Virus record (IMG/VR): IMGVR_UViG_3300045855_000012
Location: 1-52,603 of that record
Origin: a virus
Strand: one strand, 5' to 3'
DNA length: 52,603 bases
The notes beneath the pieces were generated by a model. It worked only from the letters and a program-made list of their open reading frames with translations. It did not search any database and had not been told where the DNA came from. Position numbers and translations under genes: made by a program. This document shows, in pieces, positions 1 to 52,603 of this stretch (its first letter is position 1; every line of letters begins with the position of its first letter).

Positions 1-158
1 TTACGCATATCCTCAAGAGCATTGTTCTTCAAGTCAGCCCTCCAGATATACTTGAGAGCGTTGCCTAGATTGAATCCCATGTGCTCTGTAATCTGAATAC
101 ACTCCACACCGGATGGATGTGAAGTATAATGCTTAGGGTGGTTTACTACGTCATTCAT
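1..158 (-). CDS. DUF3310 (SaV-like) protein, 3' end cut by window edge
   Basis: The first 52 codons of a small phage protein; the 3' end lies beyond base 1. The sequence has the DUF3310 pattern (VNHPKHY, GVECIQITEHMGF, GNALKYIWRADLK, EDMRKAI). A second, complete version lies at 50618-50821 and differs by a few residues. The start ATG overlaps the end of the upstream metallophosphatase gene, as expected for translational coupling. The family is common in phages of several types and its biochemical role is not established. The truncation is a contig-end effect, not a mutation. Confidence 0.85.
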   Translation of the reverse strand, partial: MNDVVNHPKHYTSHPSGVECIQITEHMGFNLGNALKYIWRADLKNNALEDMR

Positions 159-912
159 AGCGTTTCTTAATATAGTCTAAAGACACAGACATGAGATCAA
201 ACTCTCCATCTTTTACGTCATGTAGCATCAAGAATCCACGCCAGTGTTTGTTACCTTGACTGGACATGTAATCTTCATTATGCTCATAACAGGAACCTGC
301 AATCACTGCCGTCAATCGTGTACCATCGGCTTTGTAAGATGTAGCAATCTGCAAACCTTGTTGATGCCCTTGGATACAAGACATATGCTTTTTGGTAAGA
401 CAAGCTGAAGCAGTAGTAACGGGCCGTCCCATAAGACCAGTCGTAAAGTAATGAGAATAAGCAATACCATCAATAACAACCACGTCAAGGAATGGAACAA
501 CCAACCATCCGAATCCGTGATAGCCGAGAGCATCTGTTGAAAGAACTCCTTCAAGCTTTGGGTCGTCGTTGATAGCACGATTGATTCGATTCTCATGGTT
601 ACCCAATGTCAGGATTAGTTCAGGATGATATTGTTTCTCTTTGTTACGCTTGGCCTTGGCATTGAACTCCCATAGAGGGGTCATCAAGGCTGTCATAGCG
701 TCCTTAGAAGCCTCAATGTCCTTGATGTAACGTCTACCCTCAAAGCTCTTCTTACCTACGTCGTAGGAGCTTAGAGAGGGCATGTCAGCAAAGTCGCCAA
801 GACAAATCCACTTGTCTGGTTTCTTTTCTACTAAGTAAGTCCCAATTTGGTACAAGTAATTAAAGTCTACACCGTCTTTAGCTTGTACGTCAGGAATGAC
901 TGCGTGTTTAAT
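151..912 (-). CDS. Calcineurin-like metallophosphatase, version 1
   Basis: A phosphoesterase of about 253 aa with the usual metal-binding blocks in order: PDVQAK near the N-terminus, CLGDFADMPS, LTLGNHENRIN and CIQGHQQG. Phage members of this family act as nucleases, phosphodiesterases or phosphatases, and the substrate here is unknown. A strong GAGGAG lies 7 bases before an in-frame ATT (910-912). The second version of the gene (50814-51575) begins with TTG at the equivalent place. ATT is therefore the likely start, and an upstream ATG that would add 11 residues is probably not used. It overlaps the upstream 56-aa gene by a few bases. The two versions are close homologues with scattered substitutions. 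Confidence 0.85.
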   Translation of the reverse strand: MKHAVIPDVQAKDGVDFNYLYQIGTYLVEKKPDKWICLGDFADMPSLSSYDVGKKSFEGRRYIKDIEASKDAMTALMTPLWEFNAKAKRNKEKQYHPELILTLGNHENRINRAINDDPKLEGVLSTDALGYHGFGWLVVPFLDVVVIDGIAYSHYFTTGLMGRPVTTASACLTKKHMSCIQGHQQGLQIATSYKADGTRLTAVIAGSCYEHNEDYMSSQGNKHWRGFLMLHDVKDGEFDLMSVSLDYIKKRYE

Positions 913-1078
913 GTAAGTTCTCCTCTGCGTCCTTGTCAGACACAATGGCTTTGATTACTCCATTAGACATTAGGGTAAGAAGCCCCATCTGTAAAACAAT
1001 GTCTAGTTCTTTACCGGAGATTTCACCAGAGAACTTCACAGTTCCTTCTGGAGTTTCAATTGACTTTGAGATTTGCAT
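908..1078 (-). CDS. Conserved small phage protein, 56 aa, version 1
   Basis: A 56-codon gene beginning MQISKSIETPEGTV and ending DAEENLH. I do not recognise a family. It is supported by a closely similar copy at 51572-51742, in which substitutions keep the frame open and the length identical. It overlaps the HNH gene upstream (its start lies inside the HNH 3' end) and the metallophosphatase downstream. It has no membrane segment. The pattern of conservation points to a real coding gene of unknown function. Confidence 0.75.
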   Translation of the reverse strand: MQISKSIETPEGTVKFSGEISGKELDIVLQMGLLTLMSNGVIKAIVSDKDAEENLH

Positions 1079-1454
1079 TTTTCTTTTCTTGTTTTTCTAA
1101 GTTTGTTTTTTTCAAGTGACACCCTTTACATAAGGCTTGCAGGTTATGTGCTTCACAAAACAAACGATCTATAAACACATCCCACGACTGGAAACCCTTT
1201 GTCGGATCAACCACCGGTTTAATATGATCGACTTCCATATCTTTTTGCGTGAATTCGTTACCACATAGAGAACATCGGAAGTGTTGAGCAAGCCTACCAG
1301 TTTTGACGTTTGTCTTTTTCTCTGTCTTGCTAGTGTTGAGAGTGTCGTACTTTGGTTGCCAACGTCTAGCACCTGCCCTAAGAGTTGATGTAATGAAGCT
1401 ATTGAAGCGGCCTTCTGTCCAATTACCGCCATTATAGGACTGGCGTTTAGCCAC
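1056..1454 (-). CDS. HNH endonuclease, version 1
   Basis: A 132-aa protein with a classic zinc-supported HNH domain. A CSLCGNEF knuckle is followed by MEVDHIKPVV, a HNLQALCKGCH segment with the second Cys pair, and LKKTN. HNH nucleases cut DNA using one metal ion held by the His and Asn residues. The start is GTG at 1452-1454, overlapping the stop of the 43-aa gene upstream. Version 2 is at 51733-52122. Its place between exonuclease and metallophosphatase genes, and its conservation in both strain versions, suggest a resident gene rather than a recent insertion. Confidence 0.88.
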   Translation of the reverse strand: MAKRQSYNGGNWTEGRFNSFITSTLRAGARRWQPKYDTLNTSKTEKKTNVKTGRLAQHFRCSLCGNEFTQKDMEVDHIKPVVDPTKGFQSWDVFIDRLFCEAHNLQALCKGCHLKKTNLEKQEKKNANLKVN

Positions 1455-1578
1455 CCCGTAGTTTCTGTTGTTTCTTCTTTGCAGCTACGTCAGCAAGACG
1501 TTGCGCTGCATTTCGTTTTTGCTGAGCGTCTCGCAGACGCGAAACTTCTTTATCTTGTTCAATATCTTTGTAATACAT
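1447..1578 (-). CDS. Small basic protein, 43 aa, version 1
   Basis: A short gene (MYYKDIEQDKEVSRLRDAQQ...) that is highly charged, helical and rich in Lys, Arg and Gln. Its ATG overlaps the exonuclease stop in a TAATG arrangement and its stop overlaps the HNH start, so the three genes look translationally coupled. A close copy of exactly the same length is at 52112-52243. The function is unknown; the composition would fit nucleic-acid binding, but that is only a guess. Confidence 0.7.
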   Translation of the reverse strand: MYYKDIEQDKEVSRLRDAQQKRNAAQRLADVAAKKKQQKLRGG

Positions 1579-2285
1579 TATGTAGGAAATTTCCAAATTT
1601 GTTCAGGTTCACGTTGCATCCACAAACAGACGCCATTCATCAAGAGACGTTCATCATCGTTATAAAGATTACGAACATAATCAAAAATAGCAAGCTCATC
1701 GGTTGCTAAGGCTTGCATATCCGAATGAGTTGATTCGAGGAATCGTGGAATAGTTTGTCTTGCTTTTCCATCGAATCCAAATATATTGTCTGAAACATCG
1801 CCCATAATGAACTGCCAGTAGAAGTTGAATGTACCTTCAATTGGGGAGATTGTTTTGAACTCTGACTTGACAAAGTTAAAGTGCTTACCGGGAACTTGAA
1901 GCAAGTCTTTGTCGATGGTACAGATGATTGTTTCATCGGGTTGTTTTGTTTGTTCTATTGCCATCATATCGTCGGCTTCACAGCCGTCGCTTACTTGAGC
2001 ATTCCAGTTAAGGACAAGATGCTCTTGTACTGCTTGTAGCCATTCTGGTTTAGGCTTATCCTTACGGTTGGCTTTGTACTCAGGATTGTATGTGTACCTA
2101 AAGTTATTAGAACCTGTTAGGTATGGGTAGTAGTGTTCAGCATTAGTCTCGTACAAGATGCGATTCATTAGTTCTTCTGTACGAAGAAGGGCGACTTCTA
2201 CTGGTTCAACTGTAACACCTTGCTTTTGGCAGGATGCTGCACATCGAAACGCCACTATGTCCGCATCAATTAAGGCAGTAGTCAA
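1578..2285 (-). CDS. 5'-3' exonuclease, T7 gp6 / FEN-PIN type
   Basis: A 235-aa nuclease of the FEN/PIN fold used by phages to remove RNA primers and degrade host DNA. Visible acidic metal sites are ALIDADIV at the N-terminus, GCEADDMMA near residue 103, TIDKDLLQVPG, and GDVSDNIFG at the helix-hairpin region. A basic arch-like segment (EYKANRKDKP) lies near residue 70. The start is TTG at 2283-2285, overlapping the stop of the upstream gene as TTGA. The last 127 bases of the window are identical to 1633-1759 inside this gene. Confidence 0.88.
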   Translation of the reverse strand: MTTALIDADIVAFRCAASCQKQGVTVEPVEVALLRTEELMNRILYETNAEHYYPYLTGSNNFRYTYNPEYKANRKDKPKPEWLQAVQEHLVLNWNAQVSDGCEADDMMAIEQTKQPDETIICTIDKDLLQVPGKHFNFVKSEFKTISPIEGTFNFYWQFIMGDVSDNIFGFDGKARQTIPRFLESTHSDMQALATDELAIFDYVRNLYNDDERLLMNGVCLWMQREPEQIWKFPT

Positions 2286-2521
2286 TCTAAGTTACCTGCT
2301 TTTACTTTGTGAGGGAATTCTTTGTACTCTAGGAAGCAACGAGCGTCACCATCTCTGTAAGCCACCCAAGCAATTTGTGTAGGTGTGTCGTGACATAGAT
2401 CATGTGATTCTCGTGCTTTAAGTTCCTTGGCAAACTCGGTTTGATAGACCTGACTTGTTACAGCCCAACTACCAAGGAGAAAGCCAAGGACACCTAGAAC
2501 TTTACTTAATTTCAGCTTCAC
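2282..2521 (-). CDS. Small membrane-anchored or exported protein
   Basis: A gene of about 79 codons whose N-terminus (KLKLSKVLGVLGFLLGSWAV) looks like an uncleaved signal anchor or signal peptide, followed by a soluble tail with two Cys residues. A GTG at 2519-2521 is the most natural start because it leaves a short basic n-region before the hydrophobic core. A longer frame reaches 2572 but lies entirely inside the upstream gene. The function is unknown. It sits between the SSB-like gene and the exonuclease. Confidence 0.6.
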   Translation of the reverse strand: MKLKLSKVLGVLGFLLGSWAVTSQVYQTEFAKELKARESHDLCHDTPTQIAWVAYRDGDARCFLEYKEFPHKVKAGNLD

Positions 2522-3050
2522 CGAAATCTGGAATATCACCAAATCCTGTCGGACCCGGATCAACAATACCAAACACGTAAGCCTCGAATTCCTTAGCTAC
2601 TGCAATTACTTCAGCAGGCTTAGAAGCGGACTTAGAGCCGATAGCAAGACTAGCGACAGCACTACTAAGACTAGATTGACGGACAATAAGGACTTGCCGC
2701 TGCGCTCGTTCTTCGGGGGTTTCATAGGTACTCCGTGGGGTAGCATTAGCCTTGGCAGCAACGGCTGCTGCAGGGGCATCTGAGTGGCTTGGTGAGCCTG
2801 TTGCTGGAGAGCAAGCTGTCCAGTCGTTGTAACCCTTATCATTCTTTACTACAGTAACTTCCCAGACAGAACCACCAGAGGCAGTAGACAAGGTTGTAAA
2901 ACTGGGAGCACCCGCTCCAAATGACATGATCTTCTTAGATTCAACCTTACCCTGAAATGTAAGGTTCTTGTAGACAACTTCCAGTTCCTGATAAGAACCT
3001 CGGGCAGTTGGCTTGGTAGTGGTTGTCGTAGTGACGATTTGTATTTGCAC
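2502..3050 (-). CDS. Putative single-stranded-DNA-binding-like protein
   Basis: A protein of about 182 aa with a compact N-terminal domain (SYQELEVVYKNLTFQGKVE, then VWEVTVVKNDKGYNDW) and an Ala/Pro-rich linker. It ends in an acidic tail with DPGPTGFGDIPDF and a final GEAEIK. A small beta-rich domain, a low-complexity linker and an acidic C-terminus are the usual shape of phage SSB proteins, and it sits among replication genes. The identity is inferred from shape and position, not from a motif. A GTG start at 3048-3050 is preferred; an ATG at 3105-3107 would add 19 residues but has no clear ribosome site. A good promoter lies upstream at 3176-3204. Confidence 0.5.
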   Translation of the reverse strand: MQIQIVTTTTTTKPTARGSYQELEVVYKNLTFQGKVESKKIMSFGAGAPSFTTLSTASGGSVWEVTVVKNDKGYNDWTACSPATGSPSHSDAPAAAVAAKANATPRSTYETPEERAQRQVLIVRQSSLSSAVASLAIGSKSASKPAEVIAVAKEFEAYVFGIVDPGPTGFGDIPDFGEAEIK

Positions 3051-3175
3051 GTTTATTTTCTTTTGTTTAGTGTTAAAGGGGATTGACGTTAGGGTCCCTA
3101 AAGGCATAGATGATTTCTGCCTACAGCCGTCTCTTCCTCGCAGTCAATCAATGCGGAGCTAATTTCTTAACCTAT

Positions 3176-3204
3176 ATTATACCATACCTATAGAAATTAT
3201 GCAA
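3176..3204 (-). promoter_or_regulatory. Sigma-70-type promoter upstream of SSB-like gene
   Basis: On the minus strand there is a perfect -10 TATAAT (3176-3181) and, 17 bases upstream, a weak -35 TTGCAT (3199-3204). The core GGTATGGTATAATATAGG resembles the promoter at 8247-8275 (GGTATGATATAATAGG). It would drive the SSB-like, membrane and exonuclease genes independently of the upstream HNH gene, which ends here. Confidence 0.6.
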
Positions 3205-3568
3205 GCATTTTGTGCATATTTCTTTCTTCTCTACGTTTTAAACTCATGGGATTGTTTTCTCCACTGATCCTACCACGTAAAGATTTATGTTTCATGTTTT
3301 CTGCATGAGTTCCTAGAGATAAATGATCTGGATTTATGCAACAGGGATTGTCACAAGAATGAAGTACATGCATCCCTTCTGGGATAGCACCCTTGAATAC
3401 TGAGTAAGCTAGTGTATGAGCAGTATGGTTCTTACCTTCAAAATGAATACGACCATATCCACAGCCATCTTTACTTCCTGCATATTCCCAACAGTTATTT
3501 CTTGAAAATATAAAACGTTCCTGTAACTTTTCTTTTATCGATATTCCTCGCCGATATGGTAGTCTCAT
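3197..3568 (-). CDS. HNH homing endonuclease, zinc-finger loop type
   Basis: A 123-aa protein with the signature of phage HNH_3-type homing endonucleases: NCWEYAGSKDGCGYGRI, then HTLAYSVFKGAIPEG, HVLHSCDNPCCINPDHLSLGT and the tail HAENMKHKSLRGR. Catalytic His residues lie in the HVLHSCDN...NPDHL stretch. Its ATG overlaps the stop of the polymerase C-terminal fragment (ATGA), placing a homing gene directly at the 3' end of the polymerase, a typical site. Together with the HNH gene at 4270-4737 it brackets that polymerase fragment. Confidence 0.88.
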   Translation of the reverse strand: MRLPYRRGISIKEKLQERFIFSRNNCWEYAGSKDGCGYGRIHFEGKNHTAHTLAYSVFKGAIPEGMHVLHSCDNPCCINPDHLSLGTHAENMKHKSLRGRISGENNPMSLKRREERNMHKMLA

Positions 3569-4257
3569 TTAAGTTTCTCCATCATTTTCATGTTAGGGCC
3601 ATATTTAGATTCACAAGCCATTGGACACTTCCATTCATATCCGAACATAGCCTTGATGTTCATCGGCAGATCGGCAAATACACTATCAAATATACCAGCC
3701 AACTGAGGAAGGTAAGCGACATGAGTGTCGACAACGATAGAATCGTGTACAGTAGAAATGAAGTCACAGGGTATTCCAGCTTTCTTAATACGCTTGTATG
3801 CAGAGATACGAGCAATGGTCATAACATCAGCACCAGTTCCCTGCACAGGGAGATTGACCAGTTGGTTCAAGGGCAGTTTTAATTCCCCCTTGTAGTCCCT
3901 TGCCATGTCCAAGTGCCAAGAACGTCCTAGCGGCCCTGTAATGTCCTTTCCTGAGGATACTAGAGCCATCCACTCCTTATGCTTCTTGTCTAAGGAGGCA
4001 TACTTCTTGTAGAACTTTTCATTCAATGCATCCCAGAACTTCGCATCACTGCTAACATGCATAAAATCAGGATCATTAGCAAAAGCCCATCCACTCCCAC
4101 GGAAGATTGTACGAAAAAGAAAAATCTTAGCGATGAGTCGTGAAGGAAGGTCAAAAGCGTGTTGATTGTTTGCATGGGTGTCTTCACCTTTAATGATTTC
4201 GTTGATACCTACTTGGTCATTGGATAGCTCTAATGCTACCCGCCATTCAAGCTGCAT
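3565..4257 (-). CDS. DNA polymerase family A, C-terminal fragment (palm/fingers)
   Basis: A 230-aa open frame beginning MQLEWRVALE. It carries motif B of the fingers (RLIAKIFLFRTIFRGSG) and motif C of the palm (STVHDSIVVD). It starts inside motif A: the catalytic aspartate that should precede QLEWR is encoded just upstream as CDASQ but in a different frame. As written, this fragment therefore lacks one of the two essential palm aspartates. No ribosome site precedes its ATG. It is the 3' half of a polymerase interrupted by the genes at 4270-4943. Activity would need splicing, frameshifting or bypass, or else the gene is broken in this assembly. Confidence 0.8.
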   Translation of the reverse strand: MQLEWRVALELSNDQVGINEIIKGEDTHANNQHAFDLPSRLIAKIFLFRTIFRGSGWAFANDPDFMHVSSDAKFWDALNEKFYKKYASLDKKHKEWMALVSSGKDITGPLGRSWHLDMARDYKGELKLPLNQLVNLPVQGTGADVMTIARISAYKRIKKAGIPCDFISTVHDSIVVDTHVAYLPQLAGIFDSVFADLPMNIKAMFGYEWKCPMACESKYGPNMKMMEKLK

Positions 4258-4266
4258 ATTTGGGAC

Positions 4267-4280
4267 GCATCACACTGTAG
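4267..4280. repeat. 14-bp direct repeat, left copy
   Basis: The 14-base sequence GCATCACACTGTAG here is repeated exactly at 4734-4747, and the two copies bracket the HNH gene. Read on the minus strand it encodes LQCDA, just before the motif A residues SQ. The layout looks like a target-site duplication or co-converted exon sequence from homing into the polymerase gene. Confidence 0.8.
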
Positions 4281-4737
4281 TAACACGTCCCAAACCTCCT
4301 TGGTGTACTTCAAGTATACCTTTGGCAAAAGAGATAAGCTCTTGCTCTGTAGCATTGTTTTTCATGCGATTTGCTCGGTAAGAGACAACACGAATGTTAT
4401 CTTTTGTATAACCCTTAGTAGAATCTATTCGATCAAGGGACGCAGCAAGCTGCTTATCTCCCATAATAAATGGAGTCTTCATGTAGGGACAAACTTCTGG
4501 AATAACAATGTCTGTTAATTCCAAATCAAAGTCCATATTATCATTCTTTGCCCTAGCCTTAGCATATTTCCATAAATATAATTCAGGGGAGTTTTCTTTA
4601 CGTTCTCGATGTTTCTTAGCTGCATGTTCAGCACGATGTTCTTTATTAGAATCACGCCATGCTTTATTTTGCTCTAGGTAATAGTCTTTACGTTTAAGAT
4701 AATACTCCCTACGTTTGAGTTGTGTTTCTGTTAGCAT
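4270..4737 (-). CDS. HNH-like homing endonuclease inserted in DNA polymerase gene
   Basis: A protein of about 155 aa. A basic helical N-terminus (TETQLKRREYYLKRKDYY) looks like a DNA-binding module. A nuclease-like domain follows with EVCPYMKTPF, ASLDRIDSTKGYTKDNI and VVSYRANRMKNNA. The same C-terminal domain recurs in the gene at 7665-8225, and the same N-terminal module begins the HNH protein at 49827-50234. The start is ATG at 4735-4737, overlapping the stop of the small upstream gene. The last codons overlap polymerase coding sequence in another frame. It is flanked by 14-bp direct repeats. Free-standing homing endonuclease is the best reading. Confidence 0.8.
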   Translation of the reverse strand: MLTETQLKRREYYLKRKDYYLEQNKAWRDSNKEHRAEHAAKKHRERKENSPELYLWKYAKARAKNDNMDFDLELTDIVIPEVCPYMKTPFIMGDKQLAASLDRIDSTKGYTKDNIRVVSYRANRMKNNATEQELISFAKGILEVHQGGLGRVTTV

Positions 4738-4747
4738 CACACTGTAG
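4734..4747. repeat. 14-bp direct repeat, right copy
   Basis: An exact copy of 4267-4280. It spans the stop of the 68-aa gene and the start of the HNH gene. In the polymerase reading frame it again spells LQCDA, preceded here by a Leu codon as in the other copy. This suggests that part of the motif A coding region was duplicated when the endonuclease gene arrived. Confidence 0.8.
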
Positions 4748-4943
4748 GAGCATCTTTAGCTCGTAACAATGCAGCTACTGGTCGTTGATCTAGTCGATGG
4801 ATTTGATCTTGAATCTCCTTGAAGTGTCCGGGGTAATTATCTCGAAAGTCTGACAAGAGTTTACGACAACCTGAAGTCTCCATAGCAGAGGCGAGGTCAG
4901 TGAGAACATCGTTGTATTGTAGTTGTTGTAGTTCTTTAGTCAT
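4737..4943 (-). CDS. Small protein between polymerase halves, 68 aa
   Basis: A gene beginning MTKELQQLQYNDVL and ending RAKDAPTV. Its ATG overlaps the stop of the polymerase N-terminal fragment (ATGACTAA), and its stop overlaps the HNH start (TGATG). It is helical and charged with no recognised motif. It may be a passenger of the insertion that broke the polymerase gene, or a resident gene. No clear ribosome site is seen, so translation is probably coupled to the gene before it. Confidence 0.6.
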   Translation of the reverse strand: MTKELQQLQYNDVLTDLASAMETSGCRKLLSDFRDNYPGHFKEIQDQIHRLDQRPVAALLRAKDAPTV

Positions 4944-6063
4944 TGTATTTTGAGATGAAGATATCTTGCAAGTCAGAGGCAAAGTTCTGAAGGTTAGGTT
5001 TAGATGAACTCAACCGTCCAGAGATTGCAGTAGTCTGATTGAATTGTCCATGCAGTACATTAGGTTCCCAATTCATTTGTTTACGAAGTTTAACTAAGCC
5101 ATTGTAGTAGGTTCCATTTAGTTTCTCTAGCTTACTGAGATGCAAGATTTTATCCAGCACACCCTTCTTACCCTTGAGCTTGCGTAAGGTTCCTTCATCT
5201 GTTGCATAGTTACCTTCCTTCGCCATCTCAGAGCCTTTTAAAGGGGCATACAAGCGGGGCAATTGATGTTCTATTACAATGTTCTTGTACTTGGGTTCGT
5301 TAGCCCTAGCACCCGTTTTGAAGTAACCAACAAACTCCTTACCATCCTCTTTAACAAGTCCACCATAAAGAAAGGCAGACAGGTGATCGTTAGACCCAAA
5401 ATTAATAGGCACATTAGGATAGAAGGCTTTGAGTTCTGCCTTAAGGGATTCAATCTCACTGTCTAGTTCCTTTGATCGTGTTGTACACAATTCTTCGTCA
5501 AACGGTAATCCGTTTTGCTCCATTTCCATCAAGATCATTAAGTCCTCACACTGTATGCGACACAACTTAATCTCTGCGGGGGTCATCAGTTTGATCTGAC
5601 TATCGTAACAAAGACGTGTAAGATGAGCATCGAAGGCAGCATAATCGCTAAGTATCTCCCAAGGTATCTTGTCAGTGTCAATTCCTTTAGACCAGAAATC
5701 TTCCTTGACAACATCTCGTTTTGTCGGATGACCATATTTAATACACGTTTCATTTAGGCTGGGAAATCTGTTAGTTTGCCTTGAGAGTATGAACTCCGCA
5801 ATTTGAACGTCCCAAATTTTCTTACCTTGAAAAGAAATTCCGTGTCGAGTAAGCCAGTGGGCATCGAACTTAAAATTAAACCCAAGAATAAGATCAGACC
5901 AAGAGATGAGATTAAGTAACTTAGTAGGAGTTCTATTTGTCCATTGTACTGCTCCGCAGTCATCGTCGCAATGATGAGAGTAGCATATGAGGCGATTAGC
6001 AGAGTCGTAGGGATTTCCCTTGTTTGATATGGTGGTTTCAACATCTAAGGATAGTAAGTTCAT
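4936..6063 (-). CDS. DNA polymerase family A, N-terminal fragment (3'-5' exonuclease + thumb)
   Basis: A 375-aa fragment holding a complete proofreading exonuclease: Exo I LLSLDVETTI at the N-terminus, Exo II GFNFKFDAHW near residue 65 and Exo III YAAFDAHLTRLCYD near residue 148. A thumb region follows and then the conserved TAISGRLSSSKPNLQNF block that precedes motif A. The frame ends at FISKYND, exactly where motif A should follow. The C-terminal half is at 3565-4257. The fragment could work as an exonuclease alone, but replication would need both halves. Its start overlaps the end of the 66-aa gene upstream. Confidence 0.88.
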   Translation of the reverse strand: MNLLSLDVETTISNKGNPYDSANRLICYSHHCDDDCGAVQWTNRTPTKLLNLISWSDLILGFNFKFDAHWLTRHGISFQGKKIWDVQIAEFILSRQTNRFPSLNETCIKYGHPTKRDVVKEDFWSKGIDTDKIPWEILSDYAAFDAHLTRLCYDSQIKLMTPAEIKLCRIQCEDLMILMEMEQNGLPFDEELCTTRSKELDSEIESLKAELKAFYPNVPINFGSNDHLSAFLYGGLVKEDGKEFVGYFKTGARANEPKYKNIVIEHQLPRLYAPLKGSEMAKEGNYATDEGTLRKLKGKKGVLDKILHLSKLEKLNGTYYNGLVKLRKQMNWEPNVLHGQFNQTTAISGRLSSSKPNLQNFASDLQDIFISKYND

Positions 6064-6260
6064 TCATTGTAAAAAGTTACATAGTGGGTTCGGAAGACGT
6101 AAGCATAAATACCTTTTTCTTTAAACTCCTGTTCACATGCACCAGCATAGTTGTCTGCTGATTCTTCAGTTAGCCATACAGCAATGGGTACACCTTCTGT
6201 TTCCCCATTTACGTGACGCTCAACAATAAATACACCTGTCTTACTCTTTGGCAATTTCAT
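6060..6260 (-). CDS. Conserved hypothetical protein, 66 aa
   Basis: A short soluble protein (GVFIVERHVNGETEGVPIAVWLTEESADNYA...) of likely alpha/beta fold between helicase and polymerase genes. Its ATG lies inside the end of the 39-aa gene upstream and its stop overlaps the polymerase start, so it is part of the coupled replication operon. The function is unknown. Confidence 0.7.
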   Translation of the reverse strand: MKLPKSKTGVFIVERHVNGETEGVPIAVWLTEESADNYAGACEQEFKEKGIYAYVFRTHYVTFYNE

Positions 6261-6360
6261 TCATAATCCAATGTTGTAGTATGGAGATGGCAGCAATCTG
6301 CCCACCTCTTCGTAATCTCTCAATTATCGCATCAAACAAAAGTGACTCTGATTCTGTCAC
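6241..6360 (-). CDS. Hypothetical protein, 39 aa
   Basis: A very short gene beginning MTESESLLFDAII and ending MNEIAKE. It starts with GTG at 6358-6360, overlapping the helicase stop (GTGTGA), and ends overlapping the start of the 66-aa gene. The support is its exact fit between coupled neighbours. It is mostly helical, with no known function. Confidence 0.55.
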   Translation of the reverse strand: MTESESLLFDAIIERLRRGGQIAAISILQHWIMNEIAKE

Positions 6361-7604
6361 ACAATGTCTTCGTAGCGTGCTACGTCAGCACGAATCAACA
6401 CTTCACGCTTGCCATGTCGTAGAGTTGGATCAGTATCTTCATCTCCTGCCAATTTGTTTTTACTTGCGTTTAGGTAGCGAAGATTTTCATAACCAACATC
6501 TGCAACTTTTCCAATACCAACAATCCAATCCGCCTCTGCTTGCTTGGCTGTCTTAGCATTGGCTACATTACCCATCGTAAGCCACTTCTGGCCTTCTCCA
6601 GAGCCATCAGCTTGGCATACCCCTATGACAGCACAATCATGCTCCTTAGCAAGCTCTCGTGCCCATTGGTACATAGCACCAAGCTTCAAGTCCTCACGGT
6701 CAGCTTCAAATCCCACAATCTTATCAATCTGATCGAAGATCAACAAGCTGGGCTTATACTGCTTGCAGATACGTTCCACCATTGTTTTGCTGATAGACCC
6801 AGTAGGATTGAGTATCATGTGCTTACCCTTGGTCTTCTTCATGTAAGCATTACGTGCTGCCGTTGGATTGCTATTGATCGCCGCGAGGCTTGCTCCAAGC
6901 GATGCTTGATAACAGCGGATTTTAACCTTGGAACCTTTCTCCTCGTTATTAAGCCAAACGATTGGACCCGACTCGTCTGTAAGTTGCTCAGCCATAAAGG
7001 TGGTTTCACTAGCCAGAAATGTTGTCTTCCCTGTTTCTGGACGGGCAAATATGAACCCAAAGTCACCCCCACGCAAAGACCCCAGCATTTGATTGAGAGT
7101 ATTGAGACGCCAGCGTAGACCCGGTTTGCGAAACGTCTCAACCAGAAGTTGCTCAATGTCGTCAGAAACAAACTCGAATTCCTCCTCATGTACCTTAGTA
7201 CTTTTCTCTGCTGAGAAAGCGTTAAGCAACTCGTTAAACTTGTCCTTCGATAGTTTGCCCTCGGTAACATCATACGCTGCAAGAGAAATCTCCTTAAGAA
7301 GTTTATTCTCAACAAAGGATTGAAGCAAGATTGCTGTTGACTGTGTTGATACTTCCAACTTGTCAAGGGTTTCAATGACACCCTCGTAATACGCTACATC
7401 CTTATGCTTGTGAGCGAACAGGATGTTAGAGAGATCAGCAACAGTTAGGTCAATCTTGTCTATATTGCTTTGATGGAAGCTGTCAAGTACAGAATAGACA
7501 GCATGTAATTCCTTAGGTAAGTCTTTAACATTCAACTTATCTTTCCATCTATTCCATTCTTCATAAGACAAGAATGCCTTTATAATACTTAACTCGTATT
7601 TAAT
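6357..7604 (-). CDS. Replicative DNA helicase, DnaB / T7 gp4 C-terminal type
   Basis: A RecA-fold hexameric helicase of about 415 aa that should unwind the fork ahead of the polymerase. The Walker A segment is FARPETGKTTFLAS, the Walker B segment is SLLIFDQIDKI, and a Q-rich sensor region with VIGVCQADGSG follows. An N-terminal helical domain precedes the motor. An AAGGAG stands 6 bases before an in-frame ATT (7602-7604), giving the N-terminus MKYELSIIKAFLSYE. A TTG at 7569-7571 is the alternative but has a poor ribosome site. Unlike T7 gp4 the primase is a separate gene (8277-9044), with a homing-type gene between them. Confidence 0.88.
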   Translation of the reverse strand: MKYELSIIKAFLSYEEWNRWKDKLNVKDLPKELHAVYSVLDSFHQSNIDKIDLTVADLSNILFAHKHKDVAYYEGVIETLDKLEVSTQSTAILLQSFVENKLLKEISLAAYDVTEGKLSKDKFNELLNAFSAEKSTKVHEEEFEFVSDDIEQLLVETFRKPGLRWRLNTLNQMLGSLRGGDFGFIFARPETGKTTFLASETTFMAEQLTDESGPIVWLNNEEKGSKVKIRCYQASLGASLAAINSNPTAARNAYMKKTKGKHMILNPTGSISKTMVERICKQYKPSLLIFDQIDKIVGFEADREDLKLGAMYQWARELAKEHDCAVIGVCQADGSGEGQKWLTMGNVANAKTAKQAEADWIVGIGKVADVGYENLRYLNASKNKLAGDEDTDPTLRHGKREVLIRADVARYEDIV

Positions 7605-7620
7605 ATAATACTCCTTATTT

Positions 7621-7658
7621 AACTATATACTTATTGTTAATATATAGTTTAACAATAA
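7621..7658. repeat. Two interleaved inverted repeats upstream of helicase
   Basis: AACTATATA (7621-7629) is the inverse complement of TATATAGTT (7641-7649), and TTATTGTTAA (7631-7640) is the inverse complement of TTAACAATAA (7649-7658). The arms alternate A-B-A'-B', so two stems compete for the same RNA or the DNA forms a compound operator. The block ends about a dozen bases before the AAGGAG of the helicase, so it could control helicase translation or stop transcription of the HNH gene. Confidence 0.7.
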
Positions 7659-7664
7659 AAGACT

Positions 7665-8225
7665 TTACTTGTCAAGTTCAATAGTAACTAAGCTGTCAAG
7701 ATAGTCAGCTATCTGTCTATGTTCTTGTGAAGTTCCATTGTTCTTAATCCTGTTTGCTCTCCATGAGATGATGTGTACATTGCCTTTAACATAACCAAGT
7801 CCAGCATCTATCTGGTCAAAGCTGGGACTATTTTCCTGTACACAATGAGCAAAATAATCTAGCTGTATTCCTAAGATTGGGCACACATCGTTCCAAACAA
7901 GATCAGAAAAATCTATGTCCCATGTATATCCAATACGAATAGCATTCGCTTTCTTTGCACGAAACTTCTCACGTTTCTTTTCATACAACTCGGAGTCATC
8001 CTTATCTCCCCATTTCTTGTAATAGGCATCAGCTTTATTCTGCCTATTGACAATCAATCCACAGGTTGATCCCCATTCCGGAATGAATTTATCCACCACT
8101 TGTTTCATACGCTGACGAGAAATACCATATCTACGGGCAAGTTCTGCCATAGTTATACCAGTTTCTCCGTATTGTTTGATGTGGATGATTTCATTTTCCC
8201 AAGTATAAGTCTTTTTAAACGGCAT
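7665..8225 (-). CDS. HTH + HNH-like homing endonuclease
   Basis: A 186-aa protein. The N-terminal third has a helix-turn-helix (ITMAELARRYGISRQRMKQV) and the C-terminal half repeats the nuclease-like domain of the gene at 4270-4737: CPILGIQLDYF, SFDQIDAGLGYVKGNV, IISWRANRIKNN. A good ribosome site (AAAGGAAT) precedes the ATG. It has its own near-consensus promoter at 8247-8275. It lies exactly between primase and helicase genes, which are one protein in T7, so it is probably a mobile gene inserted there. Confidence 0.78.
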   Translation of the reverse strand: MPFKKTYTWENEIIHIKQYGETGITMAELARRYGISRQRMKQVVDKFIPEWGSTCGLIVNRQNKADAYYKKWGDKDDSELYEKKREKFRAKKANAIRIGYTWDIDFSDLVWNDVCPILGIQLDYFAHCVQENSPSFDQIDAGLGYVKGNVHIISWRANRIKNNGTSQEHRQIADYLDSLVTIELDK

Positions 8226-8246
8226 ATATTCCTTTACAAAACACCT

Positions 8247-8275
8247 ATTATATCATACCTAGAACAGAATGTCAA
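8247..8275 (-). promoter_or_regulatory. Consensus sigma-70 promoter for HNH-like gene
   Basis: On the minus strand TTGACA (8270-8275), a 17-base spacer and TATAAT (8247-8252) match the consensus at all twelve positions. It lies 22 bases before the ATG of the gene at 7665-8225 and starts right after the primase stop. It is the strongest sigma-70 match noticed in the window and would also feed helicase and polymerase genes. Confidence 0.85.
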
Positions 8276-8276
8276 G

Positions 8277-9044
8277 CTATTTCTGCAAGAACATCTCAAT
8301 TTCTTTGTCAGTGTAACACTTGGGGTCAAGTTCCGAGTAAACGGTGTTAGCTGACAAACCAACCCACTGACACTTCTCGGCTATCTCCCTTGCTTCACGC
8401 CATTTGTCACGATCTAGCCAAATGGTGATGAACTCGTAAGGCTCCGTGCCGTCGCTCTGGCGGCCCTTCAGAGCGATTATTTTGTGAGCTGGTACGTTGG
8501 TGCCAAGTGCAGGCATTGCATCGCACTGAGAGGCTATACGGATGGCTGACAGGGCATCTTCAGTGATTACCAACCGCCTTCTATGCTGCCCAGTGGTACT
8601 TTTGTAGATCGGAGAAACTTCGCTGGTGGAACCTTGGTTAAAGTACTTGGCTTTAGCTGCCCGGTCAGGGTCAAAGTTACGGGCTTGTATGCAACGGGTT
8701 TGGCCTTCCTTGTCTTTGTATTCATAGATGAGTTGGTTGAAGTATAGGGAGTACTGGAGGCCACGTTGTATAGCTGTTGGAATTGATACATCAAACTTTG
8801 CGAGGTACTCGACACAGGCTGCTGAAAAATCATGTCCGCAGTCTCTTGGGGTGTGTAATGCTGGGTCGCTGCACTCTGTGTCGTCCAAGTGTTCATTGAG
8901 CCGTTCAGTGACGAATCCTGAAAGGCTACCTCTGCCTGACTTACGGCAACCGAAGCAGAACCACCCACCATCGGAGTAGTTGGCCCTGTTGTCTCTGGAA
9001 CCACAGTAGTTGCAAGGCCCGTGGCCGACGAATTTGTTGGCAAT
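8277..9044 (-). CDS. DNA primase with zinc-binding and TOPRIM domains
   Basis: A 255-aa primase, about the size of the primase half of T7 gp4. The N-terminus holds a zinc knuckle (PCNYCGS ... GWFCFGCRK) that reads template signals. The middle has a CIQARNF / AKYFNQG region, and the TOPRIM core shows VITEDALSAIR and ITIWLDRDKW. An AAGGAG sits 7 bases before an in-frame ATT (9042-9044), which gives MANKFVGHGPCNYC. A TTG one base further on is in another frame that loses the zinc finger. The helicase is a separate gene downstream. Confidence 0.85.
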   Translation of the reverse strand: MANKFVGHGPCNYCGSRDNRANYSDGGWFCFGCRKSGRGSLSGFVTERLNEHLDDTECSDPALHTPRDCGHDFSAACVEYLAKFDVSIPTAIQRGLQYSLYFNQLIYEYKDKEGQTRCIQARNFDPDRAAKAKYFNQGSTSEVSPIYKSTTGQHRRRLVITEDALSAIRIASQCDAMPALGTNVPAHKIIALKGRQSDGTEPYEFITIWLDRDKWREAREIAEKCQWVGLSANTVYSELDPKCYTDKEIEMFLQK

Positions 9045-9055
9045 TTTAGTTCTCC

Positions 9056-9232
9056 TTAGTTTGATAGACCGTCTTCGTCGTCACCTTCTTCATACTCACT
9101 CTCGGTGTACTTCACATCATCAGCAATAGTGTTGAAGCATTTGTTACACAAGTCCACATAGGTATTGGAATTGGTAAACTTACGAGTGGATTCCTGAGTA
9201 GTCAAGATAACATTACAAGCATTACAGCGCAT
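9056..9232 (-). CDS. Zinc-ribbon protein, 58 aa
   Basis: A small protein with two Cys pairs (MRCNACNV near the start and LCNKCFN near residue 30) and an acidic C-terminal tail (YEEGDDEDGLS). This is a zinc ribbon followed by an acidic tail, typical of small phage transcription or replication accessory proteins. Its start overlaps the end of the 231-aa gene upstream and its stop lies just before the primase ribosome site. The function is unknown. Confidence 0.7.
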   Translation of the reverse strand: MRCNACNVILTTQESTRKFTNSNTYVDLCNKCFNTIADDVKYTESEYEEGDDEDGLSN

Positions 9233-9917
9233 TTTCTTCTTCCTTTTGGTTAATTTGTTCAGCAGTCATATTCTCACACCACGCCATTACACCACAATTA
9301 TGCACTGTAGTGCCACTATAGTTGTCCAACTCACTGTTGTAACCTGCACTATAGTACGTCCAGTACTTCTGGAACTCCTCTGGTACATCAAACTTCCAGC
9401 TCTTAGCAAGAGTAAAGCCACGGTCATAGATCGCACGGTCTGCTTGAGCGTGTTTGCTAGTCAAAGCATCCTCAAAATTCTTGAACTTCTTGTCACCATT
9501 CGAGATACGGATGATGTAAGACACCAGAGAGATGAGATATGTCTGGTTGAAGTAGTAACGTGGGACGAACATCAGGATGTTACCATCCACAACCTCCATT
9601 GTCAAGGGGAAGTCAGGCTTTTCAGCATTAATACAACATGCAATATTGTGCATAAACACATCAATGTCAGTGACATGGTACAAGCGTAGCCACACACCAT
9701 CGTCATTTAGCTTCATGTCATGGTTGTTAAGACCGTAAGCTATGACATGTTTACCATGATAACGTGCTACCACATCATTCAGGTAATCCTTACACATGAA
9801 CCGTCCTGTCTGTGGCAGGAATGTATCACCATCACGGTAGTACACTTGCCAACGCAGCGAGTTAGACTGAGGTGCTTCGCTGTAATGATACTGTGGGTCA
9901 GCTTCAAACTTATACAT
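9222..9917 (-). CDS. Unknown protein at end of amidoligase cluster, 231 aa
   Basis: A soluble protein beginning MYKFEADPQYHYSEAP, aromatic-rich, with a central VDGNILMFVPRYYF segment. I do not recognise the family. The start is ATG at 9915-9917, overlapping the stop of the ATP-grasp gene; the frame extends to 10133 but only inside that gene. Coupling to the ATP-grasp gene suggests a partner or substrate-handling role in the same pathway. Confidence 0.7.
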   Translation of the reverse strand: MYKFEADPQYHYSEAPQSNSLRWQVYYRDGDTFLPQTGRFMCKDYLNDVVARYHGKHVIAYGLNNHDMKLNDDGVWLRLYHVTDIDVFMHNIACCINAEKPDFPLTMEVVDGNILMFVPRYYFNQTYLISLVSYIIRISNGDKKFKNFEDALTSKHAQADRAIYDRGFTLAKSWKFDVPEEFQKYWTYYSAGYNSELDNYSGTTVHNCGVMAWCENMTAEQINQKEEENAL

Positions 9918-10605
9918 TTTGGGTGATTCCTTGGACGTATTTTTCAATGTTGCTACCAGTGATGCCGGGCGCACTGTTAACTTCAATGATGAAAAGGTCG
10001 TCGTTCCTCTCATTATATCCAATATCGACGCCACGGAAGTCCGACGTGCTAACTTTTGCCGCTGCAAGAGCAAGTTCACGTAGTCCGGCTGGCTCGTTCT
10101 CCACCTGTTGACAGAATATGTAGCCATTTGCAAGGTTCCTTACTTTAGTATCACGTTGATCGGTCCAGCCTGTCTTCTTACGCTTCTCCACCACAGACAC
10201 CACAGTGTCCTTGAATACATGCACACGAAACTCACGTTTCTTCTTCTTGTACATTGTGTACACAGGACAGGGCTGGAAATCTTCCATAGTTTCCATGATG
10301 ACAATGCCCTTACCGCAACTGCTGTTCAGGTACTTACGACCAAACACTGTCTTACCACTAGCAATCCACGCTTGGGCCATCTCAGGTGACTGTGTGAACT
10401 CCAAGGATGATAGACCTTGTGACGCGAACCAAACATATTGAGCAATCTTATTCACAGAATGCCCATAGCGGTACTGAATACGGCGTGTAGACAGCTTTGT
10501 AGTGCGAAGCACCCTATGCCCTAGCCGTTGCGTTAACGCACCAGCAAGGAGCTTTAGAGAGGCAGAGAACCGTGTAGATTCAGTGCAGAGCAAGGACAGT
10601 TTCAT
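9910..10605 (-). CDS. ATP-grasp carboxylate-amine ligase
   Basis: A 231-aa protein with an ATP-grasp core. GRKYLNSSCGKGIVIME is the flexible nucleotide-covering loop, KKKREFRVHVF is a central strand, DFRGVDIGYNERNDDLF carries the metal-site acidic residues and FIIEVNSAPGITGS is the terminal catalytic strand, with the E-x-N typical of the fold. Such enzymes activate a carboxylate as acyl phosphate and join it to an amine. It overlaps the amidotransferase gene upstream. It is short for the family, so the N-terminal domain is reduced. It is the third ligase of the cluster. Confidence 0.82.
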   Translation of the reverse strand: MKLSLLCTESTRFSASLKLLAGALTQRLGHRVLRTTKLSTRRIQYRYGHSVNKIAQYVWFASQGLSSLEFTQSPEMAQAWIASGKTVFGRKYLNSSCGKGIVIMETMEDFQPCPVYTMYKKKKREFRVHVFKDTVVSVVEKRKKTGWTDQRDTKVRNLANGYIFCQQVENEPAGLRELALAAAKVSTSDFRGVDIGYNERNDDLFIIEVNSAPGITGSNIEKYVQGITQNV

Positions 10606-11746
10606 GCTTAACTCGCTTAGATGGGGTTACTTTCTTTAGATCACCTAGCCGGATTGTAACCATGCCAGTAGCTTTGTCATATTCCATGTCCGTTACACGG
10701 CCATAATACAGACAATTCAAGAAGGATTCCTTAGGATGCAATTCATTCAGATCAAACTCTGCTTGAACCACATGGTCAAAGGTAAACTCTTCAATGTCTC
10801 CCATGAGGAGAACATCAGATGCACCTTGTGCTATTGTTTTAGGAAAATCTTTCTCGATGAAGTCATCAGCCCAGAAGTCTGTTAACGCACCGAACCAACG
10901 CTTTTTTGCTGCTTTGAAAGCGTTCTTGCTCATCCGATTAGTCCCACCACGTTTGCCCTGTCCAGCCACCGTGGAGGCGGTCTTCCAATTGCCAGTTACC
11001 GTATTGGTAACTGGAATAGCTTTTTTTGGCATGTAACTGACAACCTCCACTTTGTTAGTGTCAAGATCAATCTTGTACAGAGTGTTCTCTTTCACAACAA
11101 CAGGCTCGTGGCCTTTAAGTGTTACACCATTACGCCCAAGTATCCAGTACAACAAGCCCATCTCAGATGCCCAGAAGAACCCTTCAGGAGTGTCTACAAA
11201 GCTCATAGGACGCTGATCGTTGCGGAGTAGATAGACCTGATGGTTATTCTGACTATACGCAGCAATGGCGTATGCACCCTTGACCTTACCGATAGCTTCC
11301 TCAAAGGCAGCCAAGTCCCAATCACCATTGAGTACTGGCTCAAGGTGAATGGCAAGAGCTTCACTATCCACCACAGTATCAGCTAACTCCTTGTGATTGG
11401 TTAACGTACCATTATGTACCATAGCAAACTCACCCTTGACGACGAATGGGTGAGCATTCTCGTCAGAGCCAATGCCAATAGTCTTCTTACGATTGTGTCC
11501 AATCAAAGCCTTACCGCGAGGGTACATAGCCTTACCAAGGTCAGACATTTGAATCTGATCTAGTACATAAGGAGCAGCATAGCCTTCCTTCATGATGCCG
11601 AAACCAGCAGTGTTCTCCACCATAATTACACCAGTGGAGTCATCTCCACGCAGCGTATCACAGAACAACATTTGATAGAAAGACTCCTCAGTCTTCTTAT
11701 CAAACCCAAAGTTACCACGAGGTACAACCCCAACAATTCCACACAT
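10580..11746 (-). CDS. Class II glutamine amidotransferase (Ntn hydrolase)
   Basis: A 388-aa protein. It begins MCGIVGVVP with the catalytic Cys2 exposed after Met removal, followed by DTLRGDDSTGV, ALIGHNRKKT, HPFVVKGEFAMVHNGTL and VDSEALAIHL. These are the glutaminase-domain motifs of the GlmS/PurF family. The sugar-isomerase domains of GlmS are absent; the last 150 residues are unlike any domain I recognise. The enzyme should release ammonia from glutamine for a neighbouring ligase. The start overlaps the amidoligase stop as TAATG. Confidence 0.88.
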   Translation of the reverse strand: MCGIVGVVPRGNFGFDKKTEESFYQMLFCDTLRGDDSTGVIMVENTAGFGIMKEGYAAPYVLDQIQMSDLGKAMYPRGKALIGHNRKKTIGIGSDENAHPFVVKGEFAMVHNGTLTNHKELADTVVDSEALAIHLEPVLNGDWDLAAFEEAIGKVKGAYAIAAYSQNNHQVYLLRNDQRPMSFVDTPEGFFWASEMGLLYWILGRNGVTLKGHEPVVVKENTLYKIDLDTNKVEVVSYMPKKAIPVTNTVTGNWKTASTVAGQGKRGGTNRMSKNAFKAAKKRWFGALTDFWADDFIEKDFPKTIAQGASDVLLMGDIEEFTFDHVVQAEFDLNELHPKESFLNCLYYGRVTDMEYDKATGMVTIRLGDLKKVTPSKRVKHETVLALH

Positions 11747-12513
11747 TAGATCACCGCCAGTTTCAGGTCAAGGATTTGGTTGGTCATAAGACTGCGAACC
11801 AAGGTATAGTCATTGCTCAAACGAGAGCAGCCAAAAATCTTACCAAAGAGCATCTTGATGTTGTCCTCTTGTAAGAGGGTTGAATCAAGTGGAGCTTCCT
11901 TGGCAGTAGCCAACAAGTTACGGATGATGAGCAGCCATTCATCCATCAACACATCATCAGCATGACCATGCATATGACGGAACTCAATCGTACCCTGCTT
12001 GGTCAGGGGCTTGAGATTAAGTGCCGTGTACTTGTGCCAACGACTAATCATGTTGGATATACTACCACTATAAATACTAGGCAGATAAGTCTCTGTCAAG
12101 GGTGTGCAGTGAATGTTATCACGACGATCAGGAGCACACATCAAGAAGAAGGCTTCCTCAAACAAGGCATACAACCATACAGTATCCCGTACTTCCTTGA
12201 GCTTCATGTTAGCGCAGTTAGCATGGACATGAATGGATGTACGCTGAGAGAACGGGTCGAATGTGCCTGTGCTGATAGTCCCATGCAACTTCTTGAACAT
12301 AGTAGAAGCAACAGGGATGGACACAGGATTACTGATGTACTCGTGTCCGTTGTTACGCAACGAACCATCAGTAGTTACGCGCCAGCCTAATTGCTCTGCT
12401 CGTCCATGATCGGTGATGGCCTCAATCTCACACTCGATGCCAACGAATTGCCCAGCGGTAGGATCACGCAGTGCATCAATGTGTATCTCACAACCCAATT
12501 CATCCCAAATCAT
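11746..12513 (-). CDS. GS-like amidoligase (Amidoligase_2 type)
   Basis: A 255-aa protein with the glutamine-synthetase-like amidoligase pattern. FVGIECEIEAI carries the metal-binding acidic residues, followed by VTTDGSLRNNGHEYIS, then TSIHVHANCAN and GTIEFRHMHGH. In this family the enzyme uses ATP to form an amide between a carboxylate and an amine, often on peptides. The start overlaps the stop of the 198-aa gene upstream (ATGA). It is one of two ligases of this fold in the operon; the other is at 13107-13862. Confidence 0.82.
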   Translation of the reverse strand: MIWDELGCEIHIDALRDPTAGQFVGIECEIEAITDHGRAEQLGWRVTTDGSLRNNGHEYISNPVSIPVASTMFKKLHGTISTGTFDPFSQRTSIHVHANCANMKLKEVRDTVWLYALFEEAFFLMCAPDRRDNIHCTPLTETYLPSIYSGSISNMISRWHKYTALNLKPLTKQGTIEFRHMHGHADDVLMDEWLLIIRNLLATAKEAPLDSTLLQEDNIKMLFGKIFGCSRLSNDYTLVRSLMTNQILDLKLAVI

Positions 12514-13106
12514 ACTAACACCTCATAATGTTCATTGTGGTCAACCATGTGCTGCATAATTTCCGGCAGGAAAATCTTATGCATCATACTGATACGCTTG
12601 GTAGTGTAATCAAACATAGCAATAGTTCGATTGTCAATCAGAATTTTACCTGACCGTAGATAAGACATACGTGGACTCAACGCAATGGCCTTGGTCTTAG
12701 CCTTGGTGTTGAACGCATTGCTGAACGATGAGTAGCTAGGCTTACCGACAAAAGCCTTGAGAGCAGGGAATCCAACATCAACTGCTGTACCTGTAGCTAC
12801 ATTGGTAATCATCGTGTTGTCAGAGCACAGACCACGACGATACTGCCGAGCAGGAATACGCTGCAACAGATAGACAGAATCTTTCCACTGAAACGTTGCC
12901 TTGTGTGGCAGGATGAAGTTCACAGTGTAAGGAGCAGCATCACTGAGATACATCTCAAACGCTGTGTTGTCCTCGTCAACACCACTGATACCATCAGGAC
13001 GTACCTGATGAATCATGAACAGCTTGTCACCAAACTCAGAGAACTTTACATAAGTACCCTCATAGTACTTCTGTATGTCTCGCCAATTGCTTGACGTAAA
13101 ATCCAT
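12510..13106 (-). CDS. Unknown protein inside amidoligase cluster, 198 aa
   Basis: A soluble protein (MDFTSSNWRDIQKYYEGTYV...) placed between the two amidoligases and directly coupled to both. It has no catalytic motif that I recognise. The N-terminal part looks like a small beta-barrel (GTYVKFSEFGDKLFMIHQV). Its fixed place between two ligase genes suggests a substrate, carrier or binding subunit. That is inference from context only. Confidence 0.72.
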   Translation of the reverse strand: MDFTSSNWRDIQKYYEGTYVKFSEFGDKLFMIHQVRPDGISGVDEDNTAFEMYLSDAAPYTVNFILPHKATFQWKDSVYLLQRIPARQYRRGLCSDNTMITNVATGTAVDVGFPALKAFVGKPSYSSFSNAFNTKAKTKAIALSPRMSYLRSGKILIDNRTIAMFDYTTKRISMMHKIFLPEIMQHMVDHNEHYEVLV

Positions 13107-13862
13107 TTAGATCACCTCCAAGTTAAACTCATCGACCAACGAACGAGCAACAGATTTGTTGTTGTTGTTGATGGCTTCAAGAATGGACTCAGCATACACA
13201 GACACATCCCACGTACCAGCAGTAGCCTCAGCACGAGTGGTGTTACGGAACACCCAATCAATCAAGCGATCTTCAAAAATCCAGAAGTTCGACAGAGTAC
13301 GGTACTCCACACCATAACTCTTTACTCGGTGTGCTCCGGCTTTTCCATACAGTTGTTTACGATCTTCACCACTATCCATAAGTACACTAGCCACGCCAAG
13401 AAACAAATCACAGTTGCGTACCACATCGGTGGCATCTTTGGCAGTTTCGATGTGAATATGGCCGCCAGCACTACGCATAAAAGGATGCGGAGGCTGTGGT
13501 TTCTGGTTAGTTTTGTTAGTCCAAGCATCATAGTCAGGCTCACATCCAAATATATGGGCAGCAGGGTGCTGCATTTGATCTTCAGGGAAGACAATACAAG
13601 ACAACTTACTGAATGACAAGTTTGGCAGATACTCCAGACTCTTAGCCATCACAGCGTTGATAGACCCTATGAGTTCTTCACTGGTGGATGCTGGGGGAAT
13701 GCCATACTCAAGGGATACGTTGTCCTCTTGCAGTGTATAGCCAGCAGGCATGTCAGGAATCTGCAAAGGATTCCACTTATCAGCCATGATGTAACCAATG
13801 GCGCTGATGGGTTTACCATTAACGTCAACCAAAAAAGTCTCGGGGTCGCTACCAATACGCAT
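13107..13862 (-). CDS. Phage COOH-NH2 ligase type 2 (phiEco32-like)
   Basis: A 251-aa protein matching the type 2 phage COOH-NH2 ligase pattern. RIGSDPETFLVD lies at the N-terminus, then GYTLQEDNVSLEYGIPPAS, SAGGHIHIETA and GVEYRTLSNFW. These correspond to the acidic and histidine metal or ATP sites of the glutamine-synthetase-like fold. The family was defined from phages such as phiEco32 and is predicted to join amino acids or peptides through amide bonds. AGGAG precedes the ATG. It stands directly after the class I amidotransferase gene. Confidence 0.85.
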   Translation of the reverse strand: MRIGSDPETFLVDVNGKPISAIGYIMADKWNPLQIPDMPAGYTLQEDNVSLEYGIPPASTSEELIGSINAVMAKSLEYLPNLSFSKLSCIVFPEDQMQHPAAHIFGCEPDYDAWTNKTNQKPQPPHPFMRSAGGHIHIETAKDATDVVRNCDLFLGVASVLMDSGEDRKQLYGKAGAHRVKSYGVEYRTLSNFWIFEDRLIDWVFRNTTRAEATAGTWDVSVYAESILEAINNNNKSVARSLVDEFNLEVI

Positions 13863-13875
13863 AATATTCTCCTAG

Positions 13876-14538
13876 TTAATAAGCAATGTCAACCAACTCA
13901 AGGATGTATTCACGAATCAAATCGTTGCAATACAAGGCAAACTCATGGTCATTGTTAACCCATTCAGGATGACCCTGAATAGCAAGACCACGAATATCAG
14001 GGAACCAACATACCTCAACCTCAGGCTTACCTGTCATGTCCACCTCATTATCTGTACCATCCAAGTAAGTATCAGATAGGTGATGTGTAGCAGTAGCCAG
14101 CACCTTACAGTTCACATCATATGGGTACATCAACTGATGGTGTGCTGATGTAGTGGTGATGAGTTCACCATGATGTGTAAGCATAGGATGTTGTCCCATG
14201 TTGTGTCCATGCATGTGCTGGATAAGCCAGCCACCAGCAGCACAGCACATCATCTGAGCACCACGGCACACACCAATCATCGGTATCTTGTGTGCCTTGC
14301 AATACTTCATCGCTCCCCATTCAAATAAGTCTCGACCAGATGGACCATTTCCTGCTTGACTGCGACGACTAACACTATGAGAATACAGAGCAGGATGAAT
14401 GTCTGTACCACCCCAGAAGACAACAGCATCGACACCATCAAAGCCCACCTTAGATACGTCTTGTTGCAACGCAAACACATCGTCGAATGGCGACGCACTA
14501 TGACCAACAGGGCAATAGCCCAACGTGAGTTTCTTCAT
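13876..14538 (-). CDS. Class I glutamine amidotransferase-like / gamma-glutamyl hydrolase (peptidase C26)
   Basis: A 220-aa protein of the triad amidotransferase fold. FWGGTDIHPALY lies near residue 42, the nucleophile elbow GVCRGAQMM has Cys91, and IQGHPEW supplies His190 and Glu192. This is closest to PuuD-like gamma-glutamyl hydrolases, which cut gamma-glutamyl amides, although it could supply ammonia instead. GGGAG precedes the ATG. As the opposite activity to the ligases beside it, it may trim or recycle gamma-glutamyl products. Confidence 0.85.
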   Translation of the reverse strand: MKKLTLGYCPVGHSASPFDDVFALQQDVSKVGFDGVDAVVFWGGTDIHPALYSHSVSRRSQAGNGPSGRDLFEWGAMKYCKAHKIPMIGVCRGAQMMCCAAGGWLIQHMHGHNMGQHPMLTHHGELITTTSAHHQLMYPYDVNCKVLATATHHLSDTYLDGTDNEVDMTGKPEVEVCWFPDIRGLAIQGHPEWVNNDHEFALYCNDLIREYILELVDIAY

Positions 14539-14539
14539 A

Positions 14540-14971
14540 CTAACATTCTCCCATAGATTCCAAGATAACAGGCTTGCACTTAACTACCCAATTGGTAGTA
14601 GTGTTGAGTATCTCTGTCCTATCACGAACAGATTGGATACTCAGGATTAGCGGTGGCTCATTCCAATCCACTGTGCCATAGTCATTGTAATGACGACACA
14701 CACCAATGACTTGACACAATCCATATGTAGCCAAATCCTTAGCATCAGCAGGCCATACAGTGTCACCTACTTGGAACTTGCAGTCCGATTGAGCACGACT
14801 TACCTCAGTCACACGATGCCGATAGACCTCAACAGTTAGTCCCATCTTCTCAGCACGAGTAGTCTCGAAGGGAGAAGGCGCGCCAGTGTGGTGAGTGACT
14901 GCGTAGTTCTTTTGTGGTGGATGGATTGGTTTAGCAATCACACGCTTGGTTGCAAAGTATTGTTCAATCAT
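14540..14971 (-). CDS. Hypothetical protein, 143 aa
   Basis: A two-part protein. The N-terminal half is basic and Pro/His-rich; the C-terminal half is a small beta domain (CKFQVGDTVWPADAKDL) that resembles SH3-like or KOW-like barrels. It is first in line before the amidotransferase/ligase genes and its stop lies two bases before the class I amidotransferase start. GGAG precedes its ATG. The function is unknown. Confidence 0.7.
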   Translation of the reverse strand: MIEQYFATKRVIAKPIHPPQKNYAVTHHTGAPSPFETTRAEKMGLTVEVYRHRVTEVSRAQSDCKFQVGDTVWPADAKDLATYGLCQVIGVCRHYNDYGTVDWNEPPLILSIQSVRDRTEILNTTTNWVVKCKPVILESMGEC

Positions 14972-14989
14972 TTTTTGCTCCGAAAAAAC

Positions 14990-15379
14990 TCATGTTGTTG
15001 TATTCAATTCAGGAAACATCTCAGGGTCTTCGTAGAACATTGGCGCTGTGGAGATAGAGCCAAGAAGGCTCTTTTTACGCACAACTTGTGTTGATTTAGC
15101 AGCAGCATTGATAATGGTGCGCTTCTTCAAATCATTCTCTGCATACTCATTGCGAATAACCTCTACAATACCATTGGCAGGGTCAAGATTGAGTACCAGC
15201 ATAAAGAAACAACTGTATTCCTTCTGCTCAAAGTAATGCTTGAAATGCTTCTCATGTTCCAAGGCATTAGCCTCAGACGAGGGAGCATTGCTGTTATCAC
15301 GCACCGTGATGGCCTTGAGGAGTTCCATTGGACCCCTCTCGTATTTGTCAGAGCAACTATAAAAAAGATATTGTTTCAT
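14990..15379 (-). CDS. Hypothetical protein, 129 aa
   Basis: A soluble acidic protein (MKQYLFYSCSDKYERGP...) with a central strand-rich segment (SCFFMLVLNLDPANGIVEVI). No family is recognised. Its ATG directly follows the stop of the 168-aa gene. It is part of the same leftward operon as the amidoligase genes and could belong to that pathway or to general host takeover. Confidence 0.7.
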   Translation of the reverse strand: MKQYLFYSCSDKYERGPMELLKAITVRDNSNAPSSEANALEHEKHFKHYFEQKEYSCFFMLVLNLDPANGIVEVIRNEYAENDLKKRTIINAAAKSTQVVRKKSLLGSISTAPMFYEDPEMFPELNTTT

Positions 15380-15886
15380 TTAAAACTCCAAGAAGTAAAG
15401 GTCAATTGTGTGGTTAAAGGTATAGTCATCTCGTGGGCCACCACGTTTATTCTTAAACGAGTGTACCTTTTGGATGTTAGGATGATTGCGTAATGCCTTG
15501 TCAAATCCAGCAGTTTCAACAGACAACAGCACATAGAATCCAGAAACTACGAATATATGCTGTGCTCCACCATCCTTATCACGCATTAGTGCTTGTTCTT
15601 TCCATTGTTTGCGAAAGAACTTAACAAAAGAGTCTACCTTTTTGGTATTATTCCAAAAGCCATACATACTTAATGCACCAATAGTAGATGCAGCACAGCA
15701 ATGCCCAATAGAAGATGTAACATGACACAAACGGTGCCCTGTTTCATCATACATATTGAAGCCGCGTGTATACCCATCTTCACCTTTACCAAAGGTAAAC
15801 ACAGGAGCTTTGCGTACACGTTTAACGGTAGTAGCAACAGGTACTGGTATGCCCGGAGGATTAAGAGGATCAAAGGTATTAAGCAT
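15380..15886 (-). CDS. Hypothetical protein, 168 aa
   Basis: The start is ATG at 15884-15886, overlapping the stop of the 74-aa gene upstream. Visible features are a basic N-terminus (TTVKRVRKAPVFTFG), a Cys/His/Ser patch (HVTSSIGHCCAASTIG) and a basic C-terminal stretch (SFKNKRGGPRD). The HCC patch after a beta segment could be catalytic or metal-binding, but no family is recognised. Confidence 0.7.
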   Translation of the reverse strand: MLNTFDPLNPPGIPVPVATTVKRVRKAPVFTFGKGEDGYTRGFNMYDETGHRLCHVTSSIGHCCAASTIGALSMYGFWNNTKKVDSFVKFFRKQWKEQALMRDKDGGAQHIFVVSGFYVLLSVETAGFDKALRNHPNIQKVHSFKNKRGGPRDDYTFNHTIDLYFLEF

Positions 15887-16103
15887 AGCAGTCCTCACCA
15901 GAACCGATGTTGCTGATAGACCCGATGTACTTGGGCAACGAAGCATCAAAGGCTTGACCAACCATGTGGCCCTGCTCATTGAGGATGTATCCACGTTTCT
16001 TGGCAGCACGAGCACGAGCTACATTAAACGATGGTGTCATAGCACCACTACGACGCGAGTATGTCTTACCATCCTCGGTATGGTCAACCATAGTGAAGTA
16101 CAT
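15879..16103 (-). CDS. Hypothetical protein, 74 aa
   Basis: A small protein starting MYFTMVDHTEDGKTY with a basic helix in the middle (NVARARAAKKRGYI). AAGGAG is well placed before the ATG. It overlaps the next gene by 8 bases. The function is unknown. Confidence 0.65.
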   Translation of the reverse strand: MYFTMVDHTEDGKTYSRRSGAMTPSFNVARARAAKKRGYILNEQGHMVGQAFDASLPKYIGSISNIGSGEDCYA

Positions 16104-16123
16104 TGCAATCTCCTTCTTACAGT

Positions 16124-16348
16124 TTAAGAATTCACAAGGAGATTGCGCTCCTTAGTTGCGGGTTTGTAAATGCTATTCAAAGTCTCGAACACACCAGTCA
16201 CTTCGTCATAAGACAAGACATTGCTGGTATGGCAGATACGACTGTTACTAACCAAATAACTGGTGTGATCTGTAGGATAGACACTAGCACTATGTCCCAC
16301 CTTGATGAAGTCCACAGTTGTGGGCGTGTAATGAACAGTTTGTTTCAT
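16124..16348 (-). CDS. Hypothetical protein, 74 aa
   Basis: A small soluble protein starting MKQTVHYTPTTVDFIK. A clear AGGAG precedes the ATG. It follows the tiny lipoprotein-like gene and precedes another 74-aa gene in the leftward operon. The function is unknown. Confidence 0.65.
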   Translation of the reverse strand: MKQTVHYTPTTVDFIKVGHSASVYPTDHTSYLVSNSRICHTSNVLSYDEVTGVFETLNSIYKPATKERNLLVNS

Positions 16349-16359
16349 GAAATACTCCT

Positions 16360-16473
16360 TTAGTTACAAGAAAAGATACTATCTAACATTTCGCAGGGAA
16401 CTGGGGGCAAAGCATTGATGTTGGCACAGCCGCTACTTAGCACGATAAGGACGACACACATTAGTTGAGCCAT
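16360..16473 (-). CDS. Tiny putative lipoprotein, 37 aa
   Basis: The sequence MAQLMCVVLIVLSSGCANIN has a hydrophobic core followed by LSSGC, a good lipobox with Cys16 as the acylation site, and a short Pro-rich tail. A strong GGAGG precedes the ATG. It overlaps the 3' end of the 49-aa gene in another frame. The shape resembles Rz1-type outer-membrane spanins, but no inner-membrane partner lies beside it and it is in the early block. A superinfection or envelope role is equally possible. Confidence 0.6.
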   Translation of the reverse strand: MAQLMCVVLIVLSSGCANINALPPVPCEMLDSIFSCN

Positions 16474-16582
16474 GAACTACCCTCCACTTGTAAGATACCA
16501 TCAAACCACGAGACAAGCGTGACTGTGGAAACCACGCATCACGCAAGTCCATGTCGAAAGCAACGTAGTTACCATGCTTCAT
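16433..16582 (-). CDS. Hypothetical protein, 49 aa
   Basis: A short basic protein (MKHGNYVAFDMDLRDAWF...) whose ATG overlaps the stop of the 48-aa gene (ATGA). Its 3' end overlaps the lipoprotein-like gene. No family is recognised. Confidence 0.55.
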   Translation of the reverse strand: MKHGNYVAFDMDLRDAWFPQSRLSRGLMVSYKWRVVHGSTNVCRPYRAK

Positions 16583-16725
16583 TTTGTTGCCTTACGCACA
16601 GTTACGTTATTCTTGTGCAATTCAGCACGACGAGCAGCAATAGCGTTCCACATAGACGCATGTTTGCTGGGTTTGTCTGCCCTATTGGTATGGGCAGGGA
16701 CATTTCTTACAGTGTTAGTAGCCAT
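16579..16725 (-). CDS. Hypothetical basic protein, 48 aa
   Basis: A small Lys/Arg/Asn-rich protein (MATNTVRNVPAHTNRADK...) with GGAG before the ATG and ATGA coupling to the next gene. It could bind nucleic acid, judged by charge only. The function is unknown. Confidence 0.55.
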   Translation of the reverse strand: MATNTVRNVPAHTNRADKPSKHASMWNAIAARRAELHKNNVTVRKATK

Positions 16726-16861
16726 GTTAGCTCCAGTTAAACCTAGTCAAAGCGACTAGCCAAAGCACACTCATAGAATGTGCAGTGGTTAGGTGCTGCT
16801 CAAAGATGTTGATAGACCTTCGATGCCGAAGGCGAGACCTTTTATGCTCAAGGCTATACCC

Positions 16862-16945
16862 TTACATGAAGATGTACAGTATCCAAGGGATAGCTAATAC
16901 AAACGCGATGATAAAACATTCAACTAACATAGTAAGAGATTTCAT
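16862..16945 (-). CDS. Tiny membrane peptide, 27 aa
   Basis: MKSLTMLVECFIIAFVLAIP and the following WILYIFM form a single hydrophobic helix with a short N-terminus. It is preceded by a good GGAG at proper spacing. Single-helix peptides of this size are common among early phage host-takeover genes. The function is unknown. The 136 bases between this gene and the 48-aa gene hold no confident gene. Confidence 0.55.
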   Translation of the reverse strand: MKSLTMLVECFIIAFVLAIPWILYIFM

Positions 16946-16969
16946 ATAAACTCCAAGGGGGATAATGTA

Positions 16970-16988
16970 TTTCTAATACTGTTAGAAA
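16970..16988. promoter_or_regulatory. Palindromic motif with TACTGTTAG core, copy 1
   Basis: TTTCTAA, TACTG, TTAGAAA: 7-base inverted arms around a 5-base centre. The same core recurs at 17067-17079 and 18019-18035, so the motif brackets the 282-aa gene. It is a likely operator or RNA processing signal. Confidence 0.5.
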
Positions 16989-17010
16989 ACGTATAGAAAA
17001 AAGAAGAACG

Positions 17011-17032
17011 AAAAAAGGCCCCCGAAGGGGCC
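17011..17032 (-). terminator. Rho-independent terminator after 282-aa gene
   Basis: On the minus strand GGCCCC, the tetraloop TTCG and GGGGCC form a six-pair GC stem (17017-17032), followed by six T (17011-17016). It would end transcripts of the gene at 17083-17931, so the operon below needs readthrough or its own promoter. Confidence 0.85.
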
Positions 17033-17048
17033 ACTTAATTAGATTAAA

Positions 17049-17079
17049 TGATTTAAATCAGATTTTCTAATACTGTTAG
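17049..17079. promoter_or_regulatory. 12-bp palindrome plus TACTGTTAG motif, copy 2
   Basis: TGATTTAAATCA (17049-17060) is a perfect palindrome. It is followed directly by CTAATACTGTTAG (17067-17079), the second copy of the motif seen at 16970-16988. Both lie between the stop of the 282-aa gene and its terminator. Confidence 0.5.
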
Positions 17080-17082
17080 TTT

Positions 17083-17931
17083 TTAGACAAGAGCAGTGTC
17101 ATTGTGTGTAAGGTTAGCATGGCGTGCATGTTTAGTTGACAAGTATGCCTTGTCTGTAATTGCTTGGGCCTGTTCAGCAATAGACGGAGCAGGAGCACGT
17201 ACCATAGCTGGCTTACTTGCTTCCGTTATCTCAACATTGCCGATAGCATCCGTCAATGCTTCAAGGGCTTGGGCATGTTGCAACTCATAAGTTGAAAGCA
17301 TAGATTTTAGTGCCGCTATTGCAGTTGCAAAATCACCCATTTTGTCAGCATCTGCCGTGGTCAATTCAGCCGCTATCTTGACAAGTTTACCTGCTATGCC
17401 TTCTTGTGTATGTGCTGGCTTCTCCACATTTTCAAGCAGCTTTTTGATAGCTGCAACAGTCAAGAGTTGACCATTCTCACACAATGGCAACTTGCCGCAG
17501 TATGCAAAATAACGGGTAACGAACGTCTTAGCTACAGCATAGCTTCCTGCTGCTTTCAAGTCTCCCGCCCACAGTTGCCACTGTTTTTCGATTGTCGCTG
17601 GCTTTGCGCCCTTGTCAGCATGGTATGCCGTAAACACTGGCTTGAAATACTCCACTTCTAGTTCACGAATAGCACTCTTAAGCTCATTTGGAATCGCTTC
17701 ATTTACTGGCGTAACACCTTTGTAACCATCTAGCCGTGGACTGCTAAGAATGTCATTCAGTGCGCTGACTGCGCCTTCTGAAGCTGACTTGTCAGCCTTG
17801 AAAGCCTTGTCAAGTGCACGCAATGCATCTACGGGTGACATAGATTCAAATGTGCTGACAGATTCAGCTTTACCCTTAGAATCTACAAATACAACTGCCG
17901 TAGCAGAAAACGAAATATCAAATTTAGACAT
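17083..17931 (-). CDS. Unknown early protein, 282 aa
   Basis: A soluble, mostly helical Ala/Lys-rich protein (MSKFDISFSATAVVFVDSKG...). It is the second gene from the leftward promoters, a place usually held by host-takeover genes. GGAG stands upstream of the ATG at 17929-17931; a longer frame to 17991 is not supported. I see no catalytic or DNA-binding motif. It has its own terminator and is bracketed by three copies of a palindromic motif, so it is probably regulated or expressed separately from the rest of the operon. Confidence 0.72.
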   Translation of the reverse strand: MSKFDISFSATAVVFVDSKGKAESVSTFESMSPVDALRALDKAFKADKSASEGAVSALNDILSSPRLDGYKGVTPVNEAIPNELKSAIRELEVEYFKPVFTAYHADKGAKPATIEKQWQLWAGDLKAAGSYAVAKTFVTRYFAYCGKLPLCENGQLLTVAAIKKLLENVEKPAHTQEGIAGKLVKIAAELTTADADKMGDFATAIAALKSMLSTYELQHAQALEALTDAIGNVEITEASKPAMVRAPAPSIAEQAQAITDKAYLSTKHARHANLTHNDTALV

Positions 17932-18018
17932 GATAAAAACTCCAATGAGTGTAGTCACATTGCACACTATGCACAAGCATACTAACCCCACAAGATCACT
18001 TAGCAGTGAGCTTGTAAA

Positions 18019-18035
18019 ATCTTATACTGTTAGAT
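18019..18035. promoter_or_regulatory. TACTGTTAG motif, copy 3
   Basis: ATCTTATACTGTTAGAT shares ATACTGTTAGA with copy 1 and ATACTGTTAG with copy 2. It lies in the leader of the 282-aa gene. A GCCC-TTGA-GGGC hairpin follows at 18040-18051. Confidence 0.45.
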
Positions 18036-18061
18036 TCTCGCCCTTGAGGGCTTCGGTTAGA

Positions 18062-18202
18062 TTAATTAATCTTCTGATAATCCACGGTGAACGGAACATC
18101 GTTAGCAAGCAAGGCAGTAATCCACTTTAGGGCATCCCCTTGTGTCGTGTACTTTTGCACACGAGTACGTCCGAAAAACTCACATGTGATAACGATGGTC
18201 AT
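18062..18202 (-). CDS. Small early protein, 46 aa
   Basis: The first gene of the leftward block: MTIVITCEFFGRTRVQKYTT and onward, ending DYQKIN. A GGGGGAAG ribosome site precedes the ATG. It looks like a compact beta/alpha protein. It lies about 67 bases downstream of the nearest sigma-54-like promoter. The function is unknown. Confidence 0.6.
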   Translation of the reverse strand: MTIVITCEFFGRTRVQKYTTQGDALKWITALLANDVPFTVDYQKIN

Positions 18203-18268
18203 ATCTTCCCCCTTAGTGGTCAACTCTAACTTTTAAACCTTGTGACGCGATGGTCACCCTAACTACTA

Positions 18269-18285
18269 TGCAAGCGCCGTGCCAA
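18269..18285 (-). promoter_or_regulatory. Sigma-54 (-24/-12) promoter-like sequence, leftward 1
   Basis: On the minus strand TTGGCACGGCGCTTGCA matches the RpoN consensus TGGCAC-N5-TTGCW fully, with GG and GC 12 bases apart. It would start a transcript a few dozen bases before the 46-aa gene. No good sigma-70 hexamers overlap it. Confidence 0.75.
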
Positions 18286-18332
18286 CTATCTCAAACTAAC
18301 CAAAAAGGCACCAACTCGCACATATAGACATA

Positions 18333-18349
18333 AGCAAACCCCATGCCAA
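18333..18349 (-). promoter_or_regulatory. Sigma-54 promoter-like sequence, leftward 2
   Basis: On the minus strand TTGGCATGGGGTTTGCT matches TGGCAY-N5-TTGCW with correct GG to GC spacing. It is tandem with leftward 1, 64 bases further upstream. Confidence 0.65.
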
Positions 18350-18427
18350 CTATGTGTTTTGTCCTATATGCGACGCTTTTACGTCGCTTTTACAGTGATT
18401 TACCCCTATTTCCCTACACTTGACAAC

Positions 18428-18444
18428 ATGGCATAGGACTTGCT
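18428..18444 (+). promoter_or_regulatory. Sigma-54 promoter-like sequence, rightward 1
   Basis: ATGGCATAGGACTTGCT has TGGCAT-N5-TTGCT with correct spacing. A TTGACA (18420-18425) lies just upstream but no good sigma-70 -10 follows, so the sigma-54 reading is preferred. Confidence 0.6.
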
Positions 18445-18447
18445 AAG

Positions 18448-18503
18448 TGTGACATAAATGTTAGAACTATGACATAAAAGGCACAATGTGACACATCTTG
18501 TCA
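18448..18503. promoter_or_regulatory. Phased TGACA repeats, candidate activator site
   Basis: TGTGACATAAA (18448-18458), TATGACATAAA (18468-18478) and TGTGACACATC (18487-18497) repeat at 20- and 19-base steps, about two helical turns. The last is part of the inverted repeat TGACA-N5-TGTCA (18489-18503). They lie about 100-155 bases upstream of leftward promoter 2, the usual distance of an enhancer for a sigma-54 activator. Confidence 0.5.
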
Positions 18504-18518
18504 GGCACAATACTTGCT
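18502..18518 (+). promoter_or_regulatory. Sigma-54 promoter-like sequence, rightward 2
   Basis: CAGGCACAATACTTGCT has GGCAC-N5-TTGCT with correct GG to GC spacing but A instead of T before GG. It directly adjoins the TGACA repeats. Confidence 0.55.
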
Positions 18519-18876
18519 AGTGTGTTTATATGCTGCGCTTAGGCTTGCATAAGCACTATGCTGCATGTAAGCATGATGTATGCACTTTAATGCACATGGG
18601 TTGGATACTCCATGGGGTATAGCTCGCTCAAATGGGGTGGGCCTGTCTACCTAGTCGCCTAACTCATTGATTTATTATAATAGGACACACATCAAATTAT
18701 AACCCTATTACACACACAGAGGGGGGTGGGGGGAAAACTTGGTGGAGCAGCATTTGACGTAATGCACTCTGTTACATTTTTTATGATTTTTTTATACTGG
18801 GGTGTTAGCCAATTGATTTAAAGGGTCTAGGAGCTCTTGAAAGAGGTTGTGGCTACATTGGTATACCCTACTGCGA

Positions 18877-18900
18877 TTAAACGCCGTACAGAGCGTTTAA
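18877..18900. repeat. Inverted repeat TTAAACGC / GCGTTTAA
   Basis: Perfect 8-base arms around an 8-base loop in the non-coding control region. There is no T-run, so it is not a simple terminator. It could be an operator or a structured RNA. Confidence 0.6.
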
Positions 18901-19015
18901 GAGCCTTCTAGGGCTATTGCTTAATGCGCTCGACCCTATGGGCCTCGCGTAACAGCTCACAACAAGGAGTGGGTAATACGCAGTGTAATACGCATACATA
19001 GAATACAACTTACTT

Positions 19016-19062
19016 ACAAGAATACCTTAGTATTCTTGTTATATACTTATATACTAGTATAT
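19016..19062. repeat. 10-bp inverted repeat and 14-bp palindrome
   Basis: ACAAGAATAC-CTTA-GTATTCTTGT (19016-19039) is a perfect hairpin with 10-base arms. Ten bases later ATATACTAGTATAT (19049-19062) is a perfect palindrome. Both lie about 100 bases upstream of the rightward sigma-70 promoter and could bind a repressor. Confidence 0.6.
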
Positions 19063-19159
19063 TACTTATATTAGGGTATCATACTTTTATAAAAAGTCAA
19101 GTGTTATTTTCACTTACGTTCAAATAACCATAATTGACTATCTTGTTTACTACTACTAC

Positions 19160-19189
19160 TTGACTTGTCAAGAGTATTAATGATATAAT
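19160..19189 (+). promoter_or_regulatory. Sigma-70 promoter for rightward block
   Basis: TTGACT (19160-19165), an 18-base spacer and TATAAT (19184-19189). It is the last promoter-like sequence before the first plus-strand gene at 19234. Confidence 0.72.
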
Positions 19190-19233
19190 ATAGGTACTCG
19201 CAAACAACTACGTTGTCTTGCTCGAATAAAACC

Positions 19234-19464
19234 ATGTTTAAGGAAACAATCTTGTCTAAACTCTTTGTCATTCTCGCAGTTACACTGCTCGGTCTAGGCT
19301 TCGCCATTGCTGGTGATTTGAAAGTGTTTTCTGGCACCTTCCAAGACGGTGCTGTGATGAAATGGGTATGCCCTCCGGGCGCTGCAGGTACAATTCCTTT
19401 CCAGTTTACAACACCTGAAGGTGGTCAATATTCTGCTCAAATATCTTGTGGTAACGGTGTCTAA
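19234..19464 (+). CDS. Small exported protein, 76 aa
   Basis: The N-terminus (MFKETILSKLFVILAVTLLG) followed by LGFAIAGDLK is a good Sec signal peptide, with cleavage likely after AIA. The mature part is about 50 aa with two Cys (WVCPPG and QISCGNG), which could form a disulphide in the periplasm. The ATG at 19234 follows the sigma-70 promoter; no strong ribosome site is seen. It is the first gene of the rightward block. The function is unknown. Confidence 0.65.
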   Translation: MFKETILSKLFVILAVTLLGLGFAIAGDLKVFSGTFQDGAVMKWVCPPGAAGTIPFQFTTPEGGQYSAQISCGNGV

Positions 19465-19499
19465 TTTTGCTACAAATTAAAACCAAGGGGCAAAATTAA

Positions 19500-20060
19500 G
19501 TGGCTTATAAACCTGTAACAAAAGATCGTTCTACCTTAGCTGAGACAAACTTGCGATGGTCGGAGAAGCAACGAATGGAAGCTGTGAACAGCTACCTCCT
19601 ACTCGGTAACCTCGCGCTCACAGCGCGTATACTGAACATCCCAGAGATTACTCTTCGTGTTTGGAAAGCTCAAACATGGTGGAAAGATGCTGTTCTGGAG
19701 ATTAAGAGTTCTGAGAAGGTTCAACTGTCCACTCGAATTCGTAAGCTTGTAGACGGAGCCTTGGCTGTAGTCGAAGATCGTTTGACCAACGGAGACTTTC
19801 AGTTTGACCAGAAAACTGGTGTAGTTGTACGCAAGCCGGTTAACATGAAAGATGCTCACAAGGTTGCCATTGACATGGCAGACAAGCATGAACAACTTGA
19901 ACGCTCTGAACGTCCTGAACAGACAGAGGAACATGTAGAGGATAAACTCCTGAAGCTTGCTGAGAAGTTTGCTGACATGGCTACAAAGAAGATTGAACAA
20001 AACAATAATGCATCCCGTACTGTTGACGTTGAGGATGTAGAAGATAACACAGCTCGGTAG
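19500..20060 (+). CDS. Terminase small subunit
   Basis: A 186-aa protein. The helix-turn-helix-like N-terminal region includes YLLLGNLALTARILNIPEIT followed by LRVWKAQTWW, and a coiled helical segment and acidic tail follow. This fits small terminases that recognise the packaging site. The start is GTG at 19500. Its place just before the HNH and large terminase genes supports the call. Its stop codon lies inside the tRNA gene at 20051-20125. Confidence 0.78.
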   Translation: MAYKPVTKDRSTLAETNLRWSEKQRMEAVNSYLLLGNLALTARILNIPEITLRVWKAQTWWKDAVLEIKSSEKVQLSTRIRKLVDGALAVVEDRLTNGDFQFDQKTGVVVRKPVNMKDAHKVAIDMADKHEQLERSERPEQTEEHVEDKLLKLAEKFADMATKKIEQNNNASRTVDVEDVEDNTAR

Positions 20061-20125
20061 TGTAATGGGCAGCACAGCAGCCTCCAAATCTGCTTGTAGA
20101 GGTTCGAGTCCTTTCCGGGTTGCCA
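20051..20125 (+). tRNA. tRNA-Trp (anticodon CCA)
   Basis: A cloverleaf can be drawn. The acceptor arm AGCTCGG pairs with CCGGGTT (two G-U pairs). The T arm is AGAGG-TTCGAGT-CCTTT. The anticodon loop CTCCAAA has CCA at 20084-20086, and the 3' CCA is encoded. The anticodon stem has four good pairs and a mismatch next to the loop, so the call is not perfect. The first ten bases encode the end of the small terminase, an unusual overlap. Confidence 0.78.
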
Positions 20126-20183
20126 GATAACATGGCTCACCTGATTTACTTCGGTAGACGGGTGGGTTCTTTAAGGAGTACTC

Positions 20184-20471
20184 ATGCCATATATGACTGA
20201 TGGTCACCGTGATTACAAAAAGGAATACAAGCTTTATGCTGGAAAGCCCGCAGCTATTCACGCCAGATCAGAACGGACTACTCTTCGTAGACAAGCTAAT
20301 GCCAAAGGCATCACACACAAGGGTGACGGAAAAGACCTTGATCACATCCATCCCCTGTCAAAAGGTGGATCGAATACTCTCGCTAATACGAGAGTCGTTT
20401 CCCAACATCAAAACCGAAGTTTTAGTCGCAATCACGACGGCTCTCTTAAGCGAAACGACGGTCATAAATAA
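20184..20471 (+). CDS. HNH endonuclease beside terminase
   Basis: A 95-aa protein with DLDHIHPLSKGGSNTLANTR and VVSQHQNRSF, the HNH core with His-His and Asn. GGAG precedes the ATG. Small HNH proteins next to terminase are known in many phages to take part in packaging-linked DNA cleavage, so this one is probably a packaging factor, unlike the homing-type genes on the other strand. Confidence 0.82.
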   Translation: MPYMTDGHRDYKKEYKLYAGKPAAIHARSERTTLRRQANAKGITHKGDGKDLDHIHPLSKGGSNTLANTRVVSQHQNRSFSRNHDGSLKRNDGHK

Positions 20472-20480
20472 GATTTAACA

Positions 20481-21998
20481 ATGGCTCTTTCAGCAGACGT
20501 CATAGCCGGTCTAGTCGGCTCAGTCCTTGGTAACCGTTTCGATGGACGAAGTGCAACTCCCCCCTTCCACAAGGAGTGCTGGGAGTTGTGTACTAGTCCT
20601 GATAAGTTCGTAGCTATTGCAGCCCCACGGGGCCATGCTAAGTCTACTGCAGTGACACTAGGTTACGGATTGTCTACACTGCTGTTTCGTGAACGTAAGT
20701 TCATGCTTCTTGTTTCGGATACTGAATCCCAAGCGTCCTTGTTCTTAGGTACGTTTAAACAAGAGTTACAAGATAACGATGAGTTAATTGATTTGTTCCG
20801 TATAAAGCGGAGCGAGAATGGTTTAGTCAAGTTTGTGAAAGACTCAGAAACTGACATTATAGTTGAGTGTGAGGACGGACATAAGTTTCGGATCATTGCC
20901 AAGGGAGCAGAACAGAAGCTCCGTGGATTAATCTGGAACGGGTCGCGTCCTGACATCATTATGTGCGATGACATGGAGAATGACGAGCTTGTGATGAACA
21001 AGGAACGTCGTGATAAGATGCGTAGATGGTTCAAGGGTGCTCTGCTACCCTGTCGATCTGACAATGGCATCATCCGTATTGTAGGCACCATCTTGCACAA
21101 CGACTCTTTGCTTGAATCATTCATGCCGAATGACTCTGACAAGATGACCCAACGGGTTGGTCTTAAAACTTTCACTACTCGCAAGTCGATGTGGAAAGCA
21201 GTTAAGTACCGAGCACACAATGAAGACTTCTCTGAGCTTCTCTGGCCTTCCAAGAAGAGTGCTGATGAGTTTAAGATGATGTATAACGAGGCTGTACGTG
21301 ATGGTACAACAGATATTTACTCACAAGAGTACTTGAATGTCCCTCTTGACGAGTCAGTTACCTTCTTCAAGAAGAGTGACTTCCTTGCAACTACGCAAGA
21401 AGATCGTCAAAACAAGATGCATCACTACATCACTGCTGACTTAGCCATTTCAGAATCAGAAAAAGCTGACTATTCGGTGTTCATTCTTGCTGGAGTGGAT
21501 GAAAACAAGATTATTCACATCAAAGACGTCATACGTGAGCGTCTAGATGGTCGTCAAATCGTTGACAATCTGCTGTTTATGAACCAAGTTTATGATCCTG
21601 AGGCCGTAGGCATCGAGGACATGCAGGTTTCTAAGTCAATTGGCCCCTTCCTACGGGAAGAGATGATTAAAAATAACAACTACCTTAGTCTTGTGCCCCT
21701 AAAGCATGGGGGTAAGGATAAAATTACACGTTCTCGCTCAATTCAGGCTCGTATGAGAGCCCACAGTGTTAAGTTTAACAAGGAAGCGGATTGGTATCCC
21801 ATCTTTGAGAACGAATGTTTAACCTTTCCTCGTGGTAAGCATGATGACCAAGTAGATGCATTTGCTTATCTAGGTCTGATGCTTGACAAACTCATAGAGG
21901 CCCCTACTAAAGAAGAAATAGAGGAAGACGAATATGATGCCGAACTCAGGAATGGCGAGTCAGCAAGCACCGGGCAGTCAGCAACAACAGGATACTAG
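20481..21998 (+). CDS. Terminase large subunit
   Basis: A 505-aa packaging motor. The ATPase domain has Walker A IAAPRGHAKSTAV near residue 48 and Walker B PDIIMCDDMEND near residue 158, with a coupling motif VGTILHNDS. The nuclease domain shows ITADLAISESEKADYSVF near residue 318 and DDQVDAFAYLG near residue 455, supplying the catalytic Asp residues. The 3' end overlaps the portal start by 65 bases. Confidence 0.92.
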   Translation: MALSADVIAGLVGSVLGNRFDGRSATPPFHKECWELCTSPDKFVAIAAPRGHAKSTAVTLGYGLSTLLFRERKFMLLVSDTESQASLFLGTFKQELQDNDELIDLFRIKRSENGLVKFVKDSETDIIVECEDGHKFRIIAKGAEQKLRGLIWNGSRPDIIMCDDMENDELVMNKERRDKMRRWFKGALLPCRSDNGIIRIVGTILHNDSLLESFMPNDSDKMTQRVGLKTFTTRKSMWKAVKYRAHNEDFSELLWPSKKSADEFKMMYNEAVRDGTTDIYSQEYLNVPLDESVTFFKKSDFLATTQEDRQNKMHHYITADLAISESEKADYSVFILAGVDENKIIHIKDVIRERLDGRQIVDNLLFMNQVYDPEAVGIEDMQVSKSIGPFLREEMIKNNNYLSLVPLKHGGKDKITRSRSIQARMRAHSVKFNKEADWYPIFENECLTFPRGKHDDQVDAFAYLGLMLDKLIEAPTKEEIEEDEYDAELRNGESASTGQSATTGY

Positions 21999-24135
21999 TC
22001 AACTGCCTAGTGCTCCTCAAGCTCTACCCAATCAAATGGGTACACAGCCTCTTCAACCTCCTGTCCAACAGGAACCTACTGACGCTCTCCGTGGTATCAT
22101 TGAATCTAAGAACATTGCTAAAGACTTGGATGATGATAAACTGCATACCATTGGCTCTAATGCTCTTGAGGGATACCAGCAGGACGTTGAATCTCGCAAG
22201 GCTTGGGAACAAGCTATGGAAGAGTGGACGAAGTTGGCTACCCAGCATCGTGAGGACAAGACATATCCGTGGCCTAAGGCTTCCAATGTCAAATACCCTC
22301 TACTCACTACTGCTGCCATGCAATTTGCTGCTAGGTCTTATCCTAGCCTTATCCCTAGCGATGGTAAACTTGTTAAGTCTACTGTAATTGGTAAAGACCC
22401 AGATGGTTTAAAATATGCTCAGGCTGATCGTGTCTCCATGTACATGTCTTACCAGATTATGCATGAGATGGTTGGTTGGGAAGAAGGAATGGACAAGCTT
22501 CTCATCATGCTTCCTGTCGTAGGAACTGTGTTCAAGAAGACCTACTGGGATTCGATTACAAAGAAGGTTAAGTCTGACGTTATCCTGCCAAAGAACTTGG
22601 TGGTTAACTACTGGGCTAAAAGCCTCAAAGAAGCTGAACGTATCTCTCAAGTGATTGAGATGAGTCCTCGGATTTTGAAAGAGCGTCAACTGGCTGGAGT
22701 ATTCCTAGACGTTGATTTGGGTACTGCTCCAACTCCTGAAAATAGACGAAGTGAGAACATCCCTCCAAATGATAAGACTACTCCTTACACTATCATTGAG
22801 CAGCATACTTATCTGGACTTGGATGATGACGAATATCCAGAACCTTACATTGTAACCTTTCACCTTGAAACTGGTAAGGTACTTCGCATCGCCGCAAGGT
22901 TTGATGAGAATACCATTACTCAGGATGATGAGGGAAAGAAGATCATTAAGATTGAACCAATTGAGTACTTCACCAAATTCGGATTCATTCCCAATCCCGA
23001 TGGTAGTTTCTATGATTTGGGATTCGGTGTTCTCCTCGGACCTATTAACGAGGCAGTTAACTCTCTTATCAACCAACTTATCGACAGCGGCACACTTAAC
23101 AACCTGCAGTCTGGATTCCTTGGAAAAGGTCTTAAAGTCCGACTTGGTGAAACTAAGTTCATGCCCGGAGAATGGAAAGCTGTAAACTCCACTGGCTCTG
23201 ATCTGAAGCAACAGATTGTTCCTTTGCCTAGCAAAGAGCCTTCTACTACTTTATTTCAATTGATGGGTTCAATGATTTCATCTGGTAAGGAATTGGCCTC
23301 CGTCGCAGAGATTTTCGTAGGTAAGATGCCCGGTCAGAATACTCCTGCTACCACGACAATGGCTACCATTGATCAAGGTATGAAGGTGTTTACGGCTGTG
23401 TACAAACGCATCTACCGATCCCTCGCCGAAGAATTCCAGAAGTTGTTTGAGTTGAATGCAGCTTACCTGAATCCAAACACATACCAAGATGTGATTAACA
23501 TCACTATTGGTCCTGCTGACTTCTCTCAGAAGCAGTATAAGATTTGTCCCGGTGCGGACCCTTCAGCAATCAGTCAAACTGAGAAGCTAATCAAAGCACA
23601 AGGGCTTCAGGAGATGCTCCCTATGGGAGTCCTAGACCCAGTCAAGGTAGCAATGCGTATGTTGGAAGCTCAAGAGCAACACAACATTCAAGACTTGCTA
23701 AACCCTCAAGTTGCCCAGACAGGTCAACTGCCACAACGTGCTGACCCTAAACTCTTAGAGAGTCAGGCTAAAGTACAAGCTATCCAGCAAGTGTCTCAGA
23801 TTAAACAGCAGGAAGCTGCTAGTAAATCGGAGATGAACCAACGGGATGCTCAGTTTAAACAAGCTATGGCAGCGCAACAAGCTGACCAAGACATGCGCCA
23901 CAAGGCGATGATGGCTAAGCTTGAGGAAGCAATTCAAATCCACTCTGCCAATATGAAGACCGCTACGGATCAACAGGCAGCTAACCAGACATTGATGCAG
24001 AATCATTCGGCACATCAGCAGGACATTGTACAGAAGCACGTAGGACATGTGCAGAAGGTACGACAAACCGAGCAGATGGGGCACGTCCAACGGCAACAGG
24101 CTGCCAAACAAAAGCCACCTTCCAAAGGGAAATAA
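21934..24135 (+). CDS. Portal protein, P22-like
   Basis: A 733-aa protein, the size of P22-type portals. A Gln/Pro-rich N-terminus precedes the core (WPKASNVKYPLL, GTVFKKTYWDS, DLGFGVLLGPINEAVNSLIN). A long Gln/Ala/His-rich coiled C-terminus (residues 600-733) matches the extended barrel region. The start ATG-ATG at 21934 has GGAAG upstream, inside the terminase gene. It forms the dodecameric DNA gate of the head. Confidence 0.88.
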   Translation: MMPNSGMASQQAPGSQQQQDTSQLPSAPQALPNQMGTQPLQPPVQQEPTDALRGIIESKNIAKDLDDDKLHTIGSNALEGYQQDVESRKAWEQAMEEWTKLATQHREDKTYPWPKASNVKYPLLTTAAMQFAARSYPSLIPSDGKLVKSTVIGKDPDGLKYAQADRVSMYMSYQIMHEMVGWEEGMDKLLIMLPVVGTVFKKTYWDSITKKVKSDVILPKNLVVNYWAKSLKEAERISQVIEMSPRILKERQLAGVFLDVDLGTAPTPENRRSENIPPNDKTTPYTIIEQHTYLDLDDDEYPEPYIVTFHLETGKVLRIAARFDENTITQDDEGKKIIKIEPIEYFTKFGFIPNPDGSFYDLGFGVLLGPINEAVNSLINQLIDSGTLNNLQSGFLGKGLKVRLGETKFMPGEWKAVNSTGSDLKQQIVPLPSKEPSTTLFQLMGSMISSGKELASVAEIFVGKMPGQNTPATTTMATIDQGMKVFTAVYKRIYRSLAEEFQKLFELNAAYLNPNTYQDVINITIGPADFSQKQYKICPGADPSAISQTEKLIKAQGLQEMLPMGVLDPVKVAMRMLEAQEQHNIQDLLNPQVAQTGQLPQRADPKLLESQAKVQAIQQVSQIKQQEAASKSEMNQRDAQFKQAMAAQQADQDMRHKAMMAKLEEAIQIHSANMKTATDQQAANQTLMQNHSAHQQDIVQKHVGHVQKVRQTEQMGHVQRQQAAKQKPPSKGK

Positions 24136-24141
24136 AGTAAA

Positions 24142-24348
24142 ATGAATCGTCAGGATTTTAAAGATTGGCAATCACAACCAATCACTAAAGCCTACTTTCT
24201 AGCCATTACCAATCGTATTGAGCTATTGAAAGAGGAGCTTGCACAGAGTGCTGCAGATGATCCCAAATGGGACGCTGTTAAACGCGGTGCTATAGCAGCT
24301 TTACGTGATATTACGGATGTTGATTGGTTTGAGGAAACACAAGTATGA
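24142..24348 (+). CDS. Hypothetical protein, 68 aa
   Basis: A small acidic helical protein (MNRQDFKDWQSQPITKAY...) between portal and GroES-like genes, overlapping the latter by 4 bases (ATGA). Similar short proteins follow the portal in several podoviruses. The function is unknown. Confidence 0.7.
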   Translation: MNRQDFKDWQSQPITKAYFLAITNRIELLKEELAQSAADDPKWDAVKRGAIAALRDITDVDWFEETQV

Positions 24349-24671
24349 TTGCACCACTCCTACATCGCATCATCGTCAAGCAACACAAGCTTGCCGAGGT
24401 AAATAAGGACTACAAACGTGCTGAAGCAATTGGCTTATACATCCCAGAACATGAGGATACTAAGCGCGCTCAAGCAGGTGTAGACAAAGGAATTGTTGTC
24501 TCTATTGGCCCTACGGCTTACCGAGATTTTAATGTGCCTTGCCCTATTAGCATTGGAGATACTGTAGCTTTCGCTAGGTTTAGCGGTAAGGTTATTGTTG
24601 ACCCCACAGATGAAGAAGAATACGTCGCTCTTAATGATGAAGACGTTGTTGCAATACTGACTAAGGAATAA
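24345..24671 (+). CDS. GroES-like co-chaperonin
   Basis: A 108-aa protein with the Cpn10 plan. An N-terminal strand HRIIVKQ precedes a mobile-loop-like region, then GIVVSIGPTAY (compare the VVAVGxG strand of GroES), GDTVAFARFSGKVI and the terminal EEEYVALNDEDVVAIL. It probably caps host GroEL to fold a capsid protein, as T4 gp31 does. Its place between portal and scaffold supports a head-assembly role. Confidence 0.75.
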   Translation: MIAPLLHRIIVKQHKLAEVNKDYKRAEAIGLYIPEHEDTKRAQAGVDKGIVVSIGPTAYRDFNVPCPISIGDTVAFARFSGKVIVDPTDEEEYVALNDEDVVAILTKE

Positions 24672-24672
24672 A

Positions 24673-25440
24673 ATGGCTGATGAACTAATCCCTGAAGGCG
24701 AAGCGCCTATTGTTGAACATTCCCCTACGGAACTTAAAGCCATTGAATCTGGCTGGGTTCCGAAGGAAGACTTTCAAGGTGACGAACACAAATGGGTTGA
24801 AGCAGGAGAATTCTTGCGCCGTGGTGAACTCTTCAAGAAGATTGAGGACCAAGGTAAACAACTCAAGGATGTACGCTCTGCCTTGAATGAGATGAAAAAA
24901 CTCAACGGACAAATCCAAGAAGTTGAGTATAAGCGCGCCCTAGACACTCTAAAAGCACAAAAGAAAGCTGCTCTTGAGGACGGCGACGCCGACGCAGTTA
25001 TTGCTGCAGATGATCGAATCGACATGGTTAAGGAACAGCAAAAGGAGATGCAACGACAAGCTCCTTCTGTCCAATCTGATGAAGGTTCTGAACATCCTGA
25101 ATTCGTTGCATGGACGGAACAGAATAACTGGTATAAATCCTCTACTCCCATGAAAGCATTCGCTGATGCTTTGGGACAAGAGTTAGCTAGGGCAGGGAAT
25201 AGCCCTTCAGAAGTGCTTAAGAAAGTAGCTGCTGAAGTACGCAAAGAGTTCCCTAATAAATTCCGCAATCCTAATCAGGATAAAGCAGGAGCCGTGGAAG
25301 GTGGTACTGGCCGTGGTGTTAACACTACTGGCAAGTTCTCTCTCTCAGATGAAGAACGCTCTGTTATGAATAAGTTTGTCCGCCAAGGCGTGATGACTGA
25401 AAAAGAATATGTAGAGCAACTTAAGAAAGTTCGAGGATAA
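24673..25440 (+). CDS. Scaffolding protein
   Basis: A 255-aa protein, very charged and helical, with an acidic N-terminus (LIPEGEAPIVEH), a central coiled coil (residues 60-140) and a basic C-terminal helix (EYVEQLKKVRG) as needed for coat binding. Position before the coat gene and composition both fit a scaffold; there is no sequence motif for this class. Confidence 0.75.
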   Translation: MADELIPEGEAPIVEHSPTELKAIESGWVPKEDFQGDEHKWVEAGEFLRRGELFKKIEDQGKQLKDVRSALNEMKKLNGQIQEVEYKRALDTLKAQKKAALEDGDADAVIAADDRIDMVKEQQKEMQRQAPSVQSDEGSEHPEFVAWTEQNNWYKSSTPMKAFADALGQELARAGNSPSEVLKKVAAEVRKEFPNKFRNPNQDKAGAVEGGTGRGVNTTGKFSLSDEERSVMNKFVRQGVMTEKEYVEQLKKVRG

Positions 25441-25444
25441 CATA

Positions 25445-25852
25445 ATGTCTGAAAAAGAAGCAATTTCTAAGGCTCCAGTGAGCCGCGTTACGCGAGTGCC
25501 CGTAAGCCAGCGTAACATTCTTACGGTAAAGGGTAAAGACCCAAACTATGAATACCGAGTCGTGAACGATACAGAAGATCGCATCGCGCAATTCCTTGAT
25601 GGCGGGTATGAACTCGTTGACAAGGCTTCTGTTGATGTGGGTGACAAGCGTGTATCTCAAGGTACAAGTGTTGGTTCCAAGAAAGTGTTTTCTGTAGGTC
25701 AAGGCATTAAAGGCCATCTCATGCGAATCCCTCGGGAATTGTATGAAGAAGATCAACGTAATAAACAAGCTTTTGTGAACCTTCAAGAAGCCTCCATCAA
25801 AGAAAAAGCTCTTGATGGTAATTATGGAACTCTCGATATTAAGCGAGACTGA
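25445..25852 (+). CDS. Head-associated protein, 135 aa
   Basis: A basic protein (MSEKEAISKAPVSRVTR...) with a central KKVFSVGQGIKGHLMRIPRE segment. It lies between scaffold and the decoration-like gene. Proteins of this kind are found next to scaffolds in podoviruses with P22-like portals, but their role is not known to me. Confidence 0.65.
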   Translation: MSEKEAISKAPVSRVTRVPVSQRNILTVKGKDPNYEYRVVNDTEDRIAQFLDGGYELVDKASVDVGDKRVSQGTSVGSKKVFSVGQGIKGHLMRIPRELYEEDQRNKQAFVNLQEASIKEKALDGNYGTLDIKRD

Positions 25853-25906
25853 TCTATTCTATTGCCATTAGGAATCCCACAAATTTGACTATTTGGAGTA
25901 TTACTA

Positions 25907-26530
25907 ATGTCAAGTGTTTCTCGTCTTAACGGGTTTCGTCCCGTTAAAACTATCACTGGTGCCCCCTATAACGGCCAAGGTGAAGTTGCGTTTCTTCCCG
26001 CCTCCGACTCCACAGTTGTGATGGTTGGTGATGCTGTGAAGCTGCTGGGCGATGCCCGTAGCCCCACTGGCGCCCCTACTGTTACTCGTGTATCTGCTGG
26101 TACAGATATCCCGTTTGGTATTGTTGTTGGTATTCTTTTCACTGGTGTAGGCGACATTCAAAACGTTCCTCCTGTCACCGATCTGAATACCCCTATGTAT
26201 CGTCGTGCATCTACTGACCGTTATGTGTTGGTGTGTACTGATCCTAGCGTTGTGTATGAAGCTCAGTATCTGACAACCTCAGTTGCTGGTGCTACCATTA
26301 CAGCTAACGTCGGTTTGAACGGTAGCTTCGATGTGACCGCTGGTTCCACCACTTCTGGTAGTTCTGGTATGTCTATTGCTGCTCTGTCTGCTACTACGGC
26401 TACATTGCCCCTTAAAGTGGTTGGCTTCCCCAATCGTCCTGATAACGTTCCCGGCGACACCTATTTCAGTTACTATGTTAAGCTCAACAGCTCGACCAAT
26501 AGTACTGGCACTGGTCAGACTGGCGTTTAA
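25907..26530 (+). CDS. Putative capsid decoration protein
   Basis: A 207-aa protein, beta-rich, low in charge and rich in Gly, Thr, Ser and Val (NGFRPVKTITGAPYNGQGEV...). It stands directly before the coat gene with a good GGAG. The composition suits a head decoration or stabilisation protein. The exact fold is not recognised. Confidence 0.6.
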   Translation: MSSVSRLNGFRPVKTITGAPYNGQGEVAFLPASDSTVVMVGDAVKLLGDARSPTGAPTVTRVSAGTDIPFGIVVGILFTGVGDIQNVPPVTDLNTPMYRRASTDRYVLVCTDPSVVYEAQYLTTSVAGATITANVGLNGSFDVTAGSTTSGSSGMSIAALSATTATLPLKVVGFPNRPDNVPGDTYFSYYVKLNSSTNSTGTGQTGV

Positions 26531-26548
26531 TCAATAAAGGAGCAATAA

Positions 26549-27457
26549 ATGTCCGTAATCAATAGTGGCTCATTTGCCAAGGCCCTCTGGCCCGGTGTCA
26601 ACGCATGGTATGGCCGTGCCTATGACTCATATCCTGAAGAGTACACAAAACTCTTCGACAAGCAAACTTCTACCAAAGCGTTTGAAGAAGACGTCGGTGT
26701 AAGCTCGTTTGGTCTTGCAGTGCAGAAATCTGAAGGCGCACCTATCAGTTATGATAGCGAACGTCAAGGTTTCATCACTCGTTACCAACACGCAGTGTAT
26801 GCCCTCGGTTTCATCATCACTCGTGAAATGATGGAAGATGATCAGTATGATATCATTGGTAAGCGTAAAGCTGAAGGTCTTGCCTTCTCTATGCGTCAAA
26901 CCAAGGAAGTTATCGCTGCTAACGTGTATAACCGTGCTTTCAACAGCGCTTACACTGGTGGTGATGGTGTTGCTTTGATTAGTGCTTCCCACCCCAATAT
27001 TAAGGGTGGTACTTGGTCTAATCAGATTGCTACTCTGGCTGACTTGTCCGAAGCTTCTCTTGAGCAAGCATGTATCGACATTGCTGGTTTCACCAATGAT
27101 GCTGGTCTGCTCATCGCTGTGCGTCCTGAAACTCTGGTGATTCCTCGCCAGTTGATTTTTGAAGCAAAGCGTATTTTGGGTACTGAAGGTCGCGTTGGTA
27201 CTGATAACAACGATCTGAATGCAATCCGTACTCTGGGTTCTATTCCTACCGTGGTTACTAACCACTTCCTGACCGACACTGATGCATGGTTTATCAAGAC
27301 CAATGTTCAGAATGGTATGAAGTATATGGAACGTCGTGGTGATTCTTTCGACATGGATAACGATTGGGATACTGAGAACGCTAAGTTCAAGGCTACCGCC
27401 CGTTACTCGTTCGGCTGGACTGATCCTCGTGCCCTGTACGGCTCTGCTGGCGCTTAA
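26549..27457 (+). CDS. Major capsid protein (Mu gpT-like, HK97 fold)
   Basis: A 302-aa protein with the pattern of Mu gpT-type coats: TKAFEEDVGVSSFGLAVQK, then YALGFIITREMMEDDQYDII, NRAFNSAYTGGDGVALIS followed by ASHPN, and LLIAVRPETLVIPRQLIFEA. GGAG precedes the ATG. It is followed by a hairpin and, one gene later, a strong terminator, consistent with high expression of a short transcript. Confidence 0.85.
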   Translation: MSVINSGSFAKALWPGVNAWYGRAYDSYPEEYTKLFDKQTSTKAFEEDVGVSSFGLAVQKSEGAPISYDSERQGFITRYQHAVYALGFIITREMMEDDQYDIIGKRKAEGLAFSMRQTKEVIAANVYNRAFNSAYTGGDGVALISASHPNIKGGTWSNQIATLADLSEASLEQACIDIAGFTNDAGLLIAVRPETLVIPRQLIFEAKRILGTEGRVGTDNNDLNAIRTLGSIPTVVTNHFLTDTDAWFIKTNVQNGMKYMERRGDSFDMDNDWDTENAKFKATARYSFGWTDPRALYGSAGA

Positions 27458-27467
27458 TTGACCATCA

Positions 27468-27493
27468 CAATCCCCTCGTAAAACAGGGGGTTG
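27468..27493 (+). promoter_or_regulatory. Hairpin after capsid gene
   Basis: CAATCCCC (27468-27475) pairs with GGGGGTTG (27486-27493) over a 10-base loop. No T-run follows, so it is more likely an mRNA-stabilising or attenuating hairpin than a terminator. Confidence 0.6.
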
Positions 27494-27509
27494 TCTCTAA
27501 AGGAATAAA

Positions 27510-27971
27510 ATGGCAATTCTTGTCACTCCCGGTCAGGTCGCTGTATCTGATCCCGCTGCTGGCACAGGTCCAAGTACAACCAGTAACATTAAAGACATTG
27601 TAGTTAAGGCGGTTAAACTTACGTCTGCTAACTTCTCTACAACGGCTATTAATACAATGGTTGCACGGCTTCCTGCCGACGCAACGATCTTGTGTCTGAA
27701 ACTCTGGGTTAAAACTCAGTTGGCTGGTGGTGGTATTACTGCTGCCACGTTGAGCATTGGTTCTGCTTCTGCTGGTACACAGTTTGTTAGTGCTTCTGCA
27801 CTGGCTTTCGGTACTGCTGGTACGTACACTACAATGCCTGCTGTAACTAACATCTTCCAAAACTATAACATTCCTTATGGGTCTGATATTGATATTTGGG
27901 TGTCTGGTTTGGCAACCACAGGTATCCCCACTTCTGGTGAGTTGTATCTGGCAATCGAATACGTTCGATAA
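27510..27971 (+). CDS. Structural protein, 153 aa
   Basis: A Thr/Ala/Gly-rich, beta-type protein (MAILVTPGQVAVSDPAAGTG...) directly after the coat gene and before the terminator, so it shares the abundant coat transcript. It is likely a minor or decoration component of the virion. No known family is recognised. Confidence 0.6.
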   Translation: MAILVTPGQVAVSDPAAGTGPSTTSNIKDIVVKAVKLTSANFSTTAINTMVARLPADATILCLKLWVKTQLAGGGITAATLSIGSASAGTQFVSASALAFGTAGTYTTMPAVTNIFQNYNIPYGSDIDIWVSGLATTGIPTSGELYLAIEYVR

Positions 27972-27988
27972 CTTACCCGATTGGGTAG

Positions 27989-28025
27989 AAAAGGGGATTA
28001 TCTTAATAGATGTCCCCTTTTTTTT
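27989..28025 (+). terminator. Strong rho-independent terminator after capsid cassette
   Basis: AAAAGGGGA (27989-27997) pairs with TCCCCTTTT (28013-28021), with a further ATCT/AGAT inner pairing and a run of eight T (28018-28025). Genes beyond it need readthrough or another promoter. A small TACCC-GATT-GGGTA hairpin lies just before. Confidence 0.9.
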
Positions 28026-28039
28026 CTAAGGAATTTCTA

Positions 28040-28354
28040 ATGCGCGCAAAGAAAATTACAGTCACTGGAACAGGCACCTCTGCGTGGATTCCTATGGACA
28101 ACAAGCAAGCCCCGTTCAATGTTGGTATCGGTTGTGTTATTGTCTCGGGTACAGCTACTTACTCAGTAGAACATACCTTTGATGACATTTTTGACTCGAC
28201 GGTAACCCCAGTGGCTTTCGCTAACGCAACAATTGCTGCAGTTACAACAAACAAAGACGGCAACTACGCTGCTCCCATTAAAGCTCTACGTCTTAACGTA
28301 ACGGCTGGTGTAGCTCCTGTTGTTGCTATGACTATTATTCAAGGACTACGTTAA
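28040..28354 (+). CDS. Structural protein, 104 aa
   Basis: A small beta-type protein (MRAKKITVTGTGTSAWIPMD...). AAGGAA precedes the ATG at 28040; an earlier start would lie inside the terminator. It is probably a virion or head-completion component by position. The family is unknown. Confidence 0.6.
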   Translation: MRAKKITVTGTGTSAWIPMDNKQAPFNVGIGCVIVSGTATYSVEHTFDDIFDSTVTPVAFANATIAAVTTNKDGNYAAPIKALRLNVTAGVAPVVAMTIIQGLR

Positions 28355-28827
28355 TGCAATTCGATGACTTCCTGAAGGTAGTTGACCTTCTCAAAGACCC
28401 CGCCCAGTATGAGGCTAAGGTTGCTGAATTGCAAGCTCGTGAAGATGCAATTAACGCAGCTATCAAACAAATGGGTTTGGGTGATGATGTATTTAAAGCT
28501 AAAGCTAAAGCAGATGCTCTTGTAGCTAAAGCTGAACAAGCTGTTAGTAATGCTACTGCCCAAGCCCAAACAATCATCATAGGCGCTCAAGCAGCTTTTG
28601 ATAAACGACACACTGAGCTTCAAGCTCGTGAAGTTGTAGCCGATCAAGCTCTTGCTGACTACAACACCATTAAGAATCAACTTGTTTTTCGTTCTAATGA
28701 ATTGAGTCAAGGTGAGAAAACTCTTAATGCGGCCCGAGTGCAACTCCAAGCTGATCTTGCTGATCTAGCTAGTAAACAACAAGAAGTTGATGCTCGTCTT
28801 GCTAAACTCCGTGAGGCAATGGGTTAA
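28354..28827 (+). CDS. Coiled-coil protein, 157 aa
   Basis: Almost entirely heptad-like helix rich in Ala, Leu, Gln, Asp and Lys (FKAKAKADALVAKAEQAV and similar). Its ATG overlaps the stop of the previous gene. It is a long rod-like protein, possibly a virion chaperone or fibre component. The function is not known. Confidence 0.65.
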   Translation: MQFDDFLKVVDLLKDPAQYEAKVAELQAREDAINAAIKQMGLGDDVFKAKAKADALVAKAEQAVSNATAQAQTIIIGAQAAFDKRHTELQAREVVADQALADYNTIKNQLVFRSNELSQGEKTLNAARVQLQADLADLASKQQEVDARLAKLREAMG

Positions 28828-28829
28828 CC

Positions 28830-29072
28830 ATGAGTATCTCCAATGTTTCGTATCTAGCCAATGGCTATGCACAACCTTCTGCACAAAGGATTGATAATCT
28901 TACAACTACTGTGTACGTGGCAACTGCTCCCTTTGGAACATTGGACTCTGATCCCACATGGAGTATTAAACGTCTCACATTCTCTGGAACGTTGGTGATA
29001 ACTGAGTGGGCAAATGGAAATGATTCCAATGCTAACATCTGGACCAATCGTGCTTCTCTCAGTTACTCTTAA
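28830..29072 (+). CDS. Small structural protein, 80 aa
   Basis: A beta-type protein (MSISNVSYLANGYAQPSAQR...) in the run of minor structural genes. There is no recognised family and support is from tight packing with its neighbours. Confidence 0.6.
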   Translation: MSISNVSYLANGYAQPSAQRIDNLTTTVYVATAPFGTLDSDPTWSIKRLTFSGTLVITEWANGNDSNANIWTNRASLSYS

Positions 29073-29081
29073 GGAATACAA

Positions 29082-29477
29082 ATGGCATTAGGTTATGTAA
29101 CAACCCTACGCAATGCTCAACTGGATGCCATCACAACGGCAGTAGGTTCAGCAGGAAAACTTCAAATCTATGACGGTACGCGGCCTGCTACTGGCGGTAC
29201 GGCAACTAATAAGCTTGCGGAATTTACTCTGGGTAGTCCTTTTGCTGCCGCTGCTAGTGCTGGAAGCCTTTCTCCGACTCTTCCTTCTAATGTCACTGCT
29301 CTCCTTAGTGGCACTGCTACTTGGTATCGCATTACTACGAGCGCGGCTGCATTTGTAATGGATGGTTCAGCTAGTGCTACAGGTGGTGGTGGTGATTTAC
29401 AACTCAATAGTGCTGTCATCTCTAGTGGTGCAACAGTGTCTATTACAGCACACACAATTTCAGCAGGTAATGCATAA
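29082..29477 (+). CDS. Structural protein, 131 aa
   Basis: An Ala/Thr/Gly-rich beta protein (VGSAGKLQIYDGTRPATGG...). The motif KLQIYDGTRPATGG resembles a domain found in several phage tail or head fibre proteins. AGGAATAC precedes the ATG, and its stop overlaps the next start. A virion surface role is likely. Confidence 0.6.
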   Translation: MALGYVTTLRNAQLDAITTAVGSAGKLQIYDGTRPATGGTATNKLAEFTLGSPFAAAASAGSLSPTLPSNVTALLSGTATWYRITTSAAAFVMDGSASATGGGGDLQLNSAVISSGATVSITAHTISAGNA

Positions 29478-30148
29478 TGGCAGCTAAAACCGACCAAGTT
29501 ATTATCCTACCTACCGACTCAGGTAATACGGGTAAAAAGATTCGTACTAAAGAATCTGTAATAGGTGCTAATACAGTGGAGGAGTATTTTTTCATTCCTT
29601 CGTCTGAACGAAATACCACTGGGCAGTATAAGTTCGTCATTCCTGCTCAAGCAGTACCAACGGCTGTGCATACTGGAACTACAACAGGTTTCTTGTTTCT
29701 TATCAACCCACTCTCCAGCACAGTGAACATTGCAGTAGACCGTATGTCATTTCGGCAAAACTTTTCTACGACACTTGCTGTGGATTTGATTGCCCCACTG
29801 ATTCACACTTCACGCATCACGTTCACAGGCACGTTGTCAGCGGCAACTACTACACCTGCCAAACGCAAGACAGCAGATGCAGCCGCACAAGGACTTATTG
29901 CAATTGCTTCTACTGGCTTGACCGTCACCAAGTTGGGTGATGTTTACGGCTTCGTTGGACAGACAATGGACTTAGTTACCGGTGGCGCAGGCCACTGGAA
30001 TGCGATGGTCGATGAATGGAATCCGCAAGACGAAGATGACGAGTTGATCTTAGTCCCCGGTGAAGGTATTGTTGTCTGGTCTACTTTCGCTGTGACCACG
30101 GCCAACCGAAAACTACTTATTACTGGAGCTTGGTTCGAGTTCAACTAA
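29477..30148 (+). CDS. Structural protein, 223 aa
   Basis: A beta-rich protein with a long N-terminal domain and a C-terminal segment of alternating acidic residues and strands (NPQDEDDELILVPGEGIVVW). It is coupled to the gene before it. No family is recognised, but a fibre or head-surface protein fits the position and composition. Confidence 0.55.
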   Translation: MAAKTDQVIILPTDSGNTGKKIRTKESVIGANTVEEYFFIPSSERNTTGQYKFVIPAQAVPTAVHTGTTTGFLFLINPLSSTVNIAVDRMSFRQNFSTTLAVDLIAPLIHTSRITFTGTLSAATTTPAKRKTADAAAQGLIAIASTGLTVTKLGDVYGFVGQTMDLVTGGAGHWNAMVDEWNPQDEDDELILVPGEGIVVWSTFAVTTANRKLLITGAWFEFN

Positions 30149-30157
30149 AGGGATAAC

Positions 30158-31060
30158 ATGGCATTTATACTCATTGACGGTGTTATCGCCAATGACACCT
30201 TTGCCACTCCAGCTAGTGCTAGAACCTTTGTTTTACTAGATGGTTTAACCCATTCTCAGTTTAGTTCTGCAGCTTCTGCTACAGCACAGCCAGTAGACGC
30301 TATACTAGGTTTAACTACTTGGGCAGTTACTGGTGGTACTATATCTGGCACTATTTCCGCTACCCAAGCAGGAAATACTGCAGTAGTCACCGGTACAGTT
30401 ACAGCATTAGCTATTACTGGAACCATTGCAGCAACGCAAGGAAACAACACAGCAGTAGTTACTGGAGTGTTGTCCTTTGCTGGTTCTGTTACAGCCACTC
30501 AAGCAGCTAATACAAGTTCCTTGACAGGGGCTTTACTATTCAGCGGAACCATTAGTGCTACGCAGAATAGTAACACAGCAGTACTTACAGGTACAGTTTC
30601 GGGTGCGGGTACTACAGGAACCATCTCTGCTACGCAGGATGCTAATACCAGTGCATTAACTGGAGTAGAAACCTTTGTTGGTACGTTGTCTGTAACCCAA
30701 GCTGGTAATATAGCTAGTGTAACTGGTACAGAGACGTACTCCATTGTTATTGTAGCTACACAAGCAGATAACCAAGCTTCTATAACGGCTTCAGAGACGT
30801 TTAATGGCTTCATAGGGGCTACCCAAGCAGCTAACACTGTAAGCGTCTCTGGGACCGTTTTAAACAGTGTTACGGGGATTATCAATGCTACTCAGGCTGG
30901 TAACACTGCTCACTTAACTGGAACCAATGGAACTGTAACTGATTTAACATGGGGTCCAACAGGAATAGAATACTACTTCCTACAACCTCCCTATAGCTTA
31001 GAACTAGCTACAGGTTCTCTCGTCCTTCCTTTAGGACTCAATCTTGTCATGGTGCTATAA
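30158..31060 (+). CDS. Repeat-containing putative fibre protein, 300 aa
   Basis: From about residue 64 to 280 the protein consists of nine or ten imperfect repeats of about 20 aa of the form G-T-I-x-A-T-Q-x-x-N-T-x-x-(V/L)-T-G. Such Gly/Thr/Gln/Asn ladders usually form beta-helix or bead-like surface structures. The repeats differ at DNA level, so they are old. It is a likely virion surface or fibre protein; the repeat number may vary between strains. Confidence 0.6.
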   Translation: MAFILIDGVIANDTFATPASARTFVLLDGLTHSQFSSAASATAQPVDAILGLTTWAVTGGTISGTISATQAGNTAVVTGTVTALAITGTIAATQGNNTAVVTGVLSFAGSVTATQAANTSSLTGALLFSGTISATQNSNTAVLTGTVSGAGTTGTISATQDANTSALTGVETFVGTLSVTQAGNIASVTGTETYSIVIVATQADNQASITASETFNGFIGATQAANTVSVSGTVLNSVTGIINATQAGNTAHLTGTNGTVTDLTWGPTGIEYYFLQPPYSLELATGSLVLPLGLNLVMVL

Positions 31061-31440
31061 TGCAAAACTGGCTTAAACTTGGTGATTACAACGTCATATG
31101 TGATTCGTGTGGACGTAAGTATAAAGCCTCTACCATGCGTAAGAGGTGGGATGGATTACTAGTCTGTAAAGAAGACTACGAAATTAAACATCCTCAGTTG
31201 TCTATGAAGGTACGTGGGGATAAACAAACAGTTCCAATCCCTCGTCCTGAGGCAGCAGATCAATTCCTAGAGTTCTGTGACTTGTGGAAATCTTCCCCTA
31301 TGGCAGGCTTCGGTACTGCTGACTGTGCGACAGTTGGAGGTAATACTTCCATCGCCATCTTAATTGACGTTTTTTCACCTAACGCCATTGCAGGTTATGC
31401 AATTGCTGGTAGGTCTATATCTGGAGTGTTACATACATGA
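31060..31440 (+). CDS. Zinc-finger-like virion protein, 126 aa
   Basis: The N-terminal half has NVICDSCGRKYKASTMRKR and LLVCKEDYE, a Cys pair plus a third Cys that could form a zinc ribbon. The C-terminal half is hydrophobic and Gly/Ala-rich. It overlaps both neighbours by a few bases. Homologues of this type are common before tail fibre genes in podoviruses. The function is unknown. Confidence 0.6.
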   Translation: MQNWLKLGDYNVICDSCGRKYKASTMRKRWDGLLVCKEDYEIKHPQLSMKVRGDKQTVPIPRPEAADQFLEFCDLWKSSPMAGFGTADCATVGGNTSIAILIDVFSPNAIAGYAIAGRSISGVLHT

Positions 31441-33245
31441 CTACAACAACCTTTGTTGATTACCAAACCCCCATTACTGCAGCTTGGCTTAATGATGTTA
31501 ATGCTGCTGTTTACAGTGGTATTCTTCCTTCTGGTGGTGTAACCTCTGAGATTAAAACAGCTACGGCTGGACAGACAGTGTTTACTCTGGCTAATTCCTA
31601 TGGTCCGGGTACACGTAACCTTTCTGTTTACATCAATGGTATTAAGATTAATTCAACCGACTATACTGAAACCAATAGTGTAACAGTCACTTTACATACT
31701 GGTGCTACTGTTGGAGATGAACTTGAGTTTGTTGTTCTTTCTGCTGTATCTCTTGGATCGACTTCTGCAAATAATGTATCTTATGCTCCTGCTGGTACGG
31801 GTGTAACCACTACAGTACAAAGTAAACTACGTGAGTCTGTTTCAGTGAAAGATTTTGGGGCAGTGGGTGATGGGGTTACGGATGACACTGCTGCCATTCA
31901 GGCGGCATTAAATACACTTGTTGCTGGTACTAATTACCAAGGCAATCCAAAAATTCGGTTGCCTGCTGGAATATACAAAGTGACTAGCACCTTAGTAAGT
32001 GCTAATTCTTGCTCTAACTATGTATTCTCAGGAGATGGTTTAAATTCAACAGTTATAAACTGGATGGGGGGCGCTGGAACCGCTATTTTGGAATTTCAAA
32101 ATGCACGTTCGGTTTATGTTGAAAATATGTCTATCGTCAACGAAACTGCAAACATCCCAGCATATGGCATACGGATACGCGAGGTTGCCGGAAGAATCAA
32201 CGGAGCAGGAGTAACTGGGTTTTCATGCACCAACCTATTTATTGGTAGTGGCCTAGTTGACCATATTGTTAAAGGTATTGCATATACGTCCGACCTAGGA
32301 AGTGGATTAAATAATGATGTGGGTATTTTTACAAATGTAAGCATCGGCAATGTCCAGATTGGGTATTCAATTGACCACCTGAACTCGCTTGAGCATCGCA
32401 TTTACGGTGGAAACCTGTTTCAATGCAGTGTTGCAGCCTTCAACACTTATCAGGGAAATGGGACAACCTGCGGCGGCACGTTTAAAACATTTGGTACGAC
32501 CACCGGCGTGTGCGATATTGTGATGAGACTTGGGCCAGCAACTCAAGGACAAAACATCGAAATGCATGGTCACACGTCGGAATTTGATGGCGCTATCCTA
32601 AATACACCATCCCCGATAACAGCAGAAAACTGCAATGTTTCTATCATTGGTGGATCATTTAAACCGTTTTCCGTGCGCGATATTGTGTTTGATACAACAG
32701 TCGGTGAATTGAATATAGTTAGTACAACGGTTACACAACTTGGAAAAATATCTATACCAACATCTGGCCCAAGAGTAAAGATATTTGGAGGCGGCATTGG
32801 ATACGCAACCATTGAATACAATAGCTATGTCAGATTAGTAGATGTGACCACAGGAAATGGTACATGTACATATACAAATCTTGGTTCTGGTATTTTGGTG
32901 CTGGATCATTCCTCGGGTACGGGACAGATAAACTCAACGCCTGTGACTATTGCAAACCTGACCTCTTTTCCGGTTGACGGTTTATCCAGTGAAGCAATCA
33001 ATATCCAAAATACTATTGCGACAAACATTAGCACACTCACTAAAGGGATTGCTGGGCAAACCTGTACACTTTACTTTAAAAATAGTAACAATACCTTGGT
33101 TAATGGAACTGGTGCCGCAGATACGTTTAGGCTTCGTGGCGCAATTAACGTAACTCCTGCCAATCTACAAAACATAACTGTCAAGTATTTGCTGGATTAC
33201 AACACTGGCAATATGTGCTGGCATGAAATATCACGTAATTTCTAA
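31437..33245 (+). CDS. Tailspike-like protein 1 with beta-helix fold
   Basis: A 602-aa protein. The N-terminal virion-attachment part contains AAWLNDVNAAVYSG and a beta domain. It is followed by the linker KLRESVSVKDFGAVGDGVTD, typical of the entry to right-handed beta-helix spikes. The rest is a long beta-helix of strand and turn repeats (residues 150-600). The C-terminal two thirds have base usage unlike the N-terminal part, suggesting exchange of receptor-binding modules. Whether it is an enzyme or only an adhesin cannot be told. Confidence 0.78.
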   Translation: MTTTTFVDYQTPITAAWLNDVNAAVYSGILPSGGVTSEIKTATAGQTVFTLANSYGPGTRNLSVYINGIKINSTDYTETNSVTVTLHTGATVGDELEFVVLSAVSLGSTSANNVSYAPAGTGVTTTVQSKLRESVSVKDFGAVGDGVTDDTAAIQAALNTLVAGTNYQGNPKIRLPAGIYKVTSTLVSANSCSNYVFSGDGLNSTVINWMGGAGTAILEFQNARSVYVENMSIVNETANIPAYGIRIREVAGRINGAGVTGFSCTNLFIGSGLVDHIVKGIAYTSDLGSGLNNDVGIFTNVSIGNVQIGYSIDHLNSLEHRIYGGNLFQCSVAAFNTYQGNGTTCGGTFKTFGTTTGVCDIVMRLGPATQGQNIEMHGHTSEFDGAILNTPSPITAENCNVSIIGGSFKPFSVRDIVFDTTVGELNIVSTTVTQLGKISIPTSGPRVKIFGGGIGYATIEYNSYVRLVDVTTGNGTCTYTNLGSGILVLDHSSGTGQINSTPVTIANLTSFPVDGLSSEAINIQNTIATNISTLTKGIAGQTCTLYFKNSNNTLVNGTGAADTFRLRGAINVTPANLQNITVKYLLDYNTGNMCWHEISRNF

Positions 33246-33246
33246 C

Positions 33247-33327
33247 ATGACCGCCATCATCCAACTCCTCAAATCTCGCACAGTAGCGTTTTCACTGCGT
33301 TCCAAACGCTTAAGCCAATATGAATGA
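33247..33327 (+). pseudogene. Remnant of small membrane gene (5' part), copy 1
   Basis: A 26-codon frame beginning MTAIIQLLKSRTVAF. Its first 13 codons match the intact gene at 35345-35539 (MTTILQLLKSRTVLF) with two substitutions; after that the homology stops in a hairpin. It is a leftover of duplication or recombination downstream of the spike gene. Confidence 0.7.
33285..33310 (+). promoter_or_regulatory. Conserved hairpin, copy 1
   Basis: AGCGTTT (33285-33291) pairs with AAACGCT (33304-33310) over a 12-base loop. The same element at 37010-37035 has one T-A pair changed to C-G with pairing kept, followed by a similar AAGCC(A/T)AT tail. Confidence 0.7.
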
Positions 33328-33556
33328 CTTTCAATCAATAATTAACCTTGTAGCAGGTGTATTCATAGCCGCTGGTGGCTGGTTTGCTAGAACCCTTTGG
33401 GATGCTGTACAAGAACTTAAATCAGACCTTGGCAATCTACGAGTAGAAATTGCTAAAGACTATGTACCACGTAATGATTTCAATCGTCTTGGTGATGAAC
33501 TAAAAGAAATGCTAAACAAGATATTTGAAAAACTAGATCATAAGGCAGACAAATAA
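33320..33556 (+). CDS. Membrane-anchored coiled-coil protein, 78 aa
   Basis: An N-terminal hydrophobic segment (IINLVAGVFIAAGGWFARTL) is followed by a charged coiled coil. Proteins of this shape precede holins in many phage lysis cassettes and may act in lysis timing or as inner-membrane spanin-like partners. It is directly followed by the holin gene. Confidence 0.65.
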   Translation: MNDFQSIINLVAGVFIAAGGWFARTLWDAVQELKSDLGNLRVEIAKDYVPRNDFNRLGDELKEMLNKIFEKLDHKADK

Positions 33557-33940
33557 ATGGCACTAGACCCCTTGACGGCTGTAAGCGATTTAGCTTCTAC
33601 AGTTATAAATAAAATATGGCCGGACAAGACCGAGCAAGAGAAACAACAACTCGCTGCTGCTGTTGCTTTGGTTCAAGGTCAACTAGATATTAACAAAGCA
33701 GAAGCTGCCAATCCTAACGTCTTTGTTAGTGGTTGGAGACCGGCGATTGGGTGGATTAGTGGTGGAGCATTGGGTTATACCTATCTTGGATATCCCTTAC
33801 TGGTATGGGTAACAACCATCTGGTTTCCGACTATCCATGCTCCCGTTTTAGGTAATGATGGTATGTTATATGAATTGTTATTTGGTATGTTAGGCTTGGG
33901 TGGTCTTCGTACATTTGAAAAGGTTAAAGGCGTAGCATGA
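33557..33940 (+). CDS. Holin, 3TM (GTA_holin_3TM-like)
   Basis: A 127-aa protein with the family pattern VFVSGWRPAIGWISGGALGY followed by two further hydrophobic segments (YPLLVWVTTIWFP and LLFGMLGLGGLRTFEK). It should open pores for the endolysin at 47029-47445. It overlaps the start of the second spike gene by 4 bases. Confidence 0.82.
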   Translation: MALDPLTAVSDLASTVINKIWPDKTEQEKQQLAAAVALVQGQLDINKAEAANPNVFVSGWRPAIGWISGGALGYTYLGYPLLVWVTTIWFPTIHAPVLGNDGMLYELLFGMLGLGGLRTFEKVKGVA

Positions 33941-35343
33941 CAAGTACAGTATTTACAACAGGAACAACCATTGCAAAAGAGTGGTTGAACGATGTTAACA
34001 ACTATGTTTACTCTGGTGCTGTTCCCGGTGTGGGTCCAGACGCTTCTACGGTTACCTATACTCCGGGAGGAACGGGTAGCGTTCCGACAACTGTCCAGAC
34101 CAAGCTGCGCGAGAGTGTGAGTGTGAAGGACTTTGGTGCTGTCGGTGATGGGGTTACTGATGATACTGCTGCAATTCAGGCGGCAGCAGATTATTGCCAT
34201 ACTTACGGCAAAAAACTAATAATTCTAGCACCATCTAACTTTTATAAAATTTCAAGCACTATTACTTTTAACTGTATAGATATTGCAGTTGAAATGTCAA
34301 ATGGCCCCATTGGTGTGTCGCTTGGGGCGGTGGGAGTGGCAGTATTTAAGGCTACGTCTGAATTTACCGCGTTCAAAATTTATGGATCAAAGAATACGGT
34401 TGAAAATATCAGTATTGAGTTTGTTCTAGGGTCTGCTGCATCATCAGCCATTGGCTTTGAGTTCGGGTCATCTACAGACTCAAGCAAGAACGTTCGTTTA
34501 TCTAAATTCAGAAACCTATATGTTCGCAATGCGTATGATGGGTTTAAAACTGTAAATACTGCTGGAACTGTTGCGGTTGCAGTATTTGAATTATGTACTT
34601 CATCCCTTCATACTCATATTGGCTTTAACTTTGATGCAGCGCCAGGCTCTACAAACTTCACTTTTATAAATTGTTTTTCTCAAGGCGCATCTACTGGTAC
34701 ACCGCAAGGCTATGTTTTTGGTTCAATAAAAGACATCCATATGATTGGATGCTCTGCTGACAGCATTGTTGATGTGGGTGTAAAAGTAACTAATGGGGAT
34801 TCTTTCTATGCTGATGTGCTTGCCTTTGAAAGTCCTAAACTTTCAACAGCTACATCATCACTTGTAACCTTTACAAACATATCATCCCAAGTTGATAAAA
34901 TTAGTTTGCAAGGTTTGGTTGTGAATGTCGGGGTCGGTAATGTTTGCTCCGTTATAGGTGGTCCAGTATCACCTTACAACACGGTTATTGGTGCAATATC
35001 TCAGCAAGCTACAACAATCACAACAGGAACGCTTTATAAACACAAAACAGGAGTCCCCAGTAACGGCGCATACAAAATCAACGACAGTAATTGTGCGTAT
35101 TCAGATATAAATTATGGAGGTTTTGATGCATTGGTTATGCTGAATGGCAGACAAAGTATCCCAAGTTTTGCGTTTATACTGGGGTCATGGATTCAAGGAG
35201 ATTTCCTTTGGAGTAGAGCGCCAGTAGAAGCTGGGGCTGCTTCAAGCAAATATGTCATTGTTGGCTGGTCAAGAATTACAACGGGTAGCGGGAACGTACT
35301 GAATACCGACTGGGTTCAATCCAGAGTGCTAACGGGTAACTAA
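33937..35343 (+). CDS. Tailspike-like protein 2 with beta-helix fold
   Basis: A 468-aa protein. Its N-terminal 90 residues parallel those of spike 1 (AKEWLNDVNNYVYSG, TKLRESVSVKDFGAVGDGV), so the two share a virion-attachment module and differ in the receptor part. The rest is a strand-rich beta-helix in AT-rich DNA. It was probably made by duplication of the attachment module followed by exchange of the distal part. Confidence 0.75.
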   Translation: MTSTVFTTGTTIAKEWLNDVNNYVYSGAVPGVGPDASTVTYTPGGTGSVPTTVQTKLRESVSVKDFGAVGDGVTDDTAAIQAAADYCHTYGKKLIILAPSNFYKISSTITFNCIDIAVEMSNGPIGVSLGAVGVAVFKATSEFTAFKIYGSKNTVENISIEFVLGSAASSAIGFEFGSSTDSSKNVRLSKFRNLYVRNAYDGFKTVNTAGTVAVAVFELCTSSLHTHIGFNFDAAPGSTNFTFINCFSQGASTGTPQGYVFGSIKDIHMIGCSADSIVDVGVKVTNGDSFYADVLAFESPKLSTATSSLVTFTNISSQVDKISLQGLVVNVGVGNVCSVIGGPVSPYNTVIGAISQQATTITTGTLYKHKTGVPSNGAYKINDSNCAYSDINYGGFDALVMLNGRQSIPSFAFILGSWIQGDFLWSRAPVEAGAASSKYVIVGWSRITTGSGNVLNTDWVQSRVLTGN

Positions 35344-35344
35344 T

Positions 35345-35539
35345 ATGACCACCATCCTCCAACTCCTAAAGTCTCGCACAGTCCTATTCGCCATCCTGCT
35401 TGCTGCTCTCTCAGTAGCACAAGGTTACGTCTTCCTCCTGCCCCTCACACAGCTAGAGCAAATGTACGCAGGCATAGCAATCTCAGTAATCGTCACGGTG
35501 CTTCGTATCGTCACCACTCAACCTATATCGGAGAAGTAA
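35345..35539 (+). CDS. Small membrane protein, 64 aa (holin-like)
   Basis: MTTILQLLKSRTVLFAILLA is followed by a second hydrophobic segment (AGIAISVIVTVLRIV). Two membrane helices and a length of 64 aa would fit a class II holin or antiholin. The start region exists as broken copies at 33247 and 36952, always directly downstream of a spike gene. Confidence 0.68.
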   Translation: MTTILQLLKSRTVLFAILLAALSVAQGYVFLLPLTQLEQMYAGIAISVIVTVLRIVTTQPISEK

Positions 35540-35540
35540 T

Positions 35541-36950
35541 ATGAGCAAGGCAAAAAACAACAAGGTCAAGCTCAACAATATCGTTGATGTGGTGGCTGAC
35601 TATGGCGCTGACCCAACGGGTGTGGCTGATAGCACGACTGCGATTCAAGCTGCTATTACCTACTGCAAGCAACAGGTAGGAGGGTATTTTGTAGGTGAGC
35701 TGTACTTACCTGCTGGACTGTATTCTGTGAGCGCAACACTAGACTTTGGCTCATTGAAAGTGCGTGGTGCGGGTGTTAATGAGACATGCATTAAAACCGG
35801 AACATCAGGAATTCTTATTGCAAAAATGAGTGCAATGGGAGTTTTAGCAGATATTTCTATCGATGGAAATAACTTGGCTCTATGGGGTCTGCTGGTTGCG
35901 GGGGCGCGACCTGTTATTGACAATGTTGTTGTTGTCAAATGTACTGAATATGGAACAATTCTTAGTTCTACACAAAACGGTATCTTTAAGAATCTTTTGT
36001 GCTACCAAAACCATATTGGCCTTGTAATGGCAAATGGAACAAGAAATTGCAACTTTTACAATTTTACAAGTTCCGGTGCCGCGCAATCTGCTGCACTAAC
36101 TACAAGTGCCAATATTGCGTGGTTAACTGACATAACAAATCCACACGGATTTGGATTGACTACAACCGTTACCGCTGGAGGAAATGACAGAAACAATTTC
36201 TTCGGTGGAATTTCTGAAACCAATAATACAATTCAGTTATACGCAATGGTTACACTCAATCCAAATTCTTGGGTTGGTGCAAATGCTGCTATCAACACAT
36301 TTTACGGATATGAGTTAACCAGCGGAAATTCAATACTATTGACTGACAATAGTTTTACAGGTGTTTTTTATTTTATAAATGCAGAGTGGATAGGAAAAGA
36401 TAATCTAACCCCATTGACCTCTGGCACTGCTGGATCATTAGTTTTTATTGGTAGCACTTATTTTCTGTCTGGAGGAACACTTCCTAACCGTGGCGTAACT
36501 CAAAATAATAACTTGATAAGCACATTTGTCAAGAAAACTAATCTTATTGGCATCCCTCAATCAAATGTAGATTACCTACTCGTTAACTCGGCATCTCTTG
36601 TATATACACAAGCAACCAGAACGTATAAGGTAACAGGGGCATCAGGAACGGCGGATGGTCTGCGCATAATTCTAAATGGATATGATGGTTATACGGCTGT
36701 TTCAATTGTTGCTATGGCTCCTATATTGAGAGTTACTTTTTCTGTTAAGAATTTTGTTGGTGGAACACAAATAGATGTGGTGGCGCTAAATAACGGGAGT
36801 TCTTTTGGCACGGTTATTGGCTCCCCGATTGCAGGTGCATACCAATATTTATATAAATGTACTGGAGTAGAAAGTGGGGATATTGTTTTTTACTGCAAGG
36901 GTGCAACAACCTCATTTGAAATTTCTGATGTTGTGATTGAAGTTCTATAA
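35541..36950 (+). CDS. Tailspike-like protein 3 with beta-helix fold
   Basis: A 469-aa protein that begins directly with a beta-helix entry motif (DVVADYGADPTGVADSTTAI) and lacks the attachment module of spikes 1 and 2. It may bind to one of them or be a branched fibre piece. The C-terminal 120 residues form a separate beta domain resembling carbohydrate-binding modules (SGTADGLRIILNGYDGYTAV). The DNA is AT-rich compared with neighbouring genes. Confidence 0.72.
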   Translation: MSKAKNNKVKLNNIVDVVADYGADPTGVADSTTAIQAAITYCKQQVGGYFVGELYLPAGLYSVSATLDFGSLKVRGAGVNETCIKTGTSGILIAKMSAMGVLADISIDGNNLALWGLLVAGARPVIDNVVVVKCTEYGTILSSTQNGIFKNLLCYQNHIGLVMANGTRNCNFYNFTSSGAAQSAALTTSANIAWLTDITNPHGFGLTTTVTAGGNDRNNFFGGISETNNTIQLYAMVTLNPNSWVGANAAINTFYGYELTSGNSILLTDNSFTGVFYFINAEWIGKDNLTPLTSGTAGSLVFIGSTYFLSGGTLPNRGVTQNNNLISTFVKKTNLIGIPQSNVDYLLVNSASLVYTQATRTYKVTGASGTADGLRIILNGYDGYTAVSIVAMAPILRVTFSVKNFVGGTQIDVVALNNGSSFGTVIGSPIAGAYQYLYKCTGVESGDIVFYCKGATTSFEISDVVIEVL

Positions 36951-36951
36951 C

Positions 36952-36984
36952 ATGACCGCCATCATCCAACTCCTCCCAACCTAA
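36952..36984 (+). pseudogene. Remnant of small membrane gene, copy 2
   Basis: Encodes MTAIIQLLPT and stops. The first 24 bases are identical to those of the remnant at 33247 and nearly so to the intact gene at 35345. It lies directly after spike 3. Confidence 0.65.
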
Positions 36985-37009
36985 CCGGAGCCACTATGGA
37001 CATTCAAGT

Positions 37010-37035
37010 AGCGTCTTCCCTTCGGTCCAGACGCT
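37010..37035 (+). promoter_or_regulatory. Conserved hairpin, copy 2
   Basis: AGCGTCT (37010-37016) pairs with AGACGCT (37029-37035) over a 12-base loop. Compared with 33285-33310 one base pair covaries. It ends 23 bases before the ATG of the tail adaptor gene. Confidence 0.7.
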
Positions 37036-37058
37036 GAAGCCTATTTAACAAGGAATAT

Positions 37059-37769
37059 ATGAGTACATCAGGAACTTCCACTTGGTCGCTTAAACGTGAC
37101 GCTGTAATTAACTCAGCACTTCGTAAGTTAGTTGTCCTATCTGGTGGTAGCTCTCCTGCAACCTTTGAGACTACTAATGCCTCTGAGGCGTTGAATGCCA
37201 TGATTAAGGGGTTCCAAGCAGATGGAATGCCCTTATGGGCCATTAACGAGTACACCTTCACTACAACAGCTAATACCTCTTTGTACAACATTGGTGTGGG
37301 TGAAACCCTCAATACACCCATGCCACTCAAGGTTATTCAAGGTTATCGGATTGAGTCAACAGGAGCTATGAATATTCCCTTGAATATTTATAACCACTAC
37401 GACTTCAATCTCTTGCCACAGAATGCAACAGCAGGTGAACCAGTTACGCTATACTACCAACCGCTGTCTACCACTGGTAAGATCAAGCTGTGGCCTACTC
37501 CAATTGATGCTAACACTACAATTACCATTGTATATCAGCGTCCATTTGAGGACATGGTTACATCTACAGACGACTTTGACTTCCCTGCCTACTGGACAGA
37601 AGCCTTGGTCTATGGCCTAGCATGGCGCTTGTCTTACGAGTATGGTACTCCCATCCTTGACCGACAGGAGTTGCAAAAGACTGCTGAGTTCTTCCATGAG
37701 AAAGCCTTGTCCTTCGGAACTGAAGAAGGTAGTTTGTTTTTTCAACCTAATTCTGATTGGCATAGATAA
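37059..37769 (+). CDS. Head-tail adaptor, P22 gp4-like
   Basis: A 236-aa protein with the typical N-terminus TWSLKRDAVINSALRKLVV, a SEALNAMIKGFQADG helix and a FDFPAYWTEALVYGLAWRL helix near the C-terminus, as in gp4/gp11-type podovirus adaptors. AAGGAAT precedes the ATG. It should bind the portal and hold the tail machine together with the gp10-like protein. Confidence 0.8.
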   Translation: MSTSGTSTWSLKRDAVINSALRKLVVLSGGSSPATFETTNASEALNAMIKGFQADGMPLWAINEYTFTTTANTSLYNIGVGETLNTPMPLKVIQGYRIESTGAMNIPLNIYNHYDFNLLPQNATAGEPVTLYYQPLSTTGKIKLWPTPIDANTTITIVYQRPFEDMVTSTDDFDFPAYWTEALVYGLAWRLSYEYGTPILDRQELQKTAEFFHEKALSFGTEEGSLFFQPNSDWHR

Positions 37770-39230
37770 ATGGCATATTCAAAGAGTCCTACAGTTTCTA
37801 CTTATGATACAAAGAGAATTGACTTTGTAATCAACCCTATGCAGCGTAGTGGCTCTTTGCTAAACAAGGATGCCAAGCTGGTTAACATGATGGTTGAGGT
37901 TGTAGAAACTCCTAACAACACCAATCAACGTATCTTTGTCAAGAGTAGGCCCGGACTAGCTCTAGCCTATGCTACAACTGCTGGAGTTGGTCGTGGCTGC
38001 TATTACTGGCTAGTTGGTGGTGTAGGTTATGTTCTGTCTGTGGTTGGCTCTAGTGTCTATTACAACGGAGTGTTCCTACAGACATTGACAACCTCTACTG
38101 GTACTTGCGGCTTCACAGAGTTTGTTAACTCTACTGGAACTAACACTCTTGTTCTACTAGATGGTACAAAAGGTTATGTGTTCACTAGCCCAACAGTAGC
38201 TGGTACAGAGATTACTTCGGTTGACTTCCCAACACCTCACATACCAATCCCCATCTTCATGGATGGGTATTTGTTTGTAGCTAAAGCTGGTACTCAAGAC
38301 ATTTACAACTCCAACCTAGATGATCCTAGTCTATGGACAGCAGGAGATTACATCTCTGCTGAAATGTATCCAGATAAGATCGTTGCTCTATCTAAGAATA
38401 ATAACTACGTCTATGCCGTAGGCTCTAACTCAGTTGAGTACTTCTATGATGCTGCTACAGCCTCCGGTTCTCCTCTAGCACGACATGACTCTGCTGTTCA
38501 ACAGTTTGGTACTGCTGCTCCTTCTACTGTTGTTCAAACAGAGAAGGAAGTCATCATGATAGGTGAGACAGGTAATGGTGGTCACACTGTATGGACCATT
38601 GATGGCTTTAAGGAAACAGAAATTGGTACTCCAGCTATCCGTAGTGTCTTGCGTGTAGAAGGAGCTAATCTAGTCAATGCTGTAGCTCACTGTACTCGTG
38701 TATCAGGACAAAAACTGTACATTGTCAATTTGAGTACACAAACCATAGTCTACAGTTTTGATTCAAAGATGTGGAGCTTCTGGAACTCTGGTCCCGGTGG
38801 TACACTGGCGTTTGTAGGTAAATATGGCACAGATGGCCCTAATGGTGTAGCTTACATCCAGCATGAATCTGATGGTGACATCTACACTATTAGTGAAGAC
38901 AATCACATAGATCATGATGTAGCTTTCCGTTGTCGTATTCAAACACCTAAGTATGACTTTGATACTTTCAATGCCAAGTTCATGTCTAGGTTCTCCTTGA
39001 TTGGTGATATACCAGATGGTTCAGGTACGGGTAATGTTCTTCAAATCTCTTGGAGTGATGATGATTATCAAACATGGACTACAAATCGTGACCTGTCTTT
39101 TGACTACGATTTTCCTTGCATTGCTCAACTGGGACGTTTTCGCAGACGAGCTTTTCGAGTTGACTATTCCCAGCCATACCTTCTTCGACTAGAAGGGTTT
39201 GAGGTTGACATTAACAAAGGTAATCAATAA
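37770..39230 (+). CDS. Tail protein, P22 gp10-like (DNA stabilisation)
   Basis: A 486-aa protein directly after the adaptor. It has a N-terminal MQRSGSLLNKDAKLVNMMVE segment and a beta-propeller-like body with repeated strand pairs (IPIFMDGYLFVAKAGTQDIY, ITSVDFPTPHIP). The end is LLRLEGFEVDINKG. These features are typical of gp10-type needle or nozzle proteins that close the DNA channel. Confidence 0.8.
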   Translation: MAYSKSPTVSTYDTKRIDFVINPMQRSGSLLNKDAKLVNMMVEVVETPNNTNQRIFVKSRPGLALAYATTAGVGRGCYYWLVGGVGYVLSVVGSSVYYNGVFLQTLTTSTGTCGFTEFVNSTGTNTLVLLDGTKGYVFTSPTVAGTEITSVDFPTPHIPIPIFMDGYLFVAKAGTQDIYNSNLDDPSLWTAGDYISAEMYPDKIVALSKNNNYVYAVGSNSVEYFYDAATASGSPLARHDSAVQQFGTAAPSTVVQTEKEVIMIGETGNGGHTVWTIDGFKETEIGTPAIRSVLRVEGANLVNAVAHCTRVSGQKLYIVNLSTQTIVYSFDSKMWSFWNSGPGGTLAFVGKYGTDGPNGVAYIQHESDGDIYTISEDNHIDHDVAFRCRIQTPKYDFDTFNAKFMSRFSLIGDIPDGSGTGNVLQISWSDDDYQTWTTNRDLSFDYDFPCIAQLGRFRRRAFRVDYSQPYLLRLEGFEVDINKGNQ

Positions 39231-39775
39231 TGGCTGGTGGTCTTCCTCCTCCTCCGACAAGAGCTGCCAATGGCGACTTTGCTTGGACAGCTTGGTACAA
39301 CCAGCTATACACCCTCCTATCCACGTCAGGAAGCGTTTCTTGGGCTTTAGTTAACAAGGCTGGCAGTAGTATTGCCGACCTAGCTAGCAAGGCTCACGAC
39401 CTTCTTACGGGCCTTCAAGGAGGCACTACAGGTGAGCATTACCACTTAACTGCTGCTGAACACACTGCTCTGTCTGGTCTAGGTGCTCACAATAGCCTAA
39501 CGGGTATCCAAGGTGGAACTGCTCTTCAGTACTACCACTTAACTTCTACAAACTACACTAATGTTAATGCATTACCAACAGCAGCTACTATAGTAACTAC
39601 TACCAACTATGCTACTAATAACATTGTAGACAAAACAACTAAAACAAAGGCTGGTGCAGTTGTTCTAGCTGACATTCCTGCCGGTACATGGGCTATCTAC
39701 AAAGATACCTCTGGTGGTTCCTTAGCATTGTACGCCAATGATGGCGGAGTTTTGAAATCGGTGGCAATTGTATGA
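39230..39775 (+). CDS. Tail protein with YHLT repeats, 181 aa
   Basis: Two tandem segments, LLTGLQGGTTGEHYHLTAAE and SLTGIQGGTALQYYHLTSTN, follow the HYHLT repeat pattern found in phage fibres, where the His residues can hold metal ions along the shaft. It overlaps its neighbours by 1 and 4 bases. It may be a short tail fibre or an attachment protein for the spikes. Confidence 0.65.
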   Translation: MAGGLPPPPTRAANGDFAWTAWYNQLYTLLSTSGSVSWALVNKAGSSIADLASKAHDLLTGLQGGTTGEHYHLTAAEHTALSGLGAHNSLTGIQGGTALQYYHLTSTNYTNVNALPTAATIVTTTNYATNNIVDKTTKTKAGAVVLADIPAGTWAIYKDTSGGSLALYANDGGVLKSVAIV

Positions 39776-40821
39776 ACATCTCAAGATTTAAACATGTCCT
39801 CAGAATGCCTTGGGGCGAGGGCGGTGGTACTGACGGCGGTGCTGGTTCTATGGGAGCTAGTACTGGAACAGGAGATGGTGGTAACAACTCTAATTCAGGT
39901 TCTAGAACGTGGTCAGATAGCCAAGGTTCTGTAACAACCAATCCTGATTCAGGTAACATTACTTGGTCAGGTGGTGGTAATGGACAAACTGCTGGTTCAT
40001 GGAATGAAGCTACTCAAACAGCTACAGGAGCATGGAATACACCATTAAGTGAGCCTGTTGCTGTAGCCCCAGTAGCTCCACCTGTTGACCAATTCACGCG
40101 GCTTAAAGAGCTGTCTGACATGTTCAACAAAGAGAACCCAATGTTTGCTCAAACAGCAACACAATTGCCTAGTGTTACAGGTAGCCTTAATCAGCTTGTA
40201 AACAGTGGACCTATTGGTTCTGAATATAGTAATCCTGTAGTAGCTGGTCAAGATCAGAATGTAAGTGACAACTACAATACCTACGGAACTACAACTCCTA
40301 ACATGTGGCAGAAGTTGGGACTTGTTCCGGGTATGACTTCAGAGAATTTCTTTAATAGAGAAACTCCTGCCCAACGTGATGAACGTATGGGTATGGTTAG
40401 CGATGGTATAGGGGCTGTAGGTAGGGCCATTGTTGGTGCTGCTATCCCTGCCCCTATTAGGCTAGGACTCGGTGCCTATGGTGCCTACAAGGGCTACCAA
40501 GCCGATCCTAATCATGACGTAGGTAGAGCAATAGCCACAGGCGTTCAAAGTATGCCGGGTTATGCTGGTGCTCTTGGTAACCTGTACAACGGTAACTATG
40601 GTGCTGCCTTAGCTGGTGGTTTAGCAAAGAATGGTATTACTGGTCCTGCTGCAGGCTTGGCTGGTATTGGTGCTGATTATGCTTCTGGAAAGAATGTAGC
40701 TCCATCTCTGGGAGGTCTTGCAGGTCAATTTGTAGGACGTTCAGTAGGTGGTCCCTTAGGAGGGATGTTTGGTAGATCACTTGGTCAACAGATGAGCCGC
40801 AGTAGCTCTATAAGGAAATAA
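39772..40821 (+). CDS. Gly-rich virion protein, 349 aa
   Basis: A low-complexity Gly/Ser/Thr N-terminus (residues 15-100) precedes a Gly/Ala-rich hydrophobic C-terminal half with repeated GLGAYGAYKG and GLAGIGADYASG segments. This is the composition of membrane-inserting ejection proteins. It lies first of four genes placed like the P22 ejection cluster (gp7, gp20, gp16). Confidence 0.6.
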   Translation: MNISRFKHVLRMPWGEGGGTDGGAGSMGASTGTGDGGNNSNSGSRTWSDSQGSVTTNPDSGNITWSGGGNGQTAGSWNEATQTATGAWNTPLSEPVAVAPVAPPVDQFTRLKELSDMFNKENPMFAQTATQLPSVTGSLNQLVNSGPIGSEYSNPVVAGQDQNVSDNYNTYGTTTPNMWQKLGLVPGMTSENFFNRETPAQRDERMGMVSDGIGAVGRAIVGAAIPAPIRLGLGAYGAYKGYQADPNHDVGRAIATGVQSMPGYAGALGNLYNGNYGAALAGGLAKNGITGPAAGLAGIGADYASGKNVAPSLGGLAGQFVGRSVGGPLGGMFGRSLGQQMSRSSSIRK

Positions 40822-40822
40822 T

Positions 40823-41686
40823 ATGGCAGACAATACAGATATCGTTCAACAGATTCTGGGACACCTTCAGTCGTTAAAACAAACAGATTATGGCACACTA
40901 GGTGCCCTTGGTGGAGCTGTTGGTGCATATACCAATGGTAACAAGGTAGGTGATGCCTACGGAGCCTCTGCTGCTGATGCAGCTAGTCAAGCAGAAACCT
41001 TGCGTACACAGATGGAGCAGATGCCTACATTGGCTGCAATGTATGGTGCTGATTCTCCCTATGCTAAACAGTTGCAACAAACCCTAGCTCGTAAGGATGC
41101 TGCTGCTGGACGTAATAGCCAGTATGGTCCACGTTCTGTTCAGCTTCAAGCTATGCTGGCAGACAAGGGTAGTCAGTATGCTCAACAGCAAGCCACAATG
41201 GCTCAGGCTTACAACACTGCTCGTTCTAATGCCAATACACAGCGGGTTAATGCTGTAACAGGACAAGCTCAGGTACAAGGTCAACAGCTAGGTAGTTTGT
41301 TCAATCTTGGAGAGAAGTCAGGACTACTTCCTGCACTCAATGAAGGTTTGTCTAACATGTCAAGACCTTATGTTCAACAAGCTAGTTCTGCTCTGCGGGA
41401 TATGTTCCCCACTTGGAGTGGTACACCTACTAGTCAACCTATGAATCAATCACCCTACAGCGGTGGTGGTGATTATTCTGGTTACACTACTGGTAGTGGT
41501 TACTCTGCTCCAGAAGATGTATATCAAGGTGCTGTTAATCAGCCAATGGATCAGAGTCCTTACGCCAACTATGGTGGTAACTACCAAAGCTATACACCGG
41601 GTACTTCTGGAACAGAACAAGGACTAGATACTGCTCCTTACAATTCTGGTATTCCTGATAATTCTAATCCTTACTACGACTACTAA
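40823..41686 (+). CDS. Virion (ejection-type) protein, 287 aa
   Basis: A Gln/Ala/Tyr-rich protein with helical N-terminal half and a Gly/Ser/Tyr/Pro-rich disordered tail (SGGGDYSGYTTGSGYSAPED). It sits in the ejection-protein block. No enzyme motif is seen. Confidence 0.6.
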   Translation: MADNTDIVQQILGHLQSLKQTDYGTLGALGGAVGAYTNGNKVGDAYGASAADAASQAETLRTQMEQMPTLAAMYGADSPYAKQLQQTLARKDAAAGRNSQYGPRSVQLQAMLADKGSQYAQQQATMAQAYNTARSNANTQRVNAVTGQAQVQGQQLGSLFNLGEKSGLLPALNEGLSNMSRPYVQQASSALRDMFPTWSGTPTSQPMNQSPYSGGGDYSGYTTGSGYSAPEDVYQGAVNQPMDQSPYANYGGNYQSYTPGTSGTEQGLDTAPYNSGIPDNSNPYYDY

Positions 41687-41688
41687 TC

Positions 41689-42618
41689 ATGATGGATTCC
41701 GCAAACCTCCCCTCACAAGCTGATTTGAATAGCCTGTATGGTGCATGGAATCCCATGTCCTACATGCAAGGTCAGCAGAATCAAGACCTAGCTGCTCAGT
41801 TCCGTGACCAAGCCTATCAGTCTAATCAGAATGAAGTTACTCAAGGTGCCTTGAAGAACGAGCAAGCTTCCTTGATGAATCCTTTGCTATTAACCCAACA
41901 GGGCTTGACTAACACTGGCCTTGACTTGGGTAACCAAAGTGCTGGTATTAAGAATGCTTCTGCTGGCATTGACTTGGGTACTAAGACAGCTCTTGCTCCA
42001 CAAGACCTTGAGAACAAACGCCTTGGGCTACAGAACCAACTAGGTGATGAGCAGTACAATGCTCTGAGTAACCAAATCTCCATGAGCTATCTTAAAGCTC
42101 TACACAGTGGTAATGCTGATGAAGCTCTTAAGCTTAAACCAATGGTAGAGTTCTTGAGTGGTCCTATTGGTGAGAAACTTGCTGACCGTTCACAGAAACG
42201 TGACCTTGAAGAATTGCGTAGTCTCACACAATTAGGTGTTGCTAATATCACTGCAGAAGGTCGAATGAATTCTGCTGGACAGCGGACTGCTCCTAAAGCC
42301 AGCGACCCTTTCACAGCTTTTAACAAGCTAAATCCTGCCACTCGTGCTGGTGTTGTTAAGATGGGCCTTGAGTCTGGAATAAACCCTGTTACTCACGAGC
42401 CAATGACTGCAGATGATAAGCAAGCCTTCACTGCTTTGTATCAACAAGATGTGGCAGTTGTGGATCAACAAGCGGCTCTACGTGGACAGACTCAGGGAGC
42501 AACTGCTGCTGTTGGTCCTGATGGTAAAATTGCCATTGTCAACAAACAAGTACCTAGCGTTGCTGGTAACAAACAACCGTCCGTAGCCGATATGCGCGCT
42601 GCACTAAAAGGAAAATAA
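41689..42618 (+). CDS. Virion (ejection-type) protein, 309 aa
   Basis: A helical, Gln/Leu/Asn-rich protein (LTNTGLDLGNQSAGIKNASA...) between the previous gene and the 1470-aa gene, separated from each by 1 or 2 bases. It is a likely internal virion protein ejected with the DNA. The family is not known. Confidence 0.6.
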   Translation: MMDSANLPSQADLNSLYGAWNPMSYMQGQQNQDLAAQFRDQAYQSNQNEVTQGALKNEQASLMNPLLLTQQGLTNTGLDLGNQSAGIKNASAGIDLGTKTALAPQDLENKRLGLQNQLGDEQYNALSNQISMSYLKALHSGNADEALKLKPMVEFLSGPIGEKLADRSQKRDLEELRSLTQLGVANITAEGRMNSAGQRTAPKASDPFTAFNKLNPATRAGVVKMGLESGINPVTHEPMTADDKQAFTALYQQDVAVVDQQAALRGQTQGATAAVGPDGKIAIVNKQVPSVAGNKQPSVADMRAALKGK

Positions 42619-42619
42619 C

Positions 42620-45600
42620 ATGGCAGATTGGGTTGACTCTCTATCAGACGCAGAAGTTTCTGCTCTATATAAGTACAAGCAAGGTGGAGCAGACTCCCTT
42701 TCTGACGATGAAGTTAAGTTGATGTATCCTCACAAGGATAAGTTAACTGCTCCTGCAGCCAATTTTGCTGCCATCCCTGACTCTACACCTATGCAGGGCT
42801 CAGGCCCTGTAGCTGAACCTTCTTGGATGGAGAAGATCAATGCTGGTGTAGAGGCTGGTGTAAACACAGCCGCTGGATTGCTAGGTTCTGCTACTACTGG
42901 TCCCTTGGCTGCTGCTCGTACAGCCATTGGAACTGGTGTACGTGAAGGCCGTTTGGCTACACCTAAAGAGCTGGAAAGTTCTTTTAACGAAGGTGTGGGC
43001 ATTTTCACCAATCCTCTGGAGTCTCGTACTACAGAACTAGGTAAAGAGTATACTGGTAAGGTTGGTAATGTTATGAATGAGTTGCTACCTATGGCACCTC
43101 TTCATGGTACTATGCCTTCTCTGAGCGTAGGACAAGGAGTTAATGCGCTCCGTTCTAAGTTCTCTAAAGGCGGTGAAACAGGTTCTGCTGCTAGTCGTAT
43201 GGCTGCTGATTTAACGAAGCCCACAGAGGCTCCTGTGGCCCCTACAGAGCCTTTGGTGAACACTCGTCCTAGTGAACAACTGAGCCAAGAGGCTTACGCC
43301 CAAGCTCTACGTGAACAAGAGTTACAGAAGCAATCAGCCTTTAACCGTATTGGTGATGAAGGTGAAATCAATCCTGCATTGGAAGGTCTTGCTAAAGAAT
43401 CTCCAATGGAGCGTATGACTCGTGACTTGGGTGCTGAACCGGGTAAGGTTGAAGTACCACAAGGTCCAATGGAAAGCTTCTACAATCGCTTGACCAAGGA
43501 CGAAGGTTCTGGTAAGACTCAAGCAGCACAAGATATCATTGTGGAACGGTCTAAAGATCACAATGTTCGTGCTGACTATCTTGCTAAGGTTGCAGAAGAA
43601 CAAAAGGCTGCTGACCTAGCTCGTGCTAGGAACATGGACTCTACTCCATCTCCTGACCACCAAGCACACGTTAAGCGTGTTGCTGAAGAAGATGCACATA
43701 GGGCACAGCTTGAGGAAACCCATGCTCATGCTCTAGAGGAACAAGCTAGCCTAGAAGCTGCTCAGAAGGCTGTAGAAGCCCGTCAGAAGACCATAGATGA
43801 CGCTATGAGTGGTGTTAAGAGTCAGCATGAGGGTATACGTGCCCTGACCGCTGAAGGCGCTCCTAAGAACGATATGCTCAAGGCTGAAGCTGACCTACGC
43901 CGTCGTCAATCTGAAGCTCCTGCCAAGTCCCGTAAGCAATTGGCTATTGAAGCTAAGGCTGAACTAGCTGCAGAGAAAGCACGGATTGTCCATCAACGTG
44001 CTGAGAATGAGCATATGATTCAGGAGTTGCGTGACCAACATACTGAGTCTGAGATTCGCACTCGTCAAGCTCAAGCTGATGCTCAAGAAGCCATTGCTAA
44101 ACGCAATCAATCTAACACTGCAGAAACGACAAAAGCCGCACAAGAGGCGGCTAAGTTGAGAGCAGAAGCTGATGCTCTTGCTAAGGATAAGGCTAAACGT
44201 GATACGGCTTTGGCTAACATTGCCAAACAACATGCCTTGCAAGAGATTAACCTACCTGCTGGCTCTAAGGAACGTGCTGCTGCTGTTAAGGCAGTTAACA
44301 CTAAGTTCTCTGGTAAGACTGGTGGTTCCTCAAAAAAGTCTCAAGGCGGTAAACTCTTATTGAATTGGGGAACTAAGCAGAAAGCTGCTGCTTTTAGTAA
44401 CATTCCCGGACTGAAAGATGTTCTCCGTGATATTGGCAACGCCATGATTAAGTCTCCGGCTGAGGCCGTAGCCTTAGCTGGTAAGTTTAATGACGTATCA
44501 CAGAATGCTTTGCAGAAGGGTATTAACCTGCTGACTAAGGGTGGAACATACCTCAAGGGTAAGGTTGACAATCCTGTGGTTCACTTCACAGTAGATCGTT
44601 TCCTTACTGCTGACTCCAAAGCTAAAGCTGAGATTAGCCAGAAGTTGCACAATGAGTACCTCACTTCCCTACGCAACTTGAGTAAGGAAGAGTATCAGGA
44701 TGCGTTCACTCTGCTGAATGCTGCTGACTTGACTCAGAAGGAAATCACCCCTGCCATGATGCAGCAGTATGGTCTATCAACCGCCCTCCAAGACTTCATC
44801 ACTACCCACCAGAATGCTATGGCTGATGTTATGGGTAAGATCAATGCAGCTCGTGTATCCGTAGGTAAGAAGCCCATCTCATCCCGTGCAGCCTACTCTG
44901 CTATGAATATGTCTGGTGACTACCGCAAGGTAGCTTACAAGACTGTTAATGGTCAGAAGGTTGTGGTTGGTGTCATTGGTGCTGACCGTAAGGCTGGAAA
45001 GCTGGGATGGACTCTGGAGAAGATTGAAAAGGGTATGCTGGCTAAAGACCCTACTCTTGAGTTTGGTCCTTTGAAAGATACCACTGCTCGTACTGGCTCT
45101 ACCAAGGGTACACCACACGAAGCATTTCAAGATGCACTAGATACCATTGGTCAGAACAACCCTAACGTGCAAGCCTTCCTTGATACCTTGCGAGAGGTGG
45201 CTAAGGATGATCCATCTAACTACATGGGTATGCAAACACACACCATGCAGAAGAAGGGTGTTTGGGGTATGGAAGGTCGTAAGCCTTGGATGACAGAGAA
45301 ACAGAATGCTACTCAGTTCTTTGAGAACCAAACCAAGTATATGGAAGGTGCTTACAACTGGAGCCATCTTGCTGAAGCAGCAAAGGATGTTAATGAAGTC
45401 TTACGTGACGGTAGCGTAGCTGCCAAGCATGAGAATGCTATTAAAATGTCCGAAGCTTACATGCAGAACGCTCTAGGACTTAATCCTAGTCGTGTTGGTA
45501 GGGCTATTGACGAAGTGGTTAACTCCATTGGTAATGCTACTGGTATTGGTCCATCTAATATCCGTGGATTCTTGGGTGGTGCTAAAGCCTTTGCTAACAC

Positions 45601-47032
45601 CTCTATGCTGTCCCTCAACCCTAGCTTCTTGGCTATCCAGTTGATTCAAGGTCCAGCAGCACTACCTGCCATGACAGCCTTGCTACGTGGCCGGGGACTA
45701 GCTCCTAAGTCTACAATGCTCACTGGTGGTTTGGATTACATTACATCTGCGGGTATCACCCTACTCAAAGATCAAAGTAAGCTTACCCCAGTTGAACGTG
45801 GTGCTTTGGATTATGCTAAAGACAACCATGTGTACGCTGCGGATATGGTAGAGCATAGCAACACTACTACCAAGGGTGCTATGTATTATACCAATTGGGC
45901 TACACAGCATCCTGCTGCTTTGATTGAACAGGCTACTCGTGCTCAAGTGTACATGTCGTTTGTTAAGATGATGGATGACTCTGGCCTTAAGCCTAAGGAT
46001 GGTTTGTATGAACAGGCTCACCGCCTAACTGACCAAACCATGAACAACTATGGTGCTATGGAGAAGCCAGCAATTTATAATGCCTTGGGTCCAATTGGTT
46101 CTATGGCTTATAACTTGAAGAGTTTTGGTCACAACGAAATCTCACGCTGGTCTATGTTGGCAAGAGAGATTCCTGCTACTGGTAATGCAGTTCCTTTGCT
46201 CACGCAAATGGCTTCTACAATTGCCATAGCTGGTGTTATGGGACTACCGTTCTACACACAGTGGGAATCTATCTACGACACTATTACTAGCAAACTGGGT
46301 GAGCCTCGTAATCTATCCCTAGACGTTATGGAAGCCTCTGAGAAGCTTTCTAAAGCCTTAGGAGATGATGCAGGTAAGTTCAAGGATGTTATGTCTCACG
46401 GTGCTCCTACTATGCTTGGTATGGATGTATCTAAGCGTGTTGGTTTAGGTGATGTACTGCCTAACAAAGCGTCTGACGTAGCGTTTGCTGGTGGTAGCAA
46501 GCTAGGTGGTATGGTAACTTCTGCAGCTAGTGCAGCAATCCATCCCGATGAGCCTCACCTCAAGGCAGCAGCAATTAACTTTGCTCCTCCCATTGCACAA
46601 GGCTTTATGAAGGATGCTTGGTACACTGATGGCGATATGGCTTTGAGTATGGACCCAGCTAAAGCAACGAAAGCTACTGCTGAGTTGAATGCAACAGATC
46701 ACTTGTTGAAGAAGTTAGGTATCACTGGTATTAACGAGTCTAAGCAGAAGGAACGTAACTTCCAACTAGGTAAGCTTGATAAGACCTACCAAGACAAGCG
46801 AGACACTGCTGTGGCAGGACTCACGTTTGCTTTGGCTCATGGTGGTGATCTTGATCCATACATGCAGAAGTATCTTGACAACCAAGGCGATCCCGATTCG
46901 TTGGTAGCTACTGTTAATGGAGCAATTGAGTCAATCAAGATTGATCCTAACAAGTTAGCCATCATCAAGGATGCTGCTAGCAAGAGTATCACTCGTGCTT
47001 TGTCTTTACAACGTAGAATGGAGCATCAATGA
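42620..47032 (+). CDS. Large internal virion protein, 1470 aa
   Basis: The largest gene. The N-terminus has two short repeats (DSLSDAEVSALYKYKQGG, DSLSDDEVKLMYPH). A long Ala/Glu/Lys/Arg coiled coil covers residues 330-620, and a helical C-terminal half carries hydrophobic Gly/Ala stretches (AMTALLRGRGLAP, TIAIAGVMGLPFYT). Size, position and shape fit a DNA-ejection protein analogous to T7 gp16 or P22 gp16. No transglycosylase motif was seen. It overlaps the endolysin start (ATGA). Confidence 0.7.
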   Translation: MADWVDSLSDAEVSALYKYKQGGADSLSDDEVKLMYPHKDKLTAPAANFAAIPDSTPMQGSGPVAEPSWMEKINAGVEAGVNTAAGLLGSATTGPLAAARTAIGTGVREGRLATPKELESSFNEGVGIFTNPLESRTTELGKEYTGKVGNVMNELLPMAPLHGTMPSLSVGQGVNALRSKFSKGGETGSAASRMAADLTKPTEAPVAPTEPLVNTRPSEQLSQEAYAQALREQELQKQSAFNRIGDEGEINPALEGLAKESPMERMTRDLGAEPGKVEVPQGPMESFYNRLTKDEGSGKTQAAQDIIVERSKDHNVRADYLAKVAEEQKAADLARARNMDSTPSPDHQAHVKRVAEEDAHRAQLEETHAHALEEQASLEAAQKAVEARQKTIDDAMSGVKSQHEGIRALTAEGAPKNDMLKAEADLRRRQSEAPAKSRKQLAIEAKAELAAEKARIVHQRAENEHMIQELRDQHTESEIRTRQAQADAQEAIAKRNQSNTAETTKAAQEAAKLRAEADALAKDKAKRDTALANIAKQHALQEINLPAGSKERAAAVKAVNTKFSGKTGGSSKKSQGGKLLLNWGTKQKAAAFSNIPGLKDVLRDIGNAMIKSPAEAVALAGKFNDVSQNALQKGINLLTKGGTYLKGKVDNPVVHFTVDRFLTADSKAKAEISQKLHNEYLTSLRNLSKEEYQDAFTLLNAADLTQKEITPAMMQQYGLSTALQDFITTHQNAMADVMGKINAARVSVGKKPISSRAAYSAMNMSGDYRKVAYKTVNGQKVVVGVIGADRKAGKLGWTLEKIEKGMLAKDPTLEFGPLKDTTARTGSTKGTPHEAFQDALDTIGQNNPNVQAFLDTLREVAKDDPSNYMGMQTHTMQKKGVWGMEGRKPWMTEKQNATQFFENQTKYMEGAYNWSHLAEAAKDVNEVLRDGSVAAKHENAIKMSEAYMQNALGLNPSRVGRAIDEVVNSIGNATGIGPSNIRGFLGGAKAFANTSMLSLNPSFLAIQLIQGPAALPAMTALLRGRGLAPKSTMLTGGLDYITSAGITLLKDQSKLTPVERGALDYAKDNHVYAADMVEHSNTTTKGAMYYTNWATQHPAALIEQATRAQVYMSFVKMMDDSGLKPKDGLYEQAHRLTDQTMNNYGAMEKPAIYNALGPIGSMAYNLKSFGHNEISRWSMLAREIPATGNAVPLLTQMASTIAIAGVMGLPFYTQWESIYDTITSKLGEPRNLSLDVMEASEKLSKALGDDAGKFKDVMSHGAPTMLGMDVSKRVGLGDVLPNKASDVAFAGGSKLGGMVTSAASAAIHPDEPHLKAAAINFAPPIAQGFMKDAWYTDGDMALSMDPAKATKATAELNATDHLLKKLGITGINESKQKERNFQLGKLDKTYQDKRDTAVAGLTFALAHGGDLDPYMQKYLDNQGDPDSLVATVNGAIESIKIDPNKLAIIKDAASKSITRALSLQRRMEHQ

Positions 47033-47445
47033 AAATGTCAGACAAGGGACTCAAACTCCTAACTTTACGGGAAGGCTCTCGTAAGAAAGCCTACCAAGAT
47101 ACTAAAGGTATCTGGACAATCGGTGTGGGCCATACTGGCCCAGAAGTGGTTAAGGGTTTGGTCTGGTCTGACCAGCAGATACTGGACCAGCTACGCAAGG
47201 ATGTTGCCATTACAGAGAAATGTCTGGATGACAATGTTGTTGTGTTGCTGGGACAGGATCAAGTAGATGCCTTGTGTAGCTTCATCTTCAATGTTGGAGT
47301 TAATGCTTTTAGGCGTTCTACAATGCTCAAGTTCATTAACAAAGGTATGATGAAGGAAGCAGCTAATGAGTTTGACAGATGGCACATACCGCCAGAGATA
47401 ACCTCAAGGCGTAATTCAGAGAAGTCCCAGTTTCAAGGGACGTAA
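47029..47445 (+). CDS. Endolysin, GH24 lysozyme
   Basis: A 138-aa muramidase of the T4/P22 lysozyme family. LREGSRKKAYQDTKGIWTIG contains the catalytic Glu and the D-x-x-G-x-W-T-I-G-x-G-H-T stretch. DALCSFIFNVGVNAF follows, and the terminal W...PPEITSRRNSEKSQF matches the family end. There is no signal peptide, so it needs the holin at 33557-33940 for release. It is the last gene of the rightward block. Confidence 0.88.
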   Translation: MKMSDKGLKLLTLREGSRKKAYQDTKGIWTIGVGHTGPEVVKGLVWSDQQILDQLRKDVAITEKCLDDNVVVLLGQDQVDALCSFIFNVGVNAFRRSTMLKFINKGMMKEAANEFDRWHIPPEITSRRNSEKSQFQGT

Positions 47446-47446
47446 A

Positions 47447-47481
47447 AAAGCCCCCAGTCCTGTTACGGATATGGGGGCTTT
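47447..47481. terminator. Bidirectional rho-independent terminator between convergent blocks
   Basis: AAAGCCCCCA (47447-47456) pairs with TGGGGGCTTT (47472-47481) over a 15-base loop. It is flanked by T on the right and by A on the left, so it can stop transcripts from both sides. Confidence 0.9.
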
Positions 47482-47492
47482 CTTTTGTCTGT

Positions 47493-47624
47493 CTATTTGT
47501 AAAGACAGAAGCGGAAGCACAAGATGTGAACCGCAATCATCCAATTAAAATCATCTTCTTCTTCACCAGCTACATGCTCAACACCAAAGGCGAGGCCGTT
47601 AATTAGTTCAAGTACTACGAACAT
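47493..47624 (-). CDS. Small protein, 43 aa, end of leftward block
   Basis: MFVVLELINGLAFGVEHVAG is followed by an acidic EEEDD patch and a hydrophobic Cys-containing end. It overlaps the 24-aa gene upstream. It is the last gene before the terminator. It may be membrane associated; the function is unknown. Confidence 0.6.
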   Translation of the reverse strand: MFVVLELINGLAFGVEHVAGEEEDDFNWMIAVHILCFRFCLYK

Positions 47625-47689
47625 ACAGCATCAACTTCACGGTCATGCCACATAGCAGCATTAAAGATGGCCCATTCTTCTTCAGTCAT
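47615..47689 (-). CDS. Micro-gene, 24 aa
   Basis: MTEEEWAIFNAAMWHDREVD and a short end. The ATG overlaps the stop of the zinc protein and its stop overlaps the start of the 43-aa gene. Only the coupled layout supports it. Confidence 0.4.
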   Translation of the reverse strand: MTEEEWAIFNAAMWHDREVDAVCS

Positions 47690-47876
47690 TTTTAAAGTCC
47701 TCTTTATTTCCAATTAGTCTTGTGTAGTGCATTGTCTGATCTACAGAGATAGCACCACAACCACAAGTTACATACTGCCCTTCGTAGGCAGAGAAGATTC
47801 CATTACCACACTTGTTACAGTAGTAGGCTTTTGGAATAAACTCTGCCTTCTTAGCTGCTACTGGCACTACGCTCAT
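47682..47876 (-). CDS. Zinc-ribbon protein, 64 aa
   Basis: AYYCNKCGNGIFSAYEGQ and VTCGCGAISV form a short zinc ribbon with four Cys. The start overlaps the end of the LAGLIDADG gene. This kind of protein is frequent among small phage genes; the function is unknown. Confidence 0.7.
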   Translation of the reverse strand: MSVVPVAAKKAEFIPKAYYCNKCGNGIFSAYEGQYVTCGCGAISVDQTMHYTRLIGNKEDFKND

Positions 47877-48189
47877 TTTTATTGTCCTCTACCATCTTAT
47901 AGACAGCTAACGCTTGGTCTTTCTTCTGGTCACATAAAAAAGGCCATAGCTTTTCTAGAATGATTTTAACATCGTCTTTCCGTTGGCATGTCCATTGATA
48001 CAGCCCAGATCGTTGATCGTGGGCATATATTTTTCCGTGTCCAACAGCTTCTTGAAATCGTTCTAAAGGCTTGATGTTTTTTTGTGATACAGACATTCGT
48101 GGACCAATCCACTTATCTTTTTTAAGATAGGAAGTAGTTCCCTCTCCATCAAAGAATCCTGCACACCATGCTAGCTCTGTGTCAGACAC
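47851..48189 (-). CDS. LAGLIDADG-type homing endonuclease
   Basis: A protein of about 112 aa with a single LAGLIDADG helix (LAWCAGFFDGEGTTSYLKKD) and the following RMSVSQKNIKPLERF and GSGL segments, so it probably acts as a homodimer. A GGGAGG ribosome site inside the reductase 3' end points to a GTG start near 48189. The frame reaches 48210. It sits right at the 3' end of the ribonucleotide reductase gene, a typical homing site. Confidence 0.82.
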   Translation of the reverse strand: MSDTELAWCAGFFDGEGTTSYLKKDKWIGPRMSVSQKNIKPLERFQEAVGHGKIYAHDQRSGLYQWTCQRKDDVKIILEKLWPFLCDQKKDQALAVYKMVEDNKNERSASSS

Positions 48190-49834
48190 CACAACTACCT
48201 CCCTTACCACTCAATTCGCATATGTCATTTTCCTCGTACACAACATCTTTGTGTTTAAGGGCCTCTTCATAATCACAAGCGGTCAGGGGCTGACCTCCTC
48301 TACTTGCATTTGGGTAACATGTAAATCCACGTAGTCGCGGAGCATACTTTGCAAGTGTAGCTGCAAATGCTCCAACTTCTTTTTCGTTATTTCTAGCTGT
48401 TCCCCATGATGGAAGGTTGATTGTGCTAGAGATGGACATGTCAACGTAATCTTGTATATCGGCTTGGAACTTGATTCGCTTTTCATAGTCTTCACTTAGG
48501 TCGAGGGCTGATTGGATTGATTCGGGTTTGACTCCGAACTTGTTGATAAGCAAATCGGCGGTTCCATCCACAACATATTGGAACTTCCATTTAGTACCTT
48601 CCGTGAGGAAACGTCTCTTATAAGCAACAGCGAAGAGAGGTTCAATTCCAGTAGTAGTGCCAGCAAGGATTCCGATACTGCCTGTCGGGGCAATTGCTCG
48701 ATAAGCAACAGGGCGGCTGATAAAGAAGCGATCGCAGTGCTCGTCTGCACTTCGTTTGGATTCTGATTCATATACCTTTAACCATTCATGTAGTTCTGGA
48801 GTTACTTCGTATCCTTGTCCACGCTTGAGGAGCCATTCATGGATTCCCATAAGTCCAAGACCAAGTCGTCGATTTTTTTCACGAACTTTGTATACTTTGT
48901 CATAAGGGAGGTCAGCTCGTAATGTTCCACAGACGAGGAATTTACTAGCCAATGCAACCACATTTTTGAATTCGTCCAAAGAAGAAATATTTCCCAAATT
49001 AATAGAACCGAGATTGCAAACGTCAGAGTCATCTTCAGACGTAACCTCTGTACAAGCATTCCTAAGTGTTTCATTCTGTTTATCTCCAAAGTTAAAGCTA
49101 AAGCCCGGCTCTGCTGTCTCCATTGCCTGACGTACATTCTTAAGGAAGACAGGGTTGTTTTCCAATCCACCTACTAGAGCAGCATCATCGTAGTTGACAG
49201 AGATGTTCGTCATGTCCAGAGGACCGGGGAAGTTAAAGTCCTTGAGCTTCTGTTCCTTTACAACATCTGACCAATTCTTGATTCCAAGGAACTGATTAAT
49301 ATCTTCATGTCGCCAGTTAAGCGATGCATAAATTGCAGATCGTCGTGATCCGCCTTGCATAACATTTCGTCCAATTTCGTTGATTGCCGACATAAGCGGG
49401 ATAGGTCCAGATGCAGTACCACCAGTGCGGCTAAGGGCTTTTCCGGACGCACGAAGTCGTGAGTAGTCAATTCCAATTCCGCCTCCAGTCATTAGACAGG
49501 ACATTGCACGCCATGTTACGTTGCTCCATTCTTCTCGTGTGTCTTCTTCTGCCCTTAGTAGATAGCAGTTATTGTAAGCCTTGTATGGCCGTCCTGCGTA
49601 ATAAAGGTAGCGTCCTCCGGGGAGAAACCGCATTGCCTTAATATGTTCTGTAAGTTCGCGTCGATCAGTATCGGACATAAGGATTGGGACGGTCCCTTGT
49701 CTACTACCGCAGACGTCCTCCACCAAGCGTTCTGAGAGTTTGGCCCATGTGTCGGCTGCTCCCTGTGCATATTTATATCTAAAGACTGTTTCGGCAAAGT
49801 GATTCCTAAACTCGTTTTTTCCATGACTAATCAT
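48182..49834 (-). CDS. nrdJ: Class II (adenosylcobalamin-dependent) ribonucleotide reductase
   Basis: A 550-aa reductase. MRFLPGGRYLYYAGRPYKAY and NNCYLLRAEED begin the catalytic barrel. MSCLMTGGGIGIDYSRLRAS, then GPIPLMSAINEIGRNVMQGG, follow. SDVCNLGSINLGN holds the active-site Cys/Asn region, IAPTGSIGILAGTTTGIEPL is a conserved loop, and the C-terminal GKGGSCGV probably carries the re-reducing Cys. It makes deoxynucleotides from ribonucleotides and needs host vitamin B12. The start ATG (49832-49834) overlaps the stop of the HNH gene. Homing genes flank both ends. Confidence 0.85.
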   Translation of the reverse strand: MISHGKNEFRNHFAETVFRYKYAQGAADTWAKLSERLVEDVCGSRQGTVPILMSDTDRRELTEHIKAMRFLPGGRYLYYAGRPYKAYNNCYLLRAEEDTREEWSNVTWRAMSCLMTGGGIGIDYSRLRASGKALSRTGGTASGPIPLMSAINEIGRNVMQGGSRRSAIYASLNWRHEDINQFLGIKNWSDVVKEQKLKDFNFPGPLDMTNISVNYDDAALVGGLENNPVFLKNVRQAMETAEPGFSFNFGDKQNETLRNACTEVTSEDDSDVCNLGSINLGNISSLDEFKNVVALASKFLVCGTLRADLPYDKVYKVREKNRRLGLGLMGIHEWLLKRGQGYEVTPELHEWLKVYESESKRSADEHCDRFFISRPVAYRAIAPTGSIGILAGTTTGIEPLFAVAYKRRFLTEGTKWKFQYVVDGTADLLINKFGVKPESIQSALDLSEDYEKRIKFQADIQDYVDMSISSTINLPSWGTARNNEKEVGAFAATLAKYAPRLRGFTCYPNASRGGQPLTACDYEEALKHKDVVYEENDICELSGKGGSCGV

Positions 49835-50234
49835 TCTTATTATGTTCCATTCTATGACAATTTGCACAAAGTAAAATACACTTTGAAACTTCATTAAGAA
49901 AACGTTCTTTACTTACCAGCATATTTTCACCGATAGTAAACTCTTTTTCTTCTGGATTTATATGGTGAAAATCATAAACACAAGTATCAAATACACCTTG
50001 GCATTTACTGCATTTTCCACCTAGTAAATCAATAGCTTCTAAAAGACGATTTTTACGTTTGTTCCTATTTTTAGTGGAGACTAACTCCCTATTATTTTTA
50101 CGATACTCTTTTTGATATTCTAGTAACTCTTCTTTTTTACTTTCATATCTAAGACGTGTCTGTTCGTTAGCTTTATCTTTATTTTTTAAATAGTACTCAC
50201 GTCTATAAAGTTGTTTAGGAGTTAAGTCATTCAC
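49827..50234 (-). CDS. HNH homing endonuclease upstream of reductase
   Basis: A 135-aa protein. The N-terminal basic module TPKQLYRREYYLKNKDKANE matches that of the gene at 4270-4737. The C-terminal HNH domain has GKCSKCQGVF, YDFHHINPEEKEF and LLCANCHRMEH with two Cys pairs. The start is GTG, overlapping the previous stop (GTGA). It is placed so that its stop overlaps the reductase start. AT-rich base composition compared with the neighbouring genes suggests recent arrival. Confidence 0.85.
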   Translation of the reverse strand: MNDLTPKQLYRREYYLKNKDKANEQTRLRYESKKEELLEYQKEYRKNNRELVSTKNRNKRKNRLLEAIDLLGGKCSKCQGVFDTCVYDFHHINPEEKEFTIGENMLVSKERFLNEVSKCILLCANCHRMEHNKND

Positions 50235-50416
50235 AATTTACCTATTTTTATTGGTTGTTTAACTATACCGGCTGCTAACTCAGCCTGTCTGCGCCTCTTG
50301 TCCTCGGCTACCATACAAGGCTCACACTTACCCTTCCGCATCCACGTCTTGTGAATAGCGCACCTCTGAGGAAGAGGGACTGGGATAAGTTTCGGTTTCT
50401 CGTTCGTATCGGTCAA
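50231..50416 (-). CDS. Zinc-finger-like small protein, 61 aa
   Basis: RCAIHKTWMRKGKCEPC gives a C-x2-H ... C-x2-C arrangement, followed by basic helices. GAGGAAG precedes a TTG start. The first 89 bases overlap the 3' part of the 52-aa gene in another frame, a long overlap for this genome. The function is unknown. Confidence 0.62.
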   Translation of the reverse strand: MTDTNEKPKLIPVPLPQRCAIHKTWMRKGKCEPCMVAEDKRRRQAELAAGIVKQPIKIGKL

Positions 50417-50486
50417 TTTCTTCCTCTGCTTCTATTTCTTGTACCTTACGGACAAGGTAGGTTTTCTTATAATGCTGCTCACTCAC
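50328..50486 (-). CDS. Small acidic protein, 52 aa
   Basis: MSEQHYKKTYLVRKVQEIEA followed by acidic and Ser-rich sequence. The start is GTG at 50484-50486, overlapping the stop of the 49-aa gene (GTGAGTGA). The last half overlaps the zinc protein gene. A longer frame up to 50540 would overlap the gene upstream entirely and is not preferred. Confidence 0.55.
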   Translation of the reverse strand: MSEQHYKKTYLVRKVQEIEAEEEIDRYERETETYPSPSSSEVRYSQDVDAEG

Positions 50487-50628
50487 AGGCTGCCATGAGT
50501 CGTGTGTAGTTTTCTTCAATTTCGTCACCAAGTACTTCAAGTAGATCAGCTAGGTCATAGCCAATAATGTCAAGGAAATCAGTTACATCTAGTTTAGCAG
50601 CGATGAGTAGTTTTAGTTCATCGTTCAC
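50479..50628 (-). CDS. Small acidic protein, 49 aa
   Basis: VNDELKLLIAAKLDVTDFLD and onward, acidic and helical, ending RLMAACE. The start is GTG at 50626-50628, overlapping the end of the DUF3310 gene. The function is unknown. Confidence 0.6.
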   Translation of the reverse strand: MNDELKLLIAAKLDVTDFLDIIGYDLADLLEVLGDEIEENYTRLMAACE

Positions 50629-50821
50629 GTTTCTCAATCTCTCGGTTGATGTAGAAGATTGCTTTACGCATATCCTCAAGAGCATTGTTCTTCAAGTCAG
50701 CCCTCCAGATATACTTGAGAGCGTTGCCTAGATTGAATCCCATGTGCTCTGTAATCTGAATACACTCCACACCAGATGGATGTGAAGTATAGTGCTTAGG
50801 ATGGTTAACCACGTCATGCAT
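50618..50821 (-). CDS. DUF3310 (SaV-like) protein, complete copy
   Basis: A 67-aa protein with VVNHPKHYTSHPSGVE, GNALKYIWRADLKNNA and EDMRKAIFYINREIEK, the full DUF3310 pattern. It is the complete version of the fragment at 1-158. It overlaps the metallophosphatase gene upstream by 8 bases. Confidence 0.88.
   Translation of the reverse strand: MHDVVNHPKHYTSHPSGVECIQITEHMGFNLGNALKYIWRADLKNNALEDMRKAIFYINREIEKRER
50664..50773. repeat. 110-bp exact repeat of the window start
   Basis: Identical to positions 1-110. The first difference is at 111 (G) versus 50774 (A). From there to 52476 the sequence is a diverged version of 111-1632. Confidence 0.95.
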
Positions 50822-51575
50822 AACGTTTCCTTATGTAATCAAGGGACACTGACATCAAATCAAACTCTCCATCTTGTACGTCATGCAACATCAAGAATCC
50901 ACGCCAGTGCTTGTTACCTTGACTAGACATGTAATCCTCGTTGTGTTCATAACAGGAACCAGCAATTACGGATGTGAGTCGAGTACCATCCGCCTTGTAT
51001 GCCGTAGCAATCTGCAAGCCTTGTTGATGGCCTTGGATACAAGACATGTGCTTTTTGGTAAGACATGCTGAAGCAGTAGTGACAGGACGGCCCATAAGAC
51101 CAGTGGTAAAGTAATGACTGTAAGCAACACCATCAATGACAATGACATCAAGGAAAGGAACCACCCTCCAGCCGTATGCTTCATATCCCAAAGCACCCAC
51201 TGAAAGGACTCCTTCCAATTTTGGATCGTCATTGATTGCACGATTGATTCGATTCTCATGGTTACCCAATGTCAGGATTAGTTCAGGATGATATTGTTTC
51301 TCTTTGTTACGCTTGGCCTTGGCATTGAACTCCCATAGAGGGGTCATCAAGGCATCCATAGCGTCTTTGGAAGCCTCAATGTCCTTGATGTAACGTCTAC
51401 CCTCAAAACTTTTCTTTCCTTGGTCATAGGAGCTTAGAGAGGGCATATCAGCCCAATCTCCGATACAAACCCACTTATCTGGCTTCTTTTCTACAAGGTA
51501 CTTACCGATGTTTGTTAGGTACTGGAAGTCTGTCCCTTCCTTTGCCTGAACATCGGGTATCACCGCATGTTTCAA
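50814..51575 (-). CDS. Calcineurin-like metallophosphatase, version 2
   Basis: A 253-aa version of the gene at 151-912 with the same metal blocks (PDVQAKEG, IGDWADMPS, LGNHENRIN, IQGHQQG). It starts with TTG after AGGAG. Differences from version 1 cluster around residues 15-45 and 130-150, and long stretches are identical, as expected for strain variants. Confidence 0.85.
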   Translation of the reverse strand: MKHAVIPDVQAKEGTDFQYLTNIGKYLVEKKPDKWVCIGDWADMPSLSSYDQGKKSFEGRRYIKDIEASKDAMDALMTPLWEFNAKAKRNKEKQYHPELILTLGNHENRINRAINDDPKLEGVLSVGALGYEAYGWRVVPFLDVIVIDGVAYSHYFTTGLMGRPVTTASACLTKKHMSCIQGHQQGLQIATAYKADGTRLTSVIAGSCYEHNEDYMSSQGNKHWRGFLMLHDVQDGEFDLMSVSLDYIRKRYA

Positions 51576-51742
51576 TGTAAGTTCTCCTGTTCATCTTTGT
51601 CAGCTACAACTGCTTGGATTACTCCCCTAGACATAAGGGAAAGAAGCCCCATTTGTAAAACAATGTCTAGTTCAGCACCAGATATTTCACCAGCGAATTT
51701 AACAGTACCCTCTGGGGTTTCAATAGATTTACTTATTTGCAT
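51572..51742 (-). CDS. Conserved small phage protein, 56 aa, version 2
   Basis: A version of the gene at 908-1078 with about nine substitutions and equal length. It overlaps the HNH gene and the metallophosphatase start. The function is unknown. Confidence 0.75.
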   Translation of the reverse strand: MQISKSIETPEGTVKFAGEISGAELDIVLQMGLLSLMSRGVIQAVVADKDEQENLH

Positions 51743-52122
51743 TTTTTTTTATCTTGTTTTTCTTGATTTGTTTTGAGCAAGTGACAGGGCTTGCAGATGG
51801 CTTGGAGGTTACTAGCCTCACAGAATAATCGATCTATGAAGATATCCCACGTCTGGAAGCCCTTTGTCGGATCAACCACAGGTTTAATGTGGTCCACTTC
51901 CATATCTTTCTGCGTGAACTCATTGCCACATAACTCACACCGGAAGTGTTGGGCAAGCCTACCTGTTTTCTGATTAGTCTTTTTCTCTGTCTTGCTTGCG
52001 TTGAGAGTATCATACTTGGGTTGCCATCGTCTAGCACCTGCCCTAAGAGTTGATGTAATGAAGCTGTTGAAGCGGCCTTCTGTCCAGTTACCGCCATTGA
52101 ATATTTTCCGTTTAGCCCCCAT
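51733..52122 (-). CDS. HNH endonuclease, version 2
   Basis: A 129-aa version of the gene at 1056-1454, with CELCGNEF, MEVDHIKPVV, ASNLQAICKPCHLLKTN. The ATG at 52120-52122 matches the start of version 1, which uses GTG; the frame reaches 52152 but only inside the 43-aa gene. Confidence 0.85.
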   Translation of the reverse strand: MGAKRKIFNGGNWTEGRFNSFITSTLRAGARRWQPKYDTLNASKTEKKTNQKTGRLAQHFRCELCGNEFTQKDMEVDHIKPVVDPTKGFQTWDIFIDRLFCEASNLQAICKPCHLLKTNQEKQDKKKCK

Positions 52123-52243
52123 GCATCTTGTTCTTCTTACGCTTGGCAGCAATGTCTGCTAGGCGTTGGGAGGCATTACGCTTCTGTTGTTGGTCACGAA
52201 GCCGTGAGGCTTCTTTATCTTGTTCAATATCTTTGTAGTACAT
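52112..52243 (-). CDS. Small basic protein, 43 aa, version 2
   Basis: A version of the gene at 1447-1578 (MYYKDIEQDKEASRLRDQQQ...), same length with about eleven changes. Here its ATG overlaps the stop of the 65-aa gene instead of the exonuclease stop. Confidence 0.7.
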   Translation of the reverse strand: MYYKDIEQDKEASRLRDQQQKRNASQRLADIAAKRKKNKMHGG

Positions 52244-52440
52244 TATTTAACTAATTTTTCTATTATTGTTTGGATACGTTCAAATTCTGCTGTGGCAGCT
52301 AGATGTTGTTCATAGAGAGATATAGGAATGGAAACTCGTTTATCGTACTCGGATTTGTATTTTGGATTATCCTTAAATAAACAGTAAATAGGATACCATT
52401 CATCTTCAGAATAAATAACTGTTATGAGGGGAACTTCCAT
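52243..52440 (-). CDS. Strain-specific small protein, 65 aa
   Basis: MEVPLITVIYSEDEWYPIYC and onward, ending EKLVK. It is present only in version 2, between the exonuclease and the 43-aa gene. In version 1 these two genes touch directly. Its start ATG lies inside the last codons of the exonuclease gene. The function is unknown. Confidence 0.65.
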   Translation of the reverse strand: MEVPLITVIYSEDEWYPIYCLFKDNPKYKSEYDKRVSIPISLYEQHLAATAEFERIQTIIEKLVK

Positions 52441-52603
52441 ATCTGCTCTGGTTCTCTCTGCATATAAAGACAAATTCCATTCATCAAGAGACGTTCATCA
52501 TCGTTATAAAGATTACGAACATAATCAAAAATAGCAAGCTCATCGGTTGCTAAGGCTTGCATATCCGAATGAGTTGATTCGAGGAATCGTGGAATAGTTT
52601 GTC
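52422..52603 (-). CDS. 5'-3' exonuclease, C-terminal part, cut by window edge
   Basis: The last 60 codons of the exonuclease, ending MQREPEQIWKFPS and stop. It is equivalent to 1578-1759 of the complete copy and identical to it for the last 127 bases of the window. The remainder lies beyond the window edge. Confidence 0.85.
   Translation of the reverse strand, partial: QTIPRFLESTHSDMQALATDELAIFDYVRNLYNDDERLLMNGICLYMQREPEQIWKFPS
52477..52603. repeat. 127-bp exact repeat of 1633-1759
   Basis: The window end is identical to 1633-1759 over exactly 127 bases, the largest k-mer size commonly used by SPAdes-type assemblers. This indicates that the contig closes on itself at an internal position. 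Confidence 0.95.

Follow-up and report, generated by a model that had tools for sequence, protein, structure and literature searches.

The stretch of DNA analyzed here, hereafter the window, is an entire virus record of 52.6 kb. Among its leftward genes are those for DNA polymerase A, a DnaB helicase and clustered ATP-grasp, glutamine-amidotransferase, amidoligase and COOH-NH2-ligase enzymes; the genes for terminase, portal, a GroES-like protein and capsid point rightward. Positions 1-1592 and 50664-52257 are direct near-repeats, each carrying a metallophosphoesterase gene and an HNH gene. Because the ends of the window overlap in this way by 1.6 kb at 83.5% identity, the window probably represents a circular genome, nearly complete at about 50.7 kb; the assembly looks like one circle built through two strain variants. 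The ribonucleotide reductase large-subunit gene (47851-50540) is interrupted by homing endonuclease-like frames, suggesting introns or inteins, and the DNA polymerase A gene is also split in two (3565-4257 and 4936-6063). A tRNA-Trp gene (anticodon CCA) at 20051-20125 separates the small terminase gene from the next frame.

The nearest named isolate was Alcaligenes phage vB_Af_QDWS535 (OK172329; 50.1 kb), whose terminase, portal and capsid are 57, 55 and 64% identical to those of the window; a DNA-level search with the window among named phages found no relatives. A terminase 74% identical to that of the window was present in a bacterial bin placed in the order of Polynucleobacter, Burkholderiales, and on the strength of this bin the host likely belongs to the same order. 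RpoN was found in 39 of 41 sampled genomes of Burkholderiales.

Between the replication and packaging blocks lies a divergent region in which the initial annotation had described four sigma-54 promoter-like sequences, two on each strand. All four were present with GG and GC 12 bases apart, as described; the 17-base intervals given there hold each site plus one extra flanking base, and the exact sites are 16-mers. The leftward pair consists of the predicted sigma-54 promoters P1 (TGGCACGGCGCTTGCA; 18269-18284, minus strand) and P2 (TGGCATGGGGTTTGCT; 18333-18348, minus strand), which have ATAGTTGGCA in common, match the consensus at 12 of 12 positions and, from their positions, have predicted starts near 18258 and 18322 on the same strand. 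The annotation had them facing an early block, and they do point to the replication and metabolism genes. The rightward pair consists of the sigma-54-like site P3 (TGGCATAGGACTTGCT; 18429-18444, plus strand; 12/12), with a predicted start near 18455 from its position, and the weak sigma-54-like site P4 (AGGCACAATACTTGCT; 18503-18518, plus strand; 11/12). P1-P3 all fall inside 176 bp and P4 lies 58 bp beyond this cluster. All four sites have a purine at position 7, which the original pattern had left open, as do real sigma-54 promoters. The first frame after P1 is a small candidate ORF of 46 amino acids (18062-18202, minus strand) that has a ribosome-binding-like GGGGGA and gave no Pfam match. 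The first conserved leftward gene, gene A (17083-17952, minus strand), has homologs in six relatives at 38-46% identity, and its true start is probably an internal ATG near 17932.

The matrix scan with a shuffled control that had been proposed alongside the annotation was run with a PSSM derived from 23 intergenic RpoN sites of Salmonella (PMC3844500). P1-P4 were four of the top five matches in the window and lay within 250 bp: P1 had the best score (19.3, rank 1), in keeping with its description as a full RpoN consensus, followed by P2 (17.4, rank 2), P3 (14.5, rank 4) and P4 (13.0, rank 5), the site already singled out as weaker. Since the known Salmonella sites had a median score of 19.4 and a minimum of 15.1, P1 and P2 are strong sites within the range of proven ones, and P3 and P4, below the training minimum, are weaker. 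The 52.6 kb contained three perfect matches to TGGCAYR-N4-TTGCW, every one of them in the divergent region, against 0.025-0.075 expected for the window (Markov order 1 and 3). When spacer lengths from 0 to 11 were compared, no length other than 5 produced a cluster in the window or more than two matches, and those matches were loose and scattered. The outcome favored sigma-54 promoters over chance, and the same reading is backed by the spacing control and by conservation in relatives.

To look for relatives, 40 viral contigs were collected by their terminase, with the motif not used. Contigs L011 and L013, with L031 apparently the same virus, carried two perfect leftward sites ahead of their counterpart of gene A, the first leftward gene (46-50% protein identity to the window). 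L019, L038 and L032/L036 carried one near-perfect leftward site each. Over 39 contigs, the interval 1.3-2.6 kb before terminase held 8 perfect sites in 26 kb compared with 1 in 473 kb elsewhere, an enrichment of about 140-fold, and nothing comparable was seen at neighboring spacings over the same 39 contigs, so that the enrichment is specific to the sigma-54 spacing. When L011 and L013 are compared, the distal site has kept all of its -24 and -12 bases, and the spacer differs at 4 of 4 bases. The divergent regions of L006, L012 and QDWS535 lacked sigma-54 sites, and the feature is therefore patchy in the family. A query with gene A retrieved one further close relative, but its contig stops 60 bases short of the divergent region and therefore allowed no direct footprinting of the window's own sites; the conservation evidence is that of site position in relatives and of bases in related arrays, rather than of the bases of the window's own four sites. 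In the closest relatives of the window, the rightward pair was not found.

Across viral contigs, two tandem perfect sites occurred in at least 120 stretches, compared with 20 for a control with a one-base-longer spacer (N6). Among the matches listed, a simple ORF map placed 96 of 165 from the tandem pattern and 1 of 24 from the control between genes, the free position 7 was a purine in 117 of 123 distinct intergenic sites, and terminase or portal homologs were present at 33 of 74 tandem loci vs. none of 20 control loci. The arrays among these matches comprised two to nine sites, and the usual distance to terminase was 0.8-1.6 kb. One strand predominated in most arrays, in general the strand that runs towards the leftward operon. 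Representative array phages share the portal family of the window, phrog_1216. In aligned arrays, change affected 0.15% of the nine core bases, 29% of the spacer and 14% of the flanks; in a stricter set that allowed for the selection of loci, 1 of 639 core positions had changed vs. 12.5% of flanking positions, with pairs that are not independent of one another. As read from the sequences, these sites have a clear identity, are clustered, are conserved in relatives and, in related arrays, have been under purifying selection. The contig of a nearer relative (L172) held six perfect sites within 0.4 kb and none other in the 40 kb read. At L083:5936-6146 (also L076, L092 and L152), nine perfect sites on both strands lie within about 210 bp before a terminase gene; arrays of up to nine, with sites about 26-47 bp apart, are more crowded than ordinary promoters require.

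Sigma-70 promoters also serve the divergent region. A promoter of the form TTGACT-N18-TATAAT (19160-19189, plus strand; 11/12) lies directly before the packaging genes and has equivalents in L011, L013, L019, L038, L006, L012 and L042. In L011, L013, L019 and L038 a strong sigma-70 promoter additionally points leftward from the far end of the region; the window has a weak leftward one only, and QDWS535 has leftward sigma-70 promoters in place of sigma-54 sites. Given these sigma-70 promoters and the relatives without sigma-54 sites, the suggested dependence of the phage on RpoN is no more than a possibility, and because of the former sigma-54 more likely adds a conditional layer than carries transcription by itself. 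The proposal that the rightward pair faces the structural block stood as far as direction is concerned; these sites are nevertheless weaker than the leftward pair, lie about 0.7 kb before the first rightward gene with a sigma-70 promoter intervening, and are missing from the closest relatives. P3 and P4 are the less certain half of the finding.

The sigma-54 holoenzyme cannot open a promoter unaided and requires an AAA+ enhancer-binding protein. Among phage records that included the window, the RpoN domain (PF04552) was found in 0 of 17 and the activator domain (PF00158) in 0 of 13, and host controls were positive. Since neither domain was found in the window or its relatives, host proteins must supply both RpoN and the activator. 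Seventeen other array-bearing records gave one match to an RpoN or activator domain, in a 322-kb record.

Candidate activator sites differed among the viruses. Positions 18224-18720 of the window held no exact GCAC-N7-GTGC (NtrC) or TGTC-N8-GACA (NifA) box, and these zero counts rule out such a box as the window's activator site. The sole perfect inverted repeat with six-base arms in this interval, GCGACG-N6-CGTCGC (18370-18387), is a candidate activator site by its position between the divergent promoters. Five clustered GACA/TGTC half-sites (18422-18502) are tentative candidates as well; the 497 bp of the interval held nine TGTC/GACA sequences where 3.1 were expected (P 0.007). PilR was also considered as an activator, as GTCT elements and a NifA-like sequence are described as hallmarks of PilR sites (PMC6058289). 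In L011 and L013, three TGTC-N8-GACA inverted repeats lie upstream of the leftward promoters (expected 0.002-0.004), and L022 has three such repeats at its contig edge. The L011 and L013 repeats fit TGT-N10-ACA, the NifA-type rule. L019 has two NtrC-type GCAC-N7-GTGC boxes upstream of its leftward promoters (expected 0.008). Other activators with similar sites may bind the inverted repeats of the relatives. The combination of TGTC-N8-GACA and a sigma-54 site was found in 29 of 399 Burkholderiales genomes, in many cases before nifV, nifB or nifH as judged from translations read by eye. Upstream of other arrays, NtrC-like boxes were modestly enriched (16 of 65 loci with at least nine matches vs. 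about five expected from shuffles); NifA-like boxes were not enriched there, and a scan of the collection with strict boxes gave two matches. For the window, the link to host nitrogen status that the initial annotation had raised is at most a possibility, as no NtrC or NifA box was found there, though L019 carries NtrC-like boxes and L011, L013 and L022 carry NifA-like ones.

Together, these data make it quite likely that the divergent region of the window carries sigma-54 promoters, opened by host RpoN and a host activator, as a conditional layer of control. Host RNA polymerase with RpoN would bind the -24/-12 elements as a silent closed complex, which a host enhancer-binding protein, an AAA+ ATPase at upstream sites, would then open, so that the leftward operon (replication and glutamine-linked enzymes) would be switched on when the activator's signal is present. 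P1 and P2, in tandem, would be the main source of leftward transcripts. The 0.7-kb leader ahead of the packaging genes may receive some further transcription from P3/P4, and the sigma-70 promoters near 19.1-19.2 kb would provide activator-independent transcription. Transcription itself, the identity of the activator and the benefit to the phage are inferences.

Chance matches would not be surprising one at a time in an A+T-rich non-coding region, where a site scoring at least 18 arises about 0.25 times per shuffled genome, but the four sites are clustered and recur at the same place in relatives, and it is the clustering, not any single site, that exceeds chance. Because relatives keep sites at the same place, chance is very unlikely for P1 and P2, and as an account of the whole region it is hardly credible; P4 taken alone could be a chance match. 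It is also highly improbable that the motif is the site of another protein, such as an iteron-like element for phage replication or packaging, whose likeness to sigma-54 sites is coincidental. Such a role would suit the iteron-like look of the arrays and the location of the sites, which are non-coding and adjoin a conserved G-rich block, perhaps an origin or packaging site. However, the block also occurs in L006 and L012, both without sites, and the exact sigma-54 spacing and half-motifs, the purine at position 7, the strand bias and site scores equal to those of proven Salmonella sites all argue against a coincidence. The block, GAGGGGGGTGGGGGGAAAACTTGG, and the stretch that follows it (18700-18960) recur in the non-coding region of the relatives compared.

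RpoN-polymerase might instead bind the sites without using them as promoters, either forming a closed-complex roadblock or silencer of leftward sigma-70 transcription or serving as a sponge that titrates sigma-54. This would accommodate both the close packing of the arrays, with as many as nine sites, which goes beyond what promoter use requires, and the leftward sigma-70 promoter that runs through the region in four relatives. We nonetheless consider it unlikely, given that one strand dominates most arrays, usually towards the leftward operon, an orientation that a sponge would not need, and that activator-like inverted repeats lie upstream in several relatives. We conclude that the sites very probably work as sigma-54 promoters, with RpoN and an enhancer-binding protein both provided by the host. 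As many related environmental viruses have clusters of this kind at the same position, gene expression in these viruses is probably linked in part to the physiology of the infected cell.

Tailed phages are usually described as relying on host sigma-70, on a polymerase of their own or on phage-encoded sigma factors. No description of sigma-54 promoters in a lytic phage genome turned up in the open-access papers searched; in a Salmonella RpoN study, expression of two Fels-2 prophage operons differed between the wild type and an rpoN mutant (PMC3844500). The phage sites have the same -24/-12 elements and exact spacing as bacterial sigma-54 promoters (glnA/NtrC, nif/NifA), the upstream inverted repeats of NtrC or NifA type recur in the phage relatives, and the NifA-type layout of these relatives is also found before nif-like genes in Burkholderiales. 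Unlike the bacterial promoters, the phage sites lie in a control region in tandem and divergent groups, and no activator gene was found in the phage. The nearest idea in the papers searched is the control of phage genes by host CtrA, with the proposed "lytic deferment" (PMC9437464). In those phages of Alphaproteobacteria, a host physiological regulator likewise acts via sites concentrated in phage promoter regions, but CtrA is a response regulator with experimental support, whereas the present system would involve a sigma factor and an activator and is known from sequence alone.

A broader possibility, which we put forward tentatively and hold to be somewhat less probable than not, is that a broad, mostly uncultured phage assemblage (portal family phrog_1216) makes expression of its central operon conditional on host sigma-54, different relatives using different host activators (NifA-like, NtrC-like and others). 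If so, each phage would be tuned to one particular physiological state of its host cell, in a sigma-54 analog of the lytic deferment described for CtrA. Should the promoters work, infection across the whole assemblage would be wired to host nitrogen, pili, motility or stress circuits, which would change the prediction of productive infection in the environment.

QDWS535, although it has leftward sigma-70 promoters and no sigma-54 site in its divergent region, resembles the window in gene order, including the amidoligase/glutamine-amidotransferase cluster. In the window, this cluster (9910-14538), part of the leftward operon, encodes an ATP-grasp protein, two kinds of glutamine amidotransferase, an amidoligase and a phiEco32-like COOH-NH2 ligase; the position of these glutamine-linked enzymes downstream of sigma-54 promoters is suggestive.
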